Positions 1-37,084 of a stretch of DNA of 37,084 nucleotides are shown here, one piece after another. The stretch is from Chlorobiaceae bacterium (lineage in GTDB: Bacteria; Bacteroidota; Ignavibacteria; UBA10030; SZUA-254). Made by a program: the position numbers and the translations under genes. The stretch lies in NCBI GenBank assembly GCA_013824245.1, contig PNNN01000026.1, forward strand, positions 1-37,084. Direction: 5' to 3'. The notes below the pieces were generated by a model. That model saw only the letters and a list, made by a program, of their open reading frames with translations. It was not told the origin of the DNA and did not search any database. Each line of letters opens with the position of its first letter. Position 1 is the stretch's first letter.

Positions 1-945
1 TTTATACTAATTTTTCAGAAGTCTCTAAAAGTCATCATTGCAGGTGGTAGTGGATTTATTGGCTCCCGATTGATCCAAAGATTGAACGATGCTAAGCACG
101 ATGTGGTTTTGCTGAGTAGAAATCCCGGTGCTATTCGTTCGTATGAAAACGGCGCACTAAAAATTGTACAATGGGATGGCAGAACTGTTGGATCATGGTC
201 GCAGTTTATCGATGGCGCCGATGTTGTTATTAATCTCGCTGGAGAAAACATCGCGGCAAAACGTTGGAGTGAAAAACAGAAAATTCGTTTAGTTAACAGC
301 CGGATAGAATCCACACGGACAATAATTCAATCAATTAATAATGCAAAGAAGAAGCCGCGAGTTTTGGTCAATGCCTCAGCGGTAGGATTTTATGGCAATG
401 ATGGTGATGGCGACGTAGCTGAGGCGCAGACAAAAGGTGAAGGGTTTCTTTCGGACTTATGCGAACAGTGGGAACGCGAGGCGCAGGATGCTGAGAAGTC
501 AGGTCTGAGGGTTGTTTTATTAAGAATAGGAGTCGTTCTTGATTCATCGGGTGGTGCGCTCAAGAAGATGCTGCTGCCGTTTAAATTATTTATCGGTGGA
601 CCGCTTGGCTCAGGCAAACAGTGGTTCCCGTGGATTCATCGGGAGGAAATAATCAATATTATTCTTTTTTCGCTTGAAAACGGTTCAATATCGGGTCCAG
701 TAAATGTTGTATCACCGTCACATGTTACGATGAAAGAGTTTACTTCATCGCTCGGTAAAGCGATGCGAAAACCATCATGGATTTCAGTCCCATCATTCTT
801 TCTTAAAATGGCACTCGGTGAAATGTCGGAAATGTTAGTTGGTGGCAGACGAATTACGCCCAAAAAATTACTCGATAACGGTTTTGTGTTTCAATATCCG
901 GATCTCGAAGCAACGCTTGATTCATTATTTAAAGAAAGGAAATAA
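1..945 (+). CDS. TIGR01777-type NAD(P)-dependent epimerase, 5' end outside window
   Basis: Extended short-chain dehydrogenase/epimerase of the TIGR01777 (YfcH/SULA-like) family, a cytosolic nucleotide-sugar-epimerase-like oxidoreductase whose substrate is generally unknown. The Rossmann glycine motif GGSGFIG is at visible residues 15-21, NLAGENI at about 78-84, and SAVGFYG at about 126-132. The tail from about residue 280 (RRITPKKLLDNGF) matches the family's C-terminal DUF1731 region. The frame is open back to base 1 with no ATG, GTG or TTG before the TTG at 70, which would cut off the cofactor-binding motif. The real start is therefore upstream of the window, or is a rare codon. Bases 9-25 also occur at 19205-19221 inside a repeat region, so the 5' end may have been disturbed. 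The next gene starts 10 bases after the stop. Confidence 0.85.
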   Translation, partial: FILIFQKSLKVIIAGGSGFIGSRLIQRLNDAKHDVVLLSRNPGAIRSYENGALKIVQWDGRTVGSWSQFIDGADVVINLAGENIAAKRWSEKQKIRLVNSRIESTRTIIQSINNAKKKPRVLVNASAVGFYGNDGDGDVAEAQTKGEGFLSDLCEQWEREAQDAEKSGLRVVLLRIGVVLDSSGGALKKMLLPFKLFIGGPLGSGKQWFPWIHREEIINIILFSLENGSISGPVNVVSPSHVTMKEFTSSLGKAMRKPSWISVPSFFLKMALGEMSEMLVGGRRITPKKLLDNGFVFQYPDLEATLDSLFKERK

Positions 946-955
946 AATTAATATC

Positions 956-1810
956 GTGAAAATTGGATTCATAGGATTCGGTAATCTCGGGACGGCAATA
1001 GCAAAGCGTTTGCTTTCACAGAATTTTGAAATAATCGGATGGAATAGAACAAAGGAAAAAATGTTCTCACTGCCGGTTGTTTATGTTCGCACACCGCTTG
1101 ATGTCGCAAATCAGACAGATATAATTGTATTAAATTTATTCGATAGTAAAGCGGTGGAGAATGTTCTGACGAGTGAAGATGGATTATTAAGAGCAACACT
1201 TCATAATAAACTTATTATCGATACATCGACGAATCATTATGAGTCTGTTAAAGGATTTCATTCAATGATTAAAGAGAAAGGTGGATCGTATCTTGAAGCG
1301 CCGGTGTTGGGAAGCGTTATTCCTGCTATTCAAGGAATGCTGACTGTATTAGTAAGCGGAGATAAATCGGCATCCGATAGAGCATCTGTGGTTTTAAATG
1401 CTATCGGAAAAACAATTTATTATTTAGGAGAACCGGGTCTTGCAACCAAGATGAAACTTGTAAATAATCTTGTGTTAGGATCTTTTATGGCTACTCTAGC
1501 GGAAGCAATTGTATTAGGTGAGGCGGCAGGAATATCTAAAGAAAAAGTAATAGAGATCCTTCTTGTCGGTGCTGGGAATTCAGGTGTGTTGAACGCTAAG
1601 AAAGAAAAATTGTTGAACGAAGATTTCAGCCCACATTTCTCGATTGCAGCGATTAAAAAAGATATTGGGTATCTGATGGAATTAAAAGCGGATGACGGGC
1701 GACAATCGTTGATGGGAGATGCAGTTAACCGGATGTTGGATTTGGCGATCAGTAATGGCTATAATGATTCAGATTTTTCGTCATTGTACGCAACTCTCAA
1801 GAAAAAATAA
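956..1810 (+). CDS. 3-hydroxyisobutyrate dehydrogenase-like NAD(P)-dependent oxidoreductase
   Basis: Beta-hydroxyacid dehydrogenase family enzyme (6-phosphogluconate/3-hydroxyisobutyrate dehydrogenase superfamily), likely oxidising a small hydroxyacid or reducing an aldehyde acid in the cytosol. I chose the GTG at 956 because it puts the dinucleotide-binding motif GFIGFGNLG right at the N-terminus; longer starts would run back into the previous gene. The substrate-binding motif reads EAPVLGSVIPAIQG (residues 114-127), a variant of the usual DAPVSGG. The catalytic lysine is K167 in KLVNN. The 284-residue length is normal for the family. It is probably cotranscribed with the epimerase ending 10 bases upstream. 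The exact substrate cannot be told from sequence. Confidence 0.85.
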   Translation: MKIGFIGFGNLGTAIAKRLLSQNFEIIGWNRTKEKMFSLPVVYVRTPLDVANQTDIIVLNLFDSKAVENVLTSEDGLLRATLHNKLIIDTSTNHYESVKGFHSMIKEKGGSYLEAPVLGSVIPAIQGMLTVLVSGDKSASDRASVVLNAIGKTIYYLGEPGLATKMKLVNNLVLGSFMATLAEAIVLGEAAGISKEKVIEILLVGAGNSGVLNAKKEKLLNEDFSPHFSIAAIKKDIGYLMELKADDGRQSLMGDAVNRMLDLAISNGYNDSDFSSLYATLKKK

Positions 1811-2377
1811 TTATCTAAATATTTCTGAATTGTAGAATGGCGCGAATGCTGAAGTAAGTGCAATCTCGAAAGATTGCTGTCTTGTCAATAAATCTTTTGT
1901 TAAAACTCCCCATGTGCCTTGCTTACTTCTGACGTCAGCTTGTTGAGCAAATTCATCTATCACTTCGCTTAAATCTCGCTTATTTACCATAACTTCCGTT
2001 GCGATTATTTCAGGGACGGCAACATTACCCGAACTCCCATAAAATCCCTTTGAACCGTTGCTAACATATGCCCAACTCTGAAGAAACACAATTTCTTTTC
2101 CATCAATTTTAATTGTGTGGAATCCGCCCTCCAACCCTATAAAATAATCTGCATCGATATTTTGAGATCTGACTCTCTGTTGAAGTAAAACGGTTCGTTG
2201 TTTGGTGCTGTTCATTAATTCTTCAAGGGAGCGCGGCATAACTATACCTGTATCGATATCAAAAGATAAATAATTAATGCCGGAGGAAGCGTTGAGTAAA
2301 ATGTGCTTTACTGATTCGATGAAGGATTTCACTGCTTCAACTTTTGGTCCGCGATTACTGGCAATTGCAATTGTCAT
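1811..2377 (-). CDS. yjjX: Inosine/xanthosine triphosphatase, YjjX (DUF84) family
   Basis: House-cleaning NTPase that hydrolyses non-canonical purine nucleotides (ITP/XTP) so they are not built into nucleic acid. The N-terminal ASNRGPKVEAV (residues 6-16) is the family's nucleotide-binding start, and GLEGG at 81-85 is the other hallmark. The 188-residue length is near the family's 170-180. It is convergent with the dehydrogenase: the two stop codons sit side by side at 1808-1810 and 1811-1813 with no space for a terminator. The symbol is by family resemblance; subgroup members can differ in substrate. Confidence 0.85.
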   Translation of the reverse strand: MTIAIASNRGPKVEAVKSFIESVKHILLNASSGINYLSFDIDTGIVMPRSLEELMNSTKQRTVLLQQRVRSQNIDADYFIGLEGGFHTIKIDGKEIVFLQSWAYVSNGSKGFYGSSGNVAVPEIIATEVMVNKRDLSEVIDEFAQQADVRSKQGTWGVLTKDLLTRQQSFEIALTSAFAPFYNSEIFR

Positions 2378-2518
2378 TTAGGTATATGTGAGATGTTAGA
2401 GTTTATCGTGAAAGATTATCGGTGTGACCGATATAATATTTTTTGAGTTTATCGCTCCAGAGGATATATGTTGAGTACATATTGCTTGTGACTCCCGATC
2501 TAGTTCTCGTGGGTGCTG

Positions 2519-2545
2519 TCCCGTTTCAAAGTAATTGAAACGGGA
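2519..2545. repeat. Hairpin element A1, ends TCCCGT/ACGGGA
   Basis: A perfect inverted repeat: TCCCGTTTCAA pairs with TTGAAACGGGA around a 5-base centre. It sits where the T-loop of tRNA-like copy A should be. It shares its six-base ends and the CGTTTC/GAAACG core with the hairpin at 2558-2588, and its ends with the one at 2797-2825. Confidence 0.75.
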
Positions 2546-2557
2546 AACCTGCGACTT

Positions 2558-2588
2558 TCCCGTCTCGTTTCGTTGAAACGTGACGGGA
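2558..2588. repeat. Hairpin element A2, ends TCCCGT/ACGGGA
   Basis: A near-perfect 31-base palindrome: TCCCGTC pairs with GACGGGA in one reading direction, followed inward by CGTTTC/GAAACG with one mismatch between. It replaces the 17-base anticodon arm of tRNA-like copy A exactly at the arm boundaries (GAGCG before, AGTCGCAGG after, minus strand). Confidence 0.7.
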
Positions 2589-2656
2589 CGCTCTGAACCA
2601 ACTGAGCTAAACACCAATTTGATCCACGGGTGAAACGATCGGTAATTAAATTGAAA

Positions 2657-2676
2657 ATCCCGCAGGAACGCGGGAT
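2657..2676 (-). terminator. Rho-independent terminator after tRNA-Val
   Basis: The minus strand reads ATCCCGC, six loop bases, GCGGGAT, then TTTCAATTT. It lies ten bases beyond the 3' end of tRNA-Val, the right place and orientation to end that transcript before the downstream tRNA-like copy. Confidence 0.7.
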
Positions 2677-2685
2677 CTTCGTTTG

Positions 2686-2760
2686 TGGGTGCTGCGGGGA
2701 TCGAACCTGCGACCTCCGCCTTGTAAGGGCGGCGCTCTGAACCAGCTGAGCTAAGCACCC
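2686..2760 (-). tRNA. tRNA-Val (anticodon TAC)
   Basis: The minus strand folds as a full cloverleaf: acceptor GGGTGCT/AGCACCC, D-arm GCTC/GAGC, anticodon stem CCGCC/GGCGG with loop CTTACAA (anticodon TAC, reading GUA-type valine codons), T-loop TTCGATC and discriminator A. CCA is not encoded. One oddity is an A.C mismatch at the middle pair of the T-stem (GCAGG/CCCGC). A terminator-like hairpin follows at 2657-2676. Confidence 0.92.
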
Positions 2761-2782
2761 GATAATATTTTGTGAACACTGC

Positions 2783-2853
2783 AAAACCTGCGACCTTCCC
2801 GTCTCGTTCGTGGAACGATACGGGACGCTCTGAACCAGCTGAGCTAAGCGTCC
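2783..2853 (-). pseudogene. tRNA-Val-like copy B, hairpin in place of anticodon arm, 3' end lost
   Basis: The minus strand begins GGACGCTTAGCTCAGCTGG and continues GTTCAGAGCG, the tRNA-Val 5' half with small changes in the acceptor. A 29-base hairpin (2797-2825, ends TCCCGT/ACGGGA) then replaces the anticodon arm. Next comes AGGTCGCAGGTTTTGC, the start of a T-arm, after which similarity stops; no sequence able to pair with the GGACGCT acceptor strand follows. It is a broken tRNA copy that lies 22 bases upstream (in minus orientation) of the intact tRNA-Val. Confidence 0.6.
2797..2825. repeat. Hairpin element B1, ends TCCCGT/ACGGGA
   Basis: Imperfect palindrome with outer TCCCGT/ACGGGA and inner CGTTC/GAACG arms around a 3-base centre. 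It occupies the anticodon-arm position of tRNA-like copy B, as element A2 does in copy A. Confidence 0.7.
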
Positions 2854-2875
2854 AATGTTTGTACTTTTTGCCTTC

Positions 2876-2903
2876 CGTTTCGTTATCTGCCGATAACGAA
2901 ACG
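2876..2903. repeat. Perfect 12-bp hairpin with CGTTTCGTTATC arms
   Basis: CGTTTCGTTATC and GATAACGAAACG pair perfectly around the four-base loop TGCC. It shares the CGTTTC/GAAACG core with element A2 and lies just upstream (minus orientation) of tRNA-like copy B. No U-run follows on either strand, so it is not an obvious terminator. Confidence 0.7.
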
Positions 2904-2966
2904 AGATTCTAAAAATTATATACAACTTAGTTACACTACGCTCACTAAGTTATGTCATTTTGGAAG

Positions 2967-3038
2967 AGCGGGAGACCGGGATCGAACCGGCGACGTTCAG
3001 CTTGGGAAGCTGACATTCTACCGCTGAATTACTCCCGC
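2967..3038 (-). tRNA. tRNA-Gly (anticodon CCC)
   Basis: Minus-strand cloverleaf: acceptor GCGGGAG/CTCCCGC, D-stem ATTC/GAAT, anticodon stem TCAGC/GCTGA with loop TTCCCAA (anticodon CCC, glycine), T-stem GCCGG/CCGGT with loop TTCGATC, discriminator T. CCA is not encoded. The gene is bracketed by an 11-bp inverted repeat, TGTCATTTTGG at about 2953-2963 and CCAAAATGACA at about 3078-3088. No clear promoter was identified. Confidence 0.95.
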
Positions 3039-3153
3039 GTGTTAAACAAATATGGCTGATAATAACTTAGATATTAGCCAAAATGACAGAGTTACATGAG
3101 AGTTACAAAGTAATATATAAAAAAAGGTTTTAAAAAGAAAATGGGGAGAGTGG

Positions 3154-4344
3154 TCATTTTATCAGTTTCCCCCTTTTCATTATTGATTCTCCATTAAAAC
3201 AAATCCATTTATCCTTGTTAGATCGTTCAAAATATGTACCCAATCTATTTAGATCATTAGTAGAAAGAGTTCCACCATAAATTGTAAATTCTGCAAATGA
3301 AAAAAATCCACCATTGTTATTTTTAATGTCTCCGCCTAATGTTAATGTTTCCAATAATTTATCTGATAGAGAGATGTTGATTTCAGAATGAATTAATTTC
3401 CTCTCTATCTCACTGCCATTGATCAGCATTCTTAGAAATGAAAATCCATCAGTTTTTCCGAATTCACACATTAAAATAAATGGCACATTAAATTTAAACG
3501 CATATTGATTTATTTGTGCAGTTAGCTCATAAATATTTGACGCACTATCAATAATTCGGAAATTTAAATCGTTATTATTTGATAAATAAATTGATATTCT
3601 GTCGCTATTTATATTGTGGCCAAGATCCAGTATATATTTCTCCCTATTCAAGGAAGTATCCTTAATATTTATTACCATACCAAAAGAATACCCTGGGAGA
3701 TTTGCTAATACATTTGTTACTATTTGTTGATTTGAAAACAATTCTGAAATATCACTCTCTTTGAAAACACCCTCTTGACGGTTAGCATCTTCATAGCGAT
3801 AGCTTTTTTCTTTCATTTCCTGCTTGGATAAAATCCAACGAAATATCCCATAGTATTTTTTCAACTCACCGTTGATGGTCGCATCATAAGAAATCAGAAG
3901 ACGGAAAACATAATAATTTTCATTCCTTTCAAACTTAGTCTTGATGGGTGAAGGTTTGTATGCCATTGAGCTGCGTGGTGATAAAGTGCGTTTGATAGAA
4001 GGGATAACTTCGACCCCAGCAACTCCTGGAGTTTTAAAAAGAAAGTTTATATTTTCAGCGGGCAGGTTCCCTTCATTCTTAATGATAAAACTAAAATAAA
4101 ATCCCATGCCGTCAACTTCATTGATAACTAACTCTGGCTCAATAACTGGAGAATTTAATTTCGCATATTCTGGTGGCATTTCTACTGGTTTATTTACGGA
4201 TAAAATGTATCCCAAGATTACACAAAATATAGGAATAAGTATAGTATTGAATTTTTGTTTTTGCTTTGATGGTCCTTTTGAAATATTAACATATAGGATT
4301 CCAATACCCAATAACACTTCAAGTATGACTAGCATAATAAACAT
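3154..4344 (-). CDS. Membrane-anchored protein with LamG-like C-terminus, function unknown
   Basis: 396 residues. The N-terminus has two hydrophobic segments (about 3-20 and 34-50) joined by a short basic loop, so the protein is probably anchored in the inner membrane. A long mostly soluble region follows. Residues about 215-390 resemble a concanavalin/LamG-like fold, with an FTIYGGTLSTNDLNRLG tail of the kind seen at the end of such domains. The start is supported by GGAGG eight bases before the ATG. The gene stands alone between the tRNA block and an intergenic stretch. The fold idea is weak and no specific role can be given. Confidence 0.7.
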   Translation of the reverse strand: MFIMLVILEVLLGIGILYVNISKGPSKQKQKFNTILIPIFCVILGYILSVNKPVEMPPEYAKLNSPVIEPELVINEVDGMGFYFSFIIKNEGNLPAENINFLFKTPGVAGVEVIPSIKRTLSPRSSMAYKPSPIKTKFERNENYYVFRLLISYDATINGELKKYYGIFRWILSKQEMKEKSYRYEDANRQEGVFKESDISELFSNQQIVTNVLANLPGYSFGMVINIKDTSLNREKYILDLGHNINSDRISIYLSNNNDLNFRIIDSASNIYELTAQINQYAFKFNVPFILMCEFGKTDGFSFLRMLINGSEIERKLIHSEINISLSDKLLETLTLGGDIKNNNGGFFSFAEFTIYGGTLSTNDLNRLGTYFERSNKDKWICFNGESIMKRGKLIK

Positions 4345-4567
4345 CCAATTACCTCCATTAATTTCATCTGACTCCTCTTGTGTGTAAATAATATGTTATT
4401 ATTTGTTCTTGTCTGGCGTTTCTTGTAAAGTTCCATTTTTAAGACCCTCAATCTGATAGTCTATGCTTGACAAATTTACATATAATCCTTTTGAGTTTCA
4501 ACATTATATTAAAATTGAATTCCAATGAATATTTCATTATAATTTCTTATTAAAATTCAACATTAAT

Positions 4568-4801
4568 ATGGCAAAACTCGATAGCATACTTTTCTGGTTA
4601 TTTCTGTCGGTAATAATTATCAGTCTAAGCTGGTCTGCTTTTGCATTCTATCGCGCATTCAAAAATGCTGATTTCAAGAAAGATCCCGATGGGTTTCGTA
4701 TGTTTATTTGGTCGGTTGCCGGTTTAGCCGGACTTATCGTAGCAGGTATGAGCGCAGCTTACATTTTATTACCAATCATCTTCCATTATTCGAGTAAGTG
4801 A
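4568..4801 (+). CDS. Small two-helix membrane protein, unknown function
   Basis: 77 residues with two predicted membrane helices (about 7-28 and 46-70) separated by a polar, charged loop (FKNADFKKDPDGFR). It looks like a real small membrane protein, given its clean amphipathic layout and GC similar to its neighbours, but no family is recognised. No strong ribosome site precedes the ATG. It lies 106 bases before the amidotransferase/ACP cassette, which has its own promoter-like sequence, so the two are not necessarily linked. Confidence 0.6.
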   Translation: MAKLDSILFWLFLSVIIISLSWSAFAFYRAFKNADFKKDPDGFRMFIWSVAGLAGLIVAGMSAAYILLPIIFHYSSK

Positions 4802-4859
4802 ATTGGAGTAGAATGACCAACTAATCGGGAAGGAAGTGTCTGAAACATCTGACCATTAC

Positions 4860-4888
4860 TTGAAGAATGCCTCATTTTTTCTTAGATT
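4860..4888 (+). promoter_or_regulatory. Sigma70-type promoter for the 4.9-9.7 kb cassette
   Basis: TTGAAG (4860-4865), a 17-base spacer, then TAGATT (4883-4888). A start site about seven bases later leaves a short leader before the ATG at 4908. It is the best match upstream of the cassette. Confidence 0.45.
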
Positions 4889-4907
4889 ATAGCGAACAAA
4901 AAAATGT

Positions 4908-5900
4908 ATGGAAATGAAATTATCTCAAAATGTCTTAAATATCGATACCGAGGAGGTAATCGATAAAATATCTATTTCAATTCGACAACAAATAATTAAT
5001 GTTTTACACCGCCGGGGTGCGGTAGTTGGCATTTCTGGTGGAATTGATAGCTCGGTCTGCACAGCACTTTGTGTCCGTGCGCTTGGGAAGGAAAACGTCT
5101 TCGGGATATTTATGCCCGAGAAAGTTTCATCATCCGATTCATTAAAATTTGGAAAACTTCTCGCAGATTCATTTGGAATTCAAACTATCACAGAAAATAT
5201 TGCTCCAATTCTCCAAGGTGCCGGCTGTTATCAACGGCAATTAGAAGCTATCCGTGAAATATTCCCTGAATGTGATATGGAATGGAAATTTAAAGTTGTC
5301 ATTCCTTCGATTCTTCAAAATGATCGACTCAATGTTTTACGGCTTATAGTGGAATTACCGGATGGAACACAAAAATCTGCACGGATGCCATTGCAGGTAT
5401 ATTTGAAACTCATAGCGGCGACGAATTGGAAACAGAGAATACGTGCGGCGATGGAATATTATCATGCCGATCGTTTGAACTACGCGGTTTGTGGAACTCC
5501 GAATCGGTTGGAATATGATCAGGGTTTCTTCGTCAAGGGCGGTGATGGCGCCGCTGACTTTAAACCAATCGCTCATCTCTACAAAACACAAGTGTACAAA
5601 CTGGCTGAAGCACTTGGCATACCCAAAGAGATCAGAACGCGACCTCCCACAACAGATACATATTCGCTTACTCAATCGCAAGAAGAATTCTATTTTGCTC
5701 TTCCATTCGACAAAATGGATTTATGTTTGTATGGACACAATCATCAAATTCCTGCGACTGAGGTTGCGAATATCATTGGATTGACGCAAGAACAAGTTGA
5801 GCGTGTATATAAAGATATTGAATCGAAACGTCGCGGCACACGATATCTGCATCTTCCACCGCTTCTTGTTGAACCGATTCCGGAAATCAAACAAATCTGA
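4908..5900 (+). CDS. NAD synthase (NadE)-like ATP-pyrophosphatase, probable pathway-specific paralog
   Basis: N-type ATP-pyrophosphatase of the ammonia-dependent NAD synthase family: it adenylates a carboxylate and the adenylate is then attacked by ammonia. SGGIDSS (43-49) is the PP-loop. GTPNRLE (196-202), GGDGAADFKPI (211-221) and KTQVYKLAEALGIP (226-239) follow NadE's order of motifs. It is about 50 residues longer than usual ammonia-dependent NadE because of an extra stretch at roughly 100-170, and it has no glutaminase domain. Its stop is one base before the start of an AsnB-type glutaminase/synthetase, which could supply ammonia. The gene setting suggests amide formation in a dedicated pathway, but a plain NadE role is not excluded. 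ATGs at 4908 and 4914 are both possible starts. Confidence 0.8.
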   Translation: MEMKLSQNVLNIDTEEVIDKISISIRQQIINVLHRRGAVVGISGGIDSSVCTALCVRALGKENVFGIFMPEKVSSSDSLKFGKLLADSFGIQTITENIAPILQGAGCYQRQLEAIREIFPECDMEWKFKVVIPSILQNDRLNVLRLIVELPDGTQKSARMPLQVYLKLIAATNWKQRIRAAMEYYHADRLNYAVCGTPNRLEYDQGFFVKGGDGAADFKPIAHLYKTQVYKLAEALGIPKEIRTRPPTTDTYSLTQSQEEFYFALPFDKMDLCLYGHNHQIPATEVANIIGLTQEQVERVYKDIESKRRGTRYLHLPPLLVEPIPEIKQI

Positions 5901-5901
5901 T

Positions 5902-7908
5902 ATGTGTGGAATAGCAGGACGTATTAATCTTAATGGAAATGCTGAACCGGTTTCTGTCCAGCTTTTACAGAAAATGGTTGGCGCGCTTCGCCATCGCGGA
6001 CCGGATGAATTTGGATATTACCGCGATGTTCATGCCGGGCTTGTACATGCACGTCTTTCCATCATCGATATTACAACTGGTCAACAGCCGCTTTCTAATG
6101 AAGATGGCACGCTCTGGATAGTCTTTAATGGTGAGATTTTTAATTACATCGAACTGCGGAAAGAGCTTCAATCGTTAGGTTATAAATTTCGAACTCAATC
6201 CGACACTGAAGTAATCGTTACGGCGTACGAGCAGTGGGGTGATGATTGTTTTAATAAGTTCAATGGTCAATGGGCAATAGCTCTTTGGGACAGTTTGAAG
6301 AAAAAACTCGTTCTCTGCCGCGATAGAGTTGGTGTTCGTCCGCTTTTCGTCAGAGAATATAATAATCAAATTTGGTTTGCAAGCGAGGTGAAGGCAATCT
6401 TCGCCGACTCATCTGTTCCACGGGAAATCAACCCTCATGGACTTAGTCAGATATTTACCTATTGGACAACCATTTCACCGGCTTCAATTTTTTCCGGTAT
6501 TGAAGAGGTTCAACCCGGTTCAATGAGAATTTATCAAACCGGTAAGAGTAAGATAAGCAAAGTTTATTGGCATCTTTCATTTCCTTCAACGGCAGATGCC
6601 GGATACAAACCGAATCGGATACAGTTACATGATGCAGTAAAAGTGCTTGATGAAAAGCTGATGAACGCAACGAAACTCCGGATGCTGAGATCCGATGTCC
6701 CGGTTGGAAGTTATTTATCGGGCGGACTCGATAGTTCGCTTGTAGCATGGATGGGAAGACAGGCAAAGGAAGGTGAGTTTAAAACATTCTCTATTCGTTT
6801 TGCCGATGCCGAGTTCGACGAAACCGAATATCAGCGCATTATGGCTTCCACACTCGATAGCGAACACCAGGAAATTACGGTAACCGGAAAAGATATTGCA
6901 GAAATATTTCCCGATGTTATTTACCATACGGAACGTCCGGTACTGCGGACTGCGCCGGCGCCATTGTTTTTGCTTTCCCGGCTGGTACGGAATGCGGGAT
7001 TCAAAGCTGTGCTCACCGGTGAAGGTGCCGATGAAATGCTTGCAGGTTATGATATATTCCGTGAAGCGAAAATCCGGAGATTCATGGCTAACGATCCTGA
7101 ATCAAAAATTCGTCCGAAACTGTTCGATAGGTTGTACCCGTATCTTGCGCGGTCACCCCAGCAGAGTAAAGGTATGGCAATTGAATTCTGGAAACGTGGG
7201 CTTGATCGAATCCACTCGCCCTCATTTTCGCATGAACCGCGGTGGAATACCACATCGAGTTTAAAGAAATTTTTTTCGGAAGATGTTCAAAATATTCTTC
7301 AATTGAATCCATTCGGTGATGTGGTTTCGAATCTCCCTGAGGAATTCTCATTATGGGATCCGCTCGCGAAAGCGCAGTATCTTGAGATTAGTACTTTATT
7401 TTCCGGTTACATCATCTCGTCGCAGGGGGACAGAATGCTGATGGCGAATTCAGTCGAGGGCAGATTCCCATTCTTGGATGCCGATGTAATGGAATATTGT
7501 AATGCGTTACCTGCGGAATACAAACTCATCGGCTTGAACGAAAAGCATATATTGAAACAAGTCGCTAAGGGTAAGATTCCCGATGCAATAATCGATAGAA
7601 AAAAACAACCATATCGAGCACCTGATGCGGTAAGTTTTCTATCAAAAAATGCACCCGATTATATTGAAGAGATGTTCTCAGATCGATTACTCATTGATTC
7701 GGGTTTGTTTAATCCATTAATGGCTAAGGGATTATTCGAAAAATGTCTTGAGGCGGTGAAATCAGGTAATTTTGTTCTCAGCAATAATGATAATATGGGA
7801 TTTGTAGGGATTTTATCCAGTCAACTTTTATTCAGTTTGTTTATTCATAAAAATAATTTGCAAACATTTCAAGAGAATCAGTTTACAACCGTACACGATA
7901 ATTTATAA
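5902..7908 (+). CDS. Asparagine synthase-like glutamine amidotransferase (AsnB family)
   Basis: Two-domain enzyme: a class II glutaminase half releases ammonia from glutamine, and a synthetase half activates a carboxylate with ATP and amidates it. The start at 5902 is fixed by the catalytic Cys2 (MCGIAG); longer readings would bury it. HRGPDE (31-36), R51, NGEIFN (76-81) and DTEVI (101-105) belong to the glutaminase. SGGLDSS (273-279) and GEGADEML (373-380) belong to the synthetase. At 668 residues it is longer than E. coli AsnB (554), like the AsnB paralogs found in surface-polysaccharide and secondary-metabolite clusters. It starts one base after the NadE-like gene and runs 26 bases before an acyl carrier protein gene. 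The substrate may not be aspartate. Confidence 0.9.
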   Translation: MCGIAGRINLNGNAEPVSVQLLQKMVGALRHRGPDEFGYYRDVHAGLVHARLSIIDITTGQQPLSNEDGTLWIVFNGEIFNYIELRKELQSLGYKFRTQSDTEVIVTAYEQWGDDCFNKFNGQWAIALWDSLKKKLVLCRDRVGVRPLFVREYNNQIWFASEVKAIFADSSVPREINPHGLSQIFTYWTTISPASIFSGIEEVQPGSMRIYQTGKSKISKVYWHLSFPSTADAGYKPNRIQLHDAVKVLDEKLMNATKLRMLRSDVPVGSYLSGGLDSSLVAWMGRQAKEGEFKTFSIRFADAEFDETEYQRIMASTLDSEHQEITVTGKDIAEIFPDVIYHTERPVLRTAPAPLFLLSRLVRNAGFKAVLTGEGADEMLAGYDIFREAKIRRFMANDPESKIRPKLFDRLYPYLARSPQQSKGMAIEFWKRGLDRIHSPSFSHEPRWNTTSSLKKFFSEDVQNILQLNPFGDVVSNLPEEFSLWDPLAKAQYLEISTLFSGYIISSQGDRMLMANSVEGRFPFLDADVMEYCNALPAEYKLIGLNEKHILKQVAKGKIPDAIIDRKKQPYRAPDAVSFLSKNAPDYIEEMFSDRLLIDSGLFNPLMAKGLFEKCLEAVKSGNFVLSNNDNMGFVGILSSQLLFSLFIHKNNLQTFQENQFTTVHDNL

Positions 7909-7934
7909 TTAATGACCAGCATTTAAGGGAATAT

Positions 7935-8192
7935 ATGGTAGATGATGAGATCCGAAATAACGTAAGTCAATTTATAAGTAAAACATTTTTATTCGATCCG
8001 AATAAAAAAATCGATGAAGAAATATCTCTCCTTGGAACTGGGGTTATAGATTCCACGGGGGTCTTAGAATTGATATCCTATCTTGAATCGAAATATCAAA
8101 TTAAATTCGAAGACGAAGAATTAATAGGTGAGAACTTTGATTCAATCGAAAAAATCACAGGATTTATATCAAAAAAACTTTTAAATATTTGA
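7935..8192 (+). CDS. Acyl carrier protein
   Basis: 85-residue stand-alone carrier protein. Ser40 in GVIDSTGVLELI is the expected phosphopantetheine attachment site (DST in place of the common DSL), followed by the typical helix II and an acidic surface. AAGGGA lies four bases before the ATG. It is placed six bases before an AMP-forming ligase, the usual pairing of carrier and loading enzyme, as in DltC/DltA. It is unlikely to be the housekeeping fatty-acid ACP, since no fab genes are next to it. Confidence 0.85.
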   Translation: MVDDEIRNNVSQFISKTFLFDPNKKIDEEISLLGTGVIDSTGVLELISYLESKYQIKFEDEELIGENFDSIEKITGFISKKLLNI

Positions 8193-8198
8193 AATAAA

Positions 8199-9710
8199 AT
8201 GACAATCGACAAATATTTAGACGAATCGGTCTTTGCATATCCTGATAAGAATGCTCTCGTTTGTGGCTCGAAGACGTTTACTTATAAGTCAATCGGAATA
8301 TTGGTTGAAAGGTTTGCAGGATTTTTACTTACGGCGGGAATAAATGCGGGGGACCGGGTGGCAATTTCTCTGGATAATAGTCCCGAGGCAGTAATATCAA
8401 TTTTTGGAGTTCTGAAAGCTGGTGGAACAATTGTTCTTATTCCTCCCGGAACTACATCGGAGAGAATGTCATATATCCTTGATAATTGTGAACCTCGTTA
8501 CATGATAGCTCAATCAATTAAGCTTGAACAATTGCTGGAATCGGTGAAGAAGGGCTCAAAATCGCCTGCATTTATTTTTACGGGCTCTAACGTGCCACGG
8601 ACGGTTGGTTTCAATTTCGACGATATACTTCAAACGGCTAATTCTTCTGGAAATAATACAATTAAGGATGATGATGTAGCAGCCATTGTTTATACTTCAG
8701 GTTCAACAGGAAAACCGAAGGGGGTTGTTCTTACGCACCGGAATTTTGATATAGTTACAGATTCGGTCGGTGAATATTTAGCACATACACCAAATGATAT
8801 AATATTAAATTTTCTGCCGCTGTCGATAACGTATGGATTATTACAACTTCTTGTAACATTCAGAACGGGCGGCAGGCTGATCCTTGAAAAGGGTTTTGGT
8901 TATCCCTACGAAATAATTAAAAAGATCAAGGAAGATAACATAACGGGTTTTGCGGGTGTTCCAACAGTCTACTCAATAATTACTCATCTAAATCTTGAGA
9001 AAGAGACGTTCCCCCATCTCCGTTATATTACAAATGCCGCAGCGGCAATGCCGCACAGTTTTATTCCGCGGTTACGAAAAATATTTCCTGATACTAAAAT
9101 ATTCCTGATGCATGGTTTGACTGAGTGTTTGCGTACAACATATTTGCCACCAGAGGAAATAGATACGCGGTACACTTCTGTGGGTAAGGGTATGAAACAT
9201 GTTCAACTTTGGTTGGAGGACGCTAACGGGAAAAGACTTCCAAGTGGGGAAGTGGGAGAAATGTTCGTAAGTGGACCTAATATTATGAAGGGATACTGGA
9301 ACGATCCTGAATCTACATCTAAGGTTTTAAGGGATGGGAAATTCTCTGGAGAGAAAATTCTTCGGACGGGTGATTTATTTATGATGGATGATGATGGTTA
9401 TTTTCACTTTGTGGGTAGAACCGACGACATTATAAAAAGCCGCGGCAAAAAAATTAGTCCGCTGGAGATTGAAAATGTTATTTACTTATTAGATGATGTG
9501 CTGGAGGTTAGAGTGGTTGGTGTTCCAGATACTCTTCTTGGTAATGCAATTAAAGCTGAAATAGTTTTAAAGAAAAATGCAGAATTAACCGTAGAACAAG
9601 TTAAAGTCCATTGTAAAAAGCATCTAGAAGATTTTCAGATTCCGCAAATGATTGAATTTGTGTCGGCGCTGCCCAAATCGGCAGGGGGTAAAATCAAACG
9701 AATGTTGTGA
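8199..9710 (+). CDS. AMP-forming acyl ligase (ANL superfamily), probable ACP-loading enzyme
   Basis: Adenylates a carboxylic acid and passes it to a thiol, here probably the neighbouring carrier protein. YTSGSTGKPKGV (165-176) is the P-loop. MHGLTE (304-309), TGD (390-392) and the hinge around GRTDDIIKSRGKKISPLEIE (406-425) follow in order. K498 in GGKIKR is the C-terminal catalytic lysine. The full length of 503 residues and intact motifs suggest an active enzyme. It is the last gene of a four-gene run; the next gene is convergent. Similar ligase plus ACP plus AsnB sets are known from exosortase-A-associated polysaccharide loci. The acyl substrate cannot be read from sequence. Confidence 0.85.
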   Translation: MTIDKYLDESVFAYPDKNALVCGSKTFTYKSIGILVERFAGFLLTAGINAGDRVAISLDNSPEAVISIFGVLKAGGTIVLIPPGTTSERMSYILDNCEPRYMIAQSIKLEQLLESVKKGSKSPAFIFTGSNVPRTVGFNFDDILQTANSSGNNTIKDDDVAAIVYTSGSTGKPKGVVLTHRNFDIVTDSVGEYLAHTPNDIILNFLPLSITYGLLQLLVTFRTGGRLILEKGFGYPYEIIKKIKEDNITGFAGVPTVYSIITHLNLEKETFPHLRYITNAAAAMPHSFIPRLRKIFPDTKIFLMHGLTECLRTTYLPPEEIDTRYTSVGKGMKHVQLWLEDANGKRLPSGEVGEMFVSGPNIMKGYWNDPESTSKVLRDGKFSGEKILRTGDLFMMDDDGYFHFVGRTDDIIKSRGKKISPLEIENVIYLLDDVLEVRVVGVPDTLLGNAIKAEIVLKKNAELTVEQVKVHCKKHLEDFQIPQMIEFVSALPKSAGGKIKRML

Positions 9711-9750
9711 CCAATTTCTCGGTGTGAAACCGTCGGATTGCAGGGGGTTA

Positions 9751-10821
9751 CTAGAAAAACCAGAGATCACCTTCGAGGCGGGATAAGAATGCATCCCCTT
9801 TTAGAATCGTGTTAGAAATTTCAGAATTATTGGAATGAACGAGCATCCAATTTCTGCCGGGCATGAAAAGGCAATATTTATCCGAAAATTCTTTCATATA
9901 TTGAGGATCGAGCCGTCCACAAAGTTCAACGCTGCCCGAAGACCATGCATGGTGGAAGAGATGTTCCAGTACTGATTTGATCGAATGCTTATCGCTCACA
10001 ATTTGAATGACCTCAGATCGTCCTTTAGGTTTGAGATTGTATAGATACCATCCAATAATATTTCCATCATCATTTCGAAGTAGGGTGTGTTGAAATGTGC
10101 CGAAACGTTTTTCATTCCCTAACGTTTTAAAAAGCCATCGTATTGAATCCGAAGTATAGGCAGGTTTGAGCTTATGGTTTTGAATGTACTGATCTATGTT
10201 ATTTAGAAATTGCTCTTCCGAAAGTTGCTCGGCGGATATATTTATTTTGGTTTGTCGGAAAGGACTATTTGGAATTTTATTAAGCACGCTATCCAAAAGT
10301 GTCCAGATCGGAGTGCTAAATTTAAATATCGGCGATAGATTTTTCTCTTTAGTTAAATATGACATCGCAAACCGGAATGGGCGGAGCGGTTTACGCCAGT
10401 AAATACTATGCAAGTACACCACGGATCCGTTCCGTCGTTCCCAAATTATTCGTGCGTGGTCGATTGCCATGTCCGTCATCGAAAGATCTTGAGGTCCCGA
10501 CATAAACGACCTGAAGAGTTGAAAGCTTGCCAATGTTGACCGGTCAGCCATCAGATGCTGACCAACAGCGACACGAATATTTTTTCCATCGAACACCATT
10601 TTGCGTGGTATAACTCCGAGAAAACCGCTGATTCTACCATCCGATTCAACATGCACAAGTGAACTGATCTCTTCATCGAACCAAGGATTCCTGAAACAAA
10701 CATCCTCGAAAATGTTTCTTTGAGCTTCTTTACTCAATGAAGCGCTTTCCGGAAACAGTCGTGTATTTAAGTCAATGACCGTTTCGATATCGTCTTGTTT
10801 AAATTTTCGAACAAAACCCAT
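9751..10821 (-). CDS. GNAT-superfamily N-acyltransferase-like protein, long form
   Basis: 356 residues, twice the size of one GNAT domain. The N-terminal part (about 1-110) reads like a GNAT fold: VRKFKQDDIETVIDLNTRLF, then GRISGFLGVIPR and VGQHLMADRS, a strand/turn region of the acyl-CoA site. The second half (about 225-330) has NIIGWYLYNLKP and VIQIVSDKHSI, possibly a second degenerate GNAT repeat. It converges on the ligase gene with a 40-base gap, so it is outside the operon, but its place makes it the natural candidate for moving an ACP-bound acyl group onto an amine. That role is inference. No signal peptide is seen. Confidence 0.65.
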   Translation of the reverse strand: MGFVRKFKQDDIETVIDLNTRLFPESASLSKEAQRNIFEDVCFRNPWFDEEISSLVHVESDGRISGFLGVIPRKMVFDGKNIRVAVGQHLMADRSTLASFQLFRSFMSGPQDLSMTDMAIDHARIIWERRNGSVVYLHSIYWRKPLRPFRFAMSYLTKEKNLSPIFKFSTPIWTLLDSVLNKIPNSPFRQTKINISAEQLSEEQFLNNIDQYIQNHKLKPAYTSDSIRWLFKTLGNEKRFGTFQHTLLRNDDGNIIGWYLYNLKPKGRSEVIQIVSDKHSIKSVLEHLFHHAWSSGSVELCGRLDPQYMKEFSDKYCLFMPGRNWMLVHSNNSEISNTILKGDAFLSRLEGDLWFF

Positions 10822-10985
10822 AATTGTAATTCCACAAACGTCTATATGCCATCAGGATTTAATGATTGAAATATACGAATATTTTTTCCAAAAATAATCT
10901 AACATATTATAAACATGTGTTTGAAGGAAAACGTTACTTCCAAGATAGGTAAATCATTGCATTTCTTTTTGTATATTAGTCATGT

Positions 10986-12392
10986 ATGAACAAAAATGAT
11001 GAAATAATATTACGTCTCGATCATCTCTCAGGTGATGGAAAGTCTATCGGGAAGCTCGATGGAATGGCGGTGTTTACGGAAAATGCAGTTCCCGGCGATC
11101 TTGTTAAGGCGAGAGTTTGGAAAGTTAAAAAGAATTACGCCGAGGCAAGAGCTATAGAAATTATTGAACCCTCCGAATTCCGCGCAGAGCCACGTTGCCG
11201 ACATTTCGGTGTTTGCGGCGGATGTCGTTGGCAAAACCTTTCTTACGAAAGTCAAAAAATATTTAAGAGACTGCATATAGAAAACGTTTTTAAACATATC
11301 GGGGAATTTGAATCACCCAATATTCTTCCAACCATCGGGTCTGAATCACCTTTCTTCTATCGAAATAAAATGGAATATACATTTTCAAACCGCCGCTGGT
11401 TGACGGAAGATGAGATGAATTCGATTCAAATATCAGAGAATGAGGTTGCACTTGGTTTTCATGTGCCCGAGAGATACGATAAAGTATTGAACACAACGGA
11501 ATGTTATCTCCAATCGGAAGTAAGTGCGAAGATCGTTAATAGAGTAAGAGAATTTTGCCAATTGAAAAAACTGAGTGTGTATTCAACAAAAACACATGAG
11601 GGATATCTTCGCCACTTAGTGATACGCGATAGCAAAAAAACCGGTGAGATAATGATTAATCTTGTTACAACGAATGTTGAAGCAGAAGTGATGAAACAAT
11701 TCACACAAATGTTAATAGGGGAATTTCCGGTTGTCACGACAATCGTAAACAATATAACGGATCGCAAATCAATGATTGCAATCGGTGATGTTGAAAATAT
11801 ATTGTATGGGAACGGATATATTACTGAACAGTTGGGCGGTTACACTTTCAAAATTTCTGCAAATTCATTCTTCCAAACAAACACGATGCAGGCAGAGAAG
11901 TTGTATAATGTTGCCAAAAATTTTGCCGACCTGAAACCGGATGACGTTGTTTATGATCTTTACAGCGGCACCGGTACTATTGCAATTTATTTATCGGATG
12001 CAGTTGAGAGGGTTATAGGCATCGAAGTCGTGGAAAGCGCTATACATGATGCCGAGAAAAATGCCGAGAAAAATCAAATATCGAATTGTTATTTTTTACA
12101 AGGAGATCTAAAAGATCGGTTAACCAAAGATCGTTCATGGCTGAGCGAACATCCCGAACCAAACGTAATAGTTGTTGACCCGCCGCGCAGCGGGTTGCAT
12201 CCAAAAGTTGTTGATCAGATACTGAAAATCAAACCTCAACGTATCGTGTATGTTAGTTGCAATCCTGCGACTCAGGCGCGAGATTCAAAATTGCTCGCTA
12301 AGGGTGGCTACAATCTTCAAAAGATTCAACCGGTTGATATGTTCCCTCATACAGATCATATCGAGAGTGTTGCGCTTTTCACTCTTCAGTAA
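10986..12392 (+). CDS. rlmD: 23S rRNA (uracil-5-)-methyltransferase, RlmD/RumA family
   Basis: SAM-dependent enzyme that makes 5-methyluridine in RNA. An N-terminal TRAM domain (about 1-58) is followed by iron-sulfur cysteines C71, C77, C80 and C173, spaced as in RumA. The SAM motif is DLYSGTGTIAIYL, the substrate-binding motif is DPPRSGL, the nucleophile is C425 in YVSCNPATQARD and the general base is E460 in HIES. All catalytic residues are present over 468 residues. RlmD and RlmCD/TrmA relatives share these features, so the exact uridine (for example U1939) is not certain. Its last 14 bases overlap the end of the convergent methyltransferase gene. Confidence 0.9.
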   Translation: MNKNDEIILRLDHLSGDGKSIGKLDGMAVFTENAVPGDLVKARVWKVKKNYAEARAIEIIEPSEFRAEPRCRHFGVCGGCRWQNLSYESQKIFKRLHIENVFKHIGEFESPNILPTIGSESPFFYRNKMEYTFSNRRWLTEDEMNSIQISENEVALGFHVPERYDKVLNTTECYLQSEVSAKIVNRVREFCQLKKLSVYSTKTHEGYLRHLVIRDSKKTGEIMINLVTTNVEAEVMKQFTQMLIGEFPVVTTIVNNITDRKSMIAIGDVENILYGNGYITEQLGGYTFKISANSFFQTNTMQAEKLYNVAKNFADLKPDDVVYDLYSGTGTIAIYLSDAVERVIGIEVVESAIHDAEKNAEKNQISNCYFLQGDLKDRLTKDRSWLSEHPEPNVIVVDPPRSGLHPKVVDQILKIKPQRIVYVSCNPATQARDSKLLAKGGYNLQKIQPVDMFPHTDHIESVALFTLQ

Positions 12393-13107
12393 TTTTCTTT
12401 CCAACAAATATAGTTGCCGCCCCAAACGTTAAAGGGTACGCTTTCAAATCGGTGAATCCGGCTTGTCTCATCAATTCAAGAAATTCATTTTGATTTGGAA
12501 ACGATTCAATTGAATGCGGAAGATAACTGTACGCGGAATCATGACGCGAAATGATTCTCCCGATCATCGGCAGAAGAATTTTCGCGTGAAAAGAATAGAG
12601 CGTGGAGATTATTGGTGAGCGGGGATGCGTGAGTTCAAGGATGACAGATATTCCATTCCACCTTAACACTCGATACATCTCCTTCAGCGATAATAATCTA
12701 TCCTCAAAATTTCGAATTCCAAACGCAACAATGGTTCCATCAAATATTTCTGAGCGGAAAGGGAGTTTTAGCGCATCAACCGTGGCACAATGAATTATAT
12801 TATTCTTATCATGTCGATTTATTTTTTTCTTACATTCCAACAGCATATTCATAGAGAAGTCGGTAGCAATAATCGAATCAGGTTGCAGACGTGATAATTC
12901 TATTGAAACATCGCCGCTTCCCGCGGCGATGTCCAGGAAATTTCCATTATATTTTTCCCGAAAAAAATTTACAGCACGCTTTCTCCATTTGCTATCAAGT
13001 CCGAAACTGATGAGTCGGTTTAGGAGATCGTATGTTGGCGCAATTCCGTCAAACATTTTCCGAATAGCAGACGGGTCTCTCTGTTTTATATTTTTCTTGA
13101 TCGGCAT
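12379..13107 (-). CDS. ubiE: Demethylmenaquinone methyltransferase, UbiE/MenG family
   Basis: Last or near-last step of menaquinone synthesis: SAM-dependent C-methylation of demethylmenaquinone at the membrane surface. The signature MFDGIAPTYDLLN (18-30) is followed by SAM motif AAGSGD (61-66), FGIRNFED (129-136) and YSYLPHSIESFP (193-204), all typical. The ATG at 13107 gives 242 residues, starting MPIKKNIKQRDPS. The immediately preceding in-frame GTG is also possible, since GAGGA lies upstream; a further upstream ATG at 13143 would add an unlikely leader. MenG versus UbiE depends on which quinone the host makes; menaquinone is likelier here. Confidence 0.9.
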   Translation of the reverse strand: MPIKKNIKQRDPSAIRKMFDGIAPTYDLLNRLISFGLDSKWRKRAVNFFREKYNGNFLDIAAGSGDVSIELSRLQPDSIIATDFSMNMLLECKKKINRHDKNNIIHCATVDALKLPFRSEIFDGTIVAFGIRNFEDRLLSLKEMYRVLRWNGISVILELTHPRSPIISTLYSFHAKILLPMIGRIISRHDSAYSYLPHSIESFPNQNEFLELMRQAGFTDLKAYPLTFGAATIFVGKKITEE

Positions 13108-13146
13108 CACTATTAATTTCCTCAAATTTGATTGAATTTGCAAATT

Positions 13147-13175
13147 GATATAAAAATTGTTACGAGATATTGAAA
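13147..13175 (-). promoter_or_regulatory. Possible promoter of ubiE/menG
   Basis: The minus strand reads TTTCAA (13170-13175), 17 bases, TATATC (13147-13152), about 40 bases before the start codon. It is a moderate match and lies back to back with the promoter-like sequence of the divergent gene at 13234. Confidence 0.35.
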
Positions 13176-13182
13176 AAAAATC

Positions 13183-13211
13183 TTGCTTTTAAATTTACTT
13201 TCTTGTATGTT
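13183..13211 (+). promoter_or_regulatory. Promoter-like sequence for the DUF5916-type gene
   Basis: TTGCTT (13183-13188), a 17-base spacer, TATGTT (13206-13211). The predicted start would be about 15 bases before the ATG at 13234. Confidence 0.4.
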
Positions 13212-13233
13212 CAAAATGGCATTAATTTAGGGC

Positions 13234-15699
13234 ATGGATATTAGCGGAGTCAAAAATATAAAAAAATGGATTTTTCTTGCATTGATATTCCAAAATATTA
13301 TCCTTGCAGGAACTTCAACAAAGAATATTGTAGCGTCTCACACTTCTGAATCAATATCTATCGATGGTTTGCTGACAGAACAATCCTGGTCTACGGCAAT
13401 TCAGGTTTCGGGATTTATGCAATTCGATCCTGATGAAGGAGCGGCAGCCACAGAACAAACATCGGTGCGTGTTTTATACGATGATGATGCGTTGTATATC
13501 GGTGTCATCTGTTACGATGCAAATCCAGAGATGATAGTTCACCAATTGACACGTCGTGATCGAAGCGTGCAGGCGGATCGATTTTCGGTGATGATCGATT
13601 CTTATCACGATTATAACACTGCATTTCTTTTCAGCGGGTCTGTTTCGGGAGTAAAATCGGATGGAGTATTATCTCACGATGGTTTGGTTTACGATGTTCA
13701 GTGGGATGCCGTATGGGATTTTGCTGCGAATGTGTCTTCTGATGCTTGGTCGGCAGAATTTAGAATTCCATTCAGCGCTCTTCGATTTTCGAGTCAAGAT
13801 ACAGAATATGTTTGGGGCGTAAATTTCCGTCGTTACATTGCCAGGAAAAAAGAAACAGATGAATGGGTGATGGTTCCCCGTTCCGAAGTTCCGCCCGGCA
13901 CTATCTCTTCTGTATCAAAAATGGGAAAATTATCCGGTATCGCCGACATCCATCCTCCTCTTCATATAGAGTTACTTCCTTATCATGTTTCCAAAGGTAG
14001 TTTCTTAACTCAGCCATCTCCGTTATCTTTACAAAAAGATTACGATATTAATTTTGGTATCGATCTGAAATATGGAATTACAAATAATTTCACGCTCGAT
14101 GCCGCTATAAATCCCGATTTCGGTCAGGTTGAAGTTGATAAGAAAGTTTTGAATCTTACCGTCTTTGAAACCGAGTATCCTGAAAAACGTCCTTTCTTTT
14201 TAGAAGGATCTCAAATCTTTTCGTTTGGAAATGGATTCGATAATAAACCGTTACCGTTGCTGTATTCAAGACGTATCGGCAAATATCCATCAGGTAACAA
14301 TACATTATCTCCTGATAGCGGCTATATATATAATAAACCGGAAGTAACAACAATTTTAGGCGCCGCTAAATTTTCGGGTAGGACTGATGACGGGTTGGTG
14401 ATTGGTGCGCTAACAGCAGTGACTGATCAAGAGCAAGCTATTCTTGAGGATGTGCAGGGTAAAAAATTTTCATCGATTATTGTTGAACCGAGAGCGAGCT
14501 ATAATGTTGTCCGACTTCGGAAAGATTTATGGGATTGTGCTTCTACGGGTTCTTTCGGTTTAATGGCAACAAGTTCATCAAAAGAAAAGCAATCGCCGTC
14601 TTATACGGGGGGAGTTGATTGGAATCTTAGATTTAGCGAAGGAGTGTACGGTATTGACGGATATCTTGCCGGGTCCAACTCAAAATATTCTTCCGATAAA
14701 AATGTTTCTGGATCAATTGGGAAAGTTGTTGTCGGAAAGTTGCGCGGCGAGAACTGGTTCGCTTTTACAGGTTACGATTTCGCAACCAAATATTTTAACA
14801 TTGATGATCTCGGCTTCTTCAGCAAACCAAGAGAACATGGAGGATATTTTCAACTATCTTATAAAAACGATAAAACGGAAGCACCATTATGGCGTTATGT
14901 ATTTACAGCACAATCGAATTATCGATGGAACTGGAATGGCATTAACACAATTAAAGAGATCGAGATTGAACCGGTATTTGAATTCAGAAATTTCTGGAGA
15001 TTGACACTCGATTATTATCATGAAATGTCGGCATACGACGACGAGAACCGCGGAATTATCGGCTTATATAAAAAACCGCCCGGCAATAAGATTTTTGGTA
15101 TACTGCAAACCGATTCACGTAAGCCAATTAGCGTCGCGCTGAATTCCGGATACATGAAATACAATAACGGTTCACAAACGATTCAATCTGTTGTTGAAGC
15201 TACGATTCGCCCGTTCAGTTGGATAGAGTTTGTTCCCGGATTCACATTCATGAAAACTAAAAAAGAAGAAGCATGGGTGGTTGGCGCTTATTCCGGCGGG
15301 CATAATTTGTTCGGAGACCGCGATGTTGATTATTTTGATTTATCTTTGAAAGGCACTGTTACATTCACACCGAATGTCAGCTTCCAATTTTTCAATCAAA
15401 TAATGCTGGCAAAATGGAAATATGTAAATTTAAAAACTTTAATCGCTCCCGATCAACTTGCTTTACTTCCAATTGACCAGCAATATTCCCCTGAATATTT
15501 TATGAAAGTTTTTAACGCCAATATAGTTTTCAGATGGGAGTATTTGCCGGGGAGTACATTCTTTTTAGTCTGGACGCAAGGTCGGCAGGGTTATGGTGGT
15601 TTATATGACCAATCCGTAGGGAGAGATTTTCACGATGTATTCCGCTTGCCGATGGATAATGTTATTCTGGCAAAGATCAGTTATTGGTGGAGTTTTTAG
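13234..15699 (+). CDS. Outer-membrane protein with CBM9-like N-domain and DUF5916 beta-barrel
   Basis: 821 residues. A signal peptide covers about 1-25 (KKWIFLALIFQNIILAG). Residues about 35-210 look like a family 9 carbohydrate-binding-like domain: SISIDGLLTEQSW, then LYDDDALYIGVICYD, and FRIPFSALRF, all typical of this type. Residues about 250-821 are strand-rich with PDFGQVEVDKKVLNLTVFET and a C-terminal aromatic (YWWSF), as expected for a DUF5916 outer-membrane barrel. Proteins of this type are common in Bacteroidota and relatives; their ligand is unknown. It stands alone, divergent from ubiE with promoter-like sequences for both in the 126-base gap. Confidence 0.8.
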   Translation: MDISGVKNIKKWIFLALIFQNIILAGTSTKNIVASHTSESISIDGLLTEQSWSTAIQVSGFMQFDPDEGAAATEQTSVRVLYDDDALYIGVICYDANPEMIVHQLTRRDRSVQADRFSVMIDSYHDYNTAFLFSGSVSGVKSDGVLSHDGLVYDVQWDAVWDFAANVSSDAWSAEFRIPFSALRFSSQDTEYVWGVNFRRYIARKKETDEWVMVPRSEVPPGTISSVSKMGKLSGIADIHPPLHIELLPYHVSKGSFLTQPSPLSLQKDYDINFGIDLKYGITNNFTLDAAINPDFGQVEVDKKVLNLTVFETEYPEKRPFFLEGSQIFSFGNGFDNKPLPLLYSRRIGKYPSGNNTLSPDSGYIYNKPEVTTILGAAKFSGRTDDGLVIGALTAVTDQEQAILEDVQGKKFSSIIVEPRASYNVVRLRKDLWDCASTGSFGLMATSSSKEKQSPSYTGGVDWNLRFSEGVYGIDGYLAGSNSKYSSDKNVSGSIGKVVVGKLRGENWFAFTGYDFATKYFNIDDLGFFSKPREHGGYFQLSYKNDKTEAPLWRYVFTAQSNYRWNWNGINTIKEIEIEPVFEFRNFWRLTLDYYHEMSAYDDENRGIIGLYKKPPGNKIFGILQTDSRKPISVALNSGYMKYNNGSQTIQSVVEATIRPFSWIEFVPGFTFMKTKKEEAWVVGAYSGGHNLFGDRDVDYFDLSLKGTVTFTPNVSFQFFNQIMLAKWKYVNLKTLIAPDQLALLPIDQQYSPEYFMKVFNANIVFRWEYLPGSTFFLVWTQGRQGYGGLYDQSVGRDFHDVFRLPMDNVILAKISYWWSF

Positions 15700-15765
15700 A
15701 AAAAGGATCGGCGGAAAGTTAAGAAAATTCTTATCTAAAGGATAGAATAAATAAAGAAATTAATT

Positions 15766-16053
15766 ATGAACATATATATAAAATCATTCTACTATTCTTT
15801 ACCTATTATTATAATTTTAGCAATTATAATATTTGATCTAGTACCATTATCTGAAATATTATTTCAAATTTTACATTATTTATATTTTCCTGGAATCATG
15901 ATTTATGGTTTCATTGTAATTTGGTTTAGACGTCCACTCGAATTATACCCATCTGAAATGTTTTTATCAAATGCAATATTCTATTATTTACTCATTGTTG
16001 GAATTTTAAAGTGGCGAGAACGAAGAAAAGAAAATAGAATAGTAAAATCATAA
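15766..16053 (+). CDS. Small hydrophobic membrane protein, unknown function
   Basis: 95 residues with about three membrane segments (about 8-27, 33-53 and 66-81) and a basic C-terminal tail (KWRERRKENRIVKS). The gene is clearly richer in A and T than its neighbours and precedes an Rhs fragment by a few dozen bases, so it may have arrived with accessory DNA. Small membrane genes of this sort are sometimes orphan downstream genes of Rhs cassettes, but no family is recognised. Confidence 0.5.
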   Translation: MNIYIKSFYYSLPIIIILAIIIFDLVPLSEILFQILHYLYFPGIMIYGFIVIWFRRPLELYPSEMFLSNAIFYYLLIVGILKWRERRKENRIVKS

Positions 16054-16069
16054 ATATTGCTATCTAAAA

Positions 16070-16282
16070 TATCACCTCGGAACAATTAAGATGACTGTAG
16101 ATGCAGGTGGTAATGTGACAAGTTATGATGACTACTATCCTTATGGTATGGTGATGGAAGGACGTTCAGGTAACTTTGGACAGGGAGATACGAGGTATAA
16201 ATTCACAAGCAAAGAGCGAAATGTTGAGACTGGTTACGTTTTTTCTCCAATTCTCAAAAAACGTGATTGCTTGGAAATATAA
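16070..16282 (+). pseudogene. Rhs core-domain fragment
   Basis: The frame reads YHLGTIKMTVDAGGN, then SYDDYYPYGMVMEGRS and YKFTSKERNVETGY. This is the hallmark sequence just before the end of an Rhs/YD-repeat core (DHLG...DYYPFG...FTGKERD.ETGYDY). Only about 60 residues of a protein normally over 1000 residues remain. The expected YFGARYYD that follows ETGY is replaced by unrelated residues and then a stop. It has no upstream Rhs barrel and is surely a remnant. Confidence 0.75.
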
Positions 16283-16402
16283 ACAATTTAACTGTGTCAC
16301 AATTATAAGATTATCTACCCATTTACGGAATAAAAAAGCTTCTCGGCGAGATTCGGCTCATTCCCAACAAATTCCCTTCTTTTACGTACCAAAATAAAGC
16401 TA

Positions 16403-16430
16403 TTGTCAACCTTTTATTTAAATCTATGTC
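16403..16430 (+). promoter_or_regulatory. Candidate ECF-type autoregulated promoter
   Basis: TGTCAACC (16404-16411) and TGTC (16427-16430) are separated by 15 bases upstream of the sigma factor gene. The layout recalls the -35 AAC-type and -10 GTC-type elements that ECF factors use to switch on their own genes. One copy alone is weak support. Confidence 0.3.
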
Positions 16431-16466
16431 TAATCAGCAGTATAAAAAGAAAAGGAAGCCCGATGT

Positions 16467-17021
16467 ATGAAAGCTGCGGATGAGCAGCAGTTAATCCTTC
16501 GGGTGCGAGAAGGAGACCATGAAGCGTTTCGCCTGCTCGTTGAACGATATATGAAATATGCCTATAACATTGCCTATGGATTCGTCGGCGATCATGACGA
16601 CGCCGAAGATGTTGCTCAGGAATCGTTTGTTAAAGTGTACGAGGCAATCAAATCGTTCCGCGGGGATTCTGCGTTTAACACGTGGCTCTATCGCATTGTT
16701 ACCAATTTGTCGCTCAACCGTGTGCGACAGAAAAAGATTAGCATAACGAACATGAGTATCATTGAAAATAGTGCAACCCATACGGGCGATTTCTTCAAAG
16801 TGCACCAAGCTGAGGAAACAAGGGAAATCATAGAGAAAGCATTGCATGAACTTCCAACTCTTCAGCGTGCTGTTGTAATTTTAAGGCATATCAATGGATT
16901 ATCCACCAGACAAGTTGGCGAAATTCTCCGATGTTCAGAAGGCACAGTTAAAACTCATCTGCATCGCGGAATTTTAAAAATGAGAACAAAAGTTGATTTT
17001 CTAAAAGATGAAGTAGTATGA
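16467..17021 (+). CDS. ECF-type RNA polymerase sigma factor
   Basis: 184 residues with sigma region 2 at about 24-90 (LVERYMKYAYNIAYGFVG, DAEDVAQESFVKVYE, FNTWLYRI) and region 4 at about 128-178 (LPTLQRAVVILRHINGLS, VGEILRCSEGTVKTHLHRG). No region 3, as normal for the ECF group. AAAGGAAG sits eight bases before the ATG. Its stop overlaps the start of the anti-sigma gene by four bases (ATGA), so the pair is translated together, and the anti-sigma factor is expected to hold this factor at the membrane until a signal arrives. Confidence 0.93.
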   Translation: MKAADEQQLILRVREGDHEAFRLLVERYMKYAYNIAYGFVGDHDDAEDVAQESFVKVYEAIKSFRGDSAFNTWLYRIVTNLSLNRVRQKKISITNMSIIENSATHTGDFFKVHQAEETREIIEKALHELPTLQRAVVILRHINGLSTRQVGEILRCSEGTVKTHLHRGILKMRTKVDFLKDEVV

Positions 17022-17821
17022 TCAGGCATAAGAAAATACAAATTCAATTGTATGATTATCTTCAGAATGCGCTATCAGGAGATGATAAGATAATTGTTGA
17101 AGACCATCTTCGATCTTGCGAGATATGCAAACGCACAGTTGTAGGATTGAAGGATGTGATAGAAAAATTCCAATGCTTAACCAATCCGGCAGAGGAAAGA
17201 AGTACAGAGTATTGGAATAATTTTGCCTTAACTGTAGAAAGAAGGATTCTCAACCCGCAAAATAAATCGATTTCTCCAAATCTTATCGATCAATTGTATT
17301 CGCTTTTTGTACTCAATAAAAAAACCACTATCGCCCTTTCTACTGCTATGGTCTTGATGTTGGTTATTGGTTTATGGTACATGAATAAAGAACAGTTATT
17401 AAAGGTTCCACAGCAACAAGCATCCGTACAAAATCAAGATACTGCTTTAGTGGAGAAACGTATTGGAAACTATTTTAGAAGATCGAAAACATTATTAGTT
17501 GGATTAGCCAATCTTGAATTAGAGCATGGTAGGTCGCCCGATCTTAATACTGAACAAAGTGTTTCAAGAGAATTGATCGACGAATCTCGGGATCTTCGTC
17601 AACAACCGATTGATATCCGATCGGCGGAATTGATGAGAGATATGGAAAATGTGCTTGTTACATTTTCAAAAATTCCTCCTCAAACAACTCAAATTGAATT
17701 TGATAATATCCGTCGGCGGATTTATCGGGATAATCTTCTATTTAAAATCAGAATGGCAGAATCTGCTTACGATGAGGAATCGCAGTCTCGTCAACCGATT
17801 CAAAATAATAGAATGCCATGA
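17018..17821 (+). CDS. Zinc-finger (zf-HC2) transmembrane anti-sigma factor
   Basis: 267 residues. The N-terminal cytoplasmic part has the anti-sigma zinc ligands H30-x3-C34-x2-C37 (EDHLRSCEICKR). A single membrane helix is at about 103-121 (TIALSTAMVLMLVIGLW), followed by a periplasmic region that is helical and rich in charged residues. This is the standard architecture for a membrane anti-sigma factor of the upstream ECF sigma. Its stop overlaps the next start by four bases, which ties the downstream TPR/HEAT protein into the same unit. Confidence 0.85.
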   Translation: MIRHKKIQIQLYDYLQNALSGDDKIIVEDHLRSCEICKRTVVGLKDVIEKFQCLTNPAEERSTEYWNNFALTVERRILNPQNKSISPNLIDQLYSLFVLNKKTTIALSTAMVLMLVIGLWYMNKEQLLKVPQQQASVQNQDTALVEKRIGNYFRRSKTLLVGLANLELEHGRSPDLNTEQSVSRELIDESRDLRQQPIDIRSAELMRDMENVLVTFSKIPPQTTQIEFDNIRRRIYRDNLLFKIRMAESAYDEESQSRQPIQNNRMP

Positions 17822-19026
17822 GAACATTGTTTTTAATATCGATTTTGCTTTGGTCGATTTTATATTTTGTCGGTACTTTAAATTGTGATCCGCAGATAAC
17901 ATATTATAATGATGACCCCGGTTTGATGGCTGATCGAGAAACTGCTATTTCTGAAAACGATCAGGATGATCCGGCGTATCCATCATACAAAAATGCATAC
18001 GCAGATATTTTACGCGAAGATTGGCAGCGCGCATTTGAGAAGATGGAGAAAATTGTAAACCGCTTTCCTGAATCGTCGTTAAAAGATGATGCAGAATATT
18101 GGAGTGCCTACGCATTAAGTTTTCTTGATAAAGATCGCGCCCTTTCGTCCTATCAAAACTTCATAAAACATAATCGAGGCAGTCGATATTATACGGATGC
18201 GATTGCTGATCTGGCAGAGTTAAAAATAAAGGATCATAATAAGAGTGCGGCGGATTGGCATAATCGGCAAATAAAAGTTTACGTGAAGAATAATAGCATG
18301 ATTGAGGGTGAAGGAATAAAGAAAATCAAAATTAATACCGATAAAATTGTAATTGGAGATGGTCCCGAAAGTCTGATCGTTGGAAATGGTAAAATCACGA
18401 TACGCGGTGACGGAAATAGCTATTCATATTCATATAACATATCATCGAATACAAAATCGATGGAACGAGTTCTTAGATATCATACACGACGTCTTAATCG
18501 GTTGTCAGAATCATCCGAACGAATTGATCCTAAACATATTACTAAACGGAGAGAAATTAATGTAGTTGTAGATGCGGGCGAGATCGAAGAAAATGAAGAT
18601 TGTTTTCTGAAATTAAAAAACATTGTGCTTGATTCAAGACAACCACTCGATACAAGAGAAACGGCTCTGATAAATCTTTCTGCATTTAAGAATATAGATG
18701 TTGTTCCGGTTTTTATCGATGTGGCAAAACGTGATACATCAGAAGATATTCAATTTATGGTTGTCGATATTTTAAGTAATAATGAAAAGCCGATTTCTGT
18801 CTTGATAGATTTGTTCAATTCTATCCCTAATAAACGAAAGCAACAACGCGAAATGGTTTTTTATCGTATAGCGGAGAATGGTGGAGATGAAGCTATCGAT
18901 TTTCTGGAGAAGATTGCCGTATTCAGTGAGGAGGTTGATTTAAAGAATCAGGCAATATATTTCCTCGGCAGTATCGGTGGTCCTAAGGCGCGAGAGGCAT
19001 TGTCAAAGATACTGAATGAAAAATGA
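17818..19026 (+). CDS. Secreted TPR/HEAT-like repeat protein of the sigma operon
   Basis: 402 residues with a signal peptide (about 1-22, MRTLFLISILLWSILYFVG). C23 follows it in TLNC, which is not a good lipobox, so lipoprotein status is unsure. Residues about 55-130 resemble paired TPR helices of the YbgF type (AYADILREDWQRAFEKMEKI, FPESSLKDDAEYWSAYAL). A Gly/Ser/Asn-rich segment at about 160-210 follows, and the last 130 residues look like HEAT-type helical repeats (FIDVAKRD, AIYFLGSIGGPKAREALSKI). As the third gene of the ECF operon it is probably a signal-linked envelope factor, but no reaction can be proposed. Confidence 0.75.
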   Translation: MRTLFLISILLWSILYFVGTLNCDPQITYYNDDPGLMADRETAISENDQDDPAYPSYKNAYADILREDWQRAFEKMEKIVNRFPESSLKDDAEYWSAYALSFLDKDRALSSYQNFIKHNRGSRYYTDAIADLAELKIKDHNKSAADWHNRQIKVYVKNNSMIEGEGIKKIKINTDKIVIGDGPESLIVGNGKITIRGDGNSYSYSYNISSNTKSMERVLRYHTRRLNRLSESSERIDPKHITKRREINVVVDAGEIEENEDCFLKLKNIVLDSRQPLDTRETALINLSAFKNIDVVPVFIDVAKRDTSEDIQFMVVDILSNNEKPISVLIDLFNSIPNKRKQQREMVFYRIAENGGDEAIDFLEKIAVFSEEVDLKNQAIYFLGSIGGPKAREALSKILNEK

Positions 19027-19121
19027 CATTGTCGTTTTATTTCGTAATTCACGCTATATTTTATTCTTTTGAAAACCTAATAATAAAAATAAGAAACATC
19101 TGAAATATTCAGAAAATATCA

Positions 19122-19198
19122 GAGTCATTCCGTCCCGCTCAAAAAGCGGGATCGGAATCTATCAAATTTTAGACCCTGAAACGAGTTCAGGGTGACTC
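19122..19198. repeat. Composite dispersed hairpin repeat
   Basis: Outer GAGTCA/TGACTC (19122-19127 and 19193-19198) encloses two hairpins: TCCCGCT/AGCGGGA (19133-19151) and the perfect ACCCTGAA/TTCAGGGT (19173-19193). It is the layout of REP/BIME-like intergenic repeats; the minus strand can be translated as a spurious NSFQGLKFDRFRSR peptide, common when such repeats are mistaken for genes. Confidence 0.6.
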
Positions 19199-19204
19199 CG
19201 TGAG

Positions 19205-19221
19205 AATTTTTCAGAAGTCTC
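19205..19221. repeat. 17-base sequence shared with window start
   Basis: AATTTTTCAGAAGTCTC is identical at 19205-19221 and at 9-25. The copy here directly follows the composite hairpin repeat, so it may be its right flank. Confidence 0.5.
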
Positions 19222-19379
19222 AATAAATAAATCCGAACTTTGAATGTTATTTTAAATGAACTACCTCGCCGTTTTACGAGTCGCAAACAAGCTACGGAGA
19301 ATCGTTCACACATTTCGTTGGACAAAGTGGTACGCGAGGGGGGAGCAGAGCAAAATATTGGTTTAATAAATAAATTTAA

Positions 19380-19404
19380 AAGGCGACTGGTTTTCAGTCG
19401 CCTT
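19380..19404 (-). terminator. Rho-independent terminator of the DUF6600-type gene
   Basis: A perfect 10-bp stem AAGGCGACTG/CAGTCGCCTT with a 5-base loop lies about 20 bases after the stop codon of the minus-strand gene, followed in that direction by TTTTAAATTT. Confidence 0.85.
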
Positions 19405-19423
19405 CACTAATCCACCCAAAAGG

Positions 19424-20590
19424 TTATGGTCTTCTTCGATTTCCACTGGCAGACCTTGAATCATCTTTGCGTTGCTCAGTTTGTGGTTTCTCTCTCGTCT
19501 GTGGCGGGCGTTGTTCGCGAATTTGAGGTTGTTGTTTCTCATTTCGCGGAGTTTCCTGGATTCTTCTCTCAGATGGTCGATCGTAGCGGGATGGCCGATT
19601 TTGTTCCCGTTGACTCTCACGGAATTGGCGATCTGGAACATCTCTGCGTTCAAATTCCGGACGGCGAGGATTCCGGGGCTCAGAATTTTTATTTATATCT
19701 ATTCCACGGTCGGGACGTTCAATTTCTTTCTTATTAATCCGATTTCTTTCTTCTCTTCGTTCCACCGCGCGATTATCTCTTTGTTCTTCTTTTGGCGATG
19801 ATTTATCACGTTGTCTCACAGATGAACTGTTACCACCTGACTGTTCAGTAATGCGAGGTCTGTACGCTTCTATTCGTTCAATATTACCCTCGCGAACTAA
19901 TCTCTCACCGCGGGAATTATCACGATTAATAACCTCGGTTCTTCTTATGCGTGAGTTGGTTCTTTGTTCAACTGTATTCATATCGATACCTCGATTTATT
20001 ATTCGATTATCTTCACCGCGTATTTTATACCCTTCTCGCGTACCATTATATATTCGGCGAACACGATCGATCGGTTGAACATATTGAGTTATTCTCTCAG
20101 ATGTGAAATGTCTGAATGGAATAAAATTCCAGTAATGTACAGGTGTAACCCAATGACGTGAAAAAGTGATCCCAACATTTATACTGAATATAGCTACCGG
20201 TGACAATGGTGCCCAGCCGATATAATCGTTGTCGTATCGCCATTCAACCCATGCCGGTCCCCATTCATTATCGGGGATCCATATCCATCCATAATAATCG
20301 TCATAATTCCATCTGCCATAATGATATGTTGCCCATCCGAATGGTTCACGTGATACCCAGTACCATCCATAGTCTGTCCAAATCCACCTTCCATCTAAAT
20401 AGGGTCGCCAGCTATGTTTAACCCGCATTGGTCGCCATGCATAACCCCAATCCGATTCTATCCATTCACCATATTGAGCAAGAGGGTTATAAAATACACC
20501 GATATTTACCGAAGGATCAAAATGTTGCTTAGCTTCAGTAAAGTTTGATCCCACAATCAGCAGCCCCAATATCAAAATTATTTTTTTCAT
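19424..20590 (-). CDS. Secreted YXWGXW/DUF6600-type protein with Arg/Glu-rich tail
   Basis: 388 residues. Signal peptide about 1-20 (KKIILILGLLIVGSNFTEA). Residues about 30-150 hold repeated aromatic motifs (YGEWIESDWGYAW, RWIWTDYGWYW, GWATYHYGRW, YYGWIWIPDNEWGPAWVEW), the mark of the YXWGXW/DUF6600 family of envelope proteins. The last 180 residues are highly charged and Arg/Glu/Gln/Pro rich, with no fold predicted, and likely a disordered region. AAAGGAAA precedes the ATG. It is convergent with the ECF sigma operon and shares no promoter with it, though both look envelope-related. Function is unknown. Confidence 0.8.
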   Translation of the reverse strand: MKKIILILGLLIVGSNFTEAKQHFDPSVNIGVFYNPLAQYGEWIESDWGYAWRPMRVKHSWRPYLDGRWIWTDYGWYWVSREPFGWATYHYGRWNYDDYYGWIWIPDNEWGPAWVEWRYDNDYIGWAPLSPVAIFSINVGITFSRHWVTPVHYWNFIPFRHFTSERITQYVQPIDRVRRIYNGTREGYKIRGEDNRIINRGIDMNTVEQRTNSRIRRTEVINRDNSRGERLVREGNIERIEAYRPRITEQSGGNSSSVRQRDKSSPKEEQRDNRAVERREERNRINKKEIERPDRGIDINKNSEPRNPRRPEFERRDVPDRQFRESQREQNRPSRYDRPSERRIQETPRNEKQQPQIREQRPPQTREKPQTEQRKDDSRSASGNRRRP

Positions 20591-20638
20591 TCTGTTTTCC
20601 TTTCATTTTGTGCCGAAATTCATTTTCCTAATTAAGAT

Positions 20639-20657
20639 ATGGCAATGATTATGCCAT
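20639..20657. promoter_or_regulatory. Small inverted repeat in the divergent region
   Basis: ATGGCA and TGCCAT face each other across seven bases, 49 bases upstream of the DUF6600-type start. Just beyond, GATTTTGAT occurs twice in tandem. It could be an operator for the minus-strand gene, but there is no second copy to support it. Confidence 0.25.
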
Positions 20658-20777
20658 CAGATTTTGATCGATTTTGATAAAATATCGCAATACTTCTCCA
20701 ATTTTGTCCAAAATAGCGACCAGTAATGTTGATTATGTAAGACGTTTCTGGATTTACTTAGTTTGTGATATAGGGAC

Positions 20778-20806
20778 TTGACTTTGCTTTTGCTTCTCAC
20801 TATTTT
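20778..20806 (+). promoter_or_regulatory. Sigma70-type promoter for the 20.9 kb gene
   Basis: TTGACT (20778-20783), exactly 17 bases, TATTTT (20801-20806), about 55 bases upstream of the GTG start at 20865. Confidence 0.45.
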
Positions 20807-20864
20807 ATCAGTACGTTATATATAGGTTTTCTCTCCCTTGTAATTTTTCAATTAGTCTAAAATT

Positions 20865-22586
20865 GTGAATATTATTTATAAATATTTCCTGTTATTCGGG
20901 ATAATCTATCTTTTATCTATCCCAACAAACGCACTTAGCCAGAGAGCTCAGCCGGATAATTTTCGTGGATATCTTCAAGATGCTTTAATAAAACTTCCGG
21001 TTGCAAATTCCGGAGTTTATATTCAACCAAGGGAGGATGATTTAATTTTCTGGAATCGAATCATCTATTCATTCCGAATGAATTTGTTAGATAGCTGCCG
21101 GCATCTATTATCAAAATACAATTATGAGTTAATCCAATTTAAAGATGCTATCACAGAAAATATTTACGACATAATAAGAGAGAAGAACCCGATCCAGTAT
21201 GGCTGGGGTACATATATTTTCAATCGAGGTCATAAAAAAAGATTACATATAGAAATTAATCATCCGTTAGATGATCCACATGCGCTAATAATCGGCGGAG
21301 AATTGTTCCGGCATTTAAACTGTGAATGGATGCTAATCGGCGGTACAAGCAGAAAAGCATTATCTGGTAATTTAAATGCCGACATGGGGCGAATGAAGCA
21401 GACTGTATTTGAGAGATGGCACGAAGCGCTCTCAAATCTGACTTATGTTGCTCTCTCAATTCACAGCTACGACGAAACCAAATTCCCCCTCCCAATAAAT
21501 TCGACTGATGTGATAGTCAGCAATGGATCTACTTCGGATCAACAATGGGGAATATCTCAATTGAGTCTCGCATTTCGCGATACTATGAGGGCGGCGGGGT
21601 ACTGGTGCGGACTTGCAATGTACGATTCAGGTTATGCGCGGCTTGCCGGTGGATGGAATACACAGGGAACTTTTTCAAACGATAGTATGGGGTTTGGACA
21701 TTGGCTCTATTTAGAGATTTCAAAGAAGGTACGGATGAAAGTATGGGAGTATCCAAAGCTGGTAGCAGCGCTGGAGAGAGCATTAGACCTTACAGGAAAG
21801 AAAATATCTCAACAGGTAAATAAGGGATTCGGACTTGTTTCACCACGTATTATCAAGCTTGACTCGGCAAGGAAATTATTTTTCCCGCAAAGTCCTTCCG
21901 ATACATATCGAATTGTTTCGTTTGATTCGAAGAAAAAAATGAATGACACTGTTAATGCAAGAATGGGACAATGGCAAAATGTTTTCAGTAATAAAAACAG
22001 TTCATCTGTAACTGTTCTTGATTCTTCCCAGCGCGATTTTCTCAGAGCTCTCACACGATCAAGCCAGAACAAGATGGTTTCAAAAATTCTCGAATCCCCA
22101 AGGCAAGTTTCATCAATTATTCGATTAAAAGATCAACTTCACGATACTTCATCATTTGATACCGATGAAGAAAGTCGGGAAGAACCCATTCAGGTACACA
22201 GAATTCCGCTGGAACCTGTCTTTGAAAATACCTTCGTATCTCAAACAGAACTTGCACCTTATAAATGGGAAGGCGTTGTTACCGGATGGTATACACCCTC
22301 GATTCCGACATTCGAGATGACTGAAGGAAACGTAACTGAGGGATTACACCTGCCGCGGTTTTTGATTCCGTTGGTTAACAGTTCATTAGCTAACAATAAA
22401 AAATCATTTCTTGGCATTCAAATGACTACGTATCTTGTCGATGAGATTGCCCGGCTTGTGAACGAATATGAAATTACCGATCGCGATATCGGATTAATAG
22501 CGGAACAATCATCTACCGGAGGATATTACATCCGTATTATTCCCGGTGCGGAACAAGGGACAGAGATCGCAGAAGCATTCAAATAA
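20865..22586 (+). CDS. Secreted protein with possible hydrolase domain, unknown function
   Basis: 573 residues from a GTG start without a clear ribosome site. Signal peptide about 1-25 (YFLLFGIIYLLSIPTNALS). The segment about 125-205 keeps hydrolase-like conserved-looking residues: IEINHPLDD (129-137), GGTSRKA (159-165), ADMGR (172-176), SIHSYDE (198-204). The spacing recalls metal-dependent amidohydrolases of the N-formylglutamate-hydrolase kind, but I cannot match it to a family. The rest, about 330-573, is mixed and ends in a charged EAFK. It follows a good promoter and stands alone; downstream comes a repressor gene with its own promoter. Confidence 0.7.
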   Translation: MNIIYKYFLLFGIIYLLSIPTNALSQRAQPDNFRGYLQDALIKLPVANSGVYIQPREDDLIFWNRIIYSFRMNLLDSCRHLLSKYNYELIQFKDAITENIYDIIREKNPIQYGWGTYIFNRGHKKRLHIEINHPLDDPHALIIGGELFRHLNCEWMLIGGTSRKALSGNLNADMGRMKQTVFERWHEALSNLTYVALSIHSYDETKFPLPINSTDVIVSNGSTSDQQWGISQLSLAFRDTMRAAGYWCGLAMYDSGYARLAGGWNTQGTFSNDSMGFGHWLYLEISKKVRMKVWEYPKLVAALERALDLTGKKISQQVNKGFGLVSPRIIKLDSARKLFFPQSPSDTYRIVSFDSKKKMNDTVNARMGQWQNVFSNKNSSSVTVLDSSQRDFLRALTRSSQNKMVSKILESPRQVSSIIRLKDQLHDTSSFDTDEESREEPIQVHRIPLEPVFENTFVSQTELAPYKWEGVVTGWYTPSIPTFEMTEGNVTEGLHLPRFLIPLVNSSLANNKKSFLGIQMTTYLVDEIARLVNEYEITDRDIGLIAEQSSTGGYYIRIIPGAEQGTEIAEAFK

Positions 22587-22620
22587 TAAAATCCTATCTA
22601 CCTTATTTAAGCATCCCCAC

Positions 22621-22649
22621 TTGACTCATACAAAAAATTGTTTTATATT
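22621..22649 (+). promoter_or_regulatory. Strong sigma70-type promoter of the CI/LexA-like gene
   Basis: TTGACT (22621-22626), a 17-base spacer, and TATATT (22644-22649). The transcript would begin near 22656, at the edge of the first operator-like palindrome, so a bound repressor would block initiation. Confidence 0.6.
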
Positions 22650-22657
22650 CTTTCCAT

Positions 22658-22669
22658 GACATAAATGTC
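22658..22669. promoter_or_regulatory. Operator-like palindrome 1
   Basis: GACATAAATGTC is a perfect 5-bp inverted repeat with two central bases, nine bases after the -10 element. It lies in a 14-base sequence, CCATGACATAAATG, that repeats 30 bases downstream with one change. Confidence 0.55.
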
Positions 22670-22687
22670 CTTTCAATTATAAACCAT

Positions 22688-22699
22688 GACATTAATGGC
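22688..22699. promoter_or_regulatory. Operator-like site 2
   Basis: GACATTAATGGC is a degenerate copy of the palindrome at 22658-22669, centred 30 bases (about three helical turns) downstream. It overlaps the two upstream ATGs at 22686 and 22695, which argues that those are not the start of the repressor. Confidence 0.5.
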
Positions 22700-22715
22700 G
22701 TTAAAAGGATTAAAA

Positions 22716-23369
22716 ATGAAAACAAATATAGCGGAACGAATTCGCTTAGCTCGCGAAAACAAAGGATACGATCAAATTACTCTTGCAAGAAAAATTGACG
22801 TCGCGTCAAGAACTGTACAAAGATGGGAGGGGGGATCACAGGTGCCTGATAGCAACTATCTCATAAAATTGGCAAAATATACAAACGTTCGGCCCGAATG
22901 GCTGCTCACCGGTGATGGAGAGATGCATCATCCTCTTCAACCAAAAGGAAAGGTAATTCCATTCAATGAAGATGCCCTTTTAAGAAAAGTTACAATGGTC
23001 GATCTTCCATTATTATCAACAGTTCCGGCTGGAAAAACTGCGGCAATATTTCACCCTGAGTATGTTGAGAAATATATTACTGTCGATAATATTAAAGACC
23101 CTCGTGCTTTTGCCCTTATTGTAAAAGGCAGAAGTATGTCTCCAATGATTGAAGATGGAGATATAGTTGTAGTAAGCCCTCAGCAAGAAGTTCGAAGCGG
23201 GGATATTTGCGTTATCCGCGTTAACGATGAAGATGTTCTAAAAAAAATCAAGATTGACGACGAGTTTGTTCATCTTATTCCTATCAATACAAGTTTTGAA
23301 CCGATATCTGTACGGAAGCGTGACGTAATGTTTCTCTGGAAAGTCGTCAGAGTGATCAAAAATCTTTAA
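22716..23369 (+). CDS. CI/LexA-like self-cleaving transcriptional repressor
   Basis: XRE-type helix-turn-helix (about residues 5-60: ITLARKIDVASRTVQRWEGG) joined to a LexA/S24 peptidase. The latent protease has the Ala105-Gly106 cleavage bond (STVPAGKTA), Ser140 in GRSMSP as nucleophile and K176 in VLKKIKI as base, so RecA-stimulated self-cleavage is plausible. I placed the start at the ATG at 22716, since AAAGGA sits five bases before it; upstream in-frame ATGs at 22686 and 22695 lie inside the second operator-like site. With 217 residues it is the usual size. It probably represses its own promoter and, by inference, other damage- or stress-linked genes. Confidence 0.9.
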   Translation: MKTNIAERIRLARENKGYDQITLARKIDVASRTVQRWEGGSQVPDSNYLIKLAKYTNVRPEWLLTGDGEMHHPLQPKGKVIPFNEDALLRKVTMVDLPLLSTVPAGKTAAIFHPEYVEKYITVDNIKDPRAFALIVKGRSMSPMIEDGDIVVVSPQQEVRSGDICVIRVNDEDVLKKIKIDDEFVHLIPINTSFEPISVRKRDVMFLWKVVRVIKNL

Positions 23370-23415
23370 ATACCGCACCTTTCTCACCTGATTCAAATCA
23401 CACCAATGTAGAACG

Positions 23416-23429
23416 GTGATAGTAATCAC
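23416..23429. promoter_or_regulatory. Palindrome before the HTH-receiver gene
   Basis: GTGAT and ATCAC face each other across four bases, about 65 bases upstream of the next start. It does not match the GACAT sites, so a different regulator would be needed. Confidence 0.3.
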
Positions 23430-23495
23430 TCACCGGATCTCATTCTACAGGTATATTACATCAAGTTAATTTTCCCCATAATTTCTGGAATAATC

Positions 23496-24146
23496 ATGAT
23501 TGAGTACAGACAAAGTACAAACGGTATCAAAATGCTAACGGTTTACCGGAAGCCGATGAATGTTGGACTGGTTGCCAAAATTTGCCAGGTAAGCAAGAAG
23601 ACTGTTCTAAATTGGATTTACCGCGATGCTCTCAAAGCATTTACAACTTACGGTGGTCATTACCGCGTATGGCCCGGTGATCTGAAAGAATTTATCAGCA
23701 GAGCGGGTATTAATGTCCCATTTAACTTTGTAGACGAGCGACAAACAACATTCCTCGTTGTTGACGATGACCAGGGTTTCTCACTTCTATTGAAAGAAAT
23801 AATTTGTTCGGAATTTCCTGATGCCAATGTTATCCTCACAGACGATGGTTATGAGGCACTGCTTCTTATTGGCGAAAGAAAACCGCATGTTGTTCTTCTT
23901 GATTTGAGAATGCCGAAGATCGATGGCTTTCAAGTTCTCGATTTGTTAAAAGCGCGTAAACGCGAGCACACACCAAAAATTATTGTACTCTCGGGTTATC
24001 TCGATTCAGATTCGAGGCAAAGACTTGCCGGATCAATTGCAGAGGAAATCTGGGAAAAAGGTAAGAGCATAACCGATATGCGCGAGGGTTTACGGAAACT
24101 TTTAAACCCTGCTCCAATCCGGAAAAAAATTGTTGCATCTCTATAA
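23496..24146 (+). CDS. Response regulator with N-terminal MerR/excisionase-like HTH and receiver domain
   Basis: Reversed order for a response regulator: DNA-binding domain first. Residues about 20-70 form a MerR/HTH_17-like helix-turn-helix (NVGLVAKICQVSKKTVLNWI, YGGHYRVWPGDLKEFI). A receiver domain follows at about 84-205, with D90-D92 (VVDDDQ), phospho-acceptor D136 (LLDLRMP), S166 and K188. The start may be ATG 23496 or ATG 23532 (MLTVYRKP); the latter gives a leaner N-terminus. The receiver looks complete, so it is likely switched by phosphorylation from a kinase outside the window, or from the DHp-containing protein 31 bases downstream, which lacks its own ATPase domain. Confidence 0.85.
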   Translation: MIEYRQSTNGIKMLTVYRKPMNVGLVAKICQVSKKTVLNWIYRDALKAFTTYGGHYRVWPGDLKEFISRAGINVPFNFVDERQTTFLVVDDDQGFSLLLKEIICSEFPDANVILTDDGYEALLLIGERKPHVVLLDLRMPKIDGFQVLDLLKARKREHTPKIIVLSGYLDSDSRQRLAGSIAEEIWEKGKSITDMREGLRKLLNPAPIRKKIVASL

Positions 24147-24177
24147 CCATTAATTCTTTAAACTATCATTTAATACA

Positions 24178-24876
24178 ATGAGATTCCTTCGAATTTTCTT
24201 AATCGAAAACACAGTTTCAAGAGCCGACAATCTTCGGAAAAAATTGTCACAAATCGAAACTATTCGTTTCTCGGTAACCACATCAATTGTAAAAGATACT
24301 GAAGAAACATTTAAAGATGTTGCAGATCAAATCGATGTTATACTTTTTGGGGAAAAAGTGAGATCATCGAGAATAGTTGAACTGGCAAAACTATTTAGAT
24401 CGAATAATACGGTAATCCCGATATTTTTGCTTACGAATCAAAGCGAGGCGCGCGTTCAAAGAAAATACCGGATTGCAGGCGTCGATGACACTCTGAACAT
24501 CTCAGAAATCGAGACACCGCTTTTCCCATGGACATTTACCAGCACGGTTGAACACGCCGTACTAAAAAAGAAAGCTAAAGAGTACGATGCTTTAAATGAT
24601 CGGCTCAGGAAAATAAATGAGTCGCTTGCGAGCTTTATGCATGATATGAATAACCCGATCAGTGTAATCCGCCTTGCTATGTACCATCTCGATAATCCCG
24701 AGTTACCGCATGATAAACGGGAAACATTCCTTAAAATTCTAGTTACAAACGTCGAGAAATTAGATATTCATATGCAAGATTTAAGGAATATCCGCCGTCA
24801 ATTGAGCAATAAAAAATCGCCAACCGCTAAAATACTCTCTCTCAAAAATCCATTGCTGCTCTCGGCAATGCATTAG
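24178..24876 (+). CDS. Pseudo-receiver plus DHp-like protein without kinase ATPase domain
   Basis: 232 residues. The N-terminal 120 residues look like a receiver fold (FLRIFLIENTVSRADNLRKK, IDVILFGEK, PIFLLTNQ), but the phospho-acceptor aspartate is replaced (LFGEK in place of LLDxxMP), so it should not be phosphorylated. After a coiled linker (about 128-148) comes a DHp-like segment with H155 in SFMHDMNNPISVIRLAM and the second helix about 175-205. The protein ends there; the HATPase half of a histidine kinase is absent. It could be a phosphotransfer or adaptor protein. It lies 31 bases after the HTH-receiver gene, so they are probably cotranscribed partners. Confidence 0.75.
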   Translation: MRFLRIFLIENTVSRADNLRKKLSQIETIRFSVTTSIVKDTEETFKDVADQIDVILFGEKVRSSRIVELAKLFRSNNTVIPIFLLTNQSEARVQRKYRIAGVDDTLNISEIETPLFPWTFTSTVEHAVLKKKAKEYDALNDRLRKINESLASFMHDMNNPISVIRLAMYHLDNPELPHDKRETFLKILVTNVEKLDIHMQDLRNIRRQLSNKKSPTAKILSLKNPLLLSAMH

Positions 24877-24954
24877 TTACCTTTTTTTATTTCAATTTGA
24901 ATTTCTTTACATTCTGATGAATTATTTCTTGTAATTCATTAAGAATGTATTTTT

Positions 24955-26049
24955 ATGGGTTTCAAATGTGGTATCGTTGGACTGCCGAATGTCGGCAAGT
25001 CTACTCTTTTCAACGCAATCACCGCCGCAGGCGCTCGCGTGGCAAACTATCCTTTCACAACTATCGAACCGCAAATCGGCGTTGTCGCAGTTCCCGATAA
25101 ACGCCTCAATGATCTTGCGAAAATATTCAACCCTCCGAAAGTAATTCCAACAACCATAGAATTTGTAGATATTGCCGGACTTGTGAAGAACGCAAGCAAG
25201 GGAGAAGGGCTGGGTAACCAATTTCTTTCTCATATCCGAGAAGTTGATGCGATTGTTCATGTTGTCCGTTGTTTTAAGAATGATGATGTCAGCCATATTG
25301 AAAACGACCTCAATGCAAAGCGCGACATTGAAATCATCGAAACTGAATTACTTTTGAAAGATTTGGATACAGTTGCAAAAAAACTTAGCGAGACTGAAAA
25401 GAAAGCAAAGAGCGGTGATAAGAAAATTAAGCAAGAAGTCGATTTTTATGACAGGTTAAAAAATTATTTGGGAGAAGGCAAACCGGCGCGTTCGTTTAGC
25501 GTCCCGGAAAATGAGAAAGAATATTTTCTCAATCTCCATTTACTTTCAGTTAAACCGGTTATGTTTGTCGCGAATGTGGATGAAGATGGATTGACTGGTA
25601 AGAGTGACTACTTGAATCCAGTTCGTGAAGTGGCTAAAAGTGAAAATGCGACTGTTATTTTGGTTAATGCTGAGATGGAAGCCGAAATTGCCGCGATGGA
25701 ATATGGGGAAAGGGAAGAATTCTTGAAAGATCTCGGTGTTCCAGAATCGGGATTGGATAAAGTAATACACCAAGGGTACGCACTCTTAAATCTAATTACC
25801 TTTTTCACGCACAACGAAAAAGAGCTGCGCGCATGGACTATTACACGCGGAATCAAAGCCCCGCAAGCCGCAGGAAAAATTCATACCGATTTTGAGCGTG
25901 GTTTTATACGCGCAGAAGTTTTAAGATATGGAGATTTACTAAAGTTCGGCTCAGAACACGCCGCAAGAGAGAAAGGGCACTTCGCAGTTCACGGACACGA
26001 TTATGTTGTTGAGGATGGCGATATTATTTTTTTTAGGTTTAACGTGTAG
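24955..26049 (+). CDS. ychF: Redox-regulated ATPase/GTPase YchF (Obg-like)
   Basis: Conserved ribosome-associated P-loop NTPase. G1 is GLPNVGKST (9-17), the switch region has DIAGLVKNAS, and G4 is a NVDE-type variant (VANVDED) that in this family favours ATP. A TGS domain closes the 364-residue protein (about 280-364, with AWTITRGIKAPQAAGKIH and YGDLLKFGSEHAAR). Length and motifs match the family well. It starts at an ATG following TATTTTT without a strong ribosome site and has no obvious partner genes next to it. Confidence 0.95.
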   Translation: MGFKCGIVGLPNVGKSTLFNAITAAGARVANYPFTTIEPQIGVVAVPDKRLNDLAKIFNPPKVIPTTIEFVDIAGLVKNASKGEGLGNQFLSHIREVDAIVHVVRCFKNDDVSHIENDLNAKRDIEIIETELLLKDLDTVAKKLSETEKKAKSGDKKIKQEVDFYDRLKNYLGEGKPARSFSVPENEKEYFLNLHLLSVKPVMFVANVDEDGLTGKSDYLNPVREVAKSENATVILVNAEMEAEIAAMEYGEREEFLKDLGVPESGLDKVIHQGYALLNLITFFTHNEKELRAWTITRGIKAPQAAGKIHTDFERGFIRAEVLRYGDLLKFGSEHAAREKGHFAVHGHDYVVEDGDIIFFRFNV

Positions 26050-26082
26050 AATATCTCTCAAACTTTTTTATTGTTCACCAAC

Positions 26083-26415
26083 TCAATCAAAACCCAATCT
26101 TTTCCTTGCCTCTTCTGTCATCATCGATTTATTCCACTGCGGCTCCCAAATTATTTTTACTTCCGCTTCGTGAACCCCCGGTATGGAAAGCAATTTCTCT
26201 TTCACATCATTGGCAATATAGCCGCCCATCCCACAGCCGGGAGTTGTTAGCGTCATTGTTATTCCAACCCAATCGCCTTTTATTTTTATCTGATAAATAA
26301 GTCCAAGATCAACAATGTTCACCGGAATTTCAGGATCGTTGCATCTTCGTAATACCTCGTATATTCGCTCTACGGTTACATCTGGTTTCATTTCGGCTGT
26401 TTTAGAATCGTTCAT
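26083..26415 (-). CDS. MIP18/DUF59 (SufT-like) iron-sulfur assembly factor
   Basis: 110 residues from the second of two ATGs, which has AGGAG six to seven bases ahead; the first ATG at 26421 sits too close to that site. DPEIPVNIVDLGLIYQIKI and MTLTTPGCGMGGYI, with the single conserved Cys in PGCG, are the family hallmarks. Such proteins help load Fe-S clusters onto client proteins in the cytosol. No suf genes are adjacent. It converges on ychF with a 33-base gap. Confidence 0.85.
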   Translation of the reverse strand: MNDSKTAEMKPDVTVERIYEVLRRCNDPEIPVNIVDLGLIYQIKIKGDWVGITMTLTTPGCGMGGYIANDVKEKLLSIPGVHEAEVKIIWEPQWNKSMMTEEARKRLGFD

Positions 26416-26527
26416 TTTCATTCTCCTTCTGTGTAAAGTTAAGATTTTTCATCAATGATTGCAACATTGTCAAAGCAGATATTTGATTTTTTTCATCATT
26501 TCTCATACATTAATCCCAATAAAGTTT

Positions 26528-26553
26528 CATGCTTCGACAAGCTCAGCATGACA
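26528..26553. repeat. Dispersed hairpin repeat (CATGCT...AGCATG)
   Basis: CATGCT at 26528-26533 faces AGCATG at 26545-26550, with an inner GCTT/AAGC pairing option, in the 189-base gap before the SDR gene. The sequence matches a hairpin repeat I know to be widespread between genes in many bacteria; on the opposite strand it begins GTCATGCTGAGC. Confidence 0.55.
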
Positions 26554-26610
26554 ATCGTGGGTAAGTGAATTATTATTTTATAAAAGACAAATTAATAAAA
26601 TGAGGATATT

Positions 26611-27369
26611 ATGATAGATCTCTCAAATCGGGTAGCGCTTGTTACTGGTGGTTCACGTGGAATTGGTGCGGCAATCGCCGTTATGCTGGCGAAAGCCGGA
26701 ACTGATGTTGCAATATTATATCGTAACGATACAAAATCGGCAAATGCCATTGTTAATATGATAAAGAAATTAAATAGAACCGGATTAGCGCTTCGTGGAA
26801 ACGTGGAAGATTATAATCAATGTAAATTTTGCGTAGATGCTGTTGTTAAAAAATTTAAACGTATTGATATTTTGGTGAATAATGCAGGTATCTGGGAATA
26901 TGGCGAAATTGGAAGAATGACTCACAAGCAATGGCAAAAAACTATTGATATCAATCTTACAGGTACATTCAATATGTGCAATGTTGTTGTTCCGTTTATG
27001 AAAAAACAAAAATATGGCAGAATAGTAAATATTGCAAGCACTGCGGGTCAACGAGGAGAAGCGTTTTATTCTCATTATGCCGCTTCTAAGGGTGGAGTGA
27101 TTGCCTTTACAAAATCAATAGCGGTTGAATTAATCAAAAAAGGAATTTGGGTTAATTGCGTAGCTCCCGGTTGGATTAAAACAGATATGGTAATGCCTGA
27201 ATATCAAAATTTAAAAATCAGAAAAGAGATTTTACGCTCAATACCGCGAGGGAAAATTGGATTACCTGATGAAATTGCAGGACCTGTCCTGTTTCTCTCA
27301 TCATCGCTCTCTGATAATGTTGTGGGCGAAATTTTGAACGTAAACGGCGGAAGTGTGTTGTGCGGGTAG
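26611..27369 (+). CDS. SDR-family 3-oxoacyl-ACP reductase-like oxidoreductase (FabG-like)
   Basis: Classical short-chain dehydrogenase of 252 residues: cofactor motif TGGSRGIG (12-19), NNAG (90-93), catalytic S143 (NIASTAG), Y156 and K160 (YAASK), with N115 in DINLTG. All four catalytic residues are present. GAGG precedes the ATG. FabG-like sequences include many enzymes acting on other substrates, and no fatty-acid genes are near, so reduction of a 3-oxoacyl-ACP is only one possibility. Confidence 0.85.
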   Translation: MIDLSNRVALVTGGSRGIGAAIAVMLAKAGTDVAILYRNDTKSANAIVNMIKKLNRTGLALRGNVEDYNQCKFCVDAVVKKFKRIDILVNNAGIWEYGEIGRMTHKQWQKTIDINLTGTFNMCNVVVPFMKKQKYGRIVNIASTAGQRGEAFYSHYAASKGGVIAFTKSIAVELIKKGIWVNCVAPGWIKTDMVMPEYQNLKIRKEILRSIPRGKIGLPDEIAGPVLFLSSSLSDNVVGEILNVNGGSVLCG

Positions 27370-27447
27370 AAAAAAGTCCTTGAATTTTGATTATTTTCGC
27401 CAATATTTTAAAACCCTTTAAAATCTTTGTTTTTTTGAAGATTTCCC

Positions 27448-27477
27448 TTGCATATTTCTTATGAAAATTTGTATATT
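27448..27477 (+). promoter_or_regulatory. Promoter-like sequence of the deoxyhypusine-synthase-like gene
   Basis: TTGCAT (27448-27453), 18 bases, TATATT (27472-27477), only ten bases before ATG 27487. The transcript would start close to the start codon. It also argues against the upstream ATG at 27458, which lies inside the promoter spacer. Confidence 0.45.
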
Positions 27478-27486
27478 TTAGCCGTT

Positions 27487-28596
27487 ATGAAGAAGCGTTT
27501 AAATAACTTTCTTAGCGGTAAGCAAATCATTACGAAGCCAATTCCGAAAAATGTTTCGGTTAAACAGCTTGTTGAAGAATATTTTCAAGCATACAATGCA
27601 GGACGATTGCGCGAGGCAAGCCAACTTCTCAAAGAAAAGATGTTGAAGGAGAATGTAACAATCGGAATGAGCTTAACCGGAGCTTTAACTCCTGCGGGCT
27701 TAGGCGGTTCGTGCGTTGTTCCTCTTATCGAAGCCGGATTTGTTGATTGGATTGTAACAACAGGCGCTAATTTGTATCATGACACTCATTTTGCAATTGG
27801 ATGTTCGCTTCATCGCGGCACACCGTTCATCGATGATCGTGTACTTCGCGCGGCAAAAGTAATCCGTATTTATGATATTTTGTTTGATTACGATGTTTTG
27901 TTATCGACAGACGCATTTTTCAGAAAATTATTACGTTTGGACGAATTCCAAACAGAAATGGGAACGGCAGAACTTCATAACCGACTTGGAAAATATGTAG
28001 CCGAGCGTGAAAAAATTTTAGGAATAAAACATACAAGTATTCTTGCTTCTGCATATAAATACGGCGTACCGATTTACACCTCGGCACCCGGCGATAGCTC
28101 AATCGGAATGAATATTGCCGAAACTTCTTTGGATGGATATAAAATAAAATTAGATGTATTGTTGGATGTAAATGAAACCGCAGCGATCGTTCTCAATGCT
28201 AAAAGAAAAGGGGGCAAAAGCGGTGTTTTCATACTTGGCGGTGGGTCTCCAAAGAATTTTATGCTTCAAACTGAACCGCAGATACAAGAAGTGTTGGGAA
28301 TTGATGAAGCAGGGCACGATTATTTTCTCCAGATTACAGATGCCCGTCCCGATACAGGTGGTTTATCAGGTGCCACGCCATCCGAAGCAGTTTCGTGGGG
28401 AAAGATTGACCCAAATATGCTTCCAGATGCGGTGGTGGCTTATGTTGATACAACAATCGCGCTTCCGATCCTAACTTCATACGTGCTTGGAACAGTTAAA
28501 CCCCGGAAACCGAAACGTTTATATGACCGCCGCGAAGCATTGCTTGGCGGTTTATACAAAGAGTATATAAAAGTAAAGCAACGAAAGAATAAATAA
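27487..28596 (+). CDS. Deoxyhypusine synthase-like protein
   Basis: 369 residues. NAD-dependent transferase fold that moves an aminobutyl group from spermidine to a lysine (eukaryotic/archaeal eIF5A) or, in bacterial relatives, to a small amine such as putrescine. TTGANLYHD (91-99), GGGSPKN (251-257) and [10 protein letters not shown] (298-307) are the family blocks; K306 lies where the catalytic lysine of the human enzyme sits (AVSWGKI). All are intact, so it is likely active. Bacteria generally lack eIF5A, so homospermidine-synthase-like chemistry is the better guess. The start at 27487 gives the best N-terminus ([12 protein letters not shown]); the upstream option would begin inside the promoter. 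Confidence 0.85.
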
Positions 28597-28633
28597 CTAA
28601 ATCACTAACTATACCATTAACATGGAGGGTATT

Positions 28634-28840
28634 ATGAGCCGATTCACAGAACTGAAAGATTTGTTAAATAGCTTCGAGAAGGACTTTATTAAGTTCTACG
28701 AAAAAGGGAACAAATCAGCAGGAACACGCGTTCGAAAAGAAATGAACGAACTTCGTCGTAAAGCGCAAGATGTCCGTAAAGAAATTCAGGATATCAAGCA
28801 AAAGGCGAAGGAAGCCGAAGGCGGAAACGCGCCAGCGTAA
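28634..28840 (+). CDS. Histone H1-like DNA-binding protein, Bacteroidota type
   Basis: 68 residues, lysine/arginine rich, starting MSRFTELKDLL at 28634 with GGAGGG seven bases ahead; the ATG at 28622 lies upstream of that site. FEKDFIKFYEKGNKSAGTRV then RKEMNELRRKAQDVRKEI is the typical core of the small histone H1-like proteins of Bacteroidota and relatives, thought to bind DNA non-specifically. The C-terminus is a short acidic/Ala tail. A terminator follows at 28862. Confidence 0.85.
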   Translation: MSRFTELKDLLNSFEKDFIKFYEKGNKSAGTRVRKEMNELRRKAQDVRKEIQDIKQKAKEAEGGNAPA

Positions 28841-28861
28841 TTCCGTTTTTCTAAATAATAG

Positions 28862-28910
28862 AAAGACTCCGAGAATTTTCTTTTTGAAAAACCGGAGTCT
28901 TTTATTTTTT
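28862..28910 (+). terminator. Rho-independent terminator of the histone H1-like gene
   Basis: AAAGACTCCG (28862-28871) pairs with CGGAGTCTTT (28893-28902), followed by TATTTTTT. It lies 22 bases after the stop codon. Confidence 0.85.
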
Positions 28911-28927
28911 AAACTAAATATTGAGCA

Positions 28928-30112
28928 ATGAAATATTTCTTCGGGTTAATATTATTCACTTTTATCACCTCCCTAATCGGATTCCAAATTCAAACTGATT
29001 ACCGAAAAATACATTTCCATTCCATTGTAGTTGATGCCCATAACGATGTTGTTGGCAGAATGATGAGCGGCGAGGATATTTCTGTCAAAACCAGTCACGG
29101 TCATTCAGACTTGCCGCGTTTTTTGGATGGGGGTGTTGATGTCCAAATATTTTCAATCTTTGTTTCTCCGCGACAGCCGGCGAAAGAATATTATTCCATC
29201 GCCAACAGACAAATAGATGCAATTGAAAGTTTTATCAAAAGAAGCGACGGTAAAGCCGCCTTCGGTAACTCGGCTGATGAAATCAAGAAGTTGGTTATCG
29301 CGGGTAAATTTGTAGCGATGCTCGGAATTGAAGGGGGGCATATTATTCAAAATGATATTACAAAACTTGATCATTTCTATAAACGCGGCGTAAGATACAT
29401 GACCTTGACGTGGAATAATTCCACCAGTTGGTCAACTTCAGCCAACGATGAGACCCAACAGAGTGGGAAATCTAAGAAAAAAGGACTTTCCAAGCTTGGT
29501 ATAAAGATTGTCAAACATATGAACGAAATTGGTATGATAGTAGATGTATCACATGTTGGCGAGAAAACTTTTTGGGATGTTATAAATGTAACAACCAAAC
29601 CGATCATTGCTTCGCATTCATCGATTTATACAATATGCCCGAACAAACGTAACTTAAAAAACGAGCAAATTCGAGCAATTGCAAAAAACGGTGGAATGGT
29701 TTGTGTGAATTTTGCCCCGTTTTTCATCGACAGCGGTTTTGCGGCAAAAGAAAAGTTGATGCTTGAAAAAAATAAAGAAAGAGTTGATGAATTTCGTGCA
29801 CAGCAAAAAAATGATGTTAAATTGAAAGAGAAAACCCTGTCACAATTTCTACATAAAGAGTATGCCGAAATTCTCCCATCGGTAAAACAATTAGTGGATC
29901 ATATCGATCATGTTGCGAAATTGGTCGGAATAGATTATGTTGGACTTGGTTCCGATTACGACGGGATTTCCGTTGCACCTGCCGGGATGGAAGATGTTAC
30001 CTGCTATCCCAAAATTACGGAAGAGTTGGTTCGACGCGGGTATTCAGAGTCTGATATTAAAAAAATATTGGGAGAAAATTTTCTACGTGTGTTAAAGCAC
30101 AATGAAGGTTGA
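28928..30112 (+). CDS. Membrane dipeptidase-like metallopeptidase (M19 family)
   Basis: Zinc dipeptidase of the renal-dipeptidase family, hydrolysing dipeptides, probably in the periplasm. Signal peptide about 1-19 (YFFGLILFTFITSLIGF). Metal ligands fit: H38 and D40 in VVDAHND, E135 in MLGIEGGH, H209 in DVSHVG, H230 in IASHSS; SDYDG near residue 338 carries the distal Asp. With 394 residues it is standard length. It follows a terminator and begins at ATG 28928. It may also act on D-amino-acid or beta-lactam-like substrates, as some family members do. Confidence 0.9.
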   Translation: MKYFFGLILFTFITSLIGFQIQTDYRKIHFHSIVVDAHNDVVGRMMSGEDISVKTSHGHSDLPRFLDGGVDVQIFSIFVSPRQPAKEYYSIANRQIDAIESFIKRSDGKAAFGNSADEIKKLVIAGKFVAMLGIEGGHIIQNDITKLDHFYKRGVRYMTLTWNNSTSWSTSANDETQQSGKSKKKGLSKLGIKIVKHMNEIGMIVDVSHVGEKTFWDVINVTTKPIIASHSSIYTICPNKRNLKNEQIRAIAKNGGMVCVNFAPFFIDSGFAAKEKLMLEKNKERVDEFRAQQKNDVKLKEKTLSQFLHKEYAEILPSVKQLVDHIDHVAKLVGIDYVGLGSDYDGISVAPAGMEDVTCYPKITEELVRRGYSESDIKKILGENFLRVLKHNEG

Positions 30113-30166
30113 GATTCTCAAATAAATAGGTTATTATTCACATCACTAAATAGAAAGGATTTATCG

Positions 30167-32374
30167 ATGAGATTGTTTACTATCATATTGTTATGTTGCT
30201 TGTTTTTTACGGTTACGGAGGCGGGCAACACCGGGAAGATATTCCCAACTTTGAAACACGATAAAATAAAAGTTACTACTGGAATAGGAGATATTACTTA
30301 TGTAAAATGTTCAAAATCAATTAATGGGCCCTTTACATCACCAGTGTCATTAAATAGCGGCGATTCGTTATTTGTCCAAGTCGACGTCTCTCCGATGGGG
30401 ACTGTCCAAATGATGTTTTACTTCGATCTCAATGAAAACGGAGTTCTCGATACGCTTGATCTACCAATCGGAGATGGTAATTTTGTAGATAATGGCGGCA
30501 GTGGCAAAGACGTAGATTTGGATCCCAACACGGGTATAATTGTTGTTTATCTTGAAACCGGAGAATCACCCCAAATGCAGATAATTGCCGTTGGTACTGA
30601 AGGATCATCATCTGCAATCGGTATAGTCTCGTTTCATAATTCACCGCTGACATATACGCTAAGCGGTTATGTTTATACATCGGGCGGCGATCCGATTGGC
30701 GGAGCTATGGTTTTTGTACAAGATTCAACGATGAAAATGATTGGTGATGTTTCAGATCTAACCGGATATTATTCTGTTCCCATTGAAGCCGGTATACATG
30801 GCGTTCATGTCCAAGATTGGGCGAGTCGTTACAGTTCGTTCGATACAATGATGACATTCACCGGCAACACAGTTCAAGATTTCACTCTAAGAGTTCTCTC
30901 ATCATATATTCGCGGTTATGTAAGAGATGAATTGGCAAATCCTCTTCCCAATGTTCAAGTTTGGGCTGGCAGAAATGGTGGTGCCATGACCGATTCAAGC
31001 GGTATGTATAAAATTATGGTTGCACCCGGTAGCGACAATATTGGCGTAGAGTGGTCGAGTGTCCTTCCAAACTACATGCAGCCCAATTCGCGTTATTATT
31101 CAATCGCAGATAACGATTCCATAGTAGATAATTCAGTTTCAAATTTTATTTGTTATACAACGAATGCTACAATTACAGGTAAAGTTACTGAGAACGGCGG
31201 TACAGCAACGCGCCAATATGTGGTGCAAGGATGGTGTAGTCCCCTTGAATCATCCACAATGGCAGTGACGGATGTTAATGGTGATTATACTTTACATATT
31301 TATAACTCTCTCGCTATGGAACAATATGGTGTGAATTTAACAGATTGGGGAGGCAATTATCCAATGCCACCGGGGATGTATGCGGATACAAATTATTGGG
31401 GATTGACGGCAGGAGCAGTTGCGAATTTTAATCTTATCGGCGCGCTCACATCATACGAAGATCATTTCACAGGGAATGGTGGTTACCTGGGTCCGATGTG
31501 GAACACATATAGTTACGGTAATCCGTGGGGAATAAATTCAACCGTTGCGTTGGAGAACGATAGATTGAAAGCTGAGTGCAACAGTAACGATGTTCTCTCT
31601 GGCTTAGGTGTAATATCTCTGAAGCCGTTTAGTCTCAGCAACCGCGAATTCAGAATTTACGCCGATCCAACGAGTATGATGAATTCTAACAATACGATTA
31701 AAATTGTTCTAACGGATGTATCCTGGAACTGGCAGCATCCGCAGGATTTTGAAAATTCTTTGCAGTTAATTTGGGAAAAGAACGCGCTTGGTTACAAGCA
31801 ATGGCGGTTGGTGAAATCGCAAAATGGTATCTTCACAGATCTTTGCACTTCATCAGATAGCACCGGACAGCATATCCTTTTCCAATTCATCGATCCTGAT
31901 ACATTAAAGCTTAAAATTCACGGTGATGTCTGTTTCAACGGACAATGGGGCAATATGATCTCTATGGCATATGTCTACCTGACACAGTTCAACCTTAATC
32001 CCGAAGAATCAAATCCTGTTTATTTCGATGAGTTTGTTTGGGATCAGTTAGGTACAACAGGTGTAAAAGAGATCGGTGGAGTGTTGCCGACAACATTCGC
32101 GCTCGATCAGAATTATCCTAATCCTTTCAACCCTGCAACCAGTATAAAATATCATATACCTGTAAGCAGTTATGTAACGCTGAAAGTTTTCAATCAACTT
32201 GGACAAGAAGTGAAATCCCTTGTTAGTCAGCAGCAGGCGATAGGGAATTATGAAGTATCGTTTGATGCGTCTCAGCAGCCGAGCGGTATTTATTATTACC
32301 AGCTCACCGCCGTTGAGGAAGCAACAGGGAAAATATTAACCAAGAGCAGTATGAAAGCGCTTTTGTTGAAGTAA
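30167..32374 (+). CDS. Secreted carboxypeptidase-regulatory-like repeat protein with type IX sorting domain
   Basis: 735 residues with signal peptide about 1-20 (FTIILLCCLFFTVTEAG). FDLNENGVLDTLDLP near residue 87 is an EF-hand/dockerin-like calcium loop. Three carboxypeptidase-regulatory (CnaB-like) repeats begin at about 161 (LSGYVYTSGGDPIGGAMV), 245 (IRGYVRDELANPLPNVQVWA) and 334 (ITGKVTENGG). A mixed region follows, and the C-terminal sorting domain starts at about 640: LDQNYPNPFNP, GQEVKSLV, GNYEVSFDASQQPSGIYYY. That points to export by the type IX system and surface attachment or release. AAAGGA lies seven bases before the ATG and a strong terminator follows. No enzyme domain is recognised. 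Confidence 0.85.
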   Translation: MRLFTIILLCCLFFTVTEAGNTGKIFPTLKHDKIKVTTGIGDITYVKCSKSINGPFTSPVSLNSGDSLFVQVDVSPMGTVQMMFYFDLNENGVLDTLDLPIGDGNFVDNGGSGKDVDLDPNTGIIVVYLETGESPQMQIIAVGTEGSSSAIGIVSFHNSPLTYTLSGYVYTSGGDPIGGAMVFVQDSTMKMIGDVSDLTGYYSVPIEAGIHGVHVQDWASRYSSFDTMMTFTGNTVQDFTLRVLSSYIRGYVRDELANPLPNVQVWAGRNGGAMTDSSGMYKIMVAPGSDNIGVEWSSVLPNYMQPNSRYYSIADNDSIVDNSVSNFICYTTNATITGKVTENGGTATRQYVVQGWCSPLESSTMAVTDVNGDYTLHIYNSLAMEQYGVNLTDWGGNYPMPPGMYADTNYWGLTAGAVANFNLIGALTSYEDHFTGNGGYLGPMWNTYSYGNPWGINSTVALENDRLKAECNSNDVLSGLGVISLKPFSLSNREFRIYADPTSMMNSNNTIKIVLTDVSWNWQHPQDFENSLQLIWEKNALGYKQWRLVKSQNGIFTDLCTSSDSTGQHILFQFIDPDTLKLKIHGDVCFNGQWGNMISMAYVYLTQFNLNPEESNPVYFDEFVWDQLGTTGVKEIGGVLPTTFALDQNYPNPFNPATSIKYHIPVSSYVTLKVFNQLGQEVKSLVSQQQAIGNYEVSFDASQQPSGIYYYQLTAVEEATGKILTKSSMKALLLK

Positions 32375-32393
32375 AATAAATTCTTCGGAATTT

Positions 32394-32431
32394 AAAGCCC
32401 GCTCTGTGAATAACGGAGTGGGCTTTTTTTT
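32394..32431 (+). terminator. Rho-independent terminator of the sorting-domain gene
   Basis: AAGCCCGCTC pairs with GAGTGGGCTT (one G.T pair), followed by a run of eight Ts, 20 bases after the stop codon. Confidence 0.85.
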
Positions 32432-32448
32432 CACACGACTGGGAGGGA

Positions 32449-32520
32449 GATCCTTCTCCCGACCACACTAAGCGCGTCGTTCATTTGGTCGGGAGGTAAA
32501 AGGACTTAGTCCGAAGGATC
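32449..32520. repeat. Nested hairpin repeat element
   Basis: Outer GATCCTTC (32449-32456) and GAAGGATC (32513-32520) enclose CTCCCGACCA/TGGTCGGGAG (32456-32465 and 32486-32495) and the palindrome GGACTTAGTCC. The layered symmetry over 72 bases suggests a REP- or MITE-like intergenic element. Confidence 0.55.
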
Positions 32521-32660
32521 GCGGCTACACCATGGTTACGCTTGACATTTTGACGAATGTTTTATAATTTACACCTCCAGATTATGATGGATCAGAAACA
32601 CGGGAACACACGCAATTGGATTTTATATTTTGTCCACCTACGCGTCTCGCTTTGGTGGAC

Positions 32661-32730
32661 ATGTTTGGCTTCGACGGACAGGTGAAGCGGTAATGGAGTG
32701 CGTGAGTATGATGAAAAGCTTTTCGACTGA
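32661..32730 (+). pseudogene. Possible frameshifted Rhs scrap
   Basis: One frame reads MFGFDGQVKR and, after a one-base shift, SGNGVREYDEKLFD then stop. GFDGQ...GNG...YD resembles the GFNGQEKDDE...GNSYDFGARMYD end of Bacteroidota-type Rhs cores. Only about 23 residues match loosely. Confidence 0.25.
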
Positions 32731-32780
32731 AATAAAAAGATTATTAAACGAGCTCTTTAACTAAAAATGATAGAGACATA

Positions 32781-33026
32781 GTGCATCATGCTACAGGCAA
32801 GGAATTCACAAAGACCAAGAAAATAATCCTGCTTTCAGAACTTGAACGCAAGAAGCAGCAGGAGTACGAGGAGGAACTCCTCACTAGGCTGACACCCCAA
32901 GATGAAGAGACACGTGATAAACTTGAAACCATAGCCTTGCACAGGATACCAGAACGATTACGAAAATATCTTGTATCTTGTAAGGAAGTTCATGACGTAA
33001 CCATTGTACAGGAGAAACGCCGATGA
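32781..33026 (+). CDS. Small charged protein, unknown function
   Basis: 81 residues from a GTG, mostly helical and very charged (LSELERKKQQEYEEELLTRL, ERLRKYLVSCKEVHD). Its stop overlaps the ATG of the following FG-GAP gene by four bases, arguing that it is translated and coupled to it. No family is recognised. The reading frame runs on upstream a short way to a stop without a better start codon. Confidence 0.4.
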   Translation: MHHATGKEFTKTKKIILLSELERKKQQEYEEELLTRLTPQDEETRDKLETIALHRIPERLRKYLVSCKEVHDVTIVQEKRR

Positions 33027-34567
33027 GACGATATATGCTTATGCTCTGCTTGAGTGTGTTCCCTTCACTCTTGTACAGCCAAACCCAATGGGTCCTGCAA
33101 GAGTATTTACACCGCATTGGGAAGAATGCCAATGAATACCTTGGGCAATATGTAAGCGGTATAGGAGATTTCAATAGAGACGGTAAGCCCGATGTTGCAG
33201 CCTCACAATTTGGCGCCACGGGTCTTTGGTATATTACGAATAACACAGACACTGTACCGCAAAGAATATTTTTTGGCACAAACTTAGTTAAAGGAGATAT
33301 CAATGGTGATGGGTACACCGACTTCGTATTAAGCAATAACGATACAGTATGTATTTACTGGGGAACCTTATCGGACATTGATACAACAAATCCAACAAGA
33401 CTATATGCTGAACATCTGGGTGATGCGTTTGGTAGAGTTATGTGTATAGGAAATTTGATTGGCGATGCTGTTTCTGACCTTGTCATAACTGCGCAGGATT
33501 ATCCTGGTTTTCCAGTAATTGGAAAAGTTTACATTTATCGTGGCGGCTTACCGTTCGATACGATACCTGCATACACTATCACCGGCGATTCTGGCTATTA
33601 CAGATTTGGAACAAATTGTGCCATTGGAGATATCAACAACTATGGTTTCAATGATTTAGCAGTGAGTGGTAGCTTCTCTTACGGACAGACTTGCGAGCGA
33701 TGGCATTACCTTGATGTTTATTTTGGAAGTGTAACCTTTGACACGGTCAGGGATTTCCGGATAAGAAACTCGTGTGATAATTTGGGCGACGTGAAAATAT
33801 TCGATGCGAATGGGGATGGAAAAAAAGACTTACTGTGGGCAACGAGAGATTCATCCAATGGAATTTACATCTATTTCGGTAGAGTGAACTTCACACTGAA
33901 GCCTGACATGATACTACGCCCACCTTATTTCTTTGAAACATTTTTTTCACGAATTATAGATGCAGGTGATATGGATGGTGATGGTTATCATGATATAGCA
34001 GTTAGCGATCCGGGTGCATTTCAAGGAAGTGGTTTTGTCCTTATCTATCGTGGGGGTGCTGCTCTTGATACAGTGTGGGATGCTGGGAAAGGGAGGTCCG
34101 ATGGTAGCAAATTTGGTGTTTCGATGGATATCGTCGGTGACATCAATGGTGATGGACTATCGGATATCGTTATTGGAGCACCCGCGTATGCCTTTGGCAC
34201 AAATCAAGGATACTTCGGCATTTTCTTAGGCGATAGGCAAATCACAGCAGTGGGGGAAAAGCCGACTTCAACACTACCCCAGATAGCTCGACTTGAACAG
34301 AATTATCCTAACCCATTCAATCCAATAGCTATTATCAAATTCGGTTTGCCAGCATGATCATCCATCAGTTTGAAAGTTTACAATATCCTTGGTCAGGAGG
34401 TTAAAGTGATTACTTCTGATCAACTTTAGGACCCTGGTTTTCATGAAGTATTGTTTGATTGTTCAAACTGCGCAAGTGGAATATACTTCTATCGGCTGGA
34501 TGCAACTAGGGCAAGTGATCCGAATAGAACGTTCCAGCAAGTGAAGAAGATGTTGTTAATCAGATAA
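33023..34567 (+). pseudogene. FG-GAP repeat secreted protein with two in-frame stops in its sorting domain
   Basis: Signal peptide about 1-20 (YMLMLCLSVFPSLLYS). Six or so FG-GAP/integrin-alpha-like repeats with Ca-binding DxDxDG loops: GDFNRDGKPD, GDINGDGYTD, FDANGDGKKD, GDMDGDGYHD, GDINGDGLSD. The sorting domain starts LEQNYPNPFNP near residue 430, is cut by TGA at 34355-34357 just after GLPA, and continues in the same frame (SSISLKVYNILGQEVKVI) to a TAG at 34427-34429. It then resumes (SGIYFYRLDA, VKKMLLIR) to a TAA at 34565-34567. The domain reads normally across both stops, so the gene was intact recently. As it stands the product is 444 residues and would lack most of its secretion signal. 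Confidence 0.8.
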
Positions 34568-34577
34568 GATTTTTCTG

Positions 34578-34622
34578 AACTCCGACTTCTACAACAGCAG
34601 ACCGGGGAAAGAAGTCGGAGTT
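34578..34622 (+). terminator. Hairpin terminator after the FG-GAP pseudogene
   Basis: AACTCCGACTTC and GAAGTCGGAGTT form a perfect 12-bp stem 10 bases beyond the final TAA of the pseudogene. The U-run is short (TTCTTAC), so termination strength is uncertain. Its position suggests the stop at 34567 was the original gene end. Confidence 0.55.
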
Positions 34623-34692
34623 CTTACAAAGCCGTGGAATTTAAGTGAATATAATTGTGTAATAACATCGGGCTCTCAGATGGAATATCAGA

Positions 34693-35571
34693 GTGAGTGA
34701 TATAATTGAAATATTGGATATGATGCCATCAAACTGGGACGACCAAGATGGTTGGGATCGTTATTATAAAACGTACTGCGATGCACGTCTGCATTTGAAT
34801 ACGATGATCGTAAATATGAACATTGGATTTCAACTCTTGCCTCAGATCGAGCAAATACAGAATCTCGGATTGCGTTCTATTTAGCTTCCGGGTTGTGGCG
34901 TGTCACTTGCTCCAAAGATTCTTGCCCATCTCGGGGCCGAGGTGTGGGCAAGCGACTTCTCAAAAATTGCCGTCATCGTACAGGAAGAGATTCAGAAAAT
35001 GACTCCTGACGAATTCGCCGTGACCGATGAAATTTTTGTAAAACTTTTTAAAACGGAAACACCAAATAATTCAAAATATCGAGTATTCCTGCATGACTTT
35101 CGTAAACAGTATCCATACGAAAAAGTGGATTGTATATTGAATGTTGTATCGTTCCAGGCTCTACCCCGAAAGAGCATGATCTCTGCCGCAAAAGTGCATT
35201 ATGATGCACTACGTCCTGGCGGTCATGCCATATTCATCACCCAGAATGCGCAAGGTCAGCACAGAGAAACTGTTGAAGATTGTCTTGCAGATGCCGGTTT
35301 TCATATCCCCGATTATCACATTTGGAAGGCGTACAGAAGTAGATTGAAGCAAACGGGAATTCCCTATATTTTTCGTTTGGATAGACCTATGCTTGAACCA
35401 TTGAAATATCAAGGGGAAGAAGGCAGAATAAAGGCGGAGAACGATATGAAAATACTCCAGCCGATTATTGAAGAGTTTAAATTAAAATTGAAAGAAGCTC
35501 ACGGGGAACAGGATAAAAAAAGAATCGATGCTTCAGTCAAAGTAGCTCACCTTGTTCACAACACTGGCTAA
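34693..35571 (+). pseudogene. SAM-dependent methyltransferase with in-frame TAG before motif I
   Basis: Starting at GTG 34693, the frame reads MPSNWDDQDGWDRYYK, a common N-terminus of small class I methyltransferases, to NLGLRSI. It meets TAG at 34882-34884, then continues in the same frame as LPGCGVSLAPKILAHLGAEV and WASDFS, motif I and the acidic SAM contact. Later GGHAIFITQN and a helical tail end at 35571. Relatives of this type commonly have I-W-L-P-G-C-G here, so TAG probably replaced a TGG tryptophan codon by a single change. Without read-through the product is only 63 residues. Downstream part alone (from 34900) lacks a proper start. Confidence 0.7.
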
Positions 35572-35587
35572 TTGATTTTAACATAAT

Positions 35588-36124
35588 ATGACAGCGCAAA
35601 TGGCGGACAGGTTTTTATGTAATAACGATCAATATTCCCTAATTGGGATAAAAGGTGGTGGCCTGTGCACACCAAAATCATTCGGTATGGAATCCGAAAT
35701 GATGTCGACTGCCTGTTATCGTGGCTTCCATGCGCTCTATGAACTGACGGAAAAAGAATTGATTCTCCGGGAATTCACACTGAATGAACCGAATAACAAC
35801 TATGTCCCTATCGGGGATGTCAAACCAATCATCACTGAATATTACGGCACGTATGAAAAATTAAATGTTATTGTTGATTTTACGGGAAAGATCCGGCTCG
35901 CGAAAGATTTCTTGCGTGAATTCTATATCCACATGGGGTACCAGAAAGCTTCTGCGTATGAAACAATATATGACATAACGATTGAACATGGACGGGTATT
36001 GGTAATAAATAACCGATCAGAAGAGATGAAACAGAAGCGGGGCCAATTTATGGAACAATTTGAATCCGGCAATCTTAAACAATCAATTGACAATGCGTTT
36101 AGTCTTGATATGGATTTGATATAG
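35588..36124 (+). CDS. Conserved-looking protein of unknown function
   Basis: 178 residues, soluble, no signal peptide. Opening ADRFLCNNDQYSLIGIKGGG and LCTPKSFGMESEMMSTACYR, with a later GDVKPIITEYYGTYEKLNV. It looks like a compact alpha/beta protein with the feel of a stand-alone immunity or regulatory protein near Rhs material, but I do not recognise the family. ATG 35588 or ATG 35600 (MADRFL) could be the start. It lies 16 bases after the methyltransferase frame. Confidence 0.6.
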   Translation: MTAQMADRFLCNNDQYSLIGIKGGGLCTPKSFGMESEMMSTACYRGFHALYELTEKELILREFTLNEPNNNYVPIGDVKPIITEYYGTYEKLNVIVDFTGKIRLAKDFLREFYIHMGYQKASAYETIYDITIEHGRVLVINNRSEEMKQKRGQFMEQFESGNLKQSIDNAFSLDMDLI

Positions 36125-36162
36125 AGGCCCAATCCTTGTTAATTTATTTTCTTATACTTTAG

Positions 36163-36792
36163 ATGAAAATCATTGCCATAATATTGGTTTTATCACTCTC
36201 ATCTGTTCTCCATGCACAGATGCTGCTCACCGATCCTAAGACGGGGAAACTGGGCCCTGTGCATGATTTCGGAGAGCCTATCTATTTAGATCTCATGGAT
36301 TATAAATCCGCTCTTGCAAATGAACAGTTATGCCCTGATAGGATAACAATGGGGAATAAGTATATATCACTCGGTCGAAGTGAATCAGCGATCATCAAAA
36401 TACTCGGAGATAAATATACTTGCACACAAAATCCACTCCAACTTCAGCCAGAAAAAGTCGATGCATTTTGCTATGCGATACTTAAAGAACAACCCAATAC
36501 GATGCATTTTTATAAACTCTTGGAATTGAAAGAACAAGTAACCAATATGTGGGTCAAGACATACGAATGGGACGTACACGAGATTGGTAAGATACTTGCG
36601 ACATTCACTTCCCCAAGACAGAATGGTAAGTATAAAGTGCAGTTGATCCGGTTGCGGCTTCTCAGGGATAGTAAACGTATTAATTCGGTCAAATGGATTT
36701 CGAATAATACACTTGAGCGGAACGATACAGTTCATGTTCTATGGAATATTGCACGGGATCGAGTGAAGATTTTGGGGACGGTGCATCTTTAG
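36163..36792 (+). CDS. Secreted protein of unknown function
   Basis: 209 residues with a signal peptide about 1-18 (KIIAIILVLSLSSVLHAQ), then a mainly beta/alpha mixed region with three cysteines. LLTDPKTGKLGPVHDFGEPI and MGNKYISLGRSESAIIKILG are readable but match no family I know. It follows the preceding gene by 38 bases in the same direction and is probably cotranscribed. Confidence 0.6.
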   Translation: MKIIAIILVLSLSSVLHAQMLLTDPKTGKLGPVHDFGEPIYLDLMDYKSALANEQLCPDRITMGNKYISLGRSESAIIKILGDKYTCTQNPLQLQPEKVDAFCYAILKEQPNTMHFYKLLELKEQVTNMWVKTYEWDVHEIGKILATFTSPRQNGKYKVQLIRLRLLRDSKRINSVKWISNNTLERNDTVHVLWNIARDRVKILGTVHL

Positions 36793-36898
36793 AATGATGC
36801 TGAGGAGTGTAAGGAATTATGGATATTGCTCAATGTTTGTCCTCACTAGAATAAGATTCATAGCTTCGTAAAGGTATCTTCTCTCATTCATTTTGCAT

Positions 36899-37084
36899 AA
36901 CGCTGCGCGGGAAAAATGAAGTGGGCAGACGAGTCGAAGACTCGGACGAACATTGGAGTTTTTCCCGATGTTCCGCGACGTTCGCGGAGCGAACGGCTCT
37001 TCGCGGAACGAGGGCAAAGCCCGCGCAGCGTTCCGCAGACAGTTTTGAGCGAAGCACGAAGTGCGGAGCGAATGTCTGCGGAAC
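36899..37084. repeat. Nested GC-rich inverted repeats at the window edge
   Basis: AACGCTGCGCGGG (36899-36911) pairs with CCCGCGCAGCGTT (37020-37032), 13 bp perfect. Inside lie GTTCCGCGA/TCGCGGAAC and CGTTCG/CGAACG. Beyond, GTTCCGCAGACA (37030-37041) pairs with TGTCTGCGGAAC (37073-37084), 12 bp perfect, and may continue past the edge. The stretch is far richer in G and C than the rest of the window. No gene is supported here. Confidence 0.7.

Follow-up and report, generated by a model that had tools for sequence, protein, structure and literature searches.

By analogy, the closest worked example of the mechanism that we propose here is the mobile ORF (mORF) of fungal mitochondria, known, e.g., from atp6, atp9, cox2 and nad3 of Glomus sp. 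and from atp6 of Allomyces, which brings along a spare C-terminus that makes the gene whole again, so that the native end comes to lie past the ORF (PMC3630166). Like the unit described here, mORFs combine an endonuclease ORF (GIY-YIG in atp9) with a spare gene end and are inserted in a conserved gene. They differ in that they occupy mitochondrial protein genes, encode mostly LAGLIDADG enzymes and duplicate the C-terminus only, whereas our units lie at bacterial tRNA genes, duplicate either half, encode an 80-aa nuclease and carry a hairpin that replaces an arm in the leftover half.

A further point of comparison is offered by T-even phages, whose free-standing GIY-YIG homing endonucleases (PMC13096335, PMC2988022) include SegB; the gene of this enzyme neighbours tRNA genes, and its activity favours tandem copies of the segment that holds them (PMC13096335). 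Both systems feature a free-standing GIY-YIG nuclease next to tRNAs, and tandem units occur here too (loci L117, L153 and L243); the phage enzymes differ in being phage-borne, and are not known to come with half-tRNA copies whose arms are exchanged for hairpins. Integrative elements with att sites at tRNA 3' ends likewise restore the gene with a duplicated 3' half, but the units studied here are tiny, have no integrase, duplicate 5' halves as well and show the hairpin swap. IS200/IS605 transposons and REP/RAYT are small elements with hairpins at their ends and a small nuclease gene, whose product is a HUH tyrosine transposase. They share with our units the end hairpins beside a small nuclease gene and differ in the enzyme, here a GIY-YIG nuclease, and in the target, here a tRNA gene; identity with IS200/IS605 was rejected, since the only ORF is GIY-YIG and not a HUH Y1 transposase. 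In the open-access literature, preprints and most subscription papers aside, our searches turned up no description of GIY-YIG units that are linked to tRNAs and have hairpins in place of arms, and a 2006 survey of GIY-YIG proteins mentions tRNA only three times, never for a location beside tRNAs. An element of this type does not seem to have been described so far; an earlier mention is possible.

The window, by which we mean the whole stretch of 37,084 nucleotides that was analysed, is contig C24 of the 3.23-Mb draft genome of the host (G000). Read along the minus strand, the locus comprises tRNA-Gly(ccc), copy B, tRNA-Val(tac), a terminator-like hairpin, copy A and a broken GIY-YIG ORF (Table 1). 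The original prediction, made from the letters of the window, had two degenerate tRNA-Val copies flanking an intact tRNA-Val on the same strand, both with the anticodon arm cleanly exchanged for a hairpin of 29-31 nt with TCCCGT/ACGGGA ends, and copy A with a third such hairpin of 27 nt in its T loop; we recovered every one of these elements in its place. The native anticodon arm, CCGCCCTTACAAGGCGG, is 17 nt long and is exactly what copies A and B lack, its position being taken by hairpins of 31 and 29 nt, respectively, and in the T arm of copy A 'CGATCCCCG' has been swapped for the third hairpin. As had also been proposed, the tRNA body is preserved on both sides, through GAGCG before the hairpin and from AGGTC (AAGTC in copy A) after it. 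The start of copy B at 2853 was placed correctly, but its end lies at 2773 rather than 2783, since the 3' acceptor strand AGTGTTC pairs with the 5' strand GGACGCT.

Table 1. Features of the tRNA-Val locus, in the order of the minus strand.
Feature	Position	Strand	Basis
tRNA-Gly(ccc), first gene in the order Gly - copy B - Val shared with relatives	2966..3038	-	tRNA calling, comparison with relatives
Long hairpin between tRNA-Gly and copy B	2873..2906	.	sequence, comparison with relatives
Copy B, full-length tRNA-Val-like, anticodon arm replaced, T arm shrunken	2773..2853	-	sequence, RNA fold, conserved in G006 and G002
Copy B hairpin TCCCGTATCGTTCCACGAACGAGACGGGA, anticodon-arm position, 29 nt	2797..2825	-	sequence, genome pattern scan
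Intact tRNA-Val(tac)	2685..2760	-	tRNA calling
Terminator-like hairpin 3' of tRNA-Val	2657..2676	-	sequence, inferred
Copy A, tRNA-Val-like, two arms replaced	2510..2615	-	sequence, RNA fold
Copy A hairpin TCCCGTCACGTTTCAACGAAACGAGACGGGA, anticodon-arm position, 31 nt	2558..2588	-	sequence, genome pattern scan
Copy A hairpin TCCCGTTTCAATTACTTTGAAACGGGA, T-arm position, 27 nt	2519..2545	-	sequence, genome pattern scan
Truncated GIY-YIG nuclease ORF MYSTYILWSDKLKKYYIGHTDNLSR*, begins 29 nt past copy A	2403..2480	-	Pfam, genome scan

The RNA fold of either copy has its acceptor stem paired and a D arm, and lies far below shuffled controls (z of -6.2 for copy A and -3.5 for copy B); Rfam reports no RNA family other than tRNA at the window. 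The pattern TCCCGTN{8,30}ACGGGA has 19 sites in the 3.23-Mb genome, whereas its reversed form, taken as a control, has two, and copies A and B contain three of these sites; the shared termini therefore exceed chance, as had been claimed for the three arms. A hairpin family independent of genes was nevertheless set aside, as most of the 19 sites lie outside tRNAs and a clear link emerged only with the GIY-YIG ORFs. We considered compensatory changes in the acceptor stem of copy B as a sign of selection and dropped this reading, because GGACGCT/AGCGTCC is a common tRNA-Val stem in relatives, so that it is the intact tRNA-Val of the window that deviates.

The original prediction overlooked the ORF fragment that follows copy A. 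It comprises 25 codons, corresponding to the first third of a GIY-YIG domain, and matches PF01541 in Pfam with an E-value of 1.7e-4 (22.2 bits against a cut-off of 22.6) and the nuclease in a genome scan with an E-value of 1.7e-6. The full-length protein from the relative G006 (JAGVIE010000006, 'Bacteroidetes bacterium DeMMO2_4') matches PF01541 at 1.7e-19, two proteins of the host genome score similarly, and in an alignment of five proteins the Tyr, Gly, Arg and Glu columns of the catalytic motif are invariant, which places them by catalytic domain in the GIY-YIG nuclease superfamily. We read the window ORF as having lost everything beyond its first 25 codons, and copy A with this fragment as a decayed unit.

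The named close genomes belong to Ignavibacteriales and other Bacteroidota. The order Gly - copy B - Val is shared with G006 (94% identity), a member of the same family, and with G002, which excludes a mis-assembly at the site, one of the circumstances that were to refute the original prediction. In G006, this order is followed 4 nt on by a complete GIY-YIG ORF of 81 aa, and 3' of it by a D-arm remnant, the hairpin TCCCGTCTCGTTCGGTAGAACGAGACGGGA and a tRNA-Val 3' half with a double hairpin in its T loop. Copy B is present in three genera, with a nearly unchanged 5' half and a covarying hairpin stem; its T arm is complete in G002 and shrunken in G000 and G006. In G001, the copies are gone except for a 5' scrap of copy A. 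The G006 version of the long hairpin between tRNA-Gly and copy B has TCCCG..CGGGA ends, though it lies outside any tRNA arm.

Hairpins of this kind also occupy tRNA copies elsewhere, so that the other refuting circumstance, their absence from such copies, does not hold either: a pattern search of 98 genomes of the order found GAGCG-hairpin-RGTC arms in about 20, including tRNA-Val and two tRNA-Ala genes, against 0 or 1 per genome for a control pattern. At the tRNA-Pro(cgg) locus, G000 carries a unit, while G010 and G002 have a single plain tRNA at the syntenic site; occupied and empty alleles thus both exist, but the flanks have diverged too far for a single clean insertion to be demonstrated. 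A comparison of contig C30 of G000 with C6 of G001 and C60 of G006 also shows the tRNA-Pro(cgg) gene inverted with respect to its neighbours, perhaps through recombination at the element.

With five nuclease proteins of this type as queries, themselves tRNA-linked, we obtained matches in 81 of the 98 genomes of the order. The typical ORF encodes about 80 aa and lies 0-200 nt from a tRNA, on the strand of that tRNA. In the host genome, six of eight GIY-YIG matches are within 205 nt of a same-strand tRNA (binomial ~5e-13), and the two without a tRNA, on C6 and C67, are the divergent ones. A set of named genomes, assembled via short conserved peptides, gave 80 loci from Bacteroidota, Ignavibacteriota, Cloacimonadota, Neomarinimicrobiota, Zixibacteria, candidate phyla and others, of which 62 have a same-strand tRNA within 300 nt (48 upstream and 14 downstream, with 2 antisense and 16 without a tRNA), fractions that describe this subfamily and not GIY-YIG proteins at large. 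The linked tRNAs include those for Ala, Asp, Pro, Ser, Lys, Met, Val, Arg, Leu, Gly and Asn, and occupied loci are known in cultured genera, e.g., Flavobacterium, Draconibacterium and Barnesiella.

Over all loci retrieved, a tRNA adjoins 116 ORFs, and in 78 of these cases half of that tRNA is repeated on the far side of the ORF, so that, as in mORFs, a duplicate of part of the target gene lies across the ORF from the intact gene; the other 38 show no clear second half, and some of their contigs end there. Two polarities occur, tRNA - ORF - 3' half and 5' half - ORF - tRNA. With L and R for the 5' and 3' tRNA halves, l' and r' for short copies of the other half and hp for the hairpin replacing an arm, the anatomy of a unit is L-R-ORF-l'-hp-R or the mirror L-hp-r'-ORF-L-R, over ~320-410 bp, and one complete tRNA stays beside it. 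The last 17 nt of the half-copies are 98% identical to the intact tRNA (44 of 51 perfectly so), and they are therefore not old pseudogenes but young, converted or needed. Comparing the two sides for a displaced native end, we found distal and proximal acceptor strands identical in 48 of 50 cases, with one case favouring each side, the halves being nearly always identical. The same sequence follows both halves in 21 of 51 cases, which indicates that some units are tandem amplifications or parts of a longer duplication and not single insertions; in the remainder the following sequences differ, as they would after a single insertion.

Tandem units are found at L117 and L153 and, in the complete chromosome of Bacteroidetes bacterium UKL13-3, as at least six GIY-YIG units of 410 bp after tRNA-Asn (L243:933-3240), in which the last ORF codons come from tRNA sequence. 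Units without an ORF occur at L089, L090, L095 and L111, and those at L089, L095 and L111 are tandem units of ~100-220 bp with a hairpin and a tRNA 3' half, resembling non-autonomous derivatives. In the units examined, GIY-YIG is the sole ORF and a tyrosine or serine recombinase is absent. A group I or other self-splicing intron was rejected, because the working tRNA is uninterrupted and Rfam finds tRNA alone in 20 loci.

The hairpin takes the place of exactly the 17-nt anticodon arm in 22 elements (Ala, Asp, Val, Arg, Gln, Leu, Lys and Met tRNAs) and of exactly 8 nt of the T arm in 12, mostly tRNA-Asp, by our own count. On either side of the ORF, the bases before it match the tRNA in question: GAGCG in general, GAGCA for Lys and Arg, and AAGGCA for Gln. 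Ends of the TCCCG..CGGGA type are present on 32 of 78 automatically chosen hairpins, while tRNA-Pro units have TGGCGCC..GGCGCCA hairpins and tRNA-Ser units TCAGCC..GGCTGA types. Among 48 distinct stems of the TCCCG type, pairs 1-5 are almost invariant, and pairs 6-8 vary yet stay paired (48/48, 39/41 and 25/29, against shuffled means of 23, 26 and 12); as the set was partly picked as palindromic, support free of this bias comes from those stems that were identified solely by their ends. In the phylogeny of the nuclease, which is poorly resolved and has 34 rows without a hairpin class, the hairpin class needs four changes (shuffled mean 14.5), compared with 35 for tRNA type and 21 for polarity. 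In the half-copies of tRNA-Ser at L141, L152, L154, L155 and L164, the T, anticodon and D loops hold a double hairpin in which TSAGCCnnnGGCTSA precedes TCCGCCnnnGGCGGA or a similar sequence.

We consider it probable that a small homing-type element, made of one GIY-YIG gene of ~80 codons and a spare half tRNA, has left copies A and B behind, a reading for which the GIY-YIG fragment, the complete unit of G006, the tRNA linkage, the half-copies and their near-identity to the intact tRNA, the exact replacement of arms, the tree, the covariation, the invariant catalytic residues and the empty tRNA-Pro sites together argue. The nuclease would cut a tRNA gene lacking the element, and repair from an occupied copy would install the ORF and the duplicated tRNA half, which would keep a working tRNA, so that the insertion would not be lethal to the host. 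The hairpin would mask the leftover half, leaving it neither a target nor a decoding tRNA, and may make it a poorer substrate for element-deleting recombination with the intact tRNA. Copy B we take, most plausibly, for a collapsed unit, with L joined to hp-R beside the working tRNA-Val. Mobility and cleavage, like the function of the hairpin, are inferred. The intact tRNA beside the element should remain a target, so that a masked half alone fails to explain self-protection; loss of homology alone does not account for the mask always being a hairpin; and a protein of ~80 aa is little beyond a catalytic domain, which leaves its sequence specificity unexplained.

For the role of the hairpin we favour masking, with recognition by the nuclease nearly as likely. 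The hairpin could be a recognition structure instead of a mask. The nuclease would then see a cruciform or hairpin of tRNA-like shape, extruded in the DNA or formed by the transcript, and the hairpin that stands for the anticodon arm at the element end might serve for docking or nicking, by analogy with the subterminal hairpins of IS200/IS605 transposases; we regard this as a serious possibility somewhat short of probable. It is consistent with a hairpin-for-hairpin swap that removes exactly 17 nt and respects the tRNA fold on both sides, with the retention on both sides of short stretches of the tRNA itself (GAGCG, which is GAGCA in Lys and Arg, and AGGTC), wherever the ORF lies, with a hairpin class that tracks nuclease clade over tRNA, and with covarying stem pairs. 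Yet co-inheritance of hairpin and ORF would yield the same clustering, template-switch repair of palindromes could also produce covariation, Pro and Ser elements carry other hairpins, and fold recognition by an 80-aa GIY-YIG domain is putative. More tentatively still, and with some doubt, one may think of a new class of minimal mobile element whose single-domain GIY-YIG nuclease recognises tRNA genes by fold and whose end hairpin substitutes for a tRNA arm; a single cassette might then move among about ten amino-acid tRNA types in several phyla, leaving one intact tRNA each time. Neither masking nor recognition alone accounts for the survival of the adjacent intact tRNA.

The original prediction offered two readings of the copies, small hairpin elements that target tRNA arms and tRNA-like RNAs that have lost decoding. 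Such hairpins do occupy anticodon and T arms in many genomes and tRNA types, as the former had it, but they do not occur alone, lying at the junction of a GIY-YIG ORF unit and a half tRNA, so that what associates with tRNAs is an element bearing a nuclease. That independent palindromic repeats (cf. Rickettsia palindromic elements) insert into redundant tRNA copies, with the GIY-YIG genes as bystanders, would fit the dispersed palindromes with the same core elsewhere in the host genome and the double hairpins in T and D loops of tRNA-Ser copies, which resemble intergenic repeats; we find it decidedly improbable, given hairpins that in many phyla mark where a GIY-YIG unit meets the half tRNA, replace an arm rather than interrupt it and follow nuclease clade. 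It is unlikely that the copies are functional tRNA-like RNAs kept as decoys, regulators or scaffolds. This reading is unneeded for copy A, whose T arm is broken by a hairpin; for copy B, the paired acceptor stem and D arm, seen in both folds, the nearly unchanged 5' half in three genera and the covarying stem speak for it, but its T arm has shrunk in G000 and G006, G001 has lost both copies save the 5' scrap, Rfam gives tRNA and no other family, and regions around copy B are also conserved between G000 and G006, making its conservation weak evidence. Attachment-site scars left by the tyrosine recombinases of integrative elements or prophages at tRNA 3' ends would account for duplicated 3' halves at element ends, and ordinary cases seem present at the tRNA-Val(cac) genes of G003 and G017 (L066-L068). 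We hold them to be a very remote explanation here, as the units, 320-410 bp long, contain a single GIY-YIG ORF, lack an integrase and duplicate 5' halves too, and an att site would not exchange an anticodon arm for a hairpin.

In Bacteroidota and other phyla, a homing-type element at tRNA genes would account for many mini GIY-YIG genes so far unexplained (annotated 'GIY-YIG nuclease family protein') and for unusual half-tRNAs in their vicinity, a possible source of confusion in tRNA annotation. If this reading is right, a homing-type parasite repeatedly settles at tRNA genes and spares the host by bringing half a tRNA along. The exchange of an anticodon arm for a hairpin poses the sharp question whether a GIY-YIG nuclease sees the sequence of a tRNA gene or its fold, one that the occupied loci in cultured genera open to experiment.

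An 81-aa query gave no match at an E-value of 1e-8 in phage and plasmid collections; one viral contig matches a strict hairpin pattern. Three sites in the host genome (L005, L009 and L010, on C6, C15 and C23) carry nested palindromes of the form TGTTCTCTCGATACA-TCCCG..CGGGA-TGTATCGAGAGAACA, a separate dispersed repeat that shares its core with the tRNA-arm hairpins. Finally, the residues past the catalytic Glu seem to track the target, with KSRKYIE accompanying many tRNAs and, apparently, KxRGxxRYL accompanying tRNA-Pro and LKSGxGRxWL tRNA-Ser.
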